Below, piece by piece: positions 1 to 64,000 of a DNA stretch of 64,000 nucleotides. The position numbers were made by a program, and so were the translations under genes. Under the pieces are notes generated by a model. That model did no database searches. It had not been told where the DNA came from and saw only the letters and a list, made by a program, of their open reading frames with translations. How positions within the stretch are numbered: the stretch's first letter is position 1; each line of letters begins with the position of its first letter. This stretch comes from a virus, in IMG/VR virus record IMGVR_UViG_3300022926_001804, positions 81,947 to 145,946 of that record, one strand, 5' to 3'.

Positions 1-3000
1 TCTACAGCAGGATATCTAAGTTTAATTAATCCATTTTTAATATGGTTAAATTGAATATAGTCTTCAGTACCAACAACCAATGTTTCTCTTGCAACAATAT
101 CGTAATTAATTCTTTCAAATCCCATACTATCGTGCTTGTTAAATGTATAAACTGTTAGTGTTTCTCCTATCTCAGGAGCAACTTTAAGCTGTAATGTTTT
201 ACCACTGTCAACCCAAGTATTTTGATTGTTGATTTGTTGGATGCTTCCGAACGCATAATCACCGTCAGTGACAATATATGCTTCTAAAATATCGCCGTCT
301 TTGCCAATACCTGGTTCTAGGATAACGCTACTATTTGAAGGTCTAATATTATATTCAACTGCAATTGTTAATTCTTTGCCGTTTAAAACAAATAATACAT
401 CTGACGCATCAAAGCTACCAACTGGAGTTTGCCATATTTCTAAGAAATATTCTCTTTGTGCAGTAGTTACATCAAATTGCTGGTTATAACCAGGATTTAA
501 CAAACGGTTTCCTTGTTTGACAATAACATTATGACTATTCGGAATAGCACTGTAAGGAGTTTTTGTTAAATCAAACAACTTAGTACTTCCATCACCTACA
601 AATTCTTCAACTTCAATCTTACTAAACGCATCTGTTTTACTATAAACAAAATAACTAACAAGACTTTGATCTTTTGGTGGAGAGCCAAAAAGTATTTGCG
701 CCTTTTCGTTATCATCAACAAGTACAGCTTCTACTTCTCCGCCGTCAACTGTTACATAAAAATCTAATTCTTTAGAATATTTTGCTTTAGTAGTAAATGC
801 ACTAGTACTTCCGTCTGCAACATACTGACCTTCTTCTAGTAAATCTTGTCCGTTTCCGCTAATACTTACAATGTTTATTAGTGTTCCACTCGCAGGTACA
901 GTTTTAAATGTAACTGTTTTATTTTTGTAATTTACATCGTAAACAGTTGAAGGTTGTATTACAGAATCAAGTTTTACAATTAAACCTTTATCATTTTGAG
1001 GTTGAATTCCAAATTCAAATACAATTTCAGTTCCGTTAGCTCTGTAAGAATTACTAGTTAGAATACTGCCGCCGGCTTCTGGTCTATGGAATACTCTAAT
1101 ATCAACTGCATCTAAAATTTGTCCTGGAACTTGCTCTTCCGGTCCTTTAGATGTAGTCGGTGTTACAAATCCGTCGCCGTCTACTATAATCTCTTCTGGA
1201 TTAAATCCTCTTGCAGTATTAAACTGTAAGTCACCACCGCTTAAAATAGTATCATAAGATCTAGGATCTGGTAAGAAACTTCCGTCGGAAGTTGTTTTTC
1301 TAAATACTAAAATGTCGCCCGAACTTAACGGTATAATATCTTCGTCAAACACAATAATAGTATCTTCTACTATATCTCCGTCATCTGTTATAGCAATTCC
1401 TGTTTGTCCTGCTCCAGTAACACTAGCAATTAATGCATTTGGATTAGTTGGATTATCTGGATAATTAGGATCATCAATTCTTACACCATTTCTATAGATG
1501 TTATAAATTGCTCCTACTTCTAGAGGAGATCCAAAAGTTAATATTCTTGTACTGTCGTCTCCAAATTGGAAAATTTCATCTTCGAATGTTGTATCAAATG
1601 TATCGTATGTTGAAGTAAACCACCCGTCACTATCCCAGCCAGAGCCGCCGCCAAAGTCAAAGCTAGTTACTTCGACTCCGCCGTAATCAATTCCATCTAA
1701 AAGTTGTCCTAGATCATTTCCATACATTCCTGTGTTTGGATTGTAATATAAATTAATTCTATCTTGTGCTTGCAATAAGTCAGGTGCTTTATTATATGTT
1801 ACAATTACTTCTTTATTAGCATCTAGTGCATTTGTAAATGAAATTCTACCAAAGTATCTTGTATATCCTTTTGTAGTATCCTTAACATTAGAGAAAGTAT
1901 ATTCACTACGCAACGATTCAAGACCATCAATAGTAACTGTAACTTGTGTAGTTTTTAATTGCATTGGCCATTTTAAATCAATTTCTAATTGATCTAATGT
2001 TGTCGCAAATGTTTCTATTTCGCTCAGTGTTTGGAATAGATATGTTTTTGTTACTCTGTCAAATTTGCATCTAATATGTGTAGATCTTGCTTTACCGTTT
2101 CCTAGTACCGGACTTAGTCTTGCTTCTGTGCCGCCGTCCTCTAATGATCCAATTATATCAATTGTCGGTTGAGACAAGTATCCACTGCCTGAATTAGTTA
2201 CTAGCACACTTGTAATTTGTCCGTTACCAACAAATGCTTGAGCAGTTGCACCTGTGCCGCCGCCGCCACTAATTACTAGTTTAGGAGCACTTGTATAACC
2301 ACTGCCAGCATCAGCAATGTTAATTTGTGTTAATTCAAATCCAACATTATCTAACCAATGTTTGCTAGGATATGTTGTAGTATTAGCAACACCTGCAATA
2401 ATTTCATTATTAACAACTTGAACACTCTGCGGAATAATTCTTCCTTCTTGTTCATTATACACTGGTGCTAGATCAAAATCAGTAACTACATTATTAGCCG
2501 GATCAATTTTTTCATATGATGAAATGTATTCTCTAATTTTAGTTTTATAAGGTTTCATTTCTTCTACATAATCTTCATAACTAGATAAGTTATCATTTTG
2601 GAAAGTAACTTTTTGTTCTAGTTCACCGATGTTATGTTTAGCCTTAACAAAACTTGTTTTAAATGCCCAATCGACATTTGGTTGTTCTGAGAATACATAT
2701 CTTAATCCTGCAAAGAACATCTCATTCCAGTGAAGCTGTAATTGATCAATAAAAATGTTATCTCTAAGGATAGTAATTATTTTTCTAAATTCAGCAACGG
2801 GTTCTGTATCATAAAATATTTTATCAAAACTTGCGCCATCATATGCAACATTGTCACTTGTTACATCGTATAGAGAATCAAGTAATTCAATTGTACCGCT
2901 TTCTCTACCAATAGTTTTATAGTTAACACTATAATCAACAGTATCTTCGTTAGCTATTTTTTCTAATAGTAACCAACCGCCAGATCCAACGTTACTAATT

Positions 3001-6000
3001 TTAATTACATCACCTATATTATCTGCAAGACCATAAATTTGGTAACTGCCTTCAAGTGTATAATTGATTAATGTAAATTGATTATAACCTGTATCATACC
3101 AGTCTTTGTATTTCCAGTAAAGATTTACATCATAGCTTTGAGTAAGAACTCTTTGCCATTCACCTAATACATATTGATATACACTCCACTTACCGTTAAT
3201 GGACTCATCGCTCTTAACCAATACTGCAAATTTTCTAATAGAAATTTTAACATTATTTGTATAGTTTTTACCAGAATTAATAATCCTAACACTGTTAATT
3301 CCTCCGTTGGCGTTTAGGGTAAACTCTAACTCGCCTTCAGATCCTAGTGTATCTGTAATAATGTATGTTGGTGGGTTGATATATCCTTGTCCCGGGTCTG
3401 TAATTAAAACATTAATGATAACACCGTTTTCAATTTCAAGTTGTAAGGTAGCAGGTCTAACTTTTGCAATACTTACAAATCTTAGTTCTGCATATGAATC
3501 TGAAGTTGTATCAAATATACCTGTTGCGATAGTTGGTAAAGGATCGCTATCTGTTAATTTTGTTAAATCAAACTCGTCAACAATTAGATTGTTTGCTAAT
3601 ATTTTATTTGCACGTTCAACAAATTGTTTTCTTGCTTCAGTTTTATTAATAAACCAACTCTGTCTAGGTTCGTTAAGAGATCCGTATTTTTGTTTAATTG
3701 GAAGATTAATATCAGGCACCGGTCTATCATTAGTGTCAAATCCTACTAAACTATCAATCCATTTTTGTTCAATTGTACTATTTGGACGACTAGTTTCCAA
3801 TCCGTCACTGATTAACTGATACTGAATATGTGTATTTTGCTGTTGGTTATCTATTGTCCACCAGTTAAAACTGATCGCTATATCTTTATCTTTAATTAAA
3901 GATTCGCAGTTATAAATTGCGAATCTATTATTACTTAAGATTGCAACAAACTTAATATTTGAATTTTCTGGATTACTAATTATCCTTGAAACAGACAATG
4001 CTGATAACTTTCTAGTTTCAATTGCCGGGATTGTTGCTTTATTCTTAACCCAGTAATAGTAATAAGTTGTAAATGTTTGTGATGCACTATTATACTTGCG
4101 TCTAACAGAATATGCACTATCACCGTATTTTGATGTACCACTAATACCTTTAGCAAGTCCTGCTTCTGTTTCTGATTGTGTATCCCATTCACTAGGTCTT
4201 AATTTGCTCTCAACCCACTCATATACATCGACTGTAGTACCAGGGTACAACTTATTAAAGTTTGCAGTTGATTCTGTAATATCTCCCTGATGATGATTGA
4301 TAAATCTAGCACTATCAATATCCCACCATAATTTACCAACCCATTTTGTACTTGTGTAATCTAATGGTTGCGGTGTTACACCTGTAGCAGTTGATATTGT
4401 ATATCTTGCAGGATCGTAACTAGTTTTAAAAGATATTTCTTGTTCAGCTACACCTGCAATTTTTCCTTGGATAGGATCAATATAGTCGAGATATGCAACT
4501 TGTGCATTATTTGTTTTGTTATAAAGATACACACCTTTAAACTTGCTAAGATCTGCAGGTAGTACAGGCGATGTTACAATTGACCAACTCGTTGAGTTCA
4601 GTGGCTTTCTAAATTCTGCAACTACACCTTTATCAACAGTATTGTTTGTTGTAACTGTTTGATCTGGTAATCCTAAATATATGTGATTATTTTTAACTTT
4701 GATAATATTTCCAAAGTTTTCAGTATCTCTATCATATGAAAAGTCTTGTCCGTAAAGTAGTGTGTCATTTATTGTTTCGTATATTGACACTAGTCCACTA
4801 TCATTGTCAACAGTATTAAGTTTAGTTGCATCGCCGTCGAATGTTGTTAACTCAACATCAAATGTAGTATACTTAATAATATCGCCACCTTTAGAAGTAA
4901 TAGCAAGAGTATTGCCATCGAAGTCTAATTTAAATCCAAATTGTGTATTATCTGTTAAATCTTTAGGACGAAGTGTTTGAGTAAATGTATATACTCCGTC
5001 TTTTAAAATATAAACGTATACTGCTCCGCCATTAAGTGAAATATCACTATTATAAGGGGCGCCGACTGCAATTTTTTTACCATCGTTAGAAACTGCAATT
5101 GAACTTCCGTAATTTTCGCTTAAATTAAATGGTTCTAGTAATTGACTATAAACATATTGATCATTTACTAACTTATAAACTACAACTTTTCTGTTAGGAA
5201 CACTACTATCATCAGGATTTGTATATCTAGCAGTTAATACTAAGACTTCTCCTAGTGAGCTAGTATCAAACTCTTCGCCAATCTCTTCTAAGAATTGCTG
5301 TTCTAATGTACTTTCTGTAATAGAATAGTTTGTATCATTAGGAACATACCCTAGTAAGTCTACTCCTGAATTAATTTCTGCCCATTCTGCTAAATTAAAT
5401 GCGCCAGGTGTTATATTAGTTTTTGCTTCGTAGATAGAATCTCCGAATCTTACATACTCGCCGTCAAAGTAAGTAGCGTTTACACTATGCATACCTCTAT
5501 ACAACGGTTCAATACCTAAATTCCAATCTTCTGTTTCGTTTTTATCAAAGAAGTAAATTCTACCTTGATTTTCTTCGGTATTATTTCCTTTAGCAAGAAC
5601 AAACAAGCGGTAAGATGTTGAAGATTTCTGTACAAACTTACAACTTGCTCCTAATTTTCTAAAATTATCAGAGTTGGGAACAGTATAATAGTTAACAAGT
5701 TGATATATAGATCCTGTCTTTTTATAAATTGCAAATGTGCCTTCAGAATCGTTTCCACTTTCATAACCTGATGTTGTTACAGGAATATTGTAAACTCTTG
5801 TCCAGTCTAAGTTTAATGAAGACGGTGTTTCTGCTGTTTCTAAAATACCGTCAATTGTGTTTGAACTGTAGTGCCAGTACTCTAAATCTCTTAGATATGT
5901 TTGATTAGGTGGAACTGGAATGTTAGTATTAGTGTCAATAACAATTAATCCACCACTAATATCATTTTCAAGATGACATGAATTAATAGGACCAATTGTT

Positions 6001-9000
6001 CTTAGTGTTGAATCGTTTTCTACAAACTGTGCTGTAGAGTTTTGTCCGTAGTCGCTACCAAACGCCCACTGTCCTGATTTATTTTTTAAATAAATTTTTG
6101 CTACGCCAAACGCTCGTTCAATCCATGCAACTTCTGCGGTTTCACCAGTTGCACTATCAATAAGTTGTGTTCCAATAGAAGGAATAAATGGGTTACCTGA
6201 TAAGTCAAAGTTTGTTAATCTAACTTCAAGCCAACCGTTCCACTTATCAGCTACGGTATGGATTGAGTTATTAAGATAATCAAAACTTAATCCTAATACA
6301 GGTTGCGGATCTTGTACGTTACCGTTTACTCTAATTTGATTTAACCAAAAACTAACTTCGTCATTAACTGATGTATCAGTATAATGTTGTGTAGATGTTC
6401 TAAACCACCAACGGCCATCAATTATAACCGTTCCTGTTTGTCCTTGTCTATGAGACAGTATGCCAAATTCTGAAGGAAATGTAGGAGTAGTAGTGTTTGC
6501 TAATCTCTTAATATCTAAAATATTCGTAAAGAGTGAGTTAGATCTTATTTCATTTTCTAATTTAATATCAGTTACTACTAAGTTAGCATTTGTTTCTACA
6601 AGTTCAGTTGTACTAAATTCTGAACCTACATTAATGTGCCACCATCCTGCATGATAATTGTCTGTAATTTTTAATTGTCTTTCATAATCACCAACTAACA
6701 CACCGTTTTGGTAAATTGACCCTGTATCTAAAAATGCTCCGTTTAGATTGTTTAGATAGATAGTCATTTGATTTTCATCGTTTACATAACGATAAGCAAT
6801 AGTTGCTTTTGCAGTATCAGTAGTAATATCACTTCCAGACTCAGGTATTGATAATGCACTTTGAATATGTACAATAGCTTCTACTTTATGAACAATTTCA
6901 TGACTACCGTTAATAAATGTTTCATTTAAAACTGAGTCTCCGTTAAACGGTGCAATTCCTGCTGATGTTGTAGTTGTATATCTATTCCATTTTAGCTCAA
7001 GTACATCTCCGGGCTTAGTTCCTTCAAATTGTTCAGTTTGCGCTCTAATTAAAATATGATCAGCAGGCGCATCATTAATAGTATAATTTCCTCTAACCAT
7101 ATATTCAACATCAGGATAAGATTGATCATCGCTATCATATTCGTCAATCTTACTTTGTTGGTTTGATGCATGACTTAAGAATTGTTGTATTGAGTCAGCA
7201 TCTTGAACTTTTCTAGATTTCCACAACTGTGATCTGTACAATACAATATCATTAATGTTATAAGCTACTGTGTTTTTATAATCGCCTCTAAATTTACTCT
7301 TAACATTAGATGCATTAGGAGAACCTATAGCAAGATATTCTCCGTCTGGTGAAATTGAAACACTTGATCCAAATCCGCCACCGGATTCAAATATTCCTGT
7401 AAATTCATCAATTTGTTGTCTAAGGCCAAATTCAGTATTGTCGCTAGGTCTAGCAAACACATAAACACTACCATTTAAGTCTTTAGGTGCCGAAACTGCT
7501 ATTGTATTGTTATTTTCTGTAACACTGATATCAGAACCAAAATCTTTGTCTGTACTATCTAACAAACCTGCTGTAACATTTTTAATGTCTGGTTTTAATT
7601 CGTATACTTGTTTATTTTTTAATACAATCCATTTTCCTGTATCGTCGTCATCTACCCAAATAGTGTCAGTGATAGATGTATCACCGCTTAATGAGAACGT
7701 AGTAGGTGCATCGATAATAGCATTTGCGTCTGATAATCTCGACAATCTAACTGGCTTAAAGTAAGTAACATATCCTTTAATATCATCTAACTCGGTTGAT
7801 TCACCGGTTGTTGATAATGTAATCTTATTAAGATTAATCTCTGCAATTTTATAAAATCCGTCTGTGGTTTCATTAGTATCAACAACTCCAATAATGTCAC
7901 CAACAATAAAGTTTGTTTTGCGATTTAGAGTAATAGTAAAAGTGCCATTTGATGTTGCTGTTACACTTTTAATTACATAATCGGTTGTAGCGTGTTTGTA
8001 TACACTCCATGTTTGTTGACTTTTATTATTAGCTGTCCAAACAAACTCACCTGTGTTTATTGCTGAAATAGATTGATCTAATATATCATCATAGTTTAGT
8101 AATGATAATTTTACATCATTTGTGTTTACATATCCTGCTGTTTTTGTATAACTGTTATCATCATTAAAGTATTTTACAGGGAACGGCTTATGGTCATAAT
8201 TTTGAGATTTTACATAGACATTATTTCTAGTTAATCTATAAACAAGACTTGTATCCTGCGGATCGATTTCATTGACAAGCTCTACAGTTTGTGGTTCCAT
8301 TCTGTATCTAGCTTCATCAAAAACTATATCAAACTGATCGTCACCTGTTGTTGCTCCGTATCGTCCAATTCTTACTGCCCATTCTTCAAAAAATTCTAAG
8401 CTATCTTTATTTGCACTACCTAGTTTATCAAACAACTTAGTAAGTACATTTTTTGTTCCTTTATCTTGAATTGCGCCTTGGAAGAATTTATACTGACTTA
8501 CATCATCATTAATAATATTTTCTAAATATCTACGTTTCTGATATCCAATTAAATGCTGTGCTAAACGCTGTTGCTCTGTGTCAAAGTTATCTGAATCAAG
8601 ATCATAAAAATCAGTAAACTGTTTTGCTTTATAGTCCCAGTTAGGTAATAGTTTCTGTTCTGGTTTTTCATTTAATCTAACAAAACTTCTTTCGTTGAAT
8701 GTTTCTGTACCAACAACATTAACTTTTGCAACATAATAGTATTGCTTGTACTTTACCAATGCACCAATAGAATAGTCTTGCCAAGATGCCCAGTCTTCAA
8801 TTTTAGCATCATCGAATATAAATCCAGGAATATTATAAGATCCGTTCCATTCGTCTGAACGATAACCTTTAACTTTAATTCTTTCTTGTCTATATCCTTG
8901 TGCTCTATTATAGATAACATCATTAAAGACTGTTTTGTTATCTATAATAACTGCATGTTCGTGTTGTACAACAGGAACTTTTAGATGGAATATTCCATCT

Positions 9001-12000
9001 TCAGTATTTTTAACATAGATACCAAAAGAGTTAGTAGTATCTCTTTCTGTAGTTGCAAAGTCAGCAAGTAATCTTTTGCCGTCAGCTTTTAATAAACTAT
9101 AATCATAAAAATTATTATAAATGTCGTCAACAACAGTATATGCCTCTGCGAACATAACCTGTCTTGCACTTGGACTTAGTGTAATAACAGTACCGGTATC
9201 CCAGTTTTGTGTAGTCCAAAACATAAATTCTTTTGCAGATAATGTCCAGTTTTCAATTTCTTCAATATTTTGGTTGAAAAGTTCAAACTTAAATCCGTTA
9301 CTATCTAAGAATTTTTGATATCCAAGAATAATATCAACTACTCCTTGAATATCGCTTACTAGTGTTCCGTAAGGAATTTCAACAACTTCTCTAGTGTCAA
9401 AATTCTTAGAGAAAAATGCCTGTGCGCCGCCTTCTTCCGGAAGTTCGGCTAATTTTTGGAAGTTGTCTAAATTAAATGAGGTTCCAGAAGTATGACCAAT
9501 TTTTACTCGATAATATACATTATTATTTTCTACAATTTGTCCAACTTCATAAAACTTACCGGTGTCCCAATTTAAGAAAGATTCACTCACTCCGCCGACA
9601 CGAACTAATCTATCGTTATTTTTTCTTATGACAGAATATGTTTTAAAGATTGGTAAATCTCTATCATATCCTCTAATTATATAACCTTGCGGAACAATTT
9701 CTATGATCATTCCACTATATGAATATACATTAATTGGTATACTTTTTGTTAACTGAATTTTATAGTTTTCGTCCGGTACAAAAACATTACCTTCATTAGT
9801 AGGAGTTCTTGCATCAAGAATTAATCTAAATTTAGACTTCTGAGTAAAGCCACCAATTTTAGATGCCAATTTATTTTGTAAAGAAGTTAGTTCTTGTTGA
9901 TATGTTGAAAATTTTAATGTTTCATTTTGTGCCAAGTAACCTTGAATATAATTTATTATACCTGCTGTAAATACTCTTGAACTATCAGAAGCACTATTTG
10001 GAAATTTTAATTTATCTAATCTAATTCTTTTACTAGTTTCAGTATAAACTAATTCTCCGGCTCCGTTACGCTTAATTCTACTTACATCAAATGCAATACC
10101 AAAAAACTGTGCTGGATTATTAATTGCCCAAGATGCCATTAATGCAAATGGATAATGTGAACTACGGCGCCATGCTGTTTCAACAGGTCCTTCATCACCG
10201 AATACATATCCGTCGCTATAACTTGAATCAAGTCCAGACAATGCTATTCCTGATAAATTAGGAGGTAACAAGTTTCCTTGATCATCTGTTGGAATGTATT
10301 TAGAAATTAGAGTATTTTTAAATTTGTTTCTATAAACAATTTTTTCATTTGGTGCTCTAACAATACCACTAGCCATGTCTTTCCATAACAACAGATTATT
10401 TCTTGTATATGGTGCTGTTCCGTACTCTGTATCAAACCAATCAGGTTTTTCAGTTAGTCCTAAAATTTCCCAAGGATGGCTGTGCGGTCTATCTGTATTA
10501 TAAAAGTCCTTATAAATTGCTCTCCAAAAACCTGGAAGAGAATTATTTTCAACATCGGCCCATTTGTTGTAACTAAATGTAAAACCGTTAGTTCTATCAA
10601 ATCGGGTGTTTGCAGAATAGTCAGGAGTTCCAACTGTTTCTAACCATCTATTAAATTCAGAAATTAATGTTCTAGCAGTGCCATAACGTGTGAAGCCTGT
10701 TTTACGTGTTCTTGTTTCGACAAAATCAGCAATATCAAACACATTTTCGTTGTACTGCTGTTTTAGGTTATCATAAATTCTTCTTTCAAAGTCTAATAGC
10801 AGTCTATCTCTGTAATCACCATAACATTTCCATAATGACCCATCATGTCCTTGTAGCATTGGTTGTGCGCCTGGCCATGATTCAAACGAATTAATATCGA
10901 TTGTTGCATGATTTGCAGAGCTCGAAGGCATAAAAAATAGCTGATTACAACCTGCAAATACATGATCGTGTGCAACTCCGGCGCCGCCGTTGGCAGTATC
11001 GTAATCAATTGCATCTGCTTCAGATGTAAACAGTGGATAGAACCAACCAACTTTACCTTTAAAACTTTGTGTAGTAGTTTCGTCTCGTCCGTATACTTTA
11101 TAAGGACCAGTAACTTCGGTTACAACATTAATGTAAGTGTCGTCTAAAAATATTTCAGGTGTATATTTAGGATACAATCCTAACTTAGTAGGAGTTGGAG
11201 GTACCCAGCAACCATCTGTTGATTCAAATTCATATACATCTAAAATGTCGTTATTAGTAACTGTTATATTAAGTGTTAAGAAGCCGTCAACAGTTATAGT
11301 ATAATCTCTATCTTTAACTAGCAAACTTCCGTTAAAATACGGAAGAACTGCATACTGATTTAATTTTGTAAAATCAATACCACGCTTTAAAGAAAATACA
11401 GTTTGTGATTGATCTTCAATTACATGTCTAGTTAACGTGTCACTACCAAACGGAACCATATCACTAAAATAAAATGGATCTTTATTAGTTTGTACTTCAG
11501 TAATAGATTGCAAAATCTTATCAACGTGTACTTTAGTTTCTCCTTCGAAACCTAACTCATTTGCTACACGCAAAAATTCTCTTTTAAACTTAATGTACTC
11601 TAATCCAGAATAACGAATAGCTCTAATTGCATCAAAATCTTTATTTGTAATATTATACAGTGCAAGGTTAATTGGGCCACTATGTTGTACAAATCTTAAT
11701 CCTAACGGAGTAACATCTCCTAGATCTTTTAAATTACTCGATCCTGGAAATATTCCATTAAAATCTTTTGCATTATCAACAATACTACCTACATGATCTA
11801 AAACTTCACCTAATGTAAATGATTCAACATTTTCGTTTAGTGGATTCTTTTCTAAGTTAGTCGGAAACTCGTAATATCCTCTAGTATTCTTTGGAGTCTT
11901 AGTATAAGTTTTAATAACTAACTTGTCGCCTACAGTAAGATCATTATTGAAATTAATATAACAGTATCCATTAAACCTATCAATTAGATAATCAGTATTT

Positions 12001-14099
12001 TCTTTTTTGCGATTATTATTGACGTAAACTTTAATTTCTAAATCAGCAATAGTAGCACTATTATCATAAACATCGATAATAAAGTTATTTGTTCTAGTAT
12101 CAACTGTTGGTTGTTGAATAACTGGCTGTACTGATTTTGTAGCCGCTTTGGTCCAACCTGACAAACTGCTATAAGTTGTTCTGTCAGTATATTTTCTTAA
12201 TAGTCCTGTATCAGTGCTTACGTTAAATACGTCAGTTAAAACATCATACTGGTAAGTGTCTGATAATAAATTAAAATCAAATACAATATCGCCACTATTT
12301 TCAATAGTTCTATATGACAGTGGGAATCCTAATTCAGTATCATTAGTTCCTGTTCCTACCTTATAACTAAAAATTTTGTTACCAGCAAAAGAACTTCCGT
12401 CTAATGTAGATAGCGCAATTCCTTGATCATTATATAAATCAAACAAAGGTTGCTGATTTACAGATGTTTTATCTTGTGCTTGTTTCCAAACTGTTCCTGT
12501 ATAGTAGAAAACTTTACCTTTAAATTTTTCACCAGATTTAACTAGTACTGTTTCATTTTCTAATGGTGTAGTATCAGTAGTTTCTATTAATGTAATTTGT
12601 CTGCTACCATTATGAGAAATAAATTTAACTTCATAAATCTTGCCGCTAACTAATGAATCTGGATCTGCGGTAAACAATACTCTCATACCGTTTACAAGTT
12701 CAATGCCGTCGACAAAATAACCTACTTGTCCTTCAATATCTGAAAATACGTCTGTTGTTACAGTATCAACTAGGTCAACAGCACCTTTTGCTTCAGTACC
12801 ATAATTAAAAAGTTTTAAACCTGGTTCAAACTCAATAATAGGTCTTGTAGCTCTGTAGGTTTGATCAAGTTCTGCCGGTACATTATTAATTAATGCAGTA
12901 GTTTCAATAACAGTTTTATGTGTCCATTTATTATAACGAGACCATTGATTTCTATCTTTGGCTGCTCTGTTAATAACAATATAATCTTTGAGAGTAGCAT
13001 ACGAAATTGCTTCATCAAATGGTAGATCAGCAAAACCTTGCATATCATATTCAACGCCTTGATCTAATAGATAGTCAGCTGTAATAACAAGATCTGATTC
13101 TGAAATTAATTTAATACTATTTCCAACTCCTTCAACATACCATGTTCCAGTTGCATAAATTTCAGGAGTTACTTTTCCGTAAAAGTTAACTCTCATGCCG
13201 TTAGATAGTTCATATCCATTCTGCATGGTGTATGTTTTTTTGCCTAAAATTTCAGCAGTAATATTAATTTCAGTAGCATCAATAATATTTTTAATAATAA
13301 TTAAACCCGATGCTTCGATATCATTGTCGTTTGTATAATACAGATAATCAGGAGATTCAAGATCTACAACAAATGTAAATTGTCCGGTTTCTACGCTTTG
13401 CTGACTTACTCCAACATTATAGAGATTAGAATCGTCTTTAACTGATCTGCTTGTTCTAATTGACAACGGCATATCAACTGTGTTAATATCAAATGTATAT
13501 GTTTGTCCTCTATACAATGTTAGTGTAGGATTACTAGTCGGAACATCTGGATTAAATGTATATGCAAAATTATCAGTATTGTCTTGCTTTCCTACTGTAA
13601 AGGTACTAACAATTTCTGTTGAACTTCCGTATACAGGAATAGAACTAGGACCTGCTGGTAGCCAATAATATTCACGAAAGTTTACAAATTTATCCCAATC
13701 AATATGAGGACTCCAAGCATAGTATTCTTGACTGTTTAGTAAGCTATGATTATCTACTTCGCCGTTTCTAATTTTACTAGCATTTACATAGTCTCTATAA
13801 TCTCTATAAAAAGTAGTATTTCCAAGTGTATCTTCAACCAATGCAACTGGTTCTAATTGATAGTTACGTCTATCACCTGCTAGTTCTGCAATATAATTGT
13901 CGCCTGTCTTAAAGGCTTTTGCATTTTTTCTTCCGATAAATCCGTCAGTCTTTTGTACAACACCTGGTTGCATTAACTGATCTAAAGTACTACTTAAAAA
14001 CTTTTTATTTGCTGTTGTTCTAAAATAGCGAGGCAACATATCAGCGGTGCGTCTTTTAGAATCATCATCAATTGGAATACCATTTTCATCTTGCGCCAT
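1..14099 (-). CDS. Giant baseplate/tail structural protein in the gp7 position, 3' end outside window
   Basis: An open frame with no stop from the ATG at 14099 to the left edge, at least 4,699 codons. Its ATG overlaps the gp6 stop as TAATG, so it is translationally coupled to gp6. T4 order places gp7, the central wedge protein, after gp6; I recall similar giant virion proteins in marine T4-like phages, but gp7 homology is inferred from position. The start reads MAQDENGIPIDDDSKRRTAD and continues with LPRYFRTTANKKFL. By eye there are FG-GAP-like propeller segments near residues 2250 (YLAIGSPNAS) and 3010 (IAVGAPYNSD), several W-Y-GD-V-Y chitin-binding-like modules, and GSGY...P beta motifs near residues 3935-3965 (AGSGYTSAPKLVI, NSGSGYLSQP). 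It therefore shares building blocks with the fibres at 45-64 kb. Probably a virion baseplate component with surface-binding parts. Confidence 0.85.
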   Translation of the reverse strand, partial: MAQDENGIPIDDDSKRRTADMLPRYFRTTANKKFLSSTLDQLMQPGVVQKTDGFIGRKNAKAFKTGDNYIAELAGDRRNYQLEPVALVEDTLGNTTFYRDYRDYVNASKIRNGEVDNHSLLNSQEYYAWSPHIDWDKFVNFREYYWLPAGPSSIPVYGSSTEIVSTFTVGKQDNTDNFAYTFNPDVPTSNPTLTLYRGQTYTFDINTVDMPLSIRTSRSVKDDSNLYNVGVSQQSVETGQFTFVVDLESPDYLYYTNDNDIEASGLIIIKNIIDATEINITAEILGKKTYTMQNGYELSNGMRVNFYGKVTPEIYATGTWYVEGVGNSIKLISESDLVITADYLLDQGVEYDMQGFADLPFDEAISYATLKDYIVINRAAKDRNQWSRYNKWTHKTVIETTALINNVPAELDQTYRATRPIIEFEPGLKLFNYGTEAKGAVDLVDTVTTDVFSDIEGQVGYFVDGIELVNGMRVLFTADPDSLVSGKIYEVKFISHNGSRQITLIETTDTTPLENETVLVKSGEKFKGKVFYYTGTVWKQAQDKTSVNQQPLFDLYNDQGIALSTLDGSSFAGNKIFSYKVGTGTNDTELGFPLSYRTIENSGDIVFDFNLLSDTYQYDVLTDVFNVSTDTGLLRKYTDRTTYSSLSGWTKAATKSVQPVIQQPTVDTRTNNFIIDVYDNSATIADLEIKVYVNNNRKKENTDYLIDRFNGYCYINFNNDLTVGDKLVIKTYTKTPKNTRGYYEFPTNLEKNPLNENVESFTLGEVLDHVGSIVDNAKDFNGIFPGSSNLKDLGDVTPLGLRFVQHSGPINLALYNITNKDFDAIRAIRYSGLEYIKFKREFLRVANELGFEGETKVHVDKILQSITEVQTNKDPFYFSDMVPFGSDTLTRHVIEDQSQTVFSLKRGIDFTKLNQYAVLPYFNGSLLVKDRDYTITVDGFLTLNITVTNNDILDVYEFESTDGCWVPPTPTKLGLYPKYTPEIFLDDTYINVVTEVTGPYKVYGRDETTTQSFKGKVGWFYPLFTSEADAIDYDTANGGAGVAHDHVFAGCNQLFFMPSSSANHATIDINSFESWPGAQPMLQGHDGSLWKCYGDYRDRLLLDFERRIYDNLKQQYNENVFDIADFVETRTRKTGFTRYGTARTLISEFNRWLETVGTPDYSANTRFDRTNGFTFSYNKWADVENNSLPGFWRAIYKDFYNTDRPHSHPWEILGLTEKPDWFDTEYGTAPYTRNNLLLWKDMASGIVRAPNEKIVYRNKFKNTLISKYIPTDDQGNLLPPNLSGIALSGLDSSYSDGYVFGDEGPVETAWRRSSHYPFALMASWAINNPAQFFGIAFDVSRIKRNGAGELVYTETSKRIRLDKLKFPNSASDSSRVFTAGIINYIQGYLAQNETLKFSTYQQELTSLQNKLASKIGGFTQKSKFRLILDARTPTNEGNVFVPDENYKIQLTKSIPINVYSYSGMIIEIVPQGYIIRGYDRDLPIFKTYSVIRKNNDRLVRVGGVSESFLNWDTGKFYEVGQIVENNNVYYRVKIGHTSGTSFNLDNFQKLAELPEEGGAQAFFSKNFDTREVVEIPYGTLVSDIQGVVDIILGYQKFLDSNGFKFELFNQNIEEIENWTLSAKEFMFWTTQNWDTGTVITLSPSARQVMFAEAYTVVDDIYNNFYDYSLLKADGKRLLADFATTERDTTNSFGIYVKNTEDGIFHLKVPVVQHEHAVIIDNKTVFNDVIYNRAQGYRQERIKVKGYRSDEWNGSYNIPGFIFDDAKIEDWASWQDYSIGALVKYKQYYYVAKVNVVGTETFNERSFVRLNEKPEQKLLPNWDYKAKQFTDFYDLDSDNFDTEQQRLAQHLIGYQKRRYLENIINDDVSQYKFFQGAIQDKGTKNVLTKLFDKLGSANKDSLEFFEEWAVRIGRYGATTGDDQFDIVFDEARYRMEPQTVELVNEIDPQDTSLVYRLTRNNVYVKSQNYDHKPFPVKYFNDDNSYTKTAGYVNTNDVKLSLLNYDDILDQSISAINTGEFVWTANNKSQQTWSVYKHATTDYVIKSVTATSNGTFTITLNRKTNFIVGDIIGVVDTNETTDGFYKIAEINLNKITLSTTGESTELDDIKGYVTYFKPVRLSRLSDANAIIDAPTTFSLSGDTSITDTIWVDDDDTGKWIVLKNKQVYELKPDIKNVTAGLLDSTDKDFGSDISVTENNNTIAVSAPKDLNGSVYVFARPSDNTEFGLRQQIDEFTGIFESGGGFGSSVSISPDGEYLAIGSPNASNVKSKFRGDYKNTVAYNINDIVLYRSQLWKSRKVQDADSIQQFLSHASNQQSKIDEYDSDDQSYPDVEYMVRGNYTINDAPADHILIRAQTEQFEGTKPGDVLELKWNRYTTTTSAGIAPFNGDSVLNETFINGSHEIVHKVEAIVHIQSALSIPESGSDITTDTAKATIAYRYVNDENQMTIYLNNLNGAFLDTGSIYQNGVLVGDYERQLKITDNYHAGWWHINVGSEFSTTELVETNANLVVTDIKLENEIRSNSLFTNILDIKRLANTTTPTFPSEFGILSHRQGQTGTVIIDGRWWFRTSTQHYTDTSVNDEVSFWLNQIRVNGNVQDPQPVLGLSFDYLNNSIHTVADKWNGWLEVRLTNFDLSGNPFIPSIGTQLIDSATGETAEVAWIERAFGVAKIYLKNKSGQWAFGSDYGQNSTAQFVENDSTLRTIGPINSCHLENDISGGLIVIDTNTNIPVPPNQTYLRDLEYWHYSSNTIDGILETAETPSSLNLDWTRVYNIPVTTSGYESGNDSEGTFAIYKKTGSIYQLVNYYTVPNSDNFRKLGASCKFVQKSSTSYRLFVLAKGNNTEENQGRIYFFDKNETEDWNLGIEPLYRGMHSVNATYFDGEYVRFGDSIYEAKTNITPGAFNLAEWAEINSGVDLLGYVPNDTNYSITESTLEQQFLEEIGEEFDTSSLGEVLVLTARYTNPDDSSVPNRKVVVYKLVNDQYVYSQLLEPFNLSENYGSSIAVSNDGKKIAVGAPYNSDISLNGGAVYVYILKDGVYTFTQTLRPKDLTDNTQFGFKLDFDGNTLAITSKGGDIIKYTTFDVELTTFDGDATKLNTVDNDSGLVSIYETINDTLLYGQDFSYDRDTENFGNIIKVKNNHIYLGLPDQTVTTNNTVDKGVVAEFRKPLNSTSWSIVTSPVLPADLSKFKGVYLYNKTNNAQVAYLDYIDPIQGKIAGVAEQEISFKTSYDPARYTISTATGVTPQPLDYTSTKWVGKLWWDIDSARFINHHQGDITESTANFNKLYPGTTVDVYEWVESKLRPSEWDTQSETEAGLAKGISGTSKYGDSAYSVRRKYNSASQTFTTYYYYWVKNKATIPAIETRKLSALSVSRIISNPENSNIKFVAILSNNRFAIYNCESLIKDKDIAISFNWWTIDNQQQNTHIQYQLISDGLETSRPNSTIEQKWIDSLVGFDTNDRPVPDINLPIKQKYGSLNEPRQSWFINKTEARKQFVERANKILANNLIVDEFDLTKLTDSDPLPTIATGIFDTTSDSYAELRFVSIAKVRPATLQLEIENGVIINVLITDPGQGYINPPTYIITDTLGSEGELEFTLNANGGINSVRIINSGKNYTNNVKISIRKFAVLVKSDESINGKWSVYQYVLGEWQRVLTQSYDVNLYWKYKDWYDTGYNQFTLINYTLEGSYQIYGLADNIGDVIKISNVGSGGWLLLEKIANEDTVDYSVNYKTIGRESGTIELLDSLYDVTSDNVAYDGASFDKIFYDTEPVAEFRKIITILRDNIFIDQLQLHWNEMFFAGLRYVFSEQPNVDWAFKTSFVKAKHNIGELEQKVTFQNDNLSSYEDYVEEMKPYKTKIREYISSYEKIDPANNVVTDFDLAPVYNEQEGRIIPQSVQVVNNEIIAGVANTTTYPSKHWLDNVGFELTQINIADAGSGYTSAPKLVISGGGGTGATAQAFVGNGQITSVLVTNSGSGYLSQPTIDIIGSLEDGGTEARLSPVLGNGKARSTHIRCKFDRVTKTYLFQTLSEIETFATTLDQLEIDLKWPMQLKTTQVTVTIDGLESLRSEYTFSNVKDTTKGYTRYFGRISFTNALDANKEVIVTYNKAPDLLQAQDRINLYYNPNTGMYGNDLGQLLDGIDYGGVEVTSFDFGGGSGWDSDGWFTSTYDTFDTTFEDEIFQFGDDSTRILTFGSPLEVGAIYNIYRNGVRIDDPNYPDNPTNPNALIASVTGAGQTGIAITDDGDIVEDTIIVFDEDIIPLSSGDILVFRKTTSDGSFLPDPRSYDTILSGGDLQFNTARGFNPEEIIVDGDGFVTPTTSKGPEEQVPGQILDAVDIRVFHRPEAGGSILTSNSYRANGTEIVFEFGIQPQNDKGLIVKLDSVIQPSTVYDVNYKNKTVTFKTVPASGTLINIVSISGNGQDLLEEGQYVADGSTSAFTTKAKYSKELDFYVTVDGGEVEAVLVDDNEKAQILFGSPPKDQSLVSYFVYSKTDAFSKIEVEEFVGDGSTKLFDLTKTPYSAIPNSHNVIVKQGNRLLNPGYNQQFDVTTAQREYFLEIWQTPVGSFDASDVLFVLNGKELTIAVEYNIRPSNSSVILEPGIGKDGDILEAYIVTDGDYAFGSIQQINNQNTWVDSGKTLQLKVAPEIGETLTVYTFNKHDSMGFERINYDIVARETLVVGTEDYIQFNHIKNGLIKLRYPAV

Positions 14100-17000
14100 T
14101 AGTAACTACTGCCTCCACTGCTGTTAGTATCGCTTGAGCTAGTTGAGCTCGAATTGTTTGTTGCTGTGCTTGTTAACGGTTGACTTTGTATTCCAACATT
14201 GTTTGTACCGGTACTAGTAACAACTGCACCACTTGCTTGAATTTTAGATGCTGTAACTGAATCAATTATTTCTATATCATCTACGGTTGCATCACTTACA
14301 AATAATTCATCATTTTCGCATTTAATTTCGTATAGACTACCAAACGCTTGGGATCCTTGTTTAGGAACAATTAGCATGTTTGAAATATCTGGCGCATTTT
14401 GATTCATTACATAAGTTACTAACTCGGAAAAATGAAATGTTTCTCCAAAGTCCCAATTAGACAATGCAAAAAATTTATTAATTGATGCAATAATTCTTGA
14501 TTTTAAATCGTTATCGTTTACCACTTCACTTGTGTTTTTTACAATTTTAAATGTTGCTTGCAAGGATGGTTGAGCATGAGAGCCAAATAACGGCTTGTAT
14601 CTAACTGGATGATAAATTACTTCATCGCTAATTGATTTGTACTGATTAATCAATACTCCATAATTTTGATATAGTTCATCTGAGCTAGGTGGCAAAGGTT
14701 GTTCCTCAAGTGTTCCTGCAAGATATTGTCTATAAAGATTATCATATGATCTAGTTAACATATGTACATCAATAATATTTGAAACACTAGGATCAATTCT
14801 ATTACTTTCATCTGCACTATGAACATATTGGAATTTTAGATCATCTCTACCTGTATATGCTTGATAGTCTGACGTTAATGTTAATATACCATTTGTTAAA
14901 ACTTTAAAGTTTTTTGTGTTTACGATATAAAACACTTTTCCTTCGGGATAATCTACAAAAGAACCAATTTCAATTTCTGTGTTAACTACATCAATATTGC
15001 CGCCGTCGGCATAGTAATTGTATTTGTAAAAACCTTGATCTGTTTCAACACGTTTTAAGAAAATATATTTTGTAAGAGGTAATACTTGTGGTGCAACAAC
15101 ATTATCAAAAATGTCTGGATCGTCTACACTTCCGTCTTCGTTTACATCAAAGAAACTTACTTCAACTTTTTTACTGTTAACGTACCCGTCTTGATTTCTA
15201 TATTCGCTTACAATTTCCCAAGGAATGTCACTATTAAAAGCATTTAATGAATCAGGTTTTGTATTATAGTTAAGAATTGAAACTTTGTCTTTAACTAGCT
15301 GGCCTGTTGCAGAATCATAAATTTTGTTTTGTCCGTCAAAATAGAAAGATAATTCTTTGTCGCTTTCAAATATGTATTTTAATCCTCTATTAGTAATTGT
15401 ATATTTTTCGCCGTTGGTTTGAAAAAGGATAATCCAACTAGCATCTAATTGGTTATTAGTAACGTCACCGGTCTTACCGTTGCTAAATGTAGATGCAACA
15501 TTTAAGTTTTCATTAATAATAACACGCCAAATTCTATTAACTTGATCGTATCTTAAACCGAACGTTTTATAAGCAAATACTTGATCAATAATTTGTGACC
15601 TAACATCGCTTGTAATATCTTTTACTAGTTTTGGTTTTACTTCTTCAAGAACACTGTTAGCTGGAAGTATTTCATTAAACACAATTGGTCCAACTCCTGT
15701 AACACTGTCAACCGATGTTCCTGCGCCATTAACACTAATAACTTTTACCCACTTGTAAGTGCTTGCACCTTTTGCATTGGCATTACTGGTTAGTCCATCT
15801 CCTAAAAAGTAAAAGCCTGCAGGTGGCTTAAATTTAAGTAATGCCCCTGCTTCTAAATACTTTAATGAACCGCCGGTAAATGTACCTGTTTGATAAGGAA
15901 TATCAGAAGTATTAACAAGATATCCTGTACTAATATTTGTACCTTTAGTTGATTGAACCCATGTAGCATTCAAATCACTAACAATAATTTTTGCATAGTT
16001 TGAAAAATAGAAATTACTAATCGATCTGCTTTTAATAATAGGTAAAATTAAATTTTCAATAGTACCTTCAATATCTGTTTGATTACTAAATGTAAAGGAT
16101 TGCTTGTCTTCAAATTCTTCTCTATAAATAATACCGTCTGATGCAAATAAATTTGTACTAGAATATTTTCCGGTTACATCTTTTAAATCAAAGTAGCGAC
16201 TAATACCGCTACTAATTCTGTTAGTTGATTTAACTTTAACAATTTCTTGATTAATAGTTAGTGGAATGATATTATAGTCTTCACCGGTGACCATTCTATT
16301 TTGTGTATAATATGTCTGTGGTGCGTTTTGTCTAATAGATGGTGTACTTTCACTAGTAGTAGCGTTAGTAACATTTTCTTTAAGTTCAAGTCCGATAGTT
16401 AATGTTTCAATAGTTCCTGCTTTTGAAATATAATCTAAACTAATATTAATACTTGTAAGCTCTTCGGGCTTAATTTTCATTGATCTATTTGCACTAGTTC
16501 TGTAGAATATTCTAAAGTTTCCACCTGGAAGACTTCCAAAAGTACCGTCAGCAAATATTAAACTAATTTCATCATTAGCACGAGTTTGTACAACATAAAA
16601 GTTTCTAGTGCCTTTAGAAACGCTGTTATAAATTGCATTGTTTCCTTCAATAGAGCTAACCTTTGTCCAAAGTGATGTTGGAACTCCGCTTGAGTTAACT
16701 TGATACAACCAAATATCACTGTTATTAATATTTTCAGCTTCAATTGCTATTTTTTGATTAGCACTTGGATTGTCAACTGTAAATTGTGACGAGCTTAATG
16801 ATCCTTGTCTAAAATGTAGGAAATAGCCAGTGTTTGAACTTGCTGTTCCTCTACCATCTTCTCTATAGAGAAATGCCAAACTATTTCCAGGAATAGGAGG
16901 CTCTTCAACTAATTTACTATTAATTAAATCGATATCAGTAGAAACCACTTCAAATTGTGTAGTTAATCCATTAACTGCTTTACTAAACCCATATACAGGT

Positions 17001-17587
17001 ACATCTACATTGTTAGATTTAAATCTATATTGCTGAGTTAATACACTATTAATGCTTGCAGTTTTAGTAGGTTTTCCGATTGTATTGTTTTGCGGTAAGG
17101 CCGCATTAAGAACTCTTCTAAATTGTTCTGGCCAGTTTGAGTTACTCGGATCATTCCATATAACAGTTTGATCTGCTAAATTAAATCCATTACTATCAAA
17201 AATTTCTTCAGTAGTTGATACTGTATCAAATTTAATTAATCCATTTGCCGCCTGGTTTCTTTTAGGATTATAAGATAACATACGTGCAAGACGTAATACA
17301 CTATCGCGACGCTCTGCTAGTTCTAAGAAATTTTCACGTGCATTTAAATCAACGCGATAACTAATATTTTGACCTAAAAATGCAATAGTATCAATTAGTG
17401 CAAGATATTCTGAAGTATCAATATAATCATTAAAATCTTCTGGATAATTTGTTCTTAGATAGTTAATCATAGAACGTCTTAAAGTATCAAAGTCGTAGCT
17501 ACGGAACTCCGCATTGCGATAACTTTGATATACTTTTTTCCAATCTTCTGAAAGAAGTAGTCTATTTTGGCGGTCGGTTGATGACAT
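14099..17587 (-). CDS. 6: Baseplate wedge protein gp6
   Basis: 1162 residues, far longer than T4 gp6 (about 660). The N-terminal third is typical of the family: LSEDWKKVYQSYRNAEF, then SYDFDTLRRSMINYLRTNYP and EYLALIDTIAFLGQNISYRV, where wedge subunits dimerise around the hub. gp6 forms the continuous inner ring of the baseplate and works with gp25, gp53 and gp7. The C-terminus is Ser/Thr/Asn-rich and low in complexity, probably disordered. The start is ATGTCATCAACC with GAGGAA upstream; a late-promoter-like motif lies about 26 nt before it, so gp6 and the giant gene can be transcribed separately from gp25. The middle is expanded relative to T4, and its function is not visible. Identification is by recognised family sequence and gene order. 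Confidence 0.95.
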   Translation of the reverse strand: MSSTDRQNRLLLSEDWKKVYQSYRNAEFRSYDFDTLRRSMINYLRTNYPEDFNDYIDTSEYLALIDTIAFLGQNISYRVDLNARENFLELAERRDSVLRLARMLSYNPKRNQAANGLIKFDTVSTTEEIFDSNGFNLADQTVIWNDPSNSNWPEQFRRVLNAALPQNNTIGKPTKTASINSVLTQQYRFKSNNVDVPVYGFSKAVNGLTTQFEVVSTDIDLINSKLVEEPPIPGNSLAFLYREDGRGTASSNTGYFLHFRQGSLSSSQFTVDNPSANQKIAIEAENINNSDIWLYQVNSSGVPTSLWTKVSSIEGNNAIYNSVSKGTRNFYVVQTRANDEISLIFADGTFGSLPGGNFRIFYRTSANRSMKIKPEELTSINISLDYISKAGTIETLTIGLELKENVTNATTSESTPSIRQNAPQTYYTQNRMVTGEDYNIIPLTINQEIVKVKSTNRISSGISRYFDLKDVTGKYSSTNLFASDGIIYREEFEDKQSFTFSNQTDIEGTIENLILPIIKSRSISNFYFSNYAKIIVSDLNATWVQSTKGTNISTGYLVNTSDIPYQTGTFTGGSLKYLEAGALLKFKPPAGFYFLGDGLTSNANAKGASTYKWVKVISVNGAGTSVDSVTGVGPIVFNEILPANSVLEEVKPKLVKDITSDVRSQIIDQVFAYKTFGLRYDQVNRIWRVIINENLNVASTFSNGKTGDVTNNQLDASWIILFQTNGEKYTITNRGLKYIFESDKELSFYFDGQNKIYDSATGQLVKDKVSILNYNTKPDSLNAFNSDIPWEIVSEYRNQDGYVNSKKVEVSFFDVNEDGSVDDPDIFDNVVAPQVLPLTKYIFLKRVETDQGFYKYNYYADGGNIDVVNTEIEIGSFVDYPEGKVFYIVNTKNFKVLTNGILTLTSDYQAYTGRDDLKFQYVHSADESNRIDPSVSNIIDVHMLTRSYDNLYRQYLAGTLEEQPLPPSSDELYQNYGVLINQYKSISDEVIYHPVRYKPLFGSHAQPSLQATFKIVKNTSEVVNDNDLKSRIIASINKFFALSNWDFGETFHFSELVTYVMNQNAPDISNMLIVPKQGSQAFGSLYEIKCENDELFVSDATVDDIEIIDSVTASKIQASGAVVTSTGTNNVGIQSQPLTSTATNNSSSTSSSDTNSSGGSSY

Positions 17588-17612
17588 CGGCGTTCCTCAA
17601 TTCTTTGTTACA

Positions 17613-17621
17613 GTATTTATT
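17613..17621 (-). promoter_or_regulatory. Late promoter-like motif before gp6
   Basis: On the minus strand the motif AATAAATAC stands about 26 nt before the gp6 start in a 63-nt gap. It resembles the T4 late promoter core TATAAATA, read by gp55-bound RNA polymerase. It would restart transcription inside the baseplate operon ahead of its two longest genes. Confidence 0.55.
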
Positions 17622-17650
17622 ATATTGGGTTATAGCGGTACTTAATTGTG

Positions 17651-18082
17651 TCACAGAAGTCCAATATTTTTATCAAACTGTAATCTTAAATTTTCGCTAA
17701 TATTATATTGTAAGTAAGATATTGTACATTCGATTTGCAATCCTTGTTCGTACTCTGAAACTTGTACAGCTTCTGCTGAAGTTCTTGGATCATAGTTTAC
17801 AATATTAGTAACATTTGCGGTAATGGCTTCTTTTAATTCTTCTGTTAGAGGCTCATATAATGCATCCCATATAATACAACCAAACGTAGGATTAGAAATT
17901 TTTTCACCTTGTCTAATATTAAAATGATTAATTAAGTCTTGCTTAATCAACTCAAAATCGTAAAGCTGAAACGTATTTGCTTCAGGATTTACTGTACTAA
18001 ATCCCCTATATGCCTTTTGTTTTACAGGCGATTTTGGGGCTTTTTGCGATTTAATTTTAATTTGTTTGTATAAGTCTGCCAT
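17651..18082 (-). CDS. 25: Baseplate wedge protein gp25
   Basis: 143 residues from MADLYKQIKIKSQ, close to T4 gp25 (132). The core shows the gp25/P2 gpW pattern: RQGEKISNPTFGCIIWDALY followed by EPLTEEL. gp25 binds gp6 and gp53 in the inner wedge and is the conserved sheath-initiating element of contractile systems. A longer in-frame start at 18139 lies inside the preceding gene and adds residues unlike the family. The start at 18082 lies 14 nt after the preceding stop and has AAAGG upstream, so it is preferred. The stop is TGA. It lies between the PAAR spike-tip gene and gp6, as expected. Confidence 0.93.
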   Translation of the reverse strand: MADLYKQIKIKSQKAPKSPVKQKAYRGFSTVNPEANTFQLYDFELIKQDLINHFNIRQGEKISNPTFGCIIWDALYEPLTEELKEAITANVTNIVNYDPRTSAEAVQVSEYEQGLQIECTISYLQYNISENLRLQFDKNIGLL

Positions 18083-18096
18083 GCTAGTATTTACCT

Positions 18097-19068
18097 TTAA
18101 TAAGGATACCCGTTTGCGCGAAGTGTTTCTAACGCCCACGGATAATTTGGCAATGTAGTTCTACTACCATTGCTTCCCCAAGCAACTTTTGCTCCGCGGA
18201 TATCTATGTGTGTAAAAGTATTATAAACGCCAATTGCAGTAAATCCATTGTCAATTGCCGCTTGTATAAATTCTTGTCGTTGTGCGTTCGATAAACCAGT
18301 TTGTACAACATCTACTGCATTACCTTGCATATGTTGACTACTTTTTGCTCCGCCGACACTTTCATTATATGCTGGCGAACGATATCCGCTAGTAATTTGT
18401 AATTGGTATCCTACTTGTTGAGATACTCCTTCTAAATTTGCAACTACTTGTGGCTTTACTCTAGTGTCAACATGCGACAACCATTGAATGTATTGACCGT
18501 TTTCATTGCTAGGTTGCGGACTTGGTGTTTGTTCGTTTACTACTTGTGCATCTTGTGGACCTGAAACATTATTGACAGGACTTGTATTACTGTAGCGGTT
18601 AGCATCGCCTCCGGATTGCGTAGCAATTCCGCCATCACCATATTCTGTTGCTTCATTTTGATCAGGATCAACACCATTAGCTTCTTCAACAGCTCTGCCT
18701 TCTAATATGTCAAGTGCTTCTTCTTCTGGTCTACTAAAATTAGTTGCTCCAATTGCTATAGCAACTGCGTCAGCGGCGTCACCTACGATAACTGTAGATT
18801 CCCCTTGTGCAGTTTCAGGTGCACAATGAGCACCTCCTAATGGAATACATAATGCGTCAGCGGCAGCACCGTCTGGAGAATGATTTACTACTGCTCTACC
18901 ATTTATAAACACTCCGTTGCTACCTGCTGAAAGTGCGCCATCGCCATGGCTGTTAGGATCACCGTCAACTGAAACTAATTCGCCTACAACATATACATCG
19001 CTCTGTCCGGAAACAACTGTAGTTGCTCCACAACTTCTAGTATGTCCGTTTATGTGTATAGCTGGCAT
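18097..19068 (-). CDS. PAAR-type spike tip protein fused to an M15-family peptidase domain
   Basis: 323 residues. Residues 1-105 carry PAAR-type sequence (MPAIHINGHTRSCG, HGDGALSAGSNGVFINGR, HSPDGAAADAL): a short pointed domain that caps the central spike in contractile machines. After an acidic, low-complexity linker (about 110-185), residues 190-323 look like a zinc D-Ala-D-Ala peptidase of the M15/YcbK type: ITSGYRSPAYNESVGG, SSQHMQGNAVDV with His and Asp ligands, and THIDIRG as the second HxD. The family cuts peptidoglycan stem peptides. The gene lies between gp5 and gp25, with AAGGACG as ribosome binding site. The fusion would carry a murein peptidase at the very tip of the spike. Domain calls rest on motifs; activity is inferred. 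Confidence 0.85.
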   Translation of the reverse strand: MPAIHINGHTRSCGATTVVSGQSDVYVVGELVSVDGDPNSHGDGALSAGSNGVFINGRAVVNHSPDGAAADALCIPLGGAHCAPETAQGESTVIVGDAADAVAIAIGATNFSRPEEEALDILEGRAVEEANGVDPDQNEATEYGDGGIATQSGGDANRYSNTSPVNNVSGPQDAQVVNEQTPSPQPSNENGQYIQWLSHVDTRVKPQVVANLEGVSQQVGYQLQITSGYRSPAYNESVGGAKSSQHMQGNAVDVVQTGLSNAQRQEFIQAAIDNGFTAIGVYNTFTHIDIRGAKVAWGSNGSRTTLPNYPWALETLRANGYPY

Positions 19069-19070
19069 GT

Positions 19071-21611
19071 TTACGTCCTTGTATCAACTACTGTTGATTG
19101 GCCCGATTCTATAGGTACAGTCGGTGTTAATGATGCTAATGGAACTATATCTCCGTTTCTCAATCTAGAGAAAAAGCCTCTTGCACTTGCAATACGTTGA
19201 GGTGTTTCTGCACTTTCATTACCGTATCCAACTGCATCTTCAAATGCCTGGCCTAATTGATTAAAATTATACATGTTCCAATTGCCGCCGCCTCTTTGAG
19301 GGAAGGTTTCTTTTAAGTACGCAACTGCAACTGCTGTAGCAATTTCTGGATCGTTTAAAAGATCAGGATTTTCGACAATTTCAGGATGTCTTGCCGCGCC
19401 GCCAAAATGTCTGTAATTATCTTTAAATGTAAGCTGAATAAGTCCTCTACCGCGATATTTGTAACCTTCGTCTTCTGCGTTACCGTTACGGCCGCCATAT
19501 AATGTGTTACCAATAGCTGCCGGTCCTGCGGCAGCAAGTTGTTGTGCAAATTCATCGCTTCGAACACGACTTGGAAATACTTGTCTTAAACGTCCAGCAC
19601 TATAATTTAAATTTTCGCTATGTGGTTCAAAGGTGCATTCTCTTTGAATCTGTGCCATTGCTGATGCAATTGCTTCGGCATTTCCTGGTGTTTGGCCAAC
19701 AGCAAGTAATTCTGGATTTGCAGGATTAAGGCAAGTAGCCGGATCTAATCCAATTTCTTGTATTAATACATGTAAGAAATAACGTTGCATATCGTTAACA
19801 TCTACAGGTTCTGCAGGTTGTTGTCCTATTGGTCCTGCTTGACCTGGAATTACTGTTTGTGGTGCAGGTACTCGTTGTCCTGTTTCAGGATCAATAACTG
19901 TTGACTGGTTAGCAACATTAGGTCCCGAAGTTGAAGTATACTGTGGTTGGTTTGCAGGACTATCAATTAGTGATTGAGCATCTCTACCTTGTCTCGATGG
20001 CGGAAGTCTAGCTTGACTTAGCCCAGGAGTGTGTCCTTCCGGATTTAAATTCTCATGTCCGTCCCAAGGTTCTCTCTGCGGAACGCGAACTGGTTGGGCG
20101 GCAGATGCGGCAGTACTTGCAGTACTTGCACTGGTCGCTTCGTCAGCCTGCGTAGCAGGATTCGCGGCAGTGTTCATGTGAATTGCTGGAGCCGATTCTC
20201 TATGTTCGCTACCACTTAAAATACTTGTATTAAAGCCTGCGGTAAAGTTTGAATTACCCACTGATGCCATGTGTAAACTAGATTGTTTAAATTTCGCTGA
20301 CGATCCAGTTAATACATCAAGTGTGGTTTGACTTGTAATGCTGTGTGCCCCTGCCACATTAATGTGTCCGTCTGCACCAACAAATATTTTAGATGTTGCA
20401 CCAACATAGAGGTCAAAGTTTGCACCAATATCTATTTTTCCATTTGTTCCTGCTTTAAGATCAAAATGATTGCCTGCGGTTGTTTTCCAGTCTCTACCAG
20501 CAGTAATGTTTACATCTCGCATTGCTTTCATGTTGATATCTCTATCTGCATGTATGTTTACATCATTGGCAGTACGTAAGCTAATACTATCATCTGCATA
20601 AACATCAATTTTTCCGTTTGCAGTTAGTTCTATCCATGCACTGCCTTGAGCATTAGCAATATAAATTAGATCTTCTGTATTATGTAATAATATCTGATGA
20701 CCGGTTCTAGTTCTTAATCTAATATGTTCATTGTACGGTAAAGTTTGGTTTGCTTGAGAAACATTTTCTGGAACAGCATTAATATCATAATACGTTGCTC
20801 CAACTGATTTTGCAAATCCAGCACGTAAAACTGTAGGATCACCATCATCCATTACAATACTACTTCCGCCTAATCTACTGCGGAAATACTCAATCTGTTC
20901 CCCTGATGGTCCGTATCGGCCTTTAGGTGCGCCATCTCTTTTGTCTAAAGGTCCTGGGGTGTTAATTCCAAATACCATACTAGGAACTTCTCGACGTGCT
21001 GTAGAGGACGTTAATCCTCTAGCTATATCATCAACAAGACCTTGCCTTGACAACACTTCTAACATCATTGGATTGTGTGGTTTTAAAAATTGTTCAGGAT
21101 CATTTCCTTGATTGCCGTGAATTGCTTTATTATACTCACCTGTCGGTAACGGTCTGTTTTTAAATTCGTCTGTTAAATTAGCTTGAACAACTTTGTCTGA
21201 CTTAGTTGTAGGAGTTCCACTTGGAACCATATAATTCATATATGGGTCTTGTACACATCCAATCCAATATCCTTGATTAGATTGTCCTTCTGCAAAGATA
21301 ACTAAGACTTTAGTACCTGGATCAGGTGGAACTGCCCAGAATCCGTAACTTTGTTGAGTACTGTAATAAGTGTCATTGCGCCTGTTACTAGTAACATCAT
21401 TTACTCCATAAAACGGCATACAATAATCTACGGTATAAAGTTGCCCTGATTCGTTATCGGCATCTTGCCCCGAAGTTGTATTTGTAAGTAGTTGTACTTG
21501 TAATGCTCCACTTCTTTTAGGATCAAGATGACTAATTACTTTGGCTAAAAATGGGCCTGGCGGCATTGCTCTAGGTGGTGCGCCGCTCGTTCGTCTATGT
21601 TTATTAGTCAT
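19071..21611 (-). CDS. 5: Central spike protein gp5 with C-terminal GH19-like lysozyme/chitinase domain
   Basis: 846 residues. Residues 20-130 form the OB-fold typical of gp5/VgrG (FLAKVISHLDPKRSGALQV, PPDPGTKVLVIFAEGQSNQG, YWIGCVQDP). Residues 275-460 are short beta repeats (DVNIHADRDINMKAMRD, VNITAGRD, KIDIGANFDLYVG), the needle-like beta-helix. A Pro/Gln-rich linker follows. Residues from about 607 look like GH19 (ENLNYSAGRLRQVFPSR, YKYRGRGLIQLT, DAVGYGN). In T4 the lysozyme of gp5 lies between OB-fold and needle and is of another family; here the enzyme is at the C-terminus. The usual HES motif appears as REC: the Glu is kept, the His is Arg. The ATG overlaps the hub gene stop (TAATG). 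Role: pierce and digest the cell wall during injection. Confidence 0.92.
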   Translation of the reverse strand: MTNKHRRTSGAPPRAMPPGPFLAKVISHLDPKRSGALQVQLLTNTTSGQDADNESGQLYTVDYCMPFYGVNDVTSNRRNDTYYSTQQSYGFWAVPPDPGTKVLVIFAEGQSNQGYWIGCVQDPYMNYMVPSGTPTTKSDKVVQANLTDEFKNRPLPTGEYNKAIHGNQGNDPEQFLKPHNPMMLEVLSRQGLVDDIARGLTSSTARREVPSMVFGINTPGPLDKRDGAPKGRYGPSGEQIEYFRSRLGGSSIVMDDGDPTVLRAGFAKSVGATYYDINAVPENVSQANQTLPYNEHIRLRTRTGHQILLHNTEDLIYIANAQGSAWIELTANGKIDVYADDSISLRTANDVNIHADRDINMKAMRDVNITAGRDWKTTAGNHFDLKAGTNGKIDIGANFDLYVGATSKIFVGADGHINVAGAHSITSQTTLDVLTGSSAKFKQSSLHMASVGNSNFTAGFNTSILSGSEHRESAPAIHMNTAANPATQADEATSASTASTAASAAQPVRVPQREPWDGHENLNPEGHTPGLSQARLPPSRQGRDAQSLIDSPANQPQYTSTSGPNVANQSTVIDPETGQRVPAPQTVIPGQAGPIGQQPAEPVDVNDMQRYFLHVLIQEIGLDPATCLNPANPELLAVGQTPGNAEAIASAMAQIQRECTFEPHSENLNYSAGRLRQVFPSRVRSDEFAQQLAAAGPAAIGNTLYGGRNGNAEDEGYKYRGRGLIQLTFKDNYRHFGGAARHPEIVENPDLLNDPEIATAVAVAYLKETFPQRGGGNWNMYNFNQLGQAFEDAVGYGNESAETPQRIASARGFFSRLRNGDIVPLASLTPTVPIESGQSTVVDTRT

Positions 21612-24600
21612 TATAAACCGCCTCTAATTCTTCCTGATTGATCAACATCATTTACATTTATATTACGTTCTGGAACTGTTGTTTCGCTACTCTGTGTTGG
21701 CGAAGCATCTACTCCTTGACTATTGGCAGGCGAATTTGAAGTTCTAGAATTAGAAGAATAATCAAAATAAACATCAAGTGGACTAAAGACTCCAGGTTGT
21801 ACTGTAACTGGAGGAGGAGGCGATGCTGGTTGATCTGTAGTGCTAGTAGTACCGTCGCCGGTTGTGGTCGTTGTTGTAGGTGTAGTACCTGCTGTGCTAC
21901 CTGCTGTTGGATTATTAGATCCTGACGGTGTAGTACCTGCTGTTGGATTATTAGCAGGTCGTCTATTTTCATTTCTAGCAGTAGTAATCCTAGTAGCTTC
22001 GTCTAAGTTAGGAACTTCCCAATATTGGAGTACTCCGTCGCCGTTAACGTCTGCTCTAGCAAATGCAACTTCTTCCGGAGTTCCGTTGAGTTCTGCCTCT
22101 GCAATTCTTAATTCATGACGCTTTTCTTCTTCTAACATTGGATCAGTTACTTGTGCTCCAGATTTTGAATTTTGTTGATTTCTTCTTCGAACTGCTTGAA
22201 TAGTTTGTGTAAACACATTACCGCTAAATCTATTTGTTACTTCAATAATTTTATATAATCCACTATAATCTTGTAATCCAATTGATGCACCGTCCATTAA
22301 ATATCCGCCATTGTCAGGATCTAAATCAATTGGTGTTCTAAAGTTAATTATGATATCTACTTCACCGTTTTGGTAATTCATGGTTCCATCACTGTTAACA
22401 TTAAAATTTGGTGATGCTGTCGAATTATAGTTACCGGTTCCGCTATCTGCAATATAGAAAGGATCTCCTAAAACCTCTAATTCAATAGATATCAAATCGC
22501 CGCCACTGTTTACTATTGCTTCGTTAAATGATCGTGCTAATCTTAATTGCGGGTCTTCAACTGTTGCGCCGCCAGTAGTAGTGTTCATGTTTTGAGGTTC
22601 TTCAACTACTGTAGTACCATCACCTTGTGGTGTTCTTGAATTTCCTTGCAATGCAAGATTTGGTGGTGTAGATGTATTAGATTGTTCGCTTGGTTGATTT
22701 GATCCACTTCTATTACCTCTATCAAGTGAAATTGACTCATAAAATGCATTATCAAATTTGATATCAAAATTTAGTACGTCAGTATTTTGACCTGTAAACA
22801 TATAATTATATACTTTAGGTGCTTGAGCATAAAGTTTATCGTATCCAGGAGGTACATCATTTGGCATTTGAAATGCACTTCGGTGAACCTGATATGGAAC
22901 AACTCTATACAAATAAATTCTAGGCATTCTTCCCATTACTCGTTCGGCAGCAGAATCATTAACTAGATATACTTGAGCTTCTATTTTAAACCAATCAATC
23001 ATTCCGTCAGGACGATTAAGTTGCCGTGACACTGATTTTCCAAATTCGCTTAAAAGGACAAGTTCCTCTAGTATTTTTTGTAATTTTGTACCTGCTCTAA
23101 ATGTAATAGTTCTAAGTTTAGGATCAATAGTTACACTGCCTCGTTTTAATAATCCGGACTCTGGGTCCCATGCAAAGTTTGCAATACCAAACGGTGCTCT
23201 TCCCGAACCTAGTGGACCTGTTGTCAAAATAGGTGCAAATCCAATTCTATTAGGTGAGACATCACGACCAGCAACTGTTGCTTTAATACTTTCACTTAAT
23301 CTGCCTCGTCTTACTGAAAATCCTAATCTATCGTCAACAAACGCTCGTTGTTGTTCAATGATCCTAGCACCAAAATCTGAATTATCTTGCTGGTAACCTG
23401 CGGCAGATGCTTCTGAGTCAATAGTTGCAATTGCTTCATTAATTGCATCATCGTCAAATTCTATCCTCTCTAATTCGCCGGTGGTTGCGGCACCAGCAAT
23501 TAGTCTTCCGCTTGAAATTAAAGAGTCTAGTCTTGCGCTACTGCCGTCGCCTGGAAAGGCAATAATATATTCGTCAACTTCAGTTTTTTCTCTAGTTTCA
23601 TTTCTTCTATTAAGAAGATGTGTATTCCAATGGGTAGCAATACTGTTTAATCCTGTTTGACATATTTCTTGCAAGGTTGATCCTGATACTGTCATATTAA
23701 CAGGAATACTTTGATTGGCATCTAAAAATGCATCATCGTTAAAAACTGAACATGTAATGTCATATTTGCTGCCTTCGCCGTTAACAGTAAAATTACAAGT
23801 TACAAGTTTTAAAGGGAACATTCTTCTTATCGGTTTACTGGGACTAACTTGATTTCCATCGTTGTCCCATCCTACAAAATCAAGTGTTAGCAAATAAGGA
23901 GCTTCTAGATAATTAGCGTATCCTGCATTTTTTGCGGCTAATTGCAATGTTTGTAAAAACTGTCCCATACTGTATGGTTCATATACTTGGAATGATAACC
24001 CATAAAAATTAGTCGATCTACTTCTTGGATTTGGAGCGACTGTAGTGTCGATATTAACTTCGTCAATATAATAGGCGCCGTTTACTTTATGATATTTTTC
24101 AGCATATGTTTGTGGTTTTCCTAAAGGTGTTTTTCCAGACTTTAATACTACCTGTCCATTGTTTACGATTCCAGATCGTCTATATGTTTTGTCAGGAAAA
24201 TTTAATTCTTGTGGACTGATGCAACCTAAACCAAAAATACAATTCATAGATGCAAACTGCTCTAATTCATTTGTCATAGGTAAACTATGCGAACTGTAAA
24301 GTCCGCTACCAAATATGGCACCGAGTGCTTTACTCTTTGCAATATTTTTTACTGTTCCTATTACTGCTGAAGGATCAGTTGGTAATCCGTCGCCTAAATC
24401 ATCTAGTGCATGCATATTAACTGCATCTCCTATAGAGGCAGCAATTTGCCGAGGTTGTGAAATTCCTTCAGGAAGTGCAGTTACGTTAGAACTAGTTTGT
24501 CCTACACTTTGATATTGATCAATTAGATTAGCTAAGCCAGGCATACCTAACATGTTAGCAATTTCTTTAGCTTGTTCTGGATCGCCTTCTACTTGTGGAG

Positions 24601-24697
24601 CAAGTGATTCTTGTCCTGGTGGTGTATATACTCCACCTAGTAACTCTCCGTTTGGTCCTGTTTTTATTGGCTGTCCTGACGGAAAAGTATATGGCAT
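21611..24697 (-). CDS. 27: Baseplate hub protein, gp27-like
   Basis: 1028 residues, directly upstream of the gp5 spike and overlapping it by TAATG. Residues about 225-320 resemble hub/gpD proteins: LSFQVYEPYSMGQFLQTLQL, then APYLLTLDFVGWDNDGN and RRMFPLKLVTCNFTVNGEGS. A second tube-like part follows (RIYLYRVVPYQVHRSAFQM, NVLNFDIKFDNAFY-type sequence near residue 640). The family forms the ring linking tail tube and spike. T4 gp27 is only about 390 residues. The extra C-terminus has an EF-hand-like loop DVNGDGVLQYWE near residue 880 and a Thr/Pro/Gly-rich linker. gp27 identity is inferred from sequence pattern and gene position and is not proven. Confidence 0.75.
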   Translation of the reverse strand: MPYTFPSGQPIKTGPNGELLGGVYTPPGQESLAPQVEGDPEQAKEIANMLGMPGLANLIDQYQSVGQTSSNVTALPEGISQPRQIAASIGDAVNMHALDDLGDGLPTDPSAVIGTVKNIAKSKALGAIFGSGLYSSHSLPMTNELEQFASMNCIFGLGCISPQELNFPDKTYRRSGIVNNGQVVLKSGKTPLGKPQTYAEKYHKVNGAYYIDEVNIDTTVAPNPRSRSTNFYGLSFQVYEPYSMGQFLQTLQLAAKNAGYANYLEAPYLLTLDFVGWDNDGNQVSPSKPIRRMFPLKLVTCNFTVNGEGSKYDITCSVFNDDAFLDANQSIPVNMTVSGSTLQEICQTGLNSIATHWNTHLLNRRNETREKTEVDEYIIAFPGDGSSARLDSLISSGRLIAGAATTGELERIEFDDDAINEAIATIDSEASAAGYQQDNSDFGARIIEQQRAFVDDRLGFSVRRGRLSESIKATVAGRDVSPNRIGFAPILTTGPLGSGRAPFGIANFAWDPESGLLKRGSVTIDPKLRTITFRAGTKLQKILEELVLLSEFGKSVSRQLNRPDGMIDWFKIEAQVYLVNDSAAERVMGRMPRIYLYRVVPYQVHRSAFQMPNDVPPGYDKLYAQAPKVYNYMFTGQNTDVLNFDIKFDNAFYESISLDRGNRSGSNQPSEQSNTSTPPNLALQGNSRTPQGDGTTVVEEPQNMNTTTGGATVEDPQLRLARSFNEAIVNSGGDLISIELEVLGDPFYIADSGTGNYNSTASPNFNVNSDGTMNYQNGEVDIIINFRTPIDLDPDNGGYLMDGASIGLQDYSGLYKIIEVTNRFSGNVFTQTIQAVRRRNQQNSKSGAQVTDPMLEEEKRHELRIAEAELNGTPEEVAFARADVNGDGVLQYWEVPNLDEATRITTARNENRRPANNPTAGTTPSGSNNPTAGSTAGTTPTTTTTTGDGTTSTTDQPASPPPPVTVQPGVFSPLDVYFDYSSNSRTSNSPANSQGVDASPTQSSETTVPERNINVNDVDQSGRIRGGL

Positions 24698-24700
24698 TGT

Positions 24701-24991
24701 TTATGCTCCTAATGTTTCTTTAACGTGTTGCGGTGATGGTAGATATATTTGTACACCGGCTTTTAAATCATAAATTGGATCTTCGAGGACATTTAGATTA
24801 CGTTGTGTAAAAATCCACCATAACGAATAATCTCCGTATAGATCATGTGCTAATAAATCTGGGCGGTTGTTATATTGAGGTTCAACTGTATACAATACAT
24901 CGTCTGTGTATGCAGGAACAGGTCTGATATTCCAAATTCCAAGTGTTCCGTCAGGACCAATTGGAGTATCTTGATATGGATGGTTTGCCAT
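24701..24991 (-). CDS. 53: Baseplate wedge protein gp53 (LysM-like)
   Basis: 96 residues. The pattern YTVEPQYNNRPDLLAHDLYG, YSLWWIFTQRNLN and DPIYDLKAGVQIYLPS is typical of gp53 and of P2 gpX-type LysM-like wedge proteins. T4 gp53 is about 196 residues, so this is the short form with only the core fold. gp53 clamps gp6, gp7 and gp25 together near the hub. Its ATG overlaps the stop of the upstream cap gene (TAATG) and its stop lies 3 nt before the hub gene start, so expression is coupled through the operon. Confidence 0.88.
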   Translation of the reverse strand: MANHPYQDTPIGPDGTLGIWNIRPVPAYTDDVLYTVEPQYNNRPDLLAHDLYGDYSLWWIFTQRNLNVLEDPIYDLKAGVQIYLPSPQHVKETLGA

Positions 24992-25908
24992 TAAATATAT
25001 CCTCTTCCGATATCGTGGCCGCCAACGAACATATTATAATTAAATTGTGTTTGTTTTTGTCTGCTGTAAATTGGTTGGCATGACACACTAAACTGTGATT
25101 CTGCTGGCGCCCAGCTTATTTCTTGGGCGGCGCTTAATGATTGGCCTTTTAATCCTGTTGCAATGTAATCTACTTCAGGAGGCATATCAACAGAAAATGT
25201 TGTAATAACTACTGGAACATTATTAAAGACATAGTCTCCGTATCCGTTTAGTTTTACAATTGGAGGTGGGCCGCCGGTTTCTGCAAATGTACCGTAATCC
25301 ATTTTTGTTACTGATCTTAAATAATGCAAACACGCCATCCAGTACTGTGCTTCTAATTCATTTTGTACATAAAATTGTCCGGTTACAACAATCTCGTTCA
25401 CACTTGAATTTCTATATGCATAAGCGGGATAATTAGTATGTACAGGTTCAACATTACTATAGTTTGCACTATGTTGCAAAAGTATTGTTGGCGTAAACGG
25501 AAAGACCATACTATTTTTAGTAGATCTTAATAATTGAAACATTGGAGACTTAGAAAAAGCACTTGGAGTATTTGGTAACGATAACGAAACTCTCCAGTCT
25601 TTTTCTTCAACATTTCCACCTGTAGTAAACGATGCTTGGCCGCCTAAATTGCCGGCAGCATTACCAAGGGTAGAAGTTGGAATATTTTTAGAACGTAAAG
25701 CACTCATGAAATTTAAAGAACTTCCTAGGCTGCCGCTGAATAATTGTTGTCCAATATCACGGACTTGGCCTACGAATCCATTGATTGATGTAGGAATACT
25801 ACCAGTAAATGGATTTTGTCCTGGAGCATTTGTTCCTGTTGGAGGTACATTGACACCCATGTTTTTACCGTCTTTAGATATGATGCCGTCTTTGAAAAAT
25901 GTTGCCAT
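24991..25908 (-). CDS. Tail tube initiator/cap protein, gp48 or gp54 type
   Basis: 305 residues, first gene of the minus-strand baseplate operon. A Gly/Asn-rich N-terminus (about 1-95) is followed by DWRVSLSLP, MVFPFTPTILLQHSANYSNV, NEIVVTGQFYVQNELEAQYW and YLRSVTKMDYG, a beta-sandwich pattern related to tail tube proteins. In T4, gp48 and gp54 are paralogs of the tube protein that sit between hub and tube and start tube assembly. I favour gp48 because I recall this sequence type under that name in marine T4-like phages, but gp54 cannot be excluded. A late promoter-like motif lies about 20 nt upstream, and GGAGAC serves as ribosome binding site. Confidence 0.75.
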   Translation of the reverse strand: MATFFKDGIISKDGKNMGVNVPPTGTNAPGQNPFTGSIPTSINGFVGQVRDIGQQLFSGSLGSSLNFMSALRSKNIPTSTLGNAAGNLGGQASFTTGGNVEEKDWRVSLSLPNTPSAFSKSPMFQLLRSTKNSMVFPFTPTILLQHSANYSNVEPVHTNYPAYAYRNSSVNEIVVTGQFYVQNELEAQYWMACLHYLRSVTKMDYGTFAETGGPPPIVKLNGYGDYVFNNVPVVITTFSVDMPPEVDYIATGLKGQSLSAAQEISWAPAESQFSVSCQPIYSRQKQTQFNYNMFVGGHDIGRGYI

Positions 25909-25928
25909 ATTAATTGTCTCCTATATGC

Positions 25929-25937
25929 ATTATTTAG
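25929..25937 (-). promoter_or_regulatory. Late promoter-like motif for the baseplate operon
   Basis: Minus-strand CTAAATAAT, about 20 nt before the gp48/54-like start. It abuts the sigma70 promoter of gp55 on the other strand, so polymerase bound at one would hinder the other. It resembles the T4 late core TATAAATA. Confidence 0.5.
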
Positions 25938-25966
25938 TTGACAAAGTTATGTACATAGTTTATAAT
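25938..25966 (+). promoter_or_regulatory. Consensus sigma70 promoter for gp55
   Basis: TTGACA at 25938-25943 and TATAAT at 25961-25966 are separated by exactly 17 nt: a perfect housekeeping promoter. Start of transcription is expected near 25973, giving a leader of about 17 nt with AGGAGAG before the ATG of gp55. A perfect host-type promoter implies expression before phage factors are made. Confidence 0.88.
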
Positions 25967-25989
25967 ATGACTAACAATCAGGAGAGTTC

Positions 25990-26820
25990 ATGAATAAAAG
26001 AGTAAATTACCTCAACAATAAAGATATTTTAAAAGAAATACACAAATCAAAGAGTACATTCTGTAGTTTTACTGCACCCGAATACTCTCAATATGATGTT
26101 ATTTTACCTAGTGTAGATAAGATTAATATTCGTACTATTGCCGAAGCTAAAAGAGCACAAGCAAAAAGACTACAACAAGAAAATTTTGAAAAAGCTAAAG
26201 AAGCTGGACAAAAAAGAAAACTAGCTGAATTTGAAATCGATTATAAAAAGATAAAGAAAGAAGAACTTATTTTTCGTATTATGACGTTTGATCACATTCC
26301 GGAAGAACCAGGTCGTAAAAAGAATCCTAAAACTGTAGCAGACACTAAAGTTAAACTTAACTTTCCTCCGTTCCAACATTACAAATTTAACGAAAATGAC
26401 GAACTAGTTTGTGTAGGAAAAAGTCACTGGGTTGGCGGAATGGAAAATGGTTACTTTGATAAAGATAGCGGTAAAGCAACAAATAAACTAGCATTAATGT
26501 GGATGAAATTATGTGATCGTTATGCTACTCGTGGTAATGTGCGCGGATATACCTATAACGACGAAATGCGTGGACAAGCTATCTTGCAATTAGCACAGAT
26601 TGGCTTACAGTTTGATGAGTCAAAATCAAACAATCCATTTGCCTACTATACAGCCGCAGTAACTAACTCATTTGTACGTGTTATCAACATTGAAAAGCGC
26701 AATCAAAACATTCGAGACGATATTCTTGAAATGAATGATATGAGTCCATCGTATACTAGACAATCACAAGGCGAATGGGAGAGAAACTTAGAAAGATCAA
26801 AAAATGATGCATCAAAGTAA
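25990..26820 (+). CDS. 55: Late transcription sigma factor gp55
   Basis: 276 residues; T4 gp55 has 185. The C-terminal half is family-like: NKLALMWMKLCDRYATRGN, YTYNDEMRGQAILQLAQIGL, SNNPFAYYTAAVTNSFVRV, then NIEKRNQNIRDDIL. gp55 is a small sigma that binds host core polymerase and directs it to TATAAATA-like late promoters, many of which occur in this window. The lysine-rich N-terminal 110 residues (KRAQAKRLQQENFEKAKEAG) are an extension with no clear T4 counterpart. Transcribed from a perfect sigma70 promoter and followed by gp47/gp46, as in other T4-like genomes. Confidence 0.94.
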   Translation: MNKRVNYLNNKDILKEIHKSKSTFCSFTAPEYSQYDVILPSVDKINIRTIAEAKRAQAKRLQQENFEKAKEAGQKRKLAEFEIDYKKIKKEELIFRIMTFDHIPEEPGRKKNPKTVADTKVKLNFPPFQHYKFNENDELVCVGKSHWVGGMENGYFDKDSGKATNKLALMWMKLCDRYATRGNVRGYTYNDEMRGQAILQLAQIGLQFDESKSNNPFAYYTAAVTNSFVRVINIEKRNQNIRDDILEMNDMSPSYTRQSQGEWERNLERSKNDASK

Positions 26821-26829
26821 AAATATCGG

Positions 26830-26858
26830 TTGACCTTGTTACAAAACTCAGTTATAAT
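26830..26858 (+). promoter_or_regulatory. Sigma70 promoter for gp47-gp46
   Basis: TTGACC at 26830-26835 and TATAAT at 26853-26858 with a 17-nt spacer; one mismatch to consensus. It lies in the 58-nt gap between gp55 and gp47, so the nuclease genes have their own early or middle promoter. The transcript would start near 26865, leaving a short leader with AGAGG. Confidence 0.82.
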
Positions 26859-26878
26859 AACGAGAAGAGGATTAAAAT

Positions 26879-27889
26879 TTGTTTAAAAAAGCGGCAGTCT
26901 TTACTGACATACATTTCGGCTTGAAAGGTAACAGCAAGGTTCACAACGACGATTGTGAAGAATTTGTAGATTGGTTTATCGAACAAGCAAAAGCTAACGG
27001 TTGTGAAACTGGCATTTTCTGCGGAGATTGGCATCATAATCGAAATAGCCTTAATCTAACAACTATGGATGCTACTATTCGCAGTTTAGAAAAACTAGGG
27101 GCGGCATTTGATAAATTTTATATGTTTGTAGGCAATCACGATTTGTATTACAAAGATAAACGAGATGTAAGTTCTACAATCTTTGGTAGACACATTCCAG
27201 GCGTTACATTAGTTGATGAGATTACTGAGTTTGATGATGTTGCACTTGTTCCTTGGCTAGTTGGCGAAGAATGGAAGAAGATTGAAAATATTAAATCTAA
27301 GTATATGTTTGGTCACTTTGAACTTCCTAGTTTTTATATGAATGCTATGGTGCAGATGCCTGATCATGGCGACTTGCGGCCAAGTCACTTTCAACATCAA
27401 GAATATGTGTTCAGTGGACATTTTCACAAACGTCAAGTACAAGGCAAAATTCATTACATAGGTAATGCATTTCCGCACAATTATGCTGATGCTGGCGATG
27501 ACGAGCGAGGCATGATGATTCTTGATCGTGAAAACAACAAAGAACCCGAATATATCAATTGGTGGAATTGTCCTAAGTATCGCACAACTACACTAAGCAA
27601 ACTATTAGATCCTAATTCAAATATTATTAAACCTAAAATGTATTTGAGAGTTACTATTGATTTACCTATTAGTTACGAAGAAGCACAGTTTATTAAAGAA
27701 ACGTATATTTCACAACATGGTTGTAGAGAAATTACTCTTATTCCGCAAAAACAAATTGAAGAAATTACTACAGACTTAGATATTTCAACGTTTGAAACTG
27801 TTGACGAAATTGTATCTAAAGAAATTGCAGAATTAGACACTGAAAATTTTAACAAAAAGATGTTGTTAGACATCTATAACGAGCTATAA
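26879..27889 (+). CDS. 47: Recombination endonuclease subunit gp47 (SbcD/Mre11-like)
   Basis: 336 residues starting with TTG at 26879, with GAGAAGAGG upstream; no ATG lies near. The metallophosphoesterase motifs are complete: DIHFG (D10, H12), GDWHH (D50), GNHD (85-88) and SGHFHKRQ near residue 180. gp47 with gp46 forms an Mre11/Rad50-type nuclease that processes DNA ends for recombination-dependent replication and degrades host DNA. It is followed after 1 nt by gp46, so the subunits are co-expressed. The TTG start may limit its amount. Confidence 0.95.
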   Translation: MFKKAAVFTDIHFGLKGNSKVHNDDCEEFVDWFIEQAKANGCETGIFCGDWHHNRNSLNLTTMDATIRSLEKLGAAFDKFYMFVGNHDLYYKDKRDVSSTIFGRHIPGVTLVDEITEFDDVALVPWLVGEEWKKIENIKSKYMFGHFELPSFYMNAMVQMPDHGDLRPSHFQHQEYVFSGHFHKRQVQGKIHYIGNAFPHNYADAGDDERGMMILDRENNKEPEYINWWNCPKYRTTTLSKLLDPNSNIIKPKMYLRVTIDLPISYEEAQFIKETYISQHGCREITLIPQKQIEEITTDLDISTFETVDEIVSKEIAELDTENFNKKMLLDIYNEL

Positions 27890-27890
27890 A

Positions 27891-29663
27891 ATGATCCGTA
27901 TTAAAGACCTTACAGTTAAAAACTTTATGAGTGTGGGGAATCAGACTCAAGCAATTGATTTCAGCAAAGAAAAGTTAACATTAGTTCTTGGAGAGAACCT
28001 AGATCAAGGCGGAGACGACGCTGGTAGTAGAAACGGAACTGGTAAAACTACTATTATTAACGCCCTCTCTTATGCTTTGTATGGAACTGCATTAACTAAC
28101 ATCAAACGCAATAACCTTATCAATAAAACAAACTCTAAAGGTATGGTTGTTTCTCTTGACTTTGAAAAGGACGGGGTTAATTATAAAATTGAAAGAGGTC
28201 GTAGTCCTACATTCTTAAAGTTTTATATTAACAGTCAAGAGCAAGAAGTAGAAGATGAATCGCAAGGCGACAGTCGTAAAACACAAGAATTTATTAATGA
28301 CATGCTTGGCATGTCGCACGACATGTTTAAGCATATTGTAGCACTTAATACATATTCAGAACCATTCCTTGCAATGCGTCAAAACGATCAACGTGCTATC
28401 ATTGAACAATTATTAGGTATTACTATTCTGTCTGAAAAGGCAGACGCTCTTAAGGAGCAAGTTAGACAGACTAAAGAAGAAATTACAACTGAAACTCTTA
28501 AAATTGATGCTGTTCAATCTGCAAACGAAAAGATTAGTTCAACAATTGAAAGTTTACAAAAAACGCAACGTGCTTGGCTTGCTAAAAAAGAACAAGACTG
28601 TACAAGACTACAACAAGGTATTACAGAATTAGAACATTTAGATGTGGAAGCAGAATTAGAAGCACACGAAAATCTATCTAATTGGAACGAACATAACAAC
28701 GCCATTTTGGCTCTTAAAAAAGAATTAAGCACGTTAGAGCCAGCACTGTTACGTGCTGACAAAAGTGTAGAAAAAGCAGAAAAAGACATCGAAAATCTTG
28801 AAGATGCAACTTGTTATACTTGTGGACAAGCATTACACGAAGATAAAAAAGAAGAAATTGCACAGCGCAAGAACAAAGAACTTGCGGATGCAATTGCTTA
28901 TCAATCAGAGATTAATGTTAAGGTTAAAGACGTAATGCTTGCACTTAAAGAAATAGGTAACATTAACGGTAAACCTACTACATTTTACGAAACAGTCAAA
29001 GAAGCATACGAGCATAGACAAAACGTTGATAGTTTAAAACAAACACTTGATAATAAGAGACAAGAAGTTGATCCGTATCAAACACAAATCGATGAATTGA
29101 ACAATAGTGCTATTCAACAAATTGACTGGACTCCTATTAATGAGCTTACTGGTTATAAGGAACACCAAGAATTCTTGTTAAAATTGCTTACTAACAAAGA
29201 CAGTTTTATTCGTAAGAAAATTATTGAACAAAACTTAGCATATCTAAACAACAGACTAACATATTATCTTGACCGTTTAGGGTTGCCGCATCAAGTTGTA
29301 TTCCAAAACGATTTGAATGTTGAGATTACACAACTAGGACAGGACTTAGACTTTGATAACTTGTCACGAGGCGAGCGCAATAGACTTATCTTAGGTATGA
29401 GTTTTGCATTCCGTGATGTTTGGGAAAGTCTGTATCAAAATATTAACTTGTTGTTTATTGACGAGTTAATTGATAGCGGTATGGATACCGCTGGCGTAGA
29501 AGGATCACTAGCAGTTCTTAAGAAAATTGCACGTGAAAGAGAAAAAAATATTTTCTTAATTTCACACAAAGACGAATTAGTAGGAAGAGTAAACACTATT
29601 CTTAAAGTTGTAAAAGAAAATGGCTTTACAAGTTACGAGAATGATGTTGAAGTTGTAGAATGA
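27891..29663 (+). CDS. 46: Recombination endonuclease subunit gp46 (SbcC/Rad50-like ATPase)
   Basis: 590 residues. Walker A GSRNGTGKT lies at 45-53; the ABC signature region LSRGERNRLILGMSF is near 490 and Walker B LLFIDELIDSGMD near 520. Two long helical arms flank the zinc hook CYTCGQ near residue 308, where two molecules join through zinc. Length fits T4 gp46 (560). It powers the gp47 nuclease. The last bases overlap the next small gene (ATGA). Confidence 0.96.
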   Translation: MIRIKDLTVKNFMSVGNQTQAIDFSKEKLTLVLGENLDQGGDDAGSRNGTGKTTIINALSYALYGTALTNIKRNNLINKTNSKGMVVSLDFEKDGVNYKIERGRSPTFLKFYINSQEQEVEDESQGDSRKTQEFINDMLGMSHDMFKHIVALNTYSEPFLAMRQNDQRAIIEQLLGITILSEKADALKEQVRQTKEEITTETLKIDAVQSANEKISSTIESLQKTQRAWLAKKEQDCTRLQQGITELEHLDVEAELEAHENLSNWNEHNNAILALKKELSTLEPALLRADKSVEKAEKDIENLEDATCYTCGQALHEDKKEEIAQRKNKELADAIAYQSEINVKVKDVMLALKEIGNINGKPTTFYETVKEAYEHRQNVDSLKQTLDNKRQEVDPYQTQIDELNNSAIQQIDWTPINELTGYKEHQEFLLKLLTNKDSFIRKKIIEQNLAYLNNRLTYYLDRLGLPHQVVFQNDLNVEITQLGQDLDFDNLSRGERNRLILGMSFAFRDVWESLYQNINLLFIDELIDSGMDTAGVEGSLAVLKKIAREREKNIFLISHKDELVGRVNTILKVVKENGFTSYENDVEVVE

Positions 29664-29857
29664 ATGACGACACACACGATTTATTAACTAAAGCATATAT
29701 GGCTTACTTTAAGGCTAACGAAAAATTTGAGGCTAGAAATTCTGTGCGAACACATAGAGAAGCAAGAAGATGGTTAAGAGAGATACGTCTTTTAGCTAAA
29801 ACTCGTATGGACGAAATACACAATAAGCATAATTCCAAAAAAGAGGCAGACGAATAG
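29660..29857 (+). CDS. Small charged protein of unknown function
   Basis: 65 residues, overlapping the gp46 stop by 4 nt, so probably translated by coupling. Rich in Arg, Lys, Glu and Ala: AYMAYFKANEKFEARNSVRT then REARRWLREIRLLAKTR, predicted mostly alpha-helical. I recall small proteins at this position in related marine phages but know no function. Coupling to gp46 suggests a role in recombination or replication, which is inference only. Confidence 0.75.
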   Translation: MNDDTHDLLTKAYMAYFKANEKFEARNSVRTHREARRWLREIRLLAKTRMDEIHNKHNSKKEADE

Positions 29858-29878
29858 GCACACAATGTAAGTATACTC

Positions 29879-30328
29879 ATGCAGTGGACTTACAAAGGAC
29901 AAACAATTGACACGATACCAGACGAGTATGAAGGCTTTGTTTATCTTATCACAAATACCACTACAGGCCAGAAATACATAGGCAAAAAACTAGCAAGATT
30001 TAAAACTACTAAGCCACCCTTAAAAGGCAAGAAAAATAAACGCAGAGGCAGTAAAGAATCAGACTGGCGAGACTATTGGGGATCATCAGACAGATTAAAT
30101 GCAGACGTACAGGCACTAGGCCCAGAAAACTTCACAAGAGAAATATTATACCTATGTAAAGGTAGGGGCGAAATGTCCTACATAGAGGCAAGAGAACAGT
30201 TTGATCGTAGAGTACTCGAAACAGATGAATACTATAATGGTATTATTAATGTTAGAGTCGGCGGATCAGACAAACTCAAACAGGCATTGCTAGAACATCA
30301 CATCCAGGCAAAACAATCCAACACTTAA
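29879..30328 (+). CDS. GIY-YIG superfamily nuclease (SegE-like)
   Basis: 149 residues. The two-part motif reads GFVYLITNTTTGQKYIGKK, a variant of GIY...YIG with FVY in place of GIY. Then come a lysine/arginine-rich stretch (KGKKNKRRGSKESDWRDYWG), GPENFTREILYLC and YIEAREQFDRRVLETDEYYN, with the Glu and Asn typical of this nuclease fold. Such genes in T4-like phages are often free-standing homing nucleases. The DNA is richer in C and in GGC/AGA/CTA codons than its neighbours, and no Shine-Dalgarno is obvious. Both are compatible with recent arrival. It is followed directly by a structured non-coding stretch. Confidence 0.8.
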   Translation: MQWTYKGQTIDTIPDEYEGFVYLITNTTTGQKYIGKKLARFKTTKPPLKGKKNKRRGSKESDWRDYWGSSDRLNADVQALGPENFTREILYLCKGRGEMSYIEAREQFDRRVLETDEYYNGIINVRVGGSDKLKQALLEHHIQAKQSNT

Positions 30329-30788
30329 GGTTGGCGGGCCAGTTTGAAAATACCGCTGAGAAAAAGGTCCCCTGAGAAGGACACTCGTACACGTTGATCG
30401 ACCACCACTGTGAGGAAGCCATCAAAAGAATTGGGCTCACTGGTTGACGTAGATAGATTGTTGGCTGTCAAAAAACACAAACACAGTACATAAAAACTCT
30501 TTAGCAATAGGAACGAAGCGAGAGGTAGTTGGAAACAACGATGTCGACGTAGGTTGGGAAAGGTCAGAGCCCATTGTACTTTGTGTATAAACAATTACCT
30601 ACTTCCAAGTCTCGGCTGTGACGAACTCACATGAAGTTTTGAGATTAGATGGAACCGTAACAGGTTCCGTCTGACTGAAACAATCTACATGAAGCAATTA
30701 CATTATTGCTATCGCAATAATGCTTTAATTCATATCTATTACTTCTATCAACAAACGAAGTGTTATAGTTTGAGCGTTAGCGAAAACA
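30329..30788. ncRNA. Candidate structured non-coding RNA region
   Basis: About 460 bases with no credible gene and visibly higher GC (about 53% at 30361-30420, 37-43% beyond to 30720) than the flanking genes. Inverted repeats seen: an imperfect stem joining ACCA, GTGAG and AGCC (30401-30420) with GGCT, CTCAC and TGGT (30433-30444); a GTTG-GAAA-CAAC tetraloop hairpin near 30530; GTAGGT (about 30549) facing ACCTAC (about 30597) around TGGG/CCCA; a stem of up to 12 bp around GGAACC-GTAACA-GGTTCC (30645-30674); and CATTATTGC-TATC-GCAATAATG (30701-30722), 9 bp perfect. Strand, ends and promoter are unknown. Confidence 0.45.
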
Positions 30789-30808
30789 AAATGAGCGTTA
30801 GCTCATTT
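30781..30808 (-). terminator. Probable intrinsic terminator at a convergent junction
   Basis: AAATGAGC and GCTCATTT form an 8-bp perfect stem with a 4-base loop (30789-30808). Read on the minus strand, it is followed by TTTGTTTTC, a U-rich tail, and it lies 13 nt past the stop of the small minus-strand gene. On the plus strand only three T follow, so stopping there would be weaker. TGAGCGTTAGC occurs twice (30771 and 30792). Confidence 0.6.
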
Positions 30809-30820
30809 CAATCATATAGA

Positions 30821-31006
30821 TTAATGTAAATCAGGATCTCTTCCAAAACCTGGCTTTACTAAACTAATCTTGACTTCCTGATATGACAAAACTACTTCGG
30901 GTATTACAGATAGCATATGACAAATATATTCATTTGCTTCATCTAATGAGTTGACAGTTTCGTATATGTGATCATTTTGATCAACAATATTATATCTTGT
31001 AATCAT
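30821..31006 (-). CDS. Small protein of unknown function
   Basis: 61 residues (MITRYNIVDQNDHIYETV, then LDEANEYICHMLSVIPEV), with a normal mix of residues and an alternating pattern that looks like a real small alpha/beta protein. It lies 43 nt after the oxygenase stop on the same strand and ends just before a terminator. There is no clear Shine-Dalgarno; an ATTAAATAATC late promoter-like motif lies only a few bases before the ATG, which would make a leaderless mRNA. No family recognised. Confidence 0.55.
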   Translation of the reverse strand: MITRYNIVDQNDHIYETVNSLDEANEYICHMLSVIPEVVLSYQEVKISLVKPGFGRDPDLH

Positions 31007-31049
31007 AGTTGATTATTTAATATCATATAAAGTTTGAAAAAATACAAAC

Positions 31050-31667
31050 TTAATGATTAATGAAATCTCCAGTTTTTATTCTTTGTACACATTGATCATA
31101 ATCGTCATAGATACTAAACTGTAATTGTACTCTTATATCATCTGTGTCATTTCTAACACCATGGGGAACTTCTGTGTTTGTAATTGTAGGATGCTTTAAA
31201 GAATAAAAATGTGATCCTAAATAAAGATTTTCATTATGATCAGCATCATTGCCGTGGATATCTAGACCTTCTAAAATTTTATTTTCGTAAAAATCAATAG
31301 GAGCATCTTTACCTGCTGGGTGAATAGGAAACATAATACAAGCCTTACGAGAAAAGTCGATATGCGGCCTAAAAACAAATCCTGGTTTGTATACAACTAT
31401 TGCAATATTTCCGCTTCCAATTTTTTTAGTAATTGGGTTAAACATTTTTACTAATTTTTTAATAACAGGATAGGTTAGATAGTTATCTGACTTAATTGAA
31501 CTAAACAGTCCGTGCGTGGCACGATCACGTATTGTACTATAATCAACTTCTTGATCCTTAATTTCGCTATAGAGTTGTTGTAATTCTTGTAAAGGATATT
31601 CGATATCTGTAATAGTATATGCGTATTTTTCTACGTTAGATGTTAGTTCTCTTCTATCAGTGAACAT
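31050..31667 (-). CDS. Probable 2OG-Fe(II) dioxygenase-like protein
   Basis: 205 residues from the ATG at 31667 (MFTDRRELTSNVEKYAYTIT), chosen because GGAGAGAAG stands just upstream; longer in-frame starts cross the divergent promoter region. The iron site pattern HxD...H is visible: FRPHIDFSR (H102, D104) and EVPHGVRND (H169), with R179 in DDIRVQLQFSI placed where the 2-oxoglutarate-binding Arg is expected. The length fits a single double-stranded beta-helix domain. Marine T4-like phages carry many such enzymes, mostly with unknown substrates. It has its own late promoter-like motif, divergent from the next gene. Confidence 0.65.
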   Translation of the reverse strand: MFTDRRELTSNVEKYAYTITDIEYPLQELQQLYSEIKDQEVDYSTIRDRATHGLFSSIKSDNYLTYPVIKKLVKMFNPITKKIGSGNIAIVVYKPGFVFRPHIDFSRKACIMFPIHPAGKDAPIDFYENKILEGLDIHGNDADHNENLYLGSHFYSLKHPTITNTEVPHGVRNDTDDIRVQLQFSIYDDYDQCVQRIKTGDFINH

Positions 31668-31691
31668 CTTCTCTCCAATCATCATTATATA

Positions 31692-31701
31692 GGTATTTAT
31701 T
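31692..31701 (-). promoter_or_regulatory. Late promoter-like motif for the oxygenase gene
   Basis: Minus-strand AATAAATACC, about 25 nt before the ATG at 31667. Together with the plus-strand motif at 31733-31740 it forms a divergent late promoter pair. Confidence 0.55.
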
Positions 31702-31732
31702 AAGAGGTAAATAAGTAAAATTGTTTTAAGAG

Positions 31733-31740
31733 TATAAATA
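31733..31740 (+). promoter_or_regulatory. Late promoter, exact TATAAATA
   Basis: The exact T4 late promoter core TATAAATA stands 21 nt before the ATG at 31762, with CAGGAG as ribosome binding site in between. It is the cleanest match to the T4 consensus in the window. Confidence 0.75.
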
Positions 31741-31761
31741 TTACTGACAGGAGTATACAAT

Positions 31762-32529
31762 ATGAAAGTATTTGACATTTTAACAGAATCTAAGCAAGTT
31801 GATGAAGGTCCTATTAGATTTTTAAAGAGAACATTAGGAAAAAACACAGCTATGGGCAAAGCGGCTCAGCTTGATGTAGAAATTGAACAAGAAGCTAAAA
31901 ATATCTTTAAAGATTTTTACGCTGTTGCTAAAAATTCTCCTAATGGTACAATGACAGCTAAAGGTTTAGCTGATTATCTAGTTGCTAAAGGATTTGTAAG
32001 CAAGCCTAGTGCAGTAATGTCTTATATTAATGCTGATCCTAGTATGGGTCGCAAAGTTGCTAAAGGTGCTAAAGCAGTTAATAAAGCAGTTAAAACCGGA
32101 GCAGACAAAGTAGGACAAGCGGCTAGAAGCATTAAGAAAAAACTTTCTCCTGAACCAACAAAACTTACTCCAGATCCTCGTCAGGCTGAATTAGATCTAC
32201 AAAGTATGTACAATGAAATGACCGAATCTCAACTAATGGAAGTTGATGCACAAATTAATAAAGCAACTGCAATGAAAGCTATCAAAAAATTCGTGCAACA
32301 AGGTATGGCCGCTGGTGTTAAGTCTGGCAGAACACCAACTCAAAAGAGTAGATTTGGTGATGCACCTACAACTTCTCCTGATCCAAAAGATAAAAAAACT
32401 AAAACTAAATCTTCAGGCGGTAATAAACTAGCAGATATGGGTGTTACCGTAGAAATTCAACAAGCTGTTGATGTTTTACGTAAAGCAGGATATGAAGTTA
32501 TTGCACCAAAAGAAAAAGTAAACAGATAA
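31762..32529 (+). CDS. Basic Lys/Ala-rich protein of unknown function
   Basis: 255 residues beginning MKVFDILTESKQVDEG, an N-terminal style I associate with virion or injected proteins of marine T4-like phages. Residues 50-90 look like a small helical domain (GTMTAKGLADYLVAKGF). Residues 95-130 are Lys/Ala-rich (GRKVAKGAKAVNKAVKTGAD), resembling histone H1 tails and suggesting nucleic acid binding. The C-terminus has a helix-turn-like pattern (VTVEIQQAVDVLRKAGYEV). It is driven by an exact TATAAATA late promoter, so it is made late and may be packaged. No family recognised; function open. Confidence 0.75.
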   Translation: MKVFDILTESKQVDEGPIRFLKRTLGKNTAMGKAAQLDVEIEQEAKNIFKDFYAVAKNSPNGTMTAKGLADYLVAKGFVSKPSAVMSYINADPSMGRKVAKGAKAVNKAVKTGADKVGQAARSIKKKLSPEPTKLTPDPRQAELDLQSMYNEMTESQLMEVDAQINKATAMKAIKKFVQQGMAAGVKSGRTPTQKSRFGDAPTTSPDPKDKKTKTKSSGGNKLADMGVTVEIQQAVDVLRKAGYEVIAPKEKVNR

Positions 32530-32535
32530 ACGCTT

Positions 32536-32766
32536 TTACCAAAAATCTTTTCCAGTTTTTTTAGATTGTTCTAAGTTGTCTTTGATAACGTTGTTAATAA
32601 TCTGACGATCTTCAACAGTTAATTCGTATGCTTCGATAAGAGAAACTGCTCCTCGCATCCACCAGCAAGTTTTTACTAGCTCAGTTTTAATTTCCGTTAC
32701 CTGTTTTTCTAGGATTTTAACCTCGGTTTGGATTTTATCGAGGTCCCACGTTAAAATCCTTAGCCG
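32536..32766 (-). CDS. -1 frame extension of gp26, reached by predicted programmed frameshift
   Basis: From the slippery site, the -1 frame is open for 76 codons to a TAA at 32536-32538. The peptide looks real: a heptad-like helix LDKIQTEVKILEKQV, then TCWWMRGAVSLIEAYELTV and EDRQIINNVIKDNLEQSKK, ending GKDFW. It has no credible start of its own: the first in-frame ATG (32658) would give only 40 residues and lacks a spaced ribosome binding site, and upstream only ATT or ACG are available. A ribosome slipping at T TTT TTC would make a fusion of 369 residues (293 of gp26 plus 76). In lambda and P2 such fusions are tail assembly chaperones. Coding nature is well supported; the mechanism is inferred. 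Confidence 0.75.
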   Translation of the reverse strand, partial: RLRILTWDLDKIQTEVKILEKQVTEIKTELVKTCWWMRGAVSLIEAYELTVEDRQIINNVIKDNLEQSKKTGKDFW

Positions 32767-32772
32767 AAAAAA
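32711..32772 (-). other. Predicted -1 ribosomal frameshift signal (slippery site and stem-loop)
   Basis: Minus strand. The heptamer T TTT TTC (32772-32766) is in the correct X XXY YYZ phase with gp26 codons TTT and TTC, one codon (GGC) before the stop TAA. A 5-nt spacer GGCTA follows. Then AGGATTTTAAC (32760-32750) pairs perfectly over 11 bp with GTTAAAATCCT (32721-32711). Inside the 28-nt loop, CTCG can pair with CGAG, stacking on the outer stem. Confidence 0.78.
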
Positions 32773-33644
32773 TTGCTTTGGTCAAACGTAACCGGAATTG
32801 AATATACTTTAGGTGCACCGGCAGCAATTTCTTCTTCGGTCGCTTCAACATCAACAGGTGCTTGTGTAAACTTTGCTCTTTGATCTTTAATATGTTCTTG
32901 AATTTGATTAAAAGTTTTTGCTTCACAGTTTGATAAGAATTCAGTTAAATGTATTCTGTTAGTTACTGCAACGTCATCCCCGTCGGGCTGTATTGCTGTA
33001 ACACTTTCAATCATAACATTAAGATTAATATCTGTTAGTTTTCTAAAACTATCTTGAAATTGTTTAAGTTTTTGCCCGTCATCAAGTGAATTATCATTAA
33101 CAATATTAAAAATTCTTTGTTGTTCAAATGCTTTAATACTTTGTTCAGTAGATGTTTTATATGATACTGGTTTAATTTCTACAGCAAACCCTTCAATTTG
33201 AAATGTATCTTCAAAAGTAGTATTTGTATATTTGTCATAAAGATTTTGCAGATTAAATTGAAAATCTTTAGTAATTTCAGTATTAGGAATCTGCGTAGTC
33301 ATATCAATAGTTTCGCCAAAGCTAGCCATTCTGATTGCAATTAATATTGTATCTAAATCAATTGACGGTGTTTGCCATGCATCTTTAATAGCAGGAACAC
33401 AACTCTGAATAACATCAACAGTTGCTTGACCGTTTAACAACGCATCAGGCGTTTTAAATGCAATTTCATCTCTTGCGGTCATTGCGTATACAGCAAACTC
33501 TCCTGATTCAGGAATTTCAATAGAGCCAACTGGCCAATATTTTCCTTTACTTGGAAGTCTGATGTAAATTTTTGGTTGTCTTAAGTGTTTTGCTAGTGGA
33601 TTTCCACCAACGATCCCCGGTTTAGGGATATTATTATCTACCAT
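32760..33644 (-). CDS. 26: gp26-like baseplate hub / tail assembly protein
   Basis: 294 residues ending SNFFG; T4 gp26 is 208. Family-like parts are RQPKIYIRLPSKGKYWPVGS, AMTARDEIAFKTPDALLNGQ and VIQSCVPAIKDAW. T4 gp26 was classed as a hub protein; later baseplate structures, as I recall them, do not show it, which fits an assembly factor such as a tape-measure chaperone. It lies head-to-head with the tape measure gene. The start is ATG with GGAG upstream and a CCATAAATAG late promoter-like motif about 40 nt away. Its 3' end carries a frameshift signal that adds 76 residues. Confidence 0.82.
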   Translation of the reverse strand: MVDNNIPKPGIVGGNPLAKHLRQPKIYIRLPSKGKYWPVGSIEIPESGEFAVYAMTARDEIAFKTPDALLNGQATVDVIQSCVPAIKDAWQTPSIDLDTILIAIRMASFGETIDMTTQIPNTEITKDFQFNLQNLYDKYTNTTFEDTFQIEGFAVEIKPVSYKTSTEQSIKAFEQQRIFNIVNDNSLDDGQKLKQFQDSFRKLTDINLNVMIESVTAIQPDGDDVAVTNRIHLTEFLSNCEAKTFNQIQEHIKDQRAKFTQAPVDVEATEEEIAAGAPKVYSIPVTFDQSNFFG

Positions 33645-33658
33645 GTTTATTACTCCTG

Positions 33659-33668
33659 CTAAATAATG
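33659..33668 (+). promoter_or_regulatory. Late promoter-like motif for tape measure and head genes
   Basis: CTAAATAATG, 52 nt upstream of the ATG at 33721. It is a weaker match than the divergent minus-strand motif in the same 76-nt gap. Confidence 0.4.
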
Positions 33669-33684
33669 TTATAGCCATGTTAAA

Positions 33685-33694
33685 CTATTTATGG
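33685..33694 (-). promoter_or_regulatory. Late promoter-like motif for gp26
   Basis: Minus-strand CCATAAATAG, seven of eight bases of the T4 late core, 40 nt before the gp26 ATG. Confidence 0.55.
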
Positions 33695-33720
33695 CTTCTT
33701 ATTATGTGAGTACTTAATAT

Positions 33721-36024
33721 ATGGCAGTAAAAATTGATATCCCCGGAGTAGGCGAAGTTACAGCAGAAAATGCGGCTTCAGAAGCTACTTTACGTGAAAT
33801 ACTTAAAACATTAGGTGGGAAATCTTACGGCATGGACGGTGGTGGCGGCATGTCTGGTACTGGCACTAATGCAGAAGAAGCTGCCAAACAAGTTAAAAAA
33901 CACGGTGACGCTAGTGAAGAAGCTGGTGTTCAAGTAGAAGGCTTTGGAGCAAAATTAGACGGATTTGTAGGAGGTATATGGAATACTTTTACAGCCGCAA
34001 TTGGCGCCGTTGTTGGTTCTACTGTAGGATTAGGCTTTGAATTATTAAAAGGCGGAAATCAACTTAGTGATTTTGCTCAACATTTACCTATTCCAGGATT
34101 AACAGCATTTTCTGGATTAATCGACGGACAAATAAATTTATTTAGAGAGTTATCTCAGTCAGGTGCAAGTTTTGGCAACAATATGTTTGAAATTACACGC
34201 ATCGCAGGTAATGCGGCAATACCACAAGAAGAATTTGCTGAATTATTGCGAACACAATCATCAAGTTTAAGACTTTTTGGAAATAGTGTTAATGATGGTG
34301 CTCGAAATTTTGCTTCTATGTCAAAAGAAATGCGTCAAGGCGGAATTGGTCCTCGCTTAATGGCAATGGGATTTACCTCGCAAGAATTAAATGAAAACTT
34401 TATTGCATACAATGAAATGATGACAGTTTCTGGGCGTCGCCAGTTTATGACTAATGCCCAGCTTATTGAAGGATCACAGAACTATTCATTAGAACTAGAT
34501 AAAATATCCAAACTTACTGGTAAATCTAGAGAGCAACTTCAAGAAGAAATGCGTCAAAAGAATATGGACATTAGACGCCAAATGGCAATTGCAAAATATG
34601 GAGAAGAATATGCTCTTAGATTACAACAAGCGGCTGAAGTAGGCGGCCCAGCGTTTGAAGCAGCCATTCTTGATATGGCTGACGGTGTTGAAAACGATCC
34701 TTTGACACGACAGTTGATGGCAAACAACGAAGCATTTCGAAATGGCATTAATGACGTTCAGAATATGACTGCTGAAGAGTTTACTAACTTTGCCGCTAGT
34801 GTTAGACAATCAGGTATGGACTATGCCAATAGTATGGGCGAGAACGCAGTCCAAGCTTCTATTGCAAACGGAACTGCGGTTGGAGAACTATTTCAGTTAA
34901 CAGGTGCACTTGGTAGAGCAACTGGAACAGTTGAAGGAGGAGTATCAGCTGAACAGCAAGCACGAGACGATGCTACTGCGGCTGTTGCAACTTTTGCTGA
35001 AACTATTAACGATGTAAGAGGAAGACTTCAAGTTGATCTATTAGACAGTAATATCTTCCAAGATCTTAAAAACGGCCTAGCAAGTATAATTCCTTCTATC
35101 GGCGAAGCTAACAGTATGTATGATGATATGAAGGGCTTTTTTATGTCTAATATTTTTCCTGCACTAGACGATATGTGGACTTGGCTTAAAACTGACGGCC
35201 TAAATATGTTACAAGAGAGTATGGAATCAGCATGGAACTGGTTAAAGACTGACGGCGTTGAACTAATGGACAGTGCATTTACTAAAATGACAGAAGCATG
35301 GAATTGGTTAAGTTCAGGCGAAGGTTATACTATGATGCAAAATGCCATAACTGGATTAACAGAGCTATGGGATTCGTGGAAGCCATCGATTATGGGATTC
35401 TTTGAAAACTTAACAAGTGCTGAAGGTAGAGCAGAAATATGGCAAAGTATTGTTGATGGTGCAAAAAGTGCCCTTTCGGCAATATTTACAGGCGTTGTAT
35501 CTATGTTAGGATGGGATCAAATTGGACCTACTTATGAAGATTTAAAACAATCAGTTATTGATACTTTAGTTGATTGGAAAAACAAGTTTGTAGAAATGTT
35601 TACTTGGGAAAATATACGAAGTACATTTACTATTGAAAACATTGGTACAGCATTAGGAAATGCTGTTAGAGGTGTTTATAACTGGATTACAGGGTTGTTT
35701 GATTTTGATTTTGGTGGAATGATAAGTTCTGTAATACCAGACTGGGCAAAACGTTGGTTACCAGACAGCTGGTTTGGTGGGCCTTCTTCTAATCCTAGTG
35801 GATCACCCTCACCTAGTCCTAGTAGTGCAATACCAGAAGCTGACACATCGTCAAGTTCTGCTCCTTCACCAACTAATGATCCAGCAATGCGAACTGCTAC
35901 CAATGCCACATCTCCATCTAATAATCCTGTAAGTGACTTAAATACTAATACTGCAAGGATGGTAGCATTATTAGAACAGCAAAATAGACTATTGCAGAGA
36001 ATGGACGGTAACTTATATGGTTAA
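33721..36024 (+). CDS. Probable tail tape measure protein
   Basis: 767 residues; T4 gp29, the tape measure, has 590. Features fit: long helical stretches, a Gly/Ala hydrophobic segment (FTAAIGAVVGSTVGLGFELL, about 86-105), repeated Trp-containing helices near 480-540 (MWTWLKTDGLNMLQESM, AWNWLKTDGVELMD) and a Ser/Pro-rich region near 690-740 before a C-terminal helix. The block SMSKEMRQGGIGPRLMAMGF (about 200-219) looks conserved and folded. The neighbour gp26 shows a tail-chaperone frameshift, which supports the tape measure role; such proteins set tail length and enter the cell with DNA. Start: ATG directly after a weak GTGAG site. Not a recognised gp29 match, so the name is inferred. Confidence 0.68.
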   Translation: MAVKIDIPGVGEVTAENAASEATLREILKTLGGKSYGMDGGGGMSGTGTNAEEAAKQVKKHGDASEEAGVQVEGFGAKLDGFVGGIWNTFTAAIGAVVGSTVGLGFELLKGGNQLSDFAQHLPIPGLTAFSGLIDGQINLFRELSQSGASFGNNMFEITRIAGNAAIPQEEFAELLRTQSSSLRLFGNSVNDGARNFASMSKEMRQGGIGPRLMAMGFTSQELNENFIAYNEMMTVSGRRQFMTNAQLIEGSQNYSLELDKISKLTGKSREQLQEEMRQKNMDIRRQMAIAKYGEEYALRLQQAAEVGGPAFEAAILDMADGVENDPLTRQLMANNEAFRNGINDVQNMTAEEFTNFAASVRQSGMDYANSMGENAVQASIANGTAVGELFQLTGALGRATGTVEGGVSAEQQARDDATAAVATFAETINDVRGRLQVDLLDSNIFQDLKNGLASIIPSIGEANSMYDDMKGFFMSNIFPALDDMWTWLKTDGLNMLQESMESAWNWLKTDGVELMDSAFTKMTEAWNWLSSGEGYTMMQNAITGLTELWDSWKPSIMGFFENLTSAEGRAEIWQSIVDGAKSALSAIFTGVVSMLGWDQIGPTYEDLKQSVIDTLVDWKNKFVEMFTWENIRSTFTIENIGTALGNAVRGVYNWITGLFDFDFGGMISSVIPDWAKRWLPDSWFGGPSSNPSGSPSPSPSSAIPEADTSSSSAPSPTNDPAMRTATNATSPSNNPVSDLNTNTARMVALLEQQNRLLQRMDGNLYG

Positions 36025-36036
36025 GGAAACAAATAA

Positions 36037-37752
36037 ATGAGTTGGAAAAGATATTTTACACCGGTAGAAACTGGTAATGTAAGCCCATTCTCGTCAGCAA
36101 GTAGTGGACAGCCTGGACCGGCAAAATCAAATTATAGTAGTTTCCTTCCTGATGTCTATAGCGGAGCTCCAAATAGAGCAGAACGTTATGGACAATATAA
36201 TGTTATGGATATGGATAGTGAAGTTAATGCGGCACTAGATATTCTTGCTGAATTTTGTACACAGCAAAATCCACAAAATAAAACCAGTTTTAGTTTAGAC
36301 TTTAAACAAAAAGCTACTAATAGCGAAATTAAAGTACTCGAAAACTACTTGCAACAATGGACTAGACTTAATAGTTTTAATACGAGAATGTTTCGTATTA
36401 TTAGAAATGTGTTTAAATTTGGTGATGCATTTTTTATTAGAGATCCAGAAACTAAAAAATGGCATCACGTTGATCCTGCAAAAGTTTCAAGTATCATTGT
36501 TAACGAAAGCACAGGAAAAACTCCTGAGCAATATATTGTAAAAGACATTAACTTAAATTTTGTTGATAAAGTAGCAACTACACCTTATACAACTAACGGC
36601 AACGTAACTGGAGGCGGTGACGGCTATTTAACTGGCGGTGTTAGAGGAATGGTTGGTAACACATCAACACAGAGTTCAAGTTCAAGATTTGGTCACGATA
36701 AACAAAAAGAATTTGCTGTTGATGCTGAACATATGGTACATTTAAGTCTAAGTGAAGGCTTAGATAATAACGCTCCATTTGGTAACAGTCTATTAGAAAC
36801 TATTTTTAAAGTTTATAAACAAAAAGAATTGCTTGAAGATGCGATTATTATCTATCGCGTACAAAGAGCTCCAGAAAGAAGAGTATTTTATGTTGATGTG
36901 GGTAACATGCCTTCACACCTTGCTATGCAATTTGTGGAGCGTGTAAAAACGGAAATCCATCAAAGAAGGATCCCATCGAAGACAGGAGGCGGAACTAATG
37001 TCATAGACTCAGCTTATAATCCTCTGTCAACCAACGAAGATTACTTCTTCCCACAAACTGCTGAAGGTAGAGGATCTAAAGTTGATACACTACCAGGCGG
37101 TACAAACCTTGGTGAGATTGACGACTTAAAATACTTTACTAATAAACTTATTAGAGGTTTACGTATTCCAAGTTCATATTTGCCAAGTGCGGCACAAGAT
37201 GAAGGACAAGGCCAATTTAACGATGGTAGAGTTGGAACAGCATATATTCAAGAATTGCGTTTTAACAAATATTGCGAGCGTTTACAAAATTTAGTTACAG
37301 AAGTTTTTAATTTAGAATTTAAACGTTATCTAGTAGAAAAAGGAATTAACATTGATGTTGCGATGTTTGACCTTGTGTTTCAACCACCACAAAACTTTGC
37401 AAGTTATAGACAATCAGAACTTGATAATCAAAGGATTGGTACGTTTGCACAAATACAAGCTATTCCGTTTATTAGTAATAGATATGCATTAAAGCGTTTC
37501 TTAGGAATGAGCGATGCAGAAGTTGCAGAAAACGAACGTTTATGGAAAGAAGAAAACGACGAATTAGTAGTTAGTCCAACAGATGCAAGTGCAGAAATGC
37601 GAGGAGCAGGAATTAGTGGAGCAGGTATTGAAGGTGATTTAGGAAGCGCAGTTGATACAGCAGACGATGCAGAAGAACCTACAGTAACAGGTACCGACGA
37701 AGGTCCTGAAAGTGCTACTACACCAGCACCAGAACCTACGCCAGAGGCATAA
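36037..37752 (+). CDS. 20: Portal protein gp20
   Basis: 571 residues, near T4 gp20 (524). Typical portal sequence: RYGQYNVMDMDSEVNAALDI, TRMFRIIRNVFKFGDAFFIR, YRVQRAPERRVFYVDVGNMP, DSAYNPLSTNEDYFFP and LRIPSSYLP. The twelve-fold portal sits at one vertex of the head; it starts head assembly and is the DNA channel joined to the neck. An acidic Ala/Thr/Pro-rich tail (from about 520) is probably disordered. AAGGAAAC lies upstream; the gene begins 12 nt after the tape measure stop. Confidence 0.96.
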   Translation: MSWKRYFTPVETGNVSPFSSASSGQPGPAKSNYSSFLPDVYSGAPNRAERYGQYNVMDMDSEVNAALDILAEFCTQQNPQNKTSFSLDFKQKATNSEIKVLENYLQQWTRLNSFNTRMFRIIRNVFKFGDAFFIRDPETKKWHHVDPAKVSSIIVNESTGKTPEQYIVKDINLNFVDKVATTPYTTNGNVTGGGDGYLTGGVRGMVGNTSTQSSSSRFGHDKQKEFAVDAEHMVHLSLSEGLDNNAPFGNSLLETIFKVYKQKELLEDAIIIYRVQRAPERRVFYVDVGNMPSHLAMQFVERVKTEIHQRRIPSKTGGGTNVIDSAYNPLSTNEDYFFPQTAEGRGSKVDTLPGGTNLGEIDDLKYFTNKLIRGLRIPSSYLPSAAQDEGQGQFNDGRVGTAYIQELRFNKYCERLQNLVTEVFNLEFKRYLVEKGINIDVAMFDLVFQPPQNFASYRQSELDNQRIGTFAQIQAIPFISNRYALKRFLGMSDAEVAENERLWKEENDELVVSPTDASAEMRGAGISGAGIEGDLGSAVDTADDAEEPTVTGTDEGPESATTPAPEPTPEA

Positions 37753-37756
37753 ATAC
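37748..37756 (+). promoter_or_regulatory. Late promoter-like motif at the gp20 stop
   Basis: CATAAATAC overlaps the gp20 stop codon and lies only 4 nt before the next ATG. If used, transcription would start inside the following gene, so it would serve the genes after 38000. It may be chance. Confidence 0.3.
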
Positions 37757-37760
37757 TATT

Positions 37761-38000
37761 ATGATATTACGTGAATTATTTTATTTTGACAAAGAAACTA
37801 TTGAACCTGTTGAAGATAAAGGTTATGATGCTACGGATGACGATAGCATTGTAAAGCGCGACGACACACGTAAAACTCGACTTACGCTAAGACAAATTAA
37901 CAAAGCCCGTAAAGCATCCGAACTTCATGTAGAAGAAACAGAAAAAGAATTAGGTTTCGTACGTCAAATGTACGGAATACAAGCACAACCTGAAATATAG
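37761..38000 (+). CDS. Small charged protein after the portal gene, possible prohead core component
   Basis: 79 residues, acidic first half (FDKETIEPVEDKGYDATDDD) and a helical, Arg/Lys/Glu-rich second half (TRKTRLTLRQINKARKASEL). In T4 the small core proteins gp67 and gp68 lie between gp20 and gp21, so a core role is suggested by position only. I recall similar small proteins after gp20 in marine T4-like phages. No catalytic motif seen. Confidence 0.7.
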   Translation: MILRELFYFDKETIEPVEDKGYDATDDDSIVKRDDTRKTRLTLRQINKARKASELHVEETEKELGFVRQMYGIQAQPEI

Positions 38001-38012
38001 GACTTTTTGTTA

Positions 38013-38612
38013 ATGACGGTAGCATTCGTACTTGGCAACGGCGAAAGTCGTAGAGACATTGATATAAATTCATTAAAACAATACGGTAAAGTGTACGCAT
38101 GTAATGCAGTCTTTAGAAAGCACGAACCTGACTATCTAGTTGCAGTTGATGTTAAAATGATCTTAGAGATTAATCAACAAAAATGGCAAATGAGTCACGA
38201 AGTTTGGACCAATCCTAATAAACAATTTCACGGAATGCAAGGATTTAATTTCTTTCAACCTAGTAAAGGATGGAGTAGTGGTCCAACAGCATTATGGCTT
38301 GCAAGTACACACGGACATGATACAATATACATATTAGGGTTTGATTTTCACGGAGCACCTGATAAGTATGGACAGCGTACAAAGGTAAATAATTTATACG
38401 CAGGAACACAGAATTATAAACGTGAAGGTGATCCTGCTACGTATTTTGGCAATTGGGAGAGACAAACATCATCGACATGTGACGCACATCAAGGTACACA
38501 ATATATTAGAGTTAGAGAAGACAATGACGACTTTGTACCTAAACAATTAAAAAAATGTAAGAATTTGTCACACATAAATTTAAGCGAATTTAAAAGATAT
38601 TACGATTTTTAA
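38013..38612 (+). CDS. Unknown protein, MptE/DUF115-like in appearance
   Basis: 199 residues from MTVAFVLGNGESRRDIDINS. The start has a nucleotide-binding look (VLGNGES), followed by YACNAVFRKHEPDYLVAVDV, GWSSGPTALWLASTHGHDTI and YILGFDFHGAPDKYGQ. This pattern resembles DUF115-type proteins linked to sugar or sialic-acid transfer, but I am not certain. It lies within the head gene block between portal and core proteins. A TTG start at 38007 is better spaced from AGGA and would add two residues. C-terminal residues (NLSHINLSEFKRYYDF) look like a complete end. Confidence 0.75.
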   Translation: MTVAFVLGNGESRRDIDINSLKQYGKVYACNAVFRKHEPDYLVAVDVKMILEINQQKWQMSHEVWTNPNKQFHGMQGFNFFQPSKGWSSGPTALWLASTHGHDTIYILGFDFHGAPDKYGQRTKVNNLYAGTQNYKREGDPATYFGNWERQTSSTCDAHQGTQYIRVREDNDDFVPKQLKKCKNLSHINLSEFKRYYDF

Positions 38613-38623
38613 ACACTTTTTTT

Positions 38624-38640
38624 CAAAACGAGTCGTTTTG
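38624..38640 (+). other. Short perfect hairpin in the gap before the core protein gene
   Basis: CAAAACG-AGT-CGTTTTG, 7 bp with a 3-base loop, 12 nt after the preceding stop. No T run follows, so it is not a typical terminator; it may protect or process the mRNA. Confidence 0.4.
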
Positions 38641-38672
38641 ACACCATTTACCACCGCTTTTTTAAGGTATGT

Positions 38673-38681
38673 GTAAATAAT
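38673..38681 (+). promoter_or_regulatory. Late promoter-like motif for the core/protease/scaffold/capsid genes
   Basis: GTAAATAAT, about 41 nt before the ATG at 38723, with TAGGAG as ribosome binding site in between. It is the last such motif I see before the capsid gene. Confidence 0.5.
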
Positions 38682-38722
38682 AGTAGACAGCCTTACCAAT
38701 AAACTTATTATAGGAGAAAACA

Positions 38723-39634
38723 ATGGCAGACACAACAAAGCTAGAGCAAATGCTCGAAAAATTAGTTAACAACGATCGCGATGGAGCTGATCAGTTGTTT
38801 CATGAATTTGTGATTGAAAAATCACGTAGCATCTACGAAAAAATGATCGAATCTGATCTAGAAGATCTAGAAGTAGATGAAGCTACAGATGAAGAAGTAG
38901 ATGAAGCTACAGATGAAGAAGTAGATGAAGCTACAGACGACGAAGATTTAGAAGAATCAGACGACGAAGAAGTCGATGAAAACTTTGACGAATTTACACC
39001 AGAAGCTGACCCAATGGGCGGCGAGCCAGGCCCAGACATGTTAAAAGACATTGAAGCCGATGGCGACGACGAAGACGGTGTAATGGATATGGGCGACGAA
39101 GGTGAAGAAGGCGAAGAAGAGCTAGAAGACCGTGTAGTTGACCTAGAAGATGCACTTGATGACCTAAAGGCAGAATTTGAAAAAATGATGTCTGGAGAAG
39201 AAGGCGACATGGACGATGAAGGCGACGAAGATGGCGACGAAATGGACATGGACGACGAAGGTGATGAAGAAGCAGAAGAAGAGTCATATGACCCTTCAAC
39301 ACTTGGCATGCCAGCTTATGAAGGTAAAAAATCACAAGCAGAGCAAATGAGAGAGTATGTTGAAAAAGTTGCCGCACCAAAAGGTGAAGACAACAAAGCA
39401 AAATCTCCAGTTGCTGGCAAAAACGACATGGGCGGAACTACTGCAAATATTGCTAAAGGTTCAGCTGAAGAAAAAGGTGGAAGCGTAAGTACTCCAAATG
39501 TAGAAGACTTTAATCAAGTTAATGTATCTGGTAACAAAAAAGCACCTGCAATGTCAAATGCCAAAGGCCACGGCGCAGAGAAAAAAGGCGCAGGCGAAAC
39601 TGGAACAAATAGTAAAAGTACTATTGGTTCTTAA
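38723..39634 (+). CDS. Highly acidic prohead core-type protein
   Basis: 303 residues. Residues 1-48 are an ordinary helical domain (EQMLEKLVNNDRDGADQLFH). Residues 45-195 are almost pure Asp/Glu with Gly, including a tandem EVDEATDE repeat and the helix LEDRVVDLEDALDDLKAEF. The C-terminal third is Lys/Gly/Ala-rich and disordered. Such a polyanion between portal and prohead protease fits the T4 core proteins gp67/gp68, which fill the prohead and are digested by gp21. The opposite-strand Ser-rich frame here is a shadow of this composition. Good ribosome binding site (TAGGAG). Confidence 0.75.
   Translation: MADTTKLEQMLEKLVNNDRDGADQLFHEFVIEKSRSIYEKMIESDLEDLEVDEATDEEVDEATDEEVDEATDDEDLEESDDEEVDENFDEFTPEADPMGGEPGPDMLKDIEADGDDEDGVMDMGDEGEEGEEELEDRVVDLEDALDDLKAEFEKMMSGEEGDMDDEGDEDGDEMDMDDEGDEEAEEESYDPSTLGMPAYEGKKSQAEQMREYVEKVAAPKGEDNKAKSPVAGKNDMGGTTANIAKGSAEEKGGSVSTPNVEDFNQVNVSGNKKAPAMSNAKGHGAEKKGAGETGTNSKSTIGS
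38870..38941 (+). repeat. Three tandem 24-bp repeats
   Basis: Three copies in a row code EVDEATDE, EVDEATDE and EVDEATDD. The first two are identical at DNA level and the third differs only at its end (gacgac). This suggests recent slippage, so copy number may vary among relatives. Confidence 0.9.
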
Positions 39635-39649
39635 TTGAGGATTATGGGG

Positions 39650-40282
39650 ATGCATAACTTAACCGAAACACTATCATTCGACCAAGCTAAAATGGTCGTT
39701 GAGACTACTGAAAATAGTGCAGGTGGTAAGGACTTGTACTTAAAAGGTATCTGCATTCAAGGTGGTGTTCGTAACGCAAACCAGCGTGTATATCCTGTAA
39801 GTGAGATCAGTAGGGCTGTCAACACGCTCAACGATCAAATTCAAGGCGGGTATAGTGTATTAGGCGAAGTTGATCATCCTGAAGGACTCAATATTAACTT
39901 AGATCGTGTAAGCCATATGATCACAGAAATGTGGATGGATGGTCCAAACGGTTATGGAAAACTAAAAATTATTCCAACCCCGATGGGACAACTAGTTCAA
40001 ACCATGATTCAAAATGGTGTAAAACTAGGTGTTTCATCAAGGGGATCGGGTAATGTAAAAGATGATGGTAGCGGGGAAGTCAGCGAATTTGAAATAATCA
40101 CTGTCGATGCCGTTGCCCAACCAAGTGCTCCTGGGGCTTATCCAACGCCTATTTACGAGCACCTAATGAATACTCGTGGTGGGTATAAGGCATACAATTT
40201 GGCTCGCGAACTTAATGGCGATGAAAAGGCACAGAAGTATTTAAAGGAGTCGTTGATAAACATTATCAGCGGACTCAAATAG
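39650..40282 (+). CDS. 21: Prohead core protease gp21
   Basis: 210 residues from MHNLTETLSFDQAK, near T4 gp21 (212). It has the fold and active-site pattern of the herpesvirus-assemblin-like proteases: LGEVDHPEGL with the catalytic His, and KLGVSSRGSGNV with the catalytic Ser, then EFEIITVDAVAQPSAPGA. gp21 digests the scaffold and trims capsid proteins during prohead maturation. An ATG two codons upstream (39644) and a TTG (39635) are alternatives; 39650 is 9 nt after GAGG and is preferred. Followed after 14 nt by gp22. Confidence 0.94.
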   Translation: MHNLTETLSFDQAKMVVETTENSAGGKDLYLKGICIQGGVRNANQRVYPVSEISRAVNTLNDQIQGGYSVLGEVDHPEGLNINLDRVSHMITEMWMDGPNGYGKLKIIPTPMGQLVQTMIQNGVKLGVSSRGSGNVKDDGSGEVSEFEIITVDAVAQPSAPGAYPTPIYEHLMNTRGGYKAYNLARELNGDEKAQKYLKESLINIISGLK

Positions 40283-40296
40283 ACTAGGAGAAACAA

Positions 40297-41397
40297 ATGT
40301 TAGATGCACTGAAAGCACTCTTTGAAAACAATGTAGTTTCAGAAGACATCAAACTAGAGATCGAAGAAGCATGGAATGCAAAAATTCGCGAGAATAAGAT
40401 GCAAGCTACAGCTGAACTTCGCGAAGAGTTTGCTCAAAAGTATGAGCACGACAAGCAAACAATGGTAGAAGCTATTGACGCAATGCTTGCCGATAAACTA
40501 AGCGAAGAAATTACTGAGTTCCAAGATGATCGCCAAAAATTAGCTGAAGCAAGAGCAAAATATGCCGTAGCAATGCGTGAAAACGCAAACCTAATGCAAA
40601 AATTTGTTGTACAGCAGTTAGGTAAAGAAATTGGCGAATTACACGAAGATCAGAAATTAATGGCTGACAAGTTCCATACATTGGAGAACTTTATTGTTGA
40701 TGCACTTTCTAAAGAAATTGCAGAATTTTATGAAGATAAAAAAGATTTAGCTGAAACAAAGGTACGTTTAGTACGTGAAGCTAAAGATCATCTAGCCAAG
40801 GTTAAATCCAAGTTTATCCAAGACGCAACACATGTTGTCGCAGAAACCGTTGACAAAGGTCTAAAGTCAGAAATTAGTCAATTAAAAGAAGACATTGATG
40901 CGGCTCGCAGAAATGACTTTGGTCGTAAGTTGTTTGAATCATTCGCTAGCGAATATCAATCAAGTTACTTAAATGAAAAGTCTGAGACTGCAAAACTATT
41001 AAAAGTAGTTGAGTTAAAAGATAAGCAATTAGCCGAAGCTAAAGCGCAGGCAGCAGAAAAAGCAAAACTAGTAGAAAGCAAAGACGCTGAAATTAAAGTT
41101 GCTAAAAATACTGCACAGCGTAAAGAAATTATGAATGAATTACTCGGTCCTTTAAACAAAGGTCAAAGAGAAATCATGTCAGACTTACTGGAATCTGTAC
41201 AAACCGAAAAACTGCACAAGTCTTTCGATAAGTACATGCCAAGCGTTATCGCAGGGAACACACCAGTGAAGGAAACCAAGGCAACACTTACAGAAGGCAC
41301 ACATATTACAGGCAATAAGACAAATAATGACACTAATGCAAGCGTAGATTCAGCAAATAACGTTGTTGAACTCAAAAGACTTGCAGGATTGAAATAA
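40297..41397 (+). CDS. 22: Prohead scaffold protein gp22
   Basis: 366 residues, nearly all helical and coiled-coil-like (FAQKYEHDKQTMVEAIDAM, EITEFQDDRQKLAEARAKYA, VVELKDKQLAEAKAQAAE). T4 gp22 has 269. It forms the internal core on which gp23 assembles and is then cut to peptides by gp21. A candidate gp21 site of the (L/I)xE-(G/A/S) type is ATLTE-G near residue 330. AGGAG lies before the ATG; the next gene, gp23, starts 10 nt after the stop. An N-terminal block KALFENNVVSEDIKLEIEEA looks conserved. Confidence 0.93.
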   Translation: MLDALKALFENNVVSEDIKLEIEEAWNAKIRENKMQATAELREEFAQKYEHDKQTMVEAIDAMLADKLSEEITEFQDDRQKLAEARAKYAVAMRENANLMQKFVVQQLGKEIGELHEDQKLMADKFHTLENFIVDALSKEIAEFYEDKKDLAETKVRLVREAKDHLAKVKSKFIQDATHVVAETVDKGLKSEISQLKEDIDAARRNDFGRKLFESFASEYQSSYLNEKSETAKLLKVVELKDKQLAEAKAQAAEKAKLVESKDAEIKVAKNTAQRKEIMNELLGPLNKGQREIMSDLLESVQTEKLHKSFDKYMPSVIAGNTPVKETKATLTEGTHITGNKTNNDTNASVDSANNVVELKRLAGLK

Positions 41398-41407
41398 GGA
41401 GAAAATA

Positions 41408-42571
41408 ATGTCAGAACTATTTGAGAGTCGCTGGCAGGATACCAAAAATGCACTTCTTGAAGGCCTTGAAGGCAACAAGAAAGCTGTAATGGGTGTTACT
41501 CTAGAAAATACTAAAAGGTATTTGGCAGAGAATGCGACAGCAGGTGCAACTTCTGCAGGTAATGTTGCTACACTAAACAGAGTTATCCTTCCGGTAATTA
41601 GACGAGTTATGCCAACTGTTATCGCCAACGAATTAGTTGGTGTACAGCCCATGACAGGTCCAGTGGGTCAAATCCACACACTAAGAGTACGCTACGCAGA
41701 TTCATTTGATGATGTAACTGCTGGTGAAGAAGCTCTATCACCATTCAAAATTGGTGTTGGCTACAGTGGCGGCGGTTCTACCGACAAAGCTGATGCAACA
41801 GCAACACTTGAAGGTGCCGCTGGTAAGAGAATGTCTATCCAGATCTTAAAGCAAACAGTAGAAGCAAAAACCAGAAAGCTATCAGCTCGCTGGACTTTTG
41901 AATCTGCTCAAGATGCACAAGCCCAACAAGGCATTGACATCGAAGCTGAGATCATGGCAGCTCTTGCACAGGAGATTACAGCTGAAATCGATCAAGAAGT
42001 ACTTGCTTCTTTACGTTCACTAGCTGGAACTGCTGAATCAGACGTACAATACGATCAGTCATCTGTAAGTGGTACTGCCACTTTCGTTGGCGATGAGCAT
42101 GCGGCACTAGCTGTTATGATCAACCGTGTTGCAAACAAGATTGCCGCTCGTACACGTCGTGGCGCAGGTAACTATGCAGTGGTTTCACCATATGCATTGA
42201 CTATCCTACAGTCCGCAACAACTTCTGCGTTCGCAAGAACAACTGAAGGTACATTCGAAGCACCAACTAACACTAAGATGGTTGGTACATTGAACGGCGC
42301 GATGAAAGTCTACGTTGATGCATACGCATCAGACGCAACTGACGTACTAGTTGGATACAAAGGATCAAGCGAATCAGACGCACCAGCGTTCTACGCTCCT
42401 TACATTCCTCTAATGTCAAGTGGTGTTGTGTTAGACCCAGCATCATTCGAGCCTGTCGTATCATTTATGACACGTTACGGATATGTTGAGCTATCAAACG
42501 TTGCTTCTTCACTTGGTAATGCCGCTGACTACTTAGGTAGAATCAGTATTGCCAATGTAAGCTTCAGCTAA
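41408..42571 (+). CDS. 23: Major capsid protein gp23
   Basis: 387 residues, HK97 fold. Family-like parts: ESRWQDTKNALLEGLEG, LNRVILPVIRRVMPTVIANE, LVGVQPMTGPVGQIHTLRVR, KARKLSARWTFESAQD-like sequence near 155, and GNYAVVSPYALTILQSA. T4 gp23 is 521 and other marine relatives are, as I recall, about 450-480, so this is short; the T4 insertion domain may be missing or reduced. LLE-G near residue 18 fits the gp21 cleavage rule. AAGGAGA precedes the ATG, and a strong terminator follows the stop after 20 nt, matching a highly expressed last gene. Confidence 0.96.
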   Translation: MSELFESRWQDTKNALLEGLEGNKKAVMGVTLENTKRYLAENATAGATSAGNVATLNRVILPVIRRVMPTVIANELVGVQPMTGPVGQIHTLRVRYADSFDDVTAGEEALSPFKIGVGYSGGGSTDKADATATLEGAAGKRMSIQILKQTVEAKTRKLSARWTFESAQDAQAQQGIDIEAEIMAALAQEITAEIDQEVLASLRSLAGTAESDVQYDQSSVSGTATFVGDEHAALAVMINRVANKIAARTRRGAGNYAVVSPYALTILQSATTSAFARTTEGTFEAPTNTKMVGTLNGAMKVYVDAYASDATDVLVGYKGSSESDAPAFYAPYIPLMSSGVVLDPASFEPVVSFMTRYGYVELSNVASSLGNAADYLGRISIANVSFS

Positions 42572-42591
42572 GTTTAAAACTTACTAAAACG

Positions 42592-42618
42592 AAAAAAGGC
42601 CCTTCGGGGCCTTTTTTT
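42592..42618 (+). terminator. Strong intrinsic terminator after gp23
   Basis: Six A, then GGCCC-TTCG-GGGCC, then seven T. The stem has a stable UUCG-type loop and the A and T runs extend it. It closes the head transcription unit. Confidence 0.95.
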
Positions 42619-42636
42619 ATGACTTGAGTAAACTTT

Positions 42637-42645
42637 GATAAATAC
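42637..42645 (+). promoter_or_regulatory. Late promoter-like motif after the gp23 terminator
   Basis: GATAAATAC, 18 nt past the terminator. It would give a leader of about 80 nt for the gene at 42734; that leader contains a short CTATC-AAATA-GATAG hairpin and ends with AAGGAGA. Confidence 0.6.
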
Positions 42646-42733
42646 TTGTGTCGTAAATCGTGCTATCAAATAGATAGACTTATGCAGAATTGACCCACTG
42701 CGTAGACCTAGAACGTTTTATAAGGAGAAACAA

Positions 42734-43108
42734 ATGGGACGTCCATTAAATAAAAGAAACTTTGGTGTATTAGCAGACGGTACTAACTTAACAATTAACT
42801 GTAAAGTTGGAGCAAACTCAGCTACAGAACAAGGTATGATCATTTCACAAAGATCACAAAATAAATTTAAAGTTGATGATTCAAAACTTGGATCAGGTAA
42901 CGAAGGTGTATGTACACTAGTTGCTAAAGCAAGCGGTTCATTAGCCGACAATGAAATGTCAATTAACGGCATCATTACAGCAGATGGTTCAAGTGTATGG
43001 GTTACTAAAATTTACAACAGAACTTGTAGAGATGAAAACAATAATCGTTACAAGTGGACTGTTGAAGATGATTCAACAGTGTCATACATGGCACTAGTTG
43101 CCATCTAA
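42734..43108 (+). CDS. Small virion protein of unknown function
   Basis: 124 residues, MGRPLNKRNFGVLADGTNLT, beta-rich with few charged clusters: EQGMIISQRSQNKFKVDD, CTLVAKASGSLADNEMSING, NNNRYKWTVEDDSTVSYMAL. I recall small proteins with the MGRPLNKR start as common virion proteins of marine T4-like phages, function unknown. It has its own late promoter-like motif and a very good ribosome binding site right after the major capsid gene, so it is probably abundant. A capsid decoration role is possible but unproven. Confidence 0.8.
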   Translation: MGRPLNKRNFGVLADGTNLTINCKVGANSATEQGMIISQRSQNKFKVDDSKLGSGNEGVCTLVAKASGSLADNEMSINGIITADGSSVWVTKIYNRTCRDENNNRYKWTVEDDSTVSYMALVAI

Positions 43109-43114
43109 GGATTA

Positions 43115-43138
43115 GTGTGGGGGAGAAATTCCCCACAC
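43115..43138 (+). other. Intercistronic hairpin
   Basis: GTGTGGGG and CCCCACAC form a perfect 8-bp stem with an 8-base loop, 6 nt after the stop at 43108. The tail is ACACATAC, not a T run, so attenuation or mRNA stabilisation is likelier than full termination. The next gene has only AAGGAATTTTAG before its ATG. Confidence 0.6.
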
Positions 43139-43156
43139 ACATACAAGGAATTTTAG

Positions 43157-44122
43157 ATGTCAAAGACTTTAAATGTAAACAGCGGAAATTACACAGTACG
43201 AGTACCACAGGGTAATCGAATTACTCTTGATACTGGCGCAGAATTAGGAGAAGTTAGAATAACAGGAGACCTAGTTGTTGACGGTAATACTGTAACTGTT
43301 AATTCTGAAGATTTAAGTCTTAAAGATAATATTATTATACTTAATGCTGGAGAAGAAGGTTCTACAGGTATTACACTTGATCAGTCTGGTATACGAATTG
43401 AAAGAGGTACTAGTTCAAGTTATCCAGATGTATTTTTTGTATTTGATGAAAATACAACACATAATGATCCAATTTCACAAACTGTTAAAGGCGGAACTTT
43501 TACTTTTAAAGACGAAAACAACGCACTGATTGGTATTAGAACTAATAGCATTTCAACCGGTGGCGGCGATTTATACTTAATTAATTCAGGTACAGGAGTT
43601 CTTAGTGTTAGCGGAACAAACAATTATGAAGCACAAGTTACCGATGATGACGATGTACCTAATAAAAAATATGTAGACGATGCTATTACAACAGGTATTC
43701 AAACAATTACAATTCAGAGTATTCAAAGAGGTGACTCTGCGCTTAATCTTTTTGATCAAAGTTTAGATCCAGGTGTTAGCGGATTTAAAGTTACAATTGA
43801 CGGATACGAAGTAGCATTATTTAGACAAGACAGCACAGAGATTGAACAACTTATTTTTAATGATGCAACAATTTCTACTACAGCAAGCGGCGACGATTTG
43901 ACACTTAGTAGTAACGGATCACCTTTTGTAAAAATTGACAGTGTTTTAAGAATGCCTATACAGAGCGATGCAACTGTAATTGCTAGTAGTGCTAATGACA
44001 TTGGAATTTATGCAAAGAATCCCGGCTTTGGTAATTCAGGAGTATGGTATAAAAACAAAAACAACTATGAAGATGAATTGATAAGTACTAATAAATCATT
44101 GTTATATAGTATGTTATTTTAA
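43157..44122 (+). CDS. Fibre-like virion protein
   Basis: 321 residues, mostly short beta repeats typical of phage fibres: RITLDTGAELGEVRITGDLV, DGNTVTVNSEDLSLKDNIII, GDLYLINSGTGVLSVSG. VPNKKYVDDAI near residue 170 is a motif common just before fibre trimer domains. No enzymatic motif and no C-terminal chaperone domain seen. It opens the run of fibre genes and is followed after 11 nt by another small virion protein. Probably a tail or neck fibre component. Confidence 0.75.
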   Translation: MSKTLNVNSGNYTVRVPQGNRITLDTGAELGEVRITGDLVVDGNTVTVNSEDLSLKDNIIILNAGEEGSTGITLDQSGIRIERGTSSSYPDVFFVFDENTTHNDPISQTVKGGTFTFKDENNALIGIRTNSISTGGGDLYLINSGTGVLSVSGTNNYEAQVTDDDDVPNKKYVDDAITTGIQTITIQSIQRGDSALNLFDQSLDPGVSGFKVTIDGYEVALFRQDSTEIEQLIFNDATISTTASGDDLTLSSNGSPFVKIDSVLRMPIQSDATVIASSANDIGIYAKNPGFGNSGVWYKNKNNYEDELISTNKSLLYSMLF

Positions 44123-44133
44123 AGGAAAAACAA

Positions 44134-44481
44134 ATGGCAATTACAAATAAAAAAATTACTTCTTCAGATACAACGTTGTTAACAGTTCCAGCAGGTAAAA
44201 GATATGCTATTACTACTATTATGGTTTGCAATTCACAACCTGCAGATACAGGCGGCGGCAATGATGCAACTTTTGATCTACATTTTATTCCAAGCGGCCA
44301 AACAAAAGGATATGCAGATCCAAACTCTAATCAAATATTAAATGATTTAAAAGTAGCAGGTGCTGATACATTTTCTTTTGATACAGAAAAGATTGTATTG
44401 GAAGAAGGAGACAGTATTGTAGCTATGGGACAAGCAGGTAAAGAATATTTACTTGCTACAGTTAGTTATTTGGAAGTATAA
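44134..44481 (+). CDS. Small beta-sandwich-like virion protein
   Basis: 115 residues: TSSDTTLLTVPAGKRYAITT, IMVCNSQPADTGGGNDATFD, EKIVLEEGDSIVAMGQAG. The pattern resembles the small beta protein at 54122 (VYTVPPATSTTVIGMNLANL, GEKIILDANNVLYVTSD), so the two may be distant paralogs. The stop overlaps the next start by 1 nt (TAATG), tying it to the fibre genes. Function unknown; a fibre-joining or surface protein is possible. Confidence 0.75.
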   Translation: MAITNKKITSSDTTLLTVPAGKRYAITTIMVCNSQPADTGGGNDATFDLHFIPSGQTKGYADPNSNQILNDLKVAGADTFSFDTEKIVLEEGDSIVAMGQAGKEYLLATVSYLEV

Positions 44482-44984
44482 TGCGATTTATTAAAGCACA
44501 AACAACATCTAGAGGAATTAATGCCGACACAAAAGGAGTAAACGTAGACTCTCTTGGTTTAATCACAATGAATACTAATTCAGCTGTGATTGTTCCTAAA
44601 GGAACGCAAAACGACAGACCGTTTATTCCAACAGAAGGTATGGTTAGATATAATACTGATACCGGAGACTTTGAAGTAAGACAAAATGCGGCATGGAAAC
44701 CTATTAGATTTAGAGAACCTACTGTTATTCATCAACAAAATTTAGGAAACGGTGACGGAGTTGAAACATTATTTGGACCACTAGATTCAAACGATAGTTA
44801 CTATCCTATACCGGTATCTGAAAATAACATTTTAGTAACTATTGAAAACGTTTTTCAGTTAGCAAACACTAACTATTCTCTTGTGCAAAATCCAGCAGGA
44901 AAAACTCCAGGAACATATCTATCATTTGGTTCAGCTGTCCCTACTGGTAAGGTTGTCCAAGTACTACATAACTTCGACAAGTAA
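44481..44984 (+). CDS. Fibre-associated virion protein
   Basis: 167 residues. It contains one copy of a module found in all the neighbouring fibres: VIVPKGTQNDRPFIPTEGMV followed by RYNTDTGDFEVRQNAAWKPI, i.e. P-G...RP..P..G..RYN...FE. The C-terminal half is beta-rich (ENNILVTIENVFQLANTNYS) and resembles a fibre tip or joint domain. Translation is coupled to the preceding gene by TAATG. Confidence 0.75.
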   Translation: MRFIKAQTTSRGINADTKGVNVDSLGLITMNTNSAVIVPKGTQNDRPFIPTEGMVRYNTDTGDFEVRQNAAWKPIRFREPTVIHQQNLGNGDGVETLFGPLDSNDSYYPIPVSENNILVTIENVFQLANTNYSLVQNPAGKTPGTYLSFGSAVPTGKVVQVLHNFDK

Positions 44985-44993
44985 AATAAATAC
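44985..44993 (+). promoter_or_regulatory. Late promoter-like motif before the propeller-bearing fibre gene
   Basis: AATAAATAC directly after the preceding stop and 26 nt before the ATG at 45020, with AGAGGGAAC as ribosome binding site. Confidence 0.6.
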
Positions 44994-45019
44994 AAGTAAG
45001 AAGTTAGAGAGGGAACCTA

Positions 45020-48000
45020 ATGGCACAAGTCGCTCGCATAGGCGGTCAATTACTACAAGATAACTTATTACGAGAACTTTCGGATCTTAAGTTTGACAAT
45101 GACCTTTTAGTTGTAAAAAGAGATAATACTCTTGGTATTAATACAACTACAACTCCTAGAAACTTAACTATTAACGGTACATTACGTACATCATCAGGTA
45201 CTAGTGAGCCTGATATTATTTTTGATAATAGTTTAAAAATTGGCGACCTTACTCTTGCTACTACCGGTATTAGTACATCAAGCGGAAACATTAATATTAA
45301 ATCAACACATCCCGAAGGTTATATTGTTACTAACGGTATTGGTAGTTATAATTTTGCTGTTAAGGGCGACGGTCTTATAGCATTAGGAACTAATGATAGT
45401 GTTGGTTTAAGATCAGAAGTCTATGATGGCCAAACAGTTGCCTGGAATTATAACGGTAATTATGGTAATTATTGGTACCCTGGACCAAAGATTAGTGCAG
45501 ATTCTCCTCCTAACGATGGCGATAGACTTTATGACGACGCAATAGCAAGAGCACAGGCAGGTACCTGGACTGCTGAAGAATTAGTTGCATTTGACTTTGA
45601 TGGTGATGGAGATATTCAAGTAGATGATGCTTTAAAAATTCTTACAATGAATACACAGTTCATTAACGGAACTGCATTTCCAGCATCAAGAACACTAGCA
45701 GATCACCCAAATCCTGAAGCATTTAAAGCATATGTAAAAAAATATTATCCGCGAAGTGCTCCAAGAGAATTACAAATCCAATCAGGCGGAACTGTTACAG
45801 TAACAGGTAATTTACACGCTACTGGTGATATTACATACGGTGCAGAACAAATATTCGAAGGATATTCTTTATGGTATACTGTAAATAATCCAAATGCCTA
45901 CGGAACTGATGCTAATGATCATTTTGGTCAAACAGTAGCAGTTGCCGGTAACTTTGGTATTATCGGTGCACCAGATGAAGATTCAGCATCGTTTAGTAGT
46001 GAAGGTAAAGCGTATATCTATAATATCACTACTGGACAATTATTACATACTTTATCAAATCCTGATGCAGGAGCATCAAATACACAATTTGGTGATTCCG
46101 TGCATATTAGCGGCAACTATGCAATCGTTGGTGCAAGTACATACGGAAATAATGAAGGTAGGGCATACATATTTGATGTAACTACTGGATCGTTATTACA
46201 TACGTTATCAAATCCAAATAACTACGGAACATCGCAAGATGACTATTTTGGACAATCAGTATCTATTAGTGGGACTTTTTGTGCTGTAGGTGCAAGATTT
46301 GAAGATGAAGCAACAGGTAATAACTCGGGAATAATTTATGTATTTAATAATAGTACTGGTGTATTAGAAGAAACAATTAATAATCCTAACGTATACGGAA
46401 CAAAAACAAATGACTATTTTGGTACTGTTGTATCTATTGATGGAAATAATGTTGCGGCAAGTGCATTAGGAGAAGATACTGCTACTGATACAGAAGTTGG
46501 CGTTGTTTACATTTTTAATGCATCTACAGGAGCACTATCTAGAACTTTACAAAATCCAAATACATTTAGCACAAGTACCGATGATAGATTTGGTGAAGCA
46601 ATATCTTTAAGTGGAAATAAAATTATTGTTGGTGCACCTGGTGAAGATGAGCCTAGCAATAGTAATGCAGGTAAGGCATATATTTTTAACGTAACTACGG
46701 GAGCATTGCTATTAACATTAACAAACCCTAATGATTTTGGAACCAGTCAAGATGATCAGTTTGGATCAAGTGTAGATATTTCAGGAACATGGGCAATTGT
46801 TGGAACTCCTGGAGAAGATACTGCTAGTTTTAACAGTAGTGGTATTGCATATGTGTTTAATACAAATACCGGACTAATGGTTTCGAAGGTTACTAATCCT
46901 AATCCCGGAACTGATCATAAATTTGCATTTAATGTAGGAATTAATGACGATGCTCATACAATTATTGGAGCACCTCTTGAAACTGTAGACGGATCAACTG
47001 AAGCTGGTCGAGTTTATATACACCAAGCAACAATCAGCGGTAATGAAAGTTCATTAATCATAGGCGACGATAGTACTGATACTGCATCGTTTTTTGCAGA
47101 TTTTAAATCTGATATTATTCCAGATCAAACAGATACGTTTACTATAGGTAATGTAGGTAAGAGATTTAAAATTGCAGTTGAAGAACTAACTGCTGACAGG
47201 GTTCAAGCTAACGGTATTGTTTATCAAGGAATTGAATTAACAAAAAATGTTGGTATTATTTTTGTTTCAACCAACAACGGTAATGATAATAACGAAGGAA
47301 CAAACCCGGGCGGTCCGTTTGCAACAATTGCAAAGGCACTTAGTACTGCAACAACAGGCGATTTAATTTATGTTTATCCAGGTCAATACCAAGAAGCATT
47401 TCCCTTAACTGTTCCTAAAGGAGTTACTATCCAAGGAGCATCTTTAAGAAGTGTAGAAATATCACCTACGTCGGCTACACAAAGTAACGATGCATTTTTA
47501 GTTAATAGTGATACTACGATTGAAAATATTACAATTAAAGATTTTTATTATAACAGTAGTAACGACACTGGATATGCTTTCCGTTTTGCTAATAATTTCT
47601 CAACAACTATATTTGAACAAACTCCCGGAAGAAGTCCTTATATCAGAAATGTAACAGTTATTACAAAAGGTACAACAACAAGTCCGAGCGATCCAAGAGG
47701 ATTTGCAAGCGGCGATGCAGGTAAAGGTGCATTAGTTGACGGAAGTGTTGTCTTACAAAATAGTAGATCTGCTAGTATACTTTTTCATAGTTGTACATTT
47801 ATTACTCCAGGTGTTGATGCACTAACAGCAACAAACGGTGTAAGAATAGAATGGCTTAATAGTTTTACATATTTTGCTAATAGAGGACTTTATCTAACAC
47901 AAGGTACCGGAAGATTACTACCGGATAGTACTATTGAATATGGAGCAGAACTTAGAAGTATTTCAAGTGCATCTGTATACGGAAACAAAGGTATCGAAGC

Positions 48001-50257
48001 CGATGGCGAAAATTGTTTAGCATATCTAATTAACTATAATTTTGCATACATTGGCGCAGGTAAAGATGTTACTAACGATAATACATTTACTCTACAAGAA
48101 AATGAAGTTATTGAACTAAACAATGCAAAGGTGTATTATTCAAGCCAAGACCAACGAGGCAATTTTAGAGTTGGTGATAATTTCCTTGTTGATTTAGAAA
48201 ATGAAAGAACTAGTTTTGATATTGAAAGCATTTTTGCTACAAATGTAACAGCAATCTTAAGAAACGGTAACGATATAATTACAATTCAACCAAGTCAAAT
48301 TAATTTAGATAACATTGTTATTGCAGGAAATACAATTGAAGCTACTAGATCAAATTTAAATATTGACAGCGTTGGAGTAATAAATTTACAAGGTAACGTA
48401 ACAGCACCTTCTATGAATGTTTCAGGAAACTTAACAGTTGACGGTGCAATCAATAATATTGGTGATAGTCCTAATGATACTGTTGACTTTAATATGGCCA
48501 TTACTCAAGATTTTCTTCCAGGAGATTCAGACGGATTAACATTAGGAAATGAAACAAAACGTTGGAAAGAATTGTATACTGACTTGTTGGCAACAGACAG
48601 TATTAACATTACAACATCTGAAATTAGTACTAATGAAACTAATGCTGATTTAAATATTTTAGCAACTGGCACAGGCGCTGTCTTCATTGATAATTTAAAA
48701 TTTGAAGATAATAAAATTATAGGTAAATTTGATCCTGAAGGAGAGTTCGTAGTAAATTCATCTACTGATCCAGGATTTCCTAGCATCTTTAATGGATTTG
48801 ATTCATTAAGATCGTTGCTACCAAAATGGACAACTATATTTGGTATACCAGTTCTTGGTACAGCAACAGCATCTTTAGATGCAGTAAAGCATGCCGCTAA
48901 TATTTTAGCAAGTTATCTTGATAATAACTTTGACGGAGTTGTAGATAATAATGATCTTTATGCAGAGTTTTCAGATGGATTGTTTGCTATAGTAGTTTAT
49001 GCAAATGCTGCCGAAGAGTCTAGTTTAAGTACACAATTAGGAGCATTTAAAGTTAACAGAACATTTAGTGTTTTTGAAGATGAAATGAATAACTTCTTAG
49101 GAGACGGCGTCGGAAACCAACGAGATATTGCATCTGAAAAAATTCTAAAAGACTTATTAATTCCGAAAATATCTAGTTTACATATTCCGTTAAGTATTAC
49201 ACGACCGTCTACAGTTACTAACGCAATGGACGCGGCTCGAGGAGGCTTTCAAGCTGGCGGACAAGTTGGATATAATTATCCTCCCTTTGCATGGTACACT
49301 GATCCAACAGGATTATCATACACAAACTTAGTATATGAATATTTGTATTTGTTAACAGCATCAGTAGCAGGAAGTTTAGAATGGCGTTCTGGAACAATTA
49401 CTAGTTTATGGGATCCGTATAATGATGTATTATTGCAATTGCAAGACGTAGCTGGTAGAAATATTATTATTAATAACACTTATGGTTTTCCTATAACAAA
49501 TAGTCCGTCAATTGATTACTGGACTGAAGTTACAAATGTATTAGGCGGAACAAAACGAGATGTAGAATTTTCTCCAACAGATTCTTTAAGAATAAATGCT
49601 ATTAGTGATTTGTCTTTACCAAAAGGATCACCGGCTGAAAGACCGTCAGTACAAGGCGGAATTAGATATAATACCACTTATAATACATTTGAAGGTACTG
49701 AAATTTTAGGTGCAGTTTCTTTAGACGGTATTTATGATACTGATAGAAACACATATTTAGACCTAAGTAATAACCAATTTAACTTTGTTACTAACGGACA
49801 AACAAATCACACGTTAAATGGTACACTACTTGAATCATCTGGATTTAGTAGTGATCATAAATTTAGTATAGACGGAAATGTTGTTAGTAATGATGTAGAA
49901 GGTGGAAATAGTATATTAAGATCAAACGGTACTGGTTTCACTAAAATACAAGAAGTTCACTTTAGAGATAGTGAGTTAGTTAATGCTAGTGCTGCCAATT
50001 TTATCTTTAATTTAACAAATACTAATAACAGAGCTTTTCTAAAAATTGATAATGTAAGCGGTATGGTTATCCCGCAAGGTACTACAGCAGAACGTCCTGG
50101 AATACCTGAAGTTGGACATACAAGATACAACTTAGATCTAGAATACGTAGAAACTTGGAACGGTTCTGACTGGATTAATGCGGCAGGTGAAGTTGAAAGT
50201 ATTGAAGCATCTGATGTTGAAAATTTAGCTTATATATTCAACCTTATCCTAGACTAA
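45020..50257 (+). CDS. Large modular tail fibre with FG-GAP-like propeller and beta-helix
   Basis: 1745 residues. Order: N-terminal anchor shared with the next fibre (MAQVARIGGQLLQDNLLREL, 1-60); an EF-hand/dockerin-like part (FDFDGDGDIQVDDALKILTM, about 191-211); seven FG-GAP-like propeller blades, about 277-673, each with FGxSVxISGxxxxVGAPxED and GxAYIFNxxTGxL; a beta-helix, about 744-1080 (GDLIYVYPGQYQEAFPLTVP); fibre repeats; a helical domain with a second calcium-type loop DNNFDGVVDNNDL, about 1254-1507; and two P-G..RP..G..RYN modules at the end. FG-GAP propellers bind partners or calcium on cell surfaces, so this is likely a receptor-binding fibre. It is made from a late promoter-like motif. 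Confidence 0.85.
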   Translation: MAQVARIGGQLLQDNLLRELSDLKFDNDLLVVKRDNTLGINTTTTPRNLTINGTLRTSSGTSEPDIIFDNSLKIGDLTLATTGISTSSGNINIKSTHPEGYIVTNGIGSYNFAVKGDGLIALGTNDSVGLRSEVYDGQTVAWNYNGNYGNYWYPGPKISADSPPNDGDRLYDDAIARAQAGTWTAEELVAFDFDGDGDIQVDDALKILTMNTQFINGTAFPASRTLADHPNPEAFKAYVKKYYPRSAPRELQIQSGGTVTVTGNLHATGDITYGAEQIFEGYSLWYTVNNPNAYGTDANDHFGQTVAVAGNFGIIGAPDEDSASFSSEGKAYIYNITTGQLLHTLSNPDAGASNTQFGDSVHISGNYAIVGASTYGNNEGRAYIFDVTTGSLLHTLSNPNNYGTSQDDYFGQSVSISGTFCAVGARFEDEATGNNSGIIYVFNNSTGVLEETINNPNVYGTKTNDYFGTVVSIDGNNVAASALGEDTATDTEVGVVYIFNASTGALSRTLQNPNTFSTSTDDRFGEAISLSGNKIIVGAPGEDEPSNSNAGKAYIFNVTTGALLLTLTNPNDFGTSQDDQFGSSVDISGTWAIVGTPGEDTASFNSSGIAYVFNTNTGLMVSKVTNPNPGTDHKFAFNVGINDDAHTIIGAPLETVDGSTEAGRVYIHQATISGNESSLIIGDDSTDTASFFADFKSDIIPDQTDTFTIGNVGKRFKIAVEELTADRVQANGIVYQGIELTKNVGIIFVSTNNGNDNNEGTNPGGPFATIAKALSTATTGDLIYVYPGQYQEAFPLTVPKGVTIQGASLRSVEISPTSATQSNDAFLVNSDTTIENITIKDFYYNSSNDTGYAFRFANNFSTTIFEQTPGRSPYIRNVTVITKGTTTSPSDPRGFASGDAGKGALVDGSVVLQNSRSASILFHSCTFITPGVDALTATNGVRIEWLNSFTYFANRGLYLTQGTGRLLPDSTIEYGAELRSISSASVYGNKGIEADGENCLAYLINYNFAYIGAGKDVTNDNTFTLQENEVIELNNAKVYYSSQDQRGNFRVGDNFLVDLENERTSFDIESIFATNVTAILRNGNDIITIQPSQINLDNIVIAGNTIEATRSNLNIDSVGVINLQGNVTAPSMNVSGNLTVDGAINNIGDSPNDTVDFNMAITQDFLPGDSDGLTLGNETKRWKELYTDLLATDSINITTSEISTNETNADLNILATGTGAVFIDNLKFEDNKIIGKFDPEGEFVVNSSTDPGFPSIFNGFDSLRSLLPKWTTIFGIPVLGTATASLDAVKHAANILASYLDNNFDGVVDNNDLYAEFSDGLFAIVVYANAAEESSLSTQLGAFKVNRTFSVFEDEMNNFLGDGVGNQRDIASEKILKDLLIPKISSLHIPLSITRPSTVTNAMDAARGGFQAGGQVGYNYPPFAWYTDPTGLSYTNLVYEYLYLLTASVAGSLEWRSGTITSLWDPYNDVLLQLQDVAGRNIIINNTYGFPITNSPSIDYWTEVTNVLGGTKRDVEFSPTDSLRINAISDLSLPKGSPAERPSVQGGIRYNTTYNTFEGTEILGAVSLDGIYDTDRNTYLDLSNNQFNFVTNGQTNHTLNGTLLESSGFSSDHKFSIDGNVVSNDVEGGNSILRSNGTGFTKIQEVHFRDSELVNASAANFIFNLTNTNNRAFLKIDNVSGMVIPQGTTAERPGIPEVGHTRYNLDLEYVETWNGSDWINAAGEVESIEASDVENLAYIFNLILD

Positions 50258-50269
50258 TTTCCCAAATCA

Positions 50270-50278
50270 GATAAATAA
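50270..50278 (+). promoter_or_regulatory. Late promoter-like motif for the LamG-bearing fibre gene
   Basis: GATAAATAA, 13 nt after the preceding stop. Transcription is expected near 50285, which gives this gene a leader of about 110 nt; those of the fibre genes at 45020, 54837 and 59802 would be under about 30 nt. Confidence 0.6.
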
Positions 50279-50281
50279 TAT

Positions 50282-50394
50282 TAATGCAACGAAGGGCAGA
50301 CCAGGCCGTTGCTGACAAACTGTGGTTAGCCGGCAAAGAGCGAAAGCTGAAAATTTAGGCTAGAGGGACAGGATCCCCGTATTAAGGAGAGAAG
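50282..50394 (+). promoter_or_regulatory. Structured 5' leader RNA, possible cis-regulator
   Basis: About 110 nt without a gene, clearly GC-richer than the genes around it. Stems seen: GCAACG (50286-50291) with CGTTGC (50307-50312), 6 bp; TAGCC (50327-50331) with GGCTA (50358-50362), enclosing AGC-GAAA-GCT (50339-50348) with a GNRA loop; and GGGA (50365-50368) with TCCC (50374-50377). The ribosome binding site AAGGAG lies just after the last stem. No known riboswitch recognised. Confidence 0.5.
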
Positions 50395-53300
50395 ATGGCA
50401 ATTGGTCGCATATCGGGTCCTCTCTTAAAGGATAACTTACTCCGCAATGGAGCGAATTTAGCCTTCGAGACAGACCTTTTATACTTAGATGTAACAAACC
50501 GTCGGATCGGTGTAAAAACTACAAATCCTCAATACGCATTAGACGTTGCAGGCATTGCCCGTGTAACAGATCTAGAAATTACAAATAACGTTTTTAATAT
50601 TGGTAATGTTACAATTAATGGTGACACTGCTACTATTTCAACTTCTGCACAAGAATTTGCAATCGCAACAGCTGATAATACTATTGTAGGCAATAGAGTA
50701 GTAGTCGGCGACTTAGAAATTAATAATAACTTTTTAGAAAACACAAATACTAACAGTGATTTGTTTATTCGTGCAAACGGTACCGGAACCGTAAACATTG
50801 TAGGTAATACTGTAATTACTGGTAATTTACATGCTACAGGCAATATTAGTGCCGACGGCAACATTGTTATCGGCGACGACGACACTGATAACATTTATAT
50901 TAACGCAGACATTGCAAGTAACATTTTACCTGATATTGACGATACTTATAATATTGGATCAGCGAGTAAGCGTTGGGCAACTGGATTTTTTGGTAACGTT
51001 ACAACAAATACATTAACAACAAATGATTTGGATTTTGGTAACATTGACCTAATTAGTATTCCAGGAAATATCATTTATGTTGCTACTAACGGCGGTGATA
51101 ATCAAACAGGCACACACCCACAAGATCCTGTACTAACTATTACAAAGGCATTAGAACTTGCTAGTTTAGGTGATACTGTTTACATTTATCCAGGACAATA
51201 TCAAGAAGCATTTCCATTAACAGTACCGTTAGGAGTTACAGTAAAAGGACATAGTATACGTTCAGTAGAAATTACTCCAACAAGTGGAACACAAAGTAAT
51301 GATGCTTTTTTATTAAACGGTGACACAACAGTTGAAGACATAACTGTTAAAGATTTTTATTACAATAGTGGTGCAAATACAGGATACGCTTTCCGTTTTG
51401 CAAATAATTTTAGAACATATGAAAGATCACCATACGTAAAAAACGTTAGTGTAATCACAAAAGGAACTACAACATCTAATGATGATCCAAGAGGATTTGC
51501 AAGTGGTGATGCAGGCCGAGGCGCATTAGTCGACGGCAGTATTGCTAATGCAGATTCTAAAGAAGCGTCGATATTATTCCATAGTGTAACATTTATTACA
51601 CCCGGTGTTGGTGGTTTAAAAATTACTAACGGCGGTAGAGTCGAATGGTTAAGTTCATTCACATACTTTGCAGATAAAGGAATTGAAATTGTTGACGGCG
51701 TAGCAGGTCTAAAAGGCGACGGCAAAACAAAAATTAAATATTCCGGATTTAGCGGATCAGCAGTAGCACCTGGTCAAACTATTACACTTAAAGATGCAAA
51801 CGGTACAACACTTGCATCATCAACAATTGAAAGTGTAGACACTGATACTGTAATAATTGATGGTAAGCCAAGCGGCTATATTCTACCATTAAGTAGAGCT
51901 AAGAAAACAGTTACAGCAGTTGGAAACGCACAAGCAGTAACATCTGCTCCTGTAAAATACGGAACAGGCATTGGTTTATTTGATGGTACAGATGATAGAT
52001 TTACAATTACTACACAGTCTGACTTTGGTTTTGGCACTGGAGATTTTAGTGTAGAAGGATGGATTTATATTAGCGACGATCTTGGTACTGAATCAATTTT
52101 TGATTTTAGAGCAGGATCAGCAACTGATGATGCATTACACTTTTATACAGTTGACAGAGCACCTAAAGTTGACATTGGCAACACTACTTTAATTGCACCG
52201 GCTATTACATTAATCAACACTACGTTTTATCATATTATGGTAACACGAGTTGGTACAACTTTAAGATTATTTGTTGACGGACTATTACAAGGTTCTGCAA
52301 CTGTTAGTACAAATTTAGGAACAACAAAACCATTAATAATTGGTAACGCATATGATGGATTAACTGGACATGCTGGACGTATAGACGACTTCCGTATAAG
52401 AAAAGGCATAGGAGAAAATGCAAACTTTCCAGCGCCAACGGCGGCAACTGTAGTTGATCAATATACAGTATTAAAGTTAAACTTTGATAGTAATAACGGA
52501 TCACAAATTATTACAGACGACGACACTTTCATTCAAACTATTGAATTTAGTGGCGGTGGCACAGCAACAGCATTAACATTAATTGATCAAAGCGATTTTG
52601 GTGGCGAACTAAGATCTATTTCTAGTGCATGTATTTACGGCAACTATGGAATATATGGTGATGGTCCAGGTAGTATAGTATATGCCATTGGTCAAAATTT
52701 AGCATATATAGGATCAGGTAAAGAAGTTACTAATGATCCAACAGAAGTTATACAGGATAACGAAGTAGTTGCACTTAATGATGCAAAAATTTACTTTAGT
52801 ACAGTTGATCACAAAGGTGATTTTAGAGTTGGTGACTTATTTAGAATTAATCAACAAACTGGCGAAGTATCATTTACTAATGCAGAATTCTTATTTAACA
52901 ACAACCAAGGTATTACTTTCACTGACGGCGTTAACACAACTATTATTGATGGTACAAAAATTGAAACTGGTAATATAAGAATTACAGGAAACACTATTTA
53001 CAGTACTAGTGGTGATGTTAATATTAATACTACAACTGGTGAAATTAATTTAATTGATAATGTTAATATTACTGGTAACTTAGATGTTGCAGGAAATATT
53101 ACTATTGGTGGAAATATTACACTTGGCGACGAAAATACTGATGTAATTAATATTAATGCACAAATTGACAGTGATATTATTCCGGCAGCCGATGTTACTT
53201 ATAAATTAGGTAATAACGGTCTTGCATGGTCAGAAGCACACGTTGGAAAAGCAATTATTGACGATATTACAATTGACAACGATACAATTAGTTCTACTGG

Positions 53301-54111
53301 TAGTAATGGTAATATTAATATTATTCCTAATGGAGCGGGTAGTGTTATAATTGACCAACTTCAATTAAACGGTAATGCTATATCAAATTTAAGTGGTGAT
53401 ATTATTTTAGATCCAAGTAGTGAATCAGTAAAAATTACTAGCACTGGAGCACTGGTACTACCAAAAGGTACTACAGCAGAACGTCCATTATCTCCTGTAA
53501 CAGGTATGATTCGTTATAATACTGACGCAAATGTATTTGAAGCATACGACGGAGGCTGGATTAACTTAGGCGGCGTTTACTCAGATGATAGACAGACATA
53601 TATTACTGCTGAATTAACACCGGGCGCAAACGACGATACTATACGTTTTTATGCTAACGGAAGTATAGTAGCAGATGTAACTACTGAACGCTTTGATGTA
53701 CAACGATTAGAAGTAGATGATATTGCAATTTCTGGAAATATTTTAGAAACAATTACTACAAATGCTGATCTAAATTTAAGAGCAAACGGAACTGGATTAG
53801 TAACCATAGAGAACTTTAGTTTCAACGGAAATCAGATAACTAATACTATAGATGGTGCTGTTACTACACTTAAACAAAACGGTTCGGGATATTTTAAAGT
53901 TGAAGGCACAGGCGGATTTGTTATTCCAGTTGGTAATAACGCTAATAGACACCCAACACCAGAAACAGGTATGATGAGGTACAACAGTGTTGAAGACAGA
54001 GTTGAAATTTATGATATTTCGAATAACTGGGTGTCAGTAGCAGGTGCAACAGGTGCTGTTACATTTAATGATGCAGAGGAGATTGCAATTAAACTTGCAT
54101 TGACAATATAG
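50395..54111 (+). CDS. Large modular tail fibre with beta-helix and inserted LamG-like lectin domain
   Basis: 1238 residues. The anchor MAIGRISGPLLKDNLLRNGA matches the N-terminus of the 45020 fibre. The beta-helix starts near 225 (NIIYVATNGGDNQTGTHPQD, then GDTVYIYPGQYQEAFPLTVP). Residues about 522-682 form a LamG/concanavalin-like domain: GIGLFDGTDDRFTITTQSDF, FSVEGWIYISDDLGTESIFD, LRLFVDGLLQGSATV, GRIDDFRIRKG. The beta-helix resumes at ELRSISSACIYGNYG. The sister fibre lacks the insert at this point. C-terminal RP..P..G..RYN modules follow twice. Likely a receptor-binding fibre recognising surface sugars. It alone among the fibre genes has a long structured leader. Confidence 0.85.
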   Translation: MAIGRISGPLLKDNLLRNGANLAFETDLLYLDVTNRRIGVKTTNPQYALDVAGIARVTDLEITNNVFNIGNVTINGDTATISTSAQEFAIATADNTIVGNRVVVGDLEINNNFLENTNTNSDLFIRANGTGTVNIVGNTVITGNLHATGNISADGNIVIGDDDTDNIYINADIASNILPDIDDTYNIGSASKRWATGFFGNVTTNTLTTNDLDFGNIDLISIPGNIIYVATNGGDNQTGTHPQDPVLTITKALELASLGDTVYIYPGQYQEAFPLTVPLGVTVKGHSIRSVEITPTSGTQSNDAFLLNGDTTVEDITVKDFYYNSGANTGYAFRFANNFRTYERSPYVKNVSVITKGTTTSNDDPRGFASGDAGRGALVDGSIANADSKEASILFHSVTFITPGVGGLKITNGGRVEWLSSFTYFADKGIEIVDGVAGLKGDGKTKIKYSGFSGSAVAPGQTITLKDANGTTLASSTIESVDTDTVIIDGKPSGYILPLSRAKKTVTAVGNAQAVTSAPVKYGTGIGLFDGTDDRFTITTQSDFGFGTGDFSVEGWIYISDDLGTESIFDFRAGSATDDALHFYTVDRAPKVDIGNTTLIAPAITLINTTFYHIMVTRVGTTLRLFVDGLLQGSATVSTNLGTTKPLIIGNAYDGLTGHAGRIDDFRIRKGIGENANFPAPTAATVVDQYTVLKLNFDSNNGSQIITDDDTFIQTIEFSGGGTATALTLIDQSDFGGELRSISSACIYGNYGIYGDGPGSIVYAIGQNLAYIGSGKEVTNDPTEVIQDNEVVALNDAKIYFSTVDHKGDFRVGDLFRINQQTGEVSFTNAEFLFNNNQGITFTDGVNTTIIDGTKIETGNIRITGNTIYSTSGDVNINTTTGEINLIDNVNITGNLDVAGNITIGGNITLGDENTDVININAQIDSDIIPAADVTYKLGNNGLAWSEAHVGKAIIDDITIDNDTISSTGSNGNINIIPNGAGSVIIDQLQLNGNAISNLSGDIILDPSSESVKITSTGALVLPKGTTAERPLSPVTGMIRYNTDANVFEAYDGGWINLGGVYSDDRQTYITAELTPGANDDTIRFYANGSIVADVTTERFDVQRLEVDDIAISGNILETITTNADLNLRANGTGLVTIENFSFNGNQITNTIDGAVTTLKQNGSGYFKVEGTGGFVIPVGNNANRHPTPETGMMRYNSVEDRVEIYDISNNWVSVAGATGAVTFNDAEEIAIKLALTI

Positions 54112-54121
54112 GAAAAGAATA

Positions 54122-54451
54122 ATGGCAACTAATTTTAAAAACGTAATTGGAAAAGATATAGGTACACAGCGAGTCGCAGTATATACAGTTCCGCCCGCTA
54201 CAAGTACAACAGTAATTGGTATGAACCTAGCTAATCTTACAGAGAGTATGGTAAACTGTACAATTGAAATTGGAGACGAAGCAAGTTCAATTGGAGTAAT
54301 GGTTAAAAACATGCCTATTCCTCCAGGATCTAGTTTAAAACCAATTGGAAAAGGTGAAAAAATTATTCTTGATGCTAATAATGTATTATATGTAACATCA
54401 GATTCAACAGCATCAATTGATGTAATTTTAAGTATAGTGGAGATTGTATAA
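54122..54451 (+). CDS. Small beta-rich virion protein
   Basis: 109 residues: TNFKNVIGKDIGTQRVAVYT, VPPATSTTVIGMNLANLTES, GSSLKPIGKGEKIILDANNV. Similar in plan to the protein at 44134. AGGAAAAG lies before the ATG and the stop overlaps the next start (TAATG). Its place between two long fibres suggests a fibre-associated or joint protein. No family name known to me. Confidence 0.75.
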   Translation: MATNFKNVIGKDIGTQRVAVYTVPPATSTTVIGMNLANLTESMVNCTIEIGDEASSIGVMVKNMPIPPGSSLKPIGKGEKIILDANNVLYVTSDSTASIDVILSIVEIV

Positions 54452-54813
54452 TGAGTGACGGAAACTTTATGGGCCAAAGCATTGGCGAAATGGTAAATCA
54501 AACAGATGCAAGATATTTTTATGGTCTTCGCAGAACAGATGACGGTGAATTATATGTTGTAAAAATTGATCAACTTAAAAGCAACGATAGTGTTCAAATA
54601 AACGCAGAAGGTGATCCGACTCATAATTATGAAGACTTTGTACAAGGCGAAGATTTCTTTGAAGGAAGAAATGTTAACCATGAAAGACTTTATGCTAATC
54701 TAAATTATGAGCAATTTAGATGGGATAATAGAAACATTAATTACTACATTGACGAAAGTGGTAATCTTGTAGCTAGAATTAACGAAGGTTATGAATACCC
54801 AACTGGAGTATAA
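54451..54813 (+). CDS. Small acidic virion protein of unknown function
   Basis: 120 residues, MSDGNFMGQSIGEMVNQTDA then RYFYGLRRTDDGELYVVKID and YEDFVQGEDFFEGRNVNHER. Tyr/Asn/Asp-rich with beta-forming stretches (INYYIDESGNLVARINEGYE). It is coupled to the preceding gene by TAATG and its stop is overlapped by the late promoter-like motif of the next fibre. I recall similar proteins next to fibres in marine T4-like phages; function unknown. Confidence 0.75.
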   Translation: MSDGNFMGQSIGEMVNQTDARYFYGLRRTDDGELYVVKIDQLKSNDSVQINAEGDPTHNYEDFVQGEDFFEGRNVNHERLYANLNYEQFRWDNRNINYYIDESGNLVARINEGYEYPTGV

Positions 54814-54820
54814 TAAATAC
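54812..54820 (+). promoter_or_regulatory. Late promoter-like motif overlapping a stop codon
   Basis: AATAAATAC shares bases with the TAA at 54811-54813 and lies 16 nt before the ATG at 54837, leaving room only for AAAGGTAGAG and a very short leader. Confidence 0.55.
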
Positions 54821-54836
54821 GTAAAAGGTAGAGAAA

Positions 54837-57800
54837 ATGGCAGAATTTAAACTTAGTAGAATTAGATTTAACTGGAAGGGTGAATGGACCGGAGGGGTTG
54901 ATTACATTGCTGACGATATGATTTCATATAAAGGTGCAACATATGTTGCATTGAGAACTCATACATCTGCAACGTTTTATAACGACTTAGCAGGTACAGA
55001 CCTTACACCAGCAAAACCAAAATGGAAAAAACAGTCCGAAGGTAAAGTTTGGACTGGAGATTGGGCTGTTAGCACAATCTATGCTATTGGTAATATTGTA
55101 AAATACGGTGCTAGTATTTACGAATGTACAGAAGAACATACATCTGCCGCTACGTTTATTTCGGGTACAGACGGTCTAGTTGCTGATATTGGTAAATGGA
55201 AATTAGTTGCTGTTTCATCAGCTGATTGGAAATATAACTGGACGCCAAATACACTTTATAGAACAAACGATCTTGTACGTTATAATGGTAAAGTTTATAA
55301 GGCAGTTAATCAGCACGTTTCTGCGGCAACATCAACATTGGGATTGGAAGCAAATCAATTAGATTGGGCAATCCTAGCAGATAGTGATACCTGGAGAGCA
55401 AATTGGTCAATTGGTACACGCTATCGTGTTAACGATATTGTTAAGTACGGTGGTATTGTTTACAAGTGTATCGTTGGACATACTTCAGCAGATAATGCTG
55501 TATTTGGTCTTGAAGAAGATCAATCAAAATGGGAAATTGCAATCGACGGAATTGAATATGTTACAGCAACAGTTACAGATGATGACGATGTTGAAACTAT
55601 TACAGGATTGTGGCAACAAGATTATAGATATAAAAAGAATGATATTGTAAGACGAGGCGGAAATTTGATGAGATGTCTAGTTGGACATACATCAGGTGAA
55701 GGATCAAACGCATTTAATATTGATTATGGTTCTTCGTATTGGGCTACATTTTTACCTGGTTCAGAATACGAAAAGGTATGGGCACAAAACGTTTACTATC
55801 AACCTGGTGATACTGTACTATATGGTGGTTACATTTATAAAGCAGTATCATTTAATACAGATTCAATACCGAGTTTAAGTCCGTTAGACTGGAACTTAAC
55901 TTTTGAAGGTTATAAATTTAGATACGATTGGAACAATCCAGGTGCCGTTGACGATAGTGCATTAGTTGATTATAAAACAGGTGATGTTGTAAGATTGTCG
56001 GGAAGTCTTTACATTGCTATCCAAGACAATACAAATTTACAACCTGATTTATATCCTACACATTGGGAAAAGATTTACGAAGGCAGACAGTTTAGAGACA
56101 CTTGGGAAGATGATACAGAATATTTTCAAGGCGATATTGTTACATGGCAAGGTACATCATACATTGCGTTAGGATACCATCGATCAACTGAGTCAGCTTC
56201 TAGACCCGATTTAGATATTAATCAACCAGATCAAAATTATTGGAAAATAATGATTCTTGGAACACAAACTAATAAGTTAGCTAGAAGAGGCGACTTAAAA
56301 ACATTTGAAGACCAAGATTCAACAGCAATTGATACACAGAGATTAGCAATTGGAACAACTGGTCAAGCATTAAGATCTACAAATGGATTGCCTGCATGGG
56401 ATAGTTTAGATTTACAAGAAAAATTATATTATGTTTCTCGTAACGGAGTTGATGATCGTCAACAAGGCGGAACACTCAACGCTCCTTTTAGAACTGTTAG
56501 ATTTGCAATGAATTGGTTGCTTGAAGACGAAACAAACAGAGTAGGCGATGGCGCCACAGTAAAAGTAATGGCTGGCGAATTTGCAGAAGTTCTACCTATT
56601 AGTATTCCATCTAAAGTTGCACTAGTTGGTTCAGAATTAAGAACAACAACAATTAGAGCAGCCACACCTCAGGATGTTGTGTTAGATGAGAAATTAGCAG
56701 ACGGAACACAAGAACAATTAACTATTCCTGACAGTAATATTAGAAACAACATGTTTTATGTTAGAAACGGTTGCGGAATTAGAACTCTTACATTAAAAGG
56801 ATTAGAAGGAGTTATAATTGGTCCAAACGATTTTGGAACAAGTCGTCCGACTGCTGGCGCATATGTATCGCTAGATCCGGGCACAGGTCCAGATGATTCG
56901 AGTGTGTGGGTAACAAATAAATCAACCTACATACAAGGTGTTACTGCTATTGGAACAGGATGTGTCGGATTAAAAGTTGATGGTTCATTACATAATGGCG
57001 GAAACAAATCAATTGTTGCTAACGACTTTACGCAAGTACTAAGTGATGGCATTGGATATTGGGCAACTAATCTAGGTCGTTCAGAACTAGTTAGTGTGTT
57101 TACATATTATGCACATATTGGATATTTGTCAGAAAATGGCGGAATTTTACGTGCAACTAATGGTAACAATTCATACGGTACATTTGGTAGTGTTGCTGAA
57201 GGATTTGATAATAATGAAACACCACAGACTGTTTCTGTAAATAACCAAAACGGTGAAGCAAGTGTCGATGAAGTATTCACAAACGGATCAAACATTTTAG
57301 CACTAGCTTATAAAAACACTGGACAATCATATACAGGTGCAGTAGCAAGTACAACACAGGCAACCGGTACTGACCTTAATATGAAATATGACGAAATTAG
57401 AGTTAGTGCAGTGTCTAGAATTGATTTAGCTATTCCAGATGATAGTACAACTGTTGGTGGCGCTGGATTTAAAACTTTTACTAATAACTCTCAAGGTGGA
57501 GATTTAAGTAGTATTACTTTAGCGGCATCAGAAGTTAGAACAGCGGCACAGCTAGTAGGAATGAGAATTTTATTAACTGACGGTCCAGGTGCAGGTCAAT
57601 ATGGATATATTGACGGTTACAACCCAGATACAAAAGTAGCAACAGTGTTTAAAGAAAGTACTGGAACTCCAGGATGGGATAATATTGTTCCTGGAAAAAT
57701 TAATGTAACCTCGTTTACTGCAACTACAAAATATGAATATGAACCAAGAGTAACTATTAGTTCTCCTACATTTAATAAAACTAACAATAGTATACAAACA

Positions 57801-59765
57801 GGCGGACACGATATCGGTTACAGTGAAGAATTAGGTTTATGGTATTATGCTCCAACAGGTGGCGATGATTGGTATGTTTCATCAGATGCATCAGTTTGGA
57901 CTCAAAGGTCGATTCCAGCATATAATTTAAGTTATACTTCTTTTTCAAAATCAGGGCCTTTACTATTAGGCTTAGCAGATGCATCAGATAAATTAGTATT
58001 TTCAAATGATGGAATTAACTTTGATCATTCGACACTACCTTCTGCAACAACTTGGAAAAAAGTAGCAGTCGGCGGTCCAGATAATGATACAATTATTTGT
58101 ATTGCTACAGGTGACGGTAATGCATATGTAAATTCTATTGTACAAGATGCAGGATCAACTACTGTTCCTGGCGCAGGATGGTCTACCAACGTAACTGGCG
58201 CAAGTAATACTACTTGGGTAGGTTTAGCATATGGAGCAGGTAAATGGATTGCACTAGCACAAGATGGTTCAACTGTAATATCAACAGATAACGGTGCAAA
58301 CTGGACAACAGGTGCAGCCGTATCAACAGACGGTATTGAACTATATAGCGGTTTAGTATATGGTAACAATTGTTGGGTTGCAACTATGGACAATTCGGAT
58401 AGAGTTATTCATAGTGATACTGGAACTGTTTGGAATGATGCACAAATTGTTGGCGACTCAGGAAGAGAAGATTGGACTGTAGGATACTCAAATGGTGTAT
58501 TTTTAGCATTAAGCGATACAGGTACAACTGCTAGTTCTGAAGATGCTCAAAATTGGACTATTAGAACTGCAAACGGTGCAATGACAAGTGTCGCAGGCGG
58601 CGTAAGAAATAGTTTGCCTACATTCGTTGCTATTAGTGAAACAATAGGAACAGGAAACGTTTACACAGGCGGTAGAACAGCATTTGCTCGTGCAGAAGTT
58701 GCAAACGGAAAATTAAGCCTAATTAAAATTTACGATCCAGGTTCAGGCTATGTAACTGCACCAACAGTAACAATTGAAGATCCTGAAGAATATAGTGAAC
58801 CATATTTTACTGTTGATATTAACGACGGAGTACTTCCACAACCTGCATTCTACAATAGAGGAACAGGATATCAAAGTGCTATTGTTACAATTACAGGTGA
58901 CGGTTTTGGTGAAGAATTACAAATCGGTAACACAATGATTGTTAGTGGTGTAGGCGTAACTCCTGGACCAGGAGCAAACGTAAGATTTGCAGGTAATCCA
59001 ATAGTTTATAGACTAGTAAAAGTAACATCAGAATCTGGTGTTGCTCCTAACAAACAAATTACGTTCCAAATTAGTCCAGTATTATCTAGATCAACAGCAC
59101 CAGTACATAATACTGTAGCAACCATTCGTGAAAGATATTCACAAGTACGTCTAACAGGACACGATTTCTTAGACATCGGTACAGGTAACTTTGCAGATAC
59201 TAATTATCCTTCGCTTTACGTGCAAGGACAAACAGCCGCAAATGACACAGTACAATCAAACGAAGTTGTTGAGTCAAACGGTGGACGAGTATTTTATACT
59301 AGTAGTGACCAAGATGGTAACTATAGAGTTGGTGAATTGTTTAGAGTTTCACAGGCACAGGGCGGCGTTACACTAAATGCTGACTTCTTTGACTTAGAAG
59401 GTTTAGATGAACTAAGACTAGGCGGAATTAGAGTTGGTGGAACACAGGCTGTAATTAGAGAATTTAGTACAGATAATACGTTTGTTGCGAACTCGGATAA
59501 TATTATTCCAACACAACGAGCATTAACATCGTATATCGAAAATAGATTTAACGGTGGTGGATCTAACTTGTTTACTAACACACTTGTAGCAGGTCAGTTA
59601 AAGTTTGAAGATAGAACATGGTCCAACACAGCAGGATCAAATAATCCAGAAGCTATGGCAACAGTAGCGCCACAAATGATTATTAACGGTCCATTAGGCG
59701 GCGGGTTGCAAGCCTTAACGATGTTTCTAGGAGCTCGAATTGATCGAGACGACTTTAACGGATAA
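54837..59765 (+). CDS. Large fibre with eight chitin-binding-like modules, beta-helix and BNR-like propeller
   Basis: 1642 residues. Residues 1-470 hold eight copies of a CBM5/12-like module with the pattern W....Y..GDIV.Y.G..Y.C...HTS (for example YRVNDIVKYGGIVYKCIVGH). Residues about 535-780 are a beta-helix (LYYVSRNGVDDRQQGGTLNA, PFRTVRFAMNWLLEDE). Residues about 980-1285 repeat WxxVAxG...I..STDNGANWTT-like units, resembling BNR/sialidase propellers without visible catalytic residues. GSGYVTAPTVTIEDPEE follows near 1300. The C-terminus (RALTSYIENRFNGGGSNLF) resembles fibre ends. Likely binds polysaccharide on the cell. It is a paralog of the next gene over its N-terminal half. Confidence 0.85.
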   Translation: MAEFKLSRIRFNWKGEWTGGVDYIADDMISYKGATYVALRTHTSATFYNDLAGTDLTPAKPKWKKQSEGKVWTGDWAVSTIYAIGNIVKYGASIYECTEEHTSAATFISGTDGLVADIGKWKLVAVSSADWKYNWTPNTLYRTNDLVRYNGKVYKAVNQHVSAATSTLGLEANQLDWAILADSDTWRANWSIGTRYRVNDIVKYGGIVYKCIVGHTSADNAVFGLEEDQSKWEIAIDGIEYVTATVTDDDDVETITGLWQQDYRYKKNDIVRRGGNLMRCLVGHTSGEGSNAFNIDYGSSYWATFLPGSEYEKVWAQNVYYQPGDTVLYGGYIYKAVSFNTDSIPSLSPLDWNLTFEGYKFRYDWNNPGAVDDSALVDYKTGDVVRLSGSLYIAIQDNTNLQPDLYPTHWEKIYEGRQFRDTWEDDTEYFQGDIVTWQGTSYIALGYHRSTESASRPDLDINQPDQNYWKIMILGTQTNKLARRGDLKTFEDQDSTAIDTQRLAIGTTGQALRSTNGLPAWDSLDLQEKLYYVSRNGVDDRQQGGTLNAPFRTVRFAMNWLLEDETNRVGDGATVKVMAGEFAEVLPISIPSKVALVGSELRTTTIRAATPQDVVLDEKLADGTQEQLTIPDSNIRNNMFYVRNGCGIRTLTLKGLEGVIIGPNDFGTSRPTAGAYVSLDPGTGPDDSSVWVTNKSTYIQGVTAIGTGCVGLKVDGSLHNGGNKSIVANDFTQVLSDGIGYWATNLGRSELVSVFTYYAHIGYLSENGGILRATNGNNSYGTFGSVAEGFDNNETPQTVSVNNQNGEASVDEVFTNGSNILALAYKNTGQSYTGAVASTTQATGTDLNMKYDEIRVSAVSRIDLAIPDDSTTVGGAGFKTFTNNSQGGDLSSITLAASEVRTAAQLVGMRILLTDGPGAGQYGYIDGYNPDTKVATVFKESTGTPGWDNIVPGKINVTSFTATTKYEYEPRVTISSPTFNKTNNSIQTGGHDIGYSEELGLWYYAPTGGDDWYVSSDASVWTQRSIPAYNLSYTSFSKSGPLLLGLADASDKLVFSNDGINFDHSTLPSATTWKKVAVGGPDNDTIICIATGDGNAYVNSIVQDAGSTTVPGAGWSTNVTGASNTTWVGLAYGAGKWIALAQDGSTVISTDNGANWTTGAAVSTDGIELYSGLVYGNNCWVATMDNSDRVIHSDTGTVWNDAQIVGDSGREDWTVGYSNGVFLALSDTGTTASSEDAQNWTIRTANGAMTSVAGGVRNSLPTFVAISETIGTGNVYTGGRTAFARAEVANGKLSLIKIYDPGSGYVTAPTVTIEDPEEYSEPYFTVDINDGVLPQPAFYNRGTGYQSAIVTITGDGFGEELQIGNTMIVSGVGVTPGPGANVRFAGNPIVYRLVKVTSESGVAPNKQITFQISPVLSRSTAPVHNTVATIRERYSQVRLTGHDFLDIGTGNFADTNYPSLYVQGQTAANDTVQSNEVVESNGGRVFYTSSDQDGNYRVGELFRVSQAQGGVTLNADFFDLEGLDELRLGGIRVGGTQAVIREFSTDNTFVANSDNIIPTQRALTSYIENRFNGGGSNLFTNTLVAGQLKFEDRTWSNTAGSNNPEAMATVAPQMIINGPLGGGLQALTMFLGARIDRDDFNG

Positions 59766-59766
59766 T

Positions 59767-59775
59767 GATAAATAT
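59767..59775 (+). promoter_or_regulatory. Late promoter-like motif for the last fibre gene
   Basis: GATAAATAT immediately after the stop at 59765 and 26 nt before the next ATG; CGGAG serves as ribosome binding site. Confidence 0.55.
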
Positions 59776-59801
59776 GTATAATACCAAGAACGGAGCAAAC
59801 A

Positions 59802-62800
59802 ATGGCAGAATTTAAACTCGGTAGAATTAGATTTATATGGAAAGATGCATGGGTAACTGGCACTACATATCTAAAAGACGATGTTATTAGATATGGTGGT
59901 AGAACCTATGTAGCAGTACAAGGTCATACTGCAAGTGCTAATTTCTACAATGACGAAGATCACTGGAATAAGTTTAGTGACGGTACTGACTGGAAGTCAG
60001 ACTGGACAACAACTACATTCTACAAAATTAACGATATCGTAAGATATGGTGGTATTATTTACATTTGTAATACCGGTCATACAGCACAAGCTGTACTTGA
60101 AGATGATCAATCAAAATGGGATCAGTTTGCTACCTCAATTGACTGGAAAGACAATTGGACAGCTTCTACAGTTTACAAAGCAAACGACTTGGTAAAATAT
60201 GGTGGAAACATTTATTTGTGTAACACTGGTCACACTGCCGCGGCCACAAATGCTTTAGGACTAGAAGCTGACATTTTAAAATGGGATATTTTCTCAGAAG
60301 GCCAAGACTGGAAGCAAAATTGGGCTGTAGCAACACGCTATAAAGTTAACGACATTGTTAAATACGGCGGAACTTTATACATTGCAAATACAGGTCATAC
60401 ATCTGCTTCTACAGAGGCTTTAGGACTAGAAGACGATCAAAATAAATGGGACTATCTAAATAAAGGTTTTGATTATAAAGGTGAGTGGACTAACTCAACA
60501 CGCTATAAAGTTAATGATGTTGTTCTTTGGGGTGCTACACTTTACATTGCAACAGGATCACATACTTCTGTTACTACAAATCCAGATTCACAGCTAGGTA
60601 CACTACAAGCTGACATTGCTAATTGGGACAAATTTGTTCCAGGTATGGAATTTGAAAACTCATGGTCAGGATATGAAAGATATCAACCAGGCGACTTCGT
60701 AACCTACGGTGGTAACCAATATGTTGCTAATGATAACGTTTTTGCAGAAGTTCCGGCGAGCAGTTCAAAATGGGATTTAGTTACAACAGGCTTTAATCTT
60801 AAAGGCGAGTGGAGTGATGATTCTACTAACCAAGATTACAGAATTGGCGATGTTGTAAGATTAGGTGGATATACATATCTATGTATCGCAGACCACCAAG
60901 GCTTCCGTCCACCAAACGCTACATACTGGGCAAGATTGTCTCAAGGTATTGAATGGAAAGATACTTGGACAGATGCTACATTATACGATGCGGGCGACGC
61001 AGTACGCGAAGGATTAATTAGTTATATTTGTATTCTAGCACATACATCTGCCGCTGGTAATAAACCGTCAGCAGATTCGCTAGGAACATATTGGAAAAAC
61101 GTTGCAAGTGGCGCTGAAGAAAGTGCGCTAACAACAGAAGGTGACATCCTTTACTACAGTGGTTCAGGCCCAGCTAGATTACCAATTGGTTCTGAAGGAC
61201 AAGTGCTAAGTGTAAGTACACAAGGTTTACCAGAATGGAAAGATTTTGCTACTACACCTGATGTATACTATGTTGCTACTAACGGAATAAACAATCCTTA
61301 TCCAACAAATGGTGGGACATTAGATCGTCCTTGGAAAACAATTCGTTATGCGGCAGAAGAAGTTGAAAAAGGACCAAAAAATCCAAACGCAGTTTACTTG
61401 TTAGAAATAAACAGAACTTTTATTGCATACGAAACTGCTAAATGGGCTAAGAGACAAATTATTACACAAACTGCTCCATTCTTTATTGGATTTAGTTTTG
61501 ACGAAGCTAAGTTTCAAAGACTAGCAGGATTTGTTGTTGATGCTGTTACTATTGATTTAAGAAAAGGTGGCAACGTAAATATTCGCAGAGTTGCGCAAGC
61601 AATGAAAGATAATGATGGTACTGATTGGTTTGATACTGGATCAGAAACACAAAACGTTGCGGCTCTTAATTTTGTTATTGACTTAGTTGAAGATGTTATC
61701 AATAGTGCAACACCTCCTGCAGACTACCAAGACTTAGATGGAGTTGCGGCAGGCGATAGGTATCTTCAAATTAAAGATTCTACAAAAACACCAGAAGCAG
61801 GAGTATTAGCAAATATTACATCGGCGATTGGAATAGTTACTAACTCAATTACACTTGGTGGAGGATATACATTACCTACACAAGTAAAATCACATGCTGT
61901 AATTTTTGTTAAAACAGGAACATATGCAGAAGTACTTCCAATTAGAGTACCTGCATTAACTGCAATTGTTGGAGACGAATTACGTTCAACTAGAGTTGAA
62001 CCAGCAGGTTCAGTAACAGCCGCTGGCGATGCAACATATAGTTTAGCAGGTGTGCTACATATGAAGAGTATACTTAGTGATATTGTTGAAGGTACAACTG
62101 TTACTCCTCAAACAGGTAACGCAGTTTCTCAAAATGATAGCAATCCGCTTAGTACTTCAGCAGTAGGAACTATATTGTCAGATTTAGCACAAGAGCTATA
62201 TGACAAAATTGATTATGAGATTAATGGTGCAAGTGGTGATTCATCTGCTCCTGCGTTTAGAGGAAGAAACGAAAGAGTTGACGATCAAGATAAATTTGCG
62301 GCAGCTAGATTATTAATGCTTAATAAAGATTTTATTGCACGTGATGTAACAAAATATATTGAAGTAAACTATCCAGCATATTCTTTTGATACTGTAGCTT
62401 GTGAAAAGGATGTAAAGCATTATATTGATGCATTTATTTACGATTTAATTCACGGTGTAAGTGAAGGTAGCAACTATGCTACACTAATGGCAGGATTATT
62501 TTATGGCAATAGTGTAAACGGTTCTACTTTAGAAAATATGTACTTACTAAGAGATGGTACAGGTATTAGAAACCAAACACTAGGTGGACTAAATGGCACA
62601 TTGAGTGCGGCAAATGCATACGGATCTAAGCGTCCAAGTGCAGGCGCTTATACTTCACTTGATCCAGGTTGGGGACCAGATGATGATCGTGTATGGATTA
62701 CAACACGTTCACCATATGTACAAGGTGTTACTAACTTTGGAACAGCATGTATTGGTATTAAAGTTGACGGTAATTTGCACAACGGTGGTAATGATTCTAT

Positions 62801-64000
62801 TGTTGCTAACGATTATACACAAGTACTAAGTGATGGTATTGGTGCATGGGTTACTAACTTAGGTCGTGCAGAACTTGTATCAGTATTCTGTTATTATAAT
62901 CATATTGGTTATCTAGCAGAGAATGGCGGCAAGATTCGTGGAACAAACGGCAACTGTTCGTATGGTGACAAAGGCGCAGTATCAGAGTTTATTGACGTAA
63001 CTGAAATTCCAACAACTGGCGGAGTTAATAATAGAAAACTTGAAGCACAAATTGGTCGAGCGTTAACTGACGGTAGTAAGATTATCCATTTTGAGTATAC
63101 AAACGCAGGTAATAATTATACATCTGCAACTTATCAAATTAGCGGTAATGGATACGGTGCAGTAGTTGCTAGTTCTAATGTAGTTAATGGCGGCATCTTT
63201 GAAGTTAGAGGCCGTAACCCAGACGACGGATCAACATATAACGTAAGTGATGTTAATAACGACGGATTGTTAAATGACGTTGATTCACTTGGCGGTAGAG
63301 GTTATGAAACTAGCTCAAACACAGCGCAGGCAGGCGGCCTAACTACTATTACTTTGTCAAACACTGAAACAGCAAATAACACCAAATACATTGGTATGAG
63401 AATTGTTATTACAGCTGGAGTTGGTTCTGGACAATACGGTGTTATTACATCATATAACTCAGGTACTAAAGTTGCTAACATTGTTAAAGATTCAGACGGT
63501 ACACCAGGATGGGATACTTGGCATCCAACAAATGCAATTGCTTCAACATTAGATGCTACAACAGCATACACTATTGAACCAAGAGTAGTAGTAATTGGCG
63601 GTGGCGGCACTGGAGCACAAGTTAGAGCACAAGTTGCAGATAATAGAATCTCACAGTTCTATATTGTAAATCCAGGAAGCGGATATAGTTCATCAGACCC
63701 AACGTTAAAGTTGACAATTACTGATCCTAATGAAACTTCTGAAGCACCATATGAAATTAGAGTAGGTAACGGTGTATTAGCACAACCTACATGGACTGAA
63801 CGAGGAGTTGATTTTGAAACAGCAGGCGCAACAGTTGACGGCGACGGTTATGGAGACATTTACCAATCAGCTAACTTTATGAATGTGTATGGTTTAACTG
63901 AAATTCCAACTGAAGGTGCAAACTTACAAATTGAAGGCGATAGTAGATACTTTAAAGTTGTATTTGTTAGAGAACTTTTAGGTAACCCAGGAAACTATAC
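59802..64000 (+). CDS. Large fibre, paralog of the 54837 gene, 3' end outside window
   Basis: Open from MAEFKLGRIRFIWKDAWVTG to the right edge, at least 1399 codons. Residues 1-430 carry eight CBM5/12-like modules (FYKINDIVRYGGIIYICNTG, VYKANDLVKYGGNIYLCNTG), closer to one another than those of the upstream paralog. A beta-helix starts near 485 (VYYVATNGINNPYPTNGGTL). It is interrupted by two similar helical inserts, about 537-605 (RTFIAYETAKWAKRQII, FQRLAGFVVDAVTIDLRKGG) and about 837-905 (KDFIARDVTKYIEVNYPAYS, EKDVKHYIDAFIYDLIHGV). GSGYSSSDPTLKLTITDPNE lies near 1288. Probably a second polysaccharide-binding fibre. Confidence 0.85.
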   Translation, partial: MAEFKLGRIRFIWKDAWVTGTTYLKDDVIRYGGRTYVAVQGHTASANFYNDEDHWNKFSDGTDWKSDWTTTTFYKINDIVRYGGIIYICNTGHTAQAVLEDDQSKWDQFATSIDWKDNWTASTVYKANDLVKYGGNIYLCNTGHTAAATNALGLEADILKWDIFSEGQDWKQNWAVATRYKVNDIVKYGGTLYIANTGHTSASTEALGLEDDQNKWDYLNKGFDYKGEWTNSTRYKVNDVVLWGATLYIATGSHTSVTTNPDSQLGTLQADIANWDKFVPGMEFENSWSGYERYQPGDFVTYGGNQYVANDNVFAEVPASSSKWDLVTTGFNLKGEWSDDSTNQDYRIGDVVRLGGYTYLCIADHQGFRPPNATYWARLSQGIEWKDTWTDATLYDAGDAVREGLISYICILAHTSAAGNKPSADSLGTYWKNVASGAEESALTTEGDILYYSGSGPARLPIGSEGQVLSVSTQGLPEWKDFATTPDVYYVATNGINNPYPTNGGTLDRPWKTIRYAAEEVEKGPKNPNAVYLLEINRTFIAYETAKWAKRQIITQTAPFFIGFSFDEAKFQRLAGFVVDAVTIDLRKGGNVNIRRVAQAMKDNDGTDWFDTGSETQNVAALNFVIDLVEDVINSATPPADYQDLDGVAAGDRYLQIKDSTKTPEAGVLANITSAIGIVTNSITLGGGYTLPTQVKSHAVIFVKTGTYAEVLPIRVPALTAIVGDELRSTRVEPAGSVTAAGDATYSLAGVLHMKSILSDIVEGTTVTPQTGNAVSQNDSNPLSTSAVGTILSDLAQELYDKIDYEINGASGDSSAPAFRGRNERVDDQDKFAAARLLMLNKDFIARDVTKYIEVNYPAYSFDTVACEKDVKHYIDAFIYDLIHGVSEGSNYATLMAGLFYGNSVNGSTLENMYLLRDGTGIRNQTLGGLNGTLSAANAYGSKRPSAGAYTSLDPGWGPDDDRVWITTRSPYVQGVTNFGTACIGIKVDGNLHNGGNDSIVANDYTQVLSDGIGAWVTNLGRAELVSVFCYYNHIGYLAENGGKIRGTNGNCSYGDKGAVSEFIDVTEIPTTGGVNNRKLEAQIGRALTDGSKIIHFEYTNAGNNYTSATYQISGNGYGAVVASSNVVNGGIFEVRGRNPDDGSTYNVSDVNNDGLLNDVDSLGGRGYETSSNTAQAGGLTTITLSNTETANNTKYIGMRIVITAGVGSGQYGVITSYNSGTKVANIVKDSDGTPGWDTWHPTNAIASTLDATTAYTIEPRVVVIGGGGTGAQVRAQVADNRISQFYIVNPGSGYSSSDPTLKLTITDPNETSEAPYEIRVGNGVLAQPTWTERGVDFETAGATVDGDGYGDIYQSANFMNVYGLTEIPTEGANLQIEGDSRYFKVVFVRELLGNPGNY

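Follow-up and report, generated by a model that had tools for sequence, protein, structure and literature searches.

A conserved candidate -1 frameshift site in the gp26-type putative tail-assembly chaperone gene of jumbo and marine T4-related phages

RESULTS

The gp26 locus ends in a candidate -1 frameshift junction

The window analyzed here is a 64,000-nucleotide stretch of a 145,946-bp viral contig. Judged from its sequence, the phage is related to T4 and, by its relatives, is a jumbo phage of which the contig is a 146-kb fragment. The zero frame of gp26 ends in AAT TTT TTC GGC TAA, with a single sense codon between the slippery heptamer and the stop codon. The stem that follows is perfect over its 11 bp and encloses a 28-nt loop, and the -1 frame continues to a TAA at 32538-32536 (Table 1). 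Translation in the zero frame would yield 294 residues, and the -1 form would have 369 residues. The sequence-only reading of this DNA had proposed a programmed -1 frameshift at this position; upon re-reading, its heptamer, phase, 5-nt spacer, 11-bp stem, and open -1 frame were exact to the base, and both product lengths follow from the coordinates of gp26 and the -1 frame. When the 39 open reading frames (ORFs) of at least 100 amino acids in the window were scanned, counting the -1 frame past the stop, only gp26 had both an in-phase X XXY YYZ motif among the final 15 codons and at least 60 open codons in the -1 frame. Elsewhere in the window, the ORF at 25990-26820 on the plus strand carries an in-phase AAAAAAT near its end, with a -1 frame that stays open for 34 codons beyond the stop.

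Table 1. Features of the gp26 region, in window coordinates
Feature	Position	Strand	Basis
gp26 short form, 294 aa, predicted tail-assembly chaperone of the T4 gp26 family	32760..33644	-	PF12322, phrog_150, AlphaFold/Foldseek
Slippery heptamer T TTT TTC, in phase	32766..32772	-	Sequence; T TTT TTY in 50/50 jumbo-type loci
Spacer GGCTA, 5 nt	32761..32765	-	Sequence
Downstream stem, 5' arm AGGATTTTAAC	32750..32760	-	Pairs over 11 bp with 32721-32711
Downstream stem, 3' arm GTTAAAATCCT	32711..32721	-	Pairs with 5' arm, 32760-32750
-1 frame, FF + 76 codons + stop; predicted C-terminal domain of the 369-aa long form	32536..32772	-	Open frame, homologues, selection, AlphaFold
Divergent neighbor, 767 aa, possibly the tape measure or another virion protein	33721..36024	+	Position and length only
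T4-type portal gp20	36037..37752	+	PF07230, E 1.8e-110

The short form of gp26 matches PF12322 (E 1.2e-10; 41.9 bits, with a cutoff of 24.5) and phrog_150, annotated as baseplate hub (E 5.3e-16), and it is the sole PF12322 match in the contig. Its AlphaFold model (pLDDT 84.1) has T4-like baseplate hub proteins as its top Foldseek matches. A Foldseek search of the PDB with the short form gave nothing at E ≤ 0.001, with the HK97 chaperone 2ob9 at rank 18 (E 2.8), and a sequence search of the PDB gave nothing credible. For the -1 peptide, the AlphaFold model is a helical hairpin with a mean pLDDT of 87.6. Neither family scans with this peptide nor a sequence search of the PDB returned anything credible, the matches to SKA1 and wHTH being weak, and a fold search returned nothing at E ≤ 0.001, a Moogle tape-measure chaperone being among the weak matches. 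Residues F1, F2, R3, I14, W37, M39, and R40 are invariant in 18 aligned -1 peptides from the window's side of the family.

The divergently transcribed 767-residue neighbor of gp26 has no Pfam or PHROGs match, and its sequence found no match in 8 of the 9 records tried. It shows no similarity to T4 gp27, gp28, or gp29, and we do not put it forward as the tape measure. On the minus strand, a 4,989-codon open frame extends from window position ~14105 down past position 1 (C1:96051-81082 on the contig itself); it lies directly downstream of a gp6-like wedge gene and probably encodes a giant tail or baseplate protein.

The heptamer and the -1 frame are conserved in jumbo-type relatives

A tblastn search with the window's gp26 returned 61 phage records at E ≤ 1e-5, every one with less than 60% identity. 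The nearest named relatives are jumbo myoviruses, namely, Sinorhizobium phage Phosso, Agrobacterium phage Atu_ph07, and phages of the PA5oct, 121Q, and RaK2 types. The -1 peptide alone recovered Phosso and two records of Atu_ph07 in the frame that a -1 slip predicts. We assembled a jumbo-type set of 50 loci (31 clusters) from 18 of the 61 tblastn records and 32 of 33 IMG/VR loci; L025 was left out because its contig ends inside gp26. Among all rows of the analysis, L059 yielded no gp26 end. The gp26 encoded by seven IMG/VR contigs (L020-L026) does not differ from that of the window in the part available.

In all 50 loci, an in-phase T TTT TTY leads into an open -1 frame. The heptamer is T TTT TTC except in XacN1 and CM1, which have T TTT TTT; 1 to 11 sense codons separate it from the stop, and the -1 frames begin with FFR, FFQ, or FFY. 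The codon preceding FF ends in T in 31/31 clusters (log10 P -8.2) even as it encodes eight different amino acids (N, S, H, R, D, Y, A, and L), and the first Phe codon is invariably TTT. The same junction is found in contigs L020-L024 and L026.

Beyond the stop codon, the -1 frame is conserved as protein. Leave-one-out profiles identified the -1 peptides as homologous in every one of the 31 clusters (E 2e-11 or better), while the best of 30 shuffles per cluster reached 0.087 or worse. The pN/pS ratio of this frame was 0.00 to 0.56 in 17 of 18 pairs, which share sequences with one another, indicating purifying selection; the remaining pair (L037/L038) differs by two changes only and is uninformative. 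The two other frames mostly gave values of ~1 or >1 and contained stops. The credibility of the junction comes from its conservation in relatives rather than from the single window sequence. Since the rows tested are mutually related, the p values are optimistic. The proposed frameshift held up in these comparisons, both in the alignment of gp26 loci and in the codon substitution pattern; the stem, considered below, is frequent yet not universal.

A significant helix follows the heptamer at a ribosomal distance in 15 of 31 clusters

Taken alone, the window's stem is marginal (z -2.0), with 10 of 200 dinucleotide shuffles equally good. Against recodings that preserve the -1 protein, run on L020, which is identical in sequence there, the p values were 0.057 for the helix and 0.020 for the energy. 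Across the jumbo-type set, a helix whose 5' arm starts 4 to 9 nt after the heptamer was significant against such recodings in 15/31 clusters (Fisher 2e-11). At five other offsets, the Fisher values were 0.047 to 0.99, and controls within the gp26 body were positive in 3/93 cases; the enrichment at 4 to 9 nt, the ribosomal spacing, was absent at 12 to 17, 20 to 25, and 28 to 33 nt. The loops in the 15 positive clusters range from 11 to 51 nt, and the 3' partner therefore sits at differing places; the helix seems to be kept across these clusters though its 3' partner is nonhomologous. No significant helix was found by this test in the other 16 of the 31 clusters, which include the RaK2/GAP32-type phages of enterobacteria and Xanthomonas (L002 and L008-L012; p 0.2 to 0.9). 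Conservation of the stem, unlike that of the heptamer, is borne out in only part of the set.

Cyanophage-type contigs and further isolates share the site

A search with the gp26 of Synechococcus phage S-SCSM1 retrieved at least 600 IMG/VR stretches, of which the best 80 formed a cyanophage-type set. All 80 of these best matches contain T TTT TTC, one sense codon, the stop, and an open -1 frame encoding a gp51-like peptide, a frame that runs into the contig end in L126 and L143. In this best-80 set, 86.8% of cells preserve the pairing of a 5-bp hairpin after the heptamer, 5/5 pairs show two-sided changes (44 cells versus 10.5 in shuffles), and the folding energy is favorable (mean z -2.3). The helix position test was not significant in the same set, with 9/77 at offsets 4 to 12, below the 18/77 at offsets 16 to 24. 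The sequence-only reading had placed the gp26 of T4-like marine phages in the frameshifting class. The cyanophage-type contigs do share the site, but the nearest named relatives of the window's gp26 are the jumbo myoviruses and not cyanophages.

Eight of ten further isolates (S-RIM8, DSL-LC02, S-CAM8, Bakedbeans, phi-ST2, ZPAH1, Yut2, and S13) also have the site and the -1 frame. In S-CAM8 (L153), ZPAH1 (L156), and S13 (L158), the conserved -1 frame carries no annotated gene. A scan of viral contigs with the gp26 of Bakedbeans found no relative. There are two exceptions. S-SCSM1 (L054) retains the slippery site, but its gp51-like part is in the +1 frame; it has 11 extra nucleotides after the gp26 stop relative to L067, reflecting either a real change or a sequencing error. 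Pseudomonas phage Cygsa01 (L154) has no heptamer, and its downstream part starts by a TAATG overlap, apparently a third way of making this part.

Alternatives to ribosomal frameshifting

We considered whether the -1 part could instead be a separate small gp51-like gene with its own or a coupled start just after gp26, expressed with no frameshift. A small ORF with its own start is annotated in this frame in 14 of the 17 annotated jumbo records (the other three annotate nothing, and none annotates a joined gene), and the TAATG overlap in Cygsa01, which lacks the heptamer, is an arrangement of this kind. Some relatives have an ATG near the slip, and additional independent translation is therefore possible there. 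In the window, however, the first start in the -1 frame is the ATG at codon 39 (32658), which is inside the conserved domain and has no recognizable ribosome-binding site, as expected from the original description of a frame without a usable start. Phage Cassandra (L003) of the PA5oct group lacks any ATG, GTG, or TTG across the entire -1 frame, 7/31 clusters have no start codon ahead of codon 31, and the first start, where there is one, lies anywhere between 12 codons ahead of the slip and codon 39. All 18 aligned peptides keep the FFR of the -1 frame upstream of the start, and T TTT TTY and the NNT codon before it are fixed although the gp26 protein has no need of them. Taken together, these observations make a separate gene improbable.

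Slippage of RNA polymerase on the T run would give mixed mRNAs and hence both forms; the run consists of six T's in the window and seven in XacN1, CM1, and L045. However, six T's is short for polymerase slippage, the heptamer is TTTTTTC in 29/31 clusters, and the helices are enriched at the ribosomal distance and not at the three more distal ones; we regard this explanation as even less probable than a separate gene. Virtually no weight falls on gene decay or an error in sequencing or assembly, in favor of which nothing was found: the junction is identical in L020-L024 and L026, the same architecture recurs in isolates and contigs, and purifying selection acts on the -1 frame. We therefore favor, with a probability of roughly 0.92 on sequence evidence, the reading that gp26 is a T4-type tail-assembly chaperone made in two forms by a programmed -1 ribosomal frameshift.

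Relationship of the -1 extension to T4 gp51

T4 and AM101 have two PF12322 genes (26 and 51) and no heptamer; the T run is absent from T4, nine T4-type contigs, and AM101. Of the 20 records with the site, which include four possibly incomplete contigs, the window's own and three others, 19 have one PF12322 gene; none was detected in SCTP-2, whose locus nevertheless contains the site. A single PF12322 gene is also present in Cygsa01 and in S-SCSM1.

Profile comparisons used a gp51 set that excludes the incomplete row L065, and the hhalign E values quoted apply to a single comparison. The fused products of cyanophage/Vibrio/Aeromonas-type phages matched T4-type gp51 over its length (P 98.9%, E 2e-17), and their -1 peptides matched the gp51 end (P 96.5%, E 8e-10). 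The jumbo fused products matched those cyanophage/Vibrio/Aeromonas-type fused products with P 99.6%, versus 37 to 44% for gp51 itself. The jumbo -1 peptides matched those of other frameshift phages, a profile in which 20 of the 77 cyanophage-type products were combined with 8 isolates, with P 80% and E 1e-5; compared directly with the gp51 end, they gave no significant match (P 4 to 7%). A match of the -1 part to the C-terminal extension of T4 gp51 is seen through intermediate phages but not in the direct comparison.

We consider it likely that a single frameshifting chaperone gene is ancestral in the T4 superfamily, spanning RaK2/PA5oct/Atu_ph07-type jumbo phages, cyanophages, and members of Schizotequatro-, Ishiguro-, and Menderavirus, and that it was later replaced by T4 genes 26 and 51 through duplication and in-frame fusion of the duplicate. 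If so, the small "gp51" ORFs that have been annotated separately or missed would encode the latter half of the long gp26 product.

DISCUSSION

Phage lambda G/GT and P2 E/E' are tail-assembly chaperones made as a short form and a -1-frameshifted long form, the slip taking place shortly before the short ORF ends. By the mechanism that we propose for gp26, most ribosomes would terminate after FFG and release the 294-residue short form. Some, probably stalled by the stem 5 nt downstream, would shift backward by one base at U UUU UUC, with tRNA-Phe re-pairing from UUU-UUC to UUU-UUU. Slipped ribosomes would bypass the stop and append the 76-residue helical hairpin, giving the 369-residue long form. 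The short and long forms may, by analogy with lambda G/GT, jointly hold the tape-measure protein during tail tube building and then leave. We infer the occurrence of slippage, its rate, the chaperone role, and the client.

In PMC3004832, T4 gp26 and gp51 appear as hub-assembly chaperones, and genetic evidence placing gp26 in the T4 hub is cited as well. According to PMC5852040, gp26 was undetected in XacN1 virions and also in RaK2 virions, and the XacN1 authors attribute its absence to low abundance or sample preparation. For phage CBB, whose sequence record labels gp26 a structural protein, PMC5259590 gives a table with 29 peptides for CBB_251, the virion protein encoded in the position of the window's 767-residue neighbor, and with no entry for CBB_250, which from gene order would be gp26. 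The nondetection of gp26 in virions fits an assembly factor without proving it.

A 2022 study by Vladimirov, Gautam, and Davidson reportedly deals with T4-like tail-assembly chaperones and may overlap part of the present finding. It is cited in both PMC10885494 and PMC12846349, which also describe the general G/GT logic. In PMC10885494, some T4-like phages are said to rely on a short gene and a longer, fused one in place of frameshifting, and PMC12846349 presents poly-T slippery sites as known in TAC-N genes of T4-like phages. The word "frameshift" is absent from the main texts of the papers on Atu_ph07, CBB, and XacN1, and the literature searched, which covered few subscription journals, gave no description of a frameshift site in RaK2-type jumbo phages. 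The initial remark that no report was known for this phage group is accordingly uncertain.

The frameshifting chaperone is a known device, as in lambda G/GT; here, on comparative sequence grounds, numerous giant phages and marine T4 relatives very probably have it in conserved form. The two-form logic of the lambda chaperone would then extend to T4-type phages of the jumbo and marine groups, which would explain why "gp51" is annotated in them as tiny, oddly started, or absent. A natural contrast would also arise with T4, which uses two genes (26/51) rather than frameshifting to fix the ratio of two assembly factors.

The closest parallels differ in part from the window's gp26. The cyanophage gp26/"gp51" pair has the same T TTT TTC and -1 frame (in the best 80 of at least 600 contigs and in S-RIM8, DSL-LC02, and S-CAM8), but a short covarying hairpin ~10 nt after the heptamer takes the place of the longer stem, the -1 peptide is ~60 residues long, and S-SCSM1 is exceptional. 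T4 gp26 and gp51 belong to the same PF12322 family, and gp51 would be the unshifted equivalent of the cyanophage/Vibrio/Aeromonas-type long form; in T4, however, the two genes are divergently transcribed and the heptamer is absent. Lambda G/GT and P2 E/E' resemble the gp26 arrangement proposed here in their two forms and in the location of the slip site, whereas gp26 in the window is divergent from its neighbor and not in line ahead of a tape measure. Finally, the chaperone of phage Adele (Vandenendeviridae), with its conserved GTTTTT -1 site as given in PMC12846349, follows the same logic on the same type of evidence, albeit in another lineage and with another slip motif.
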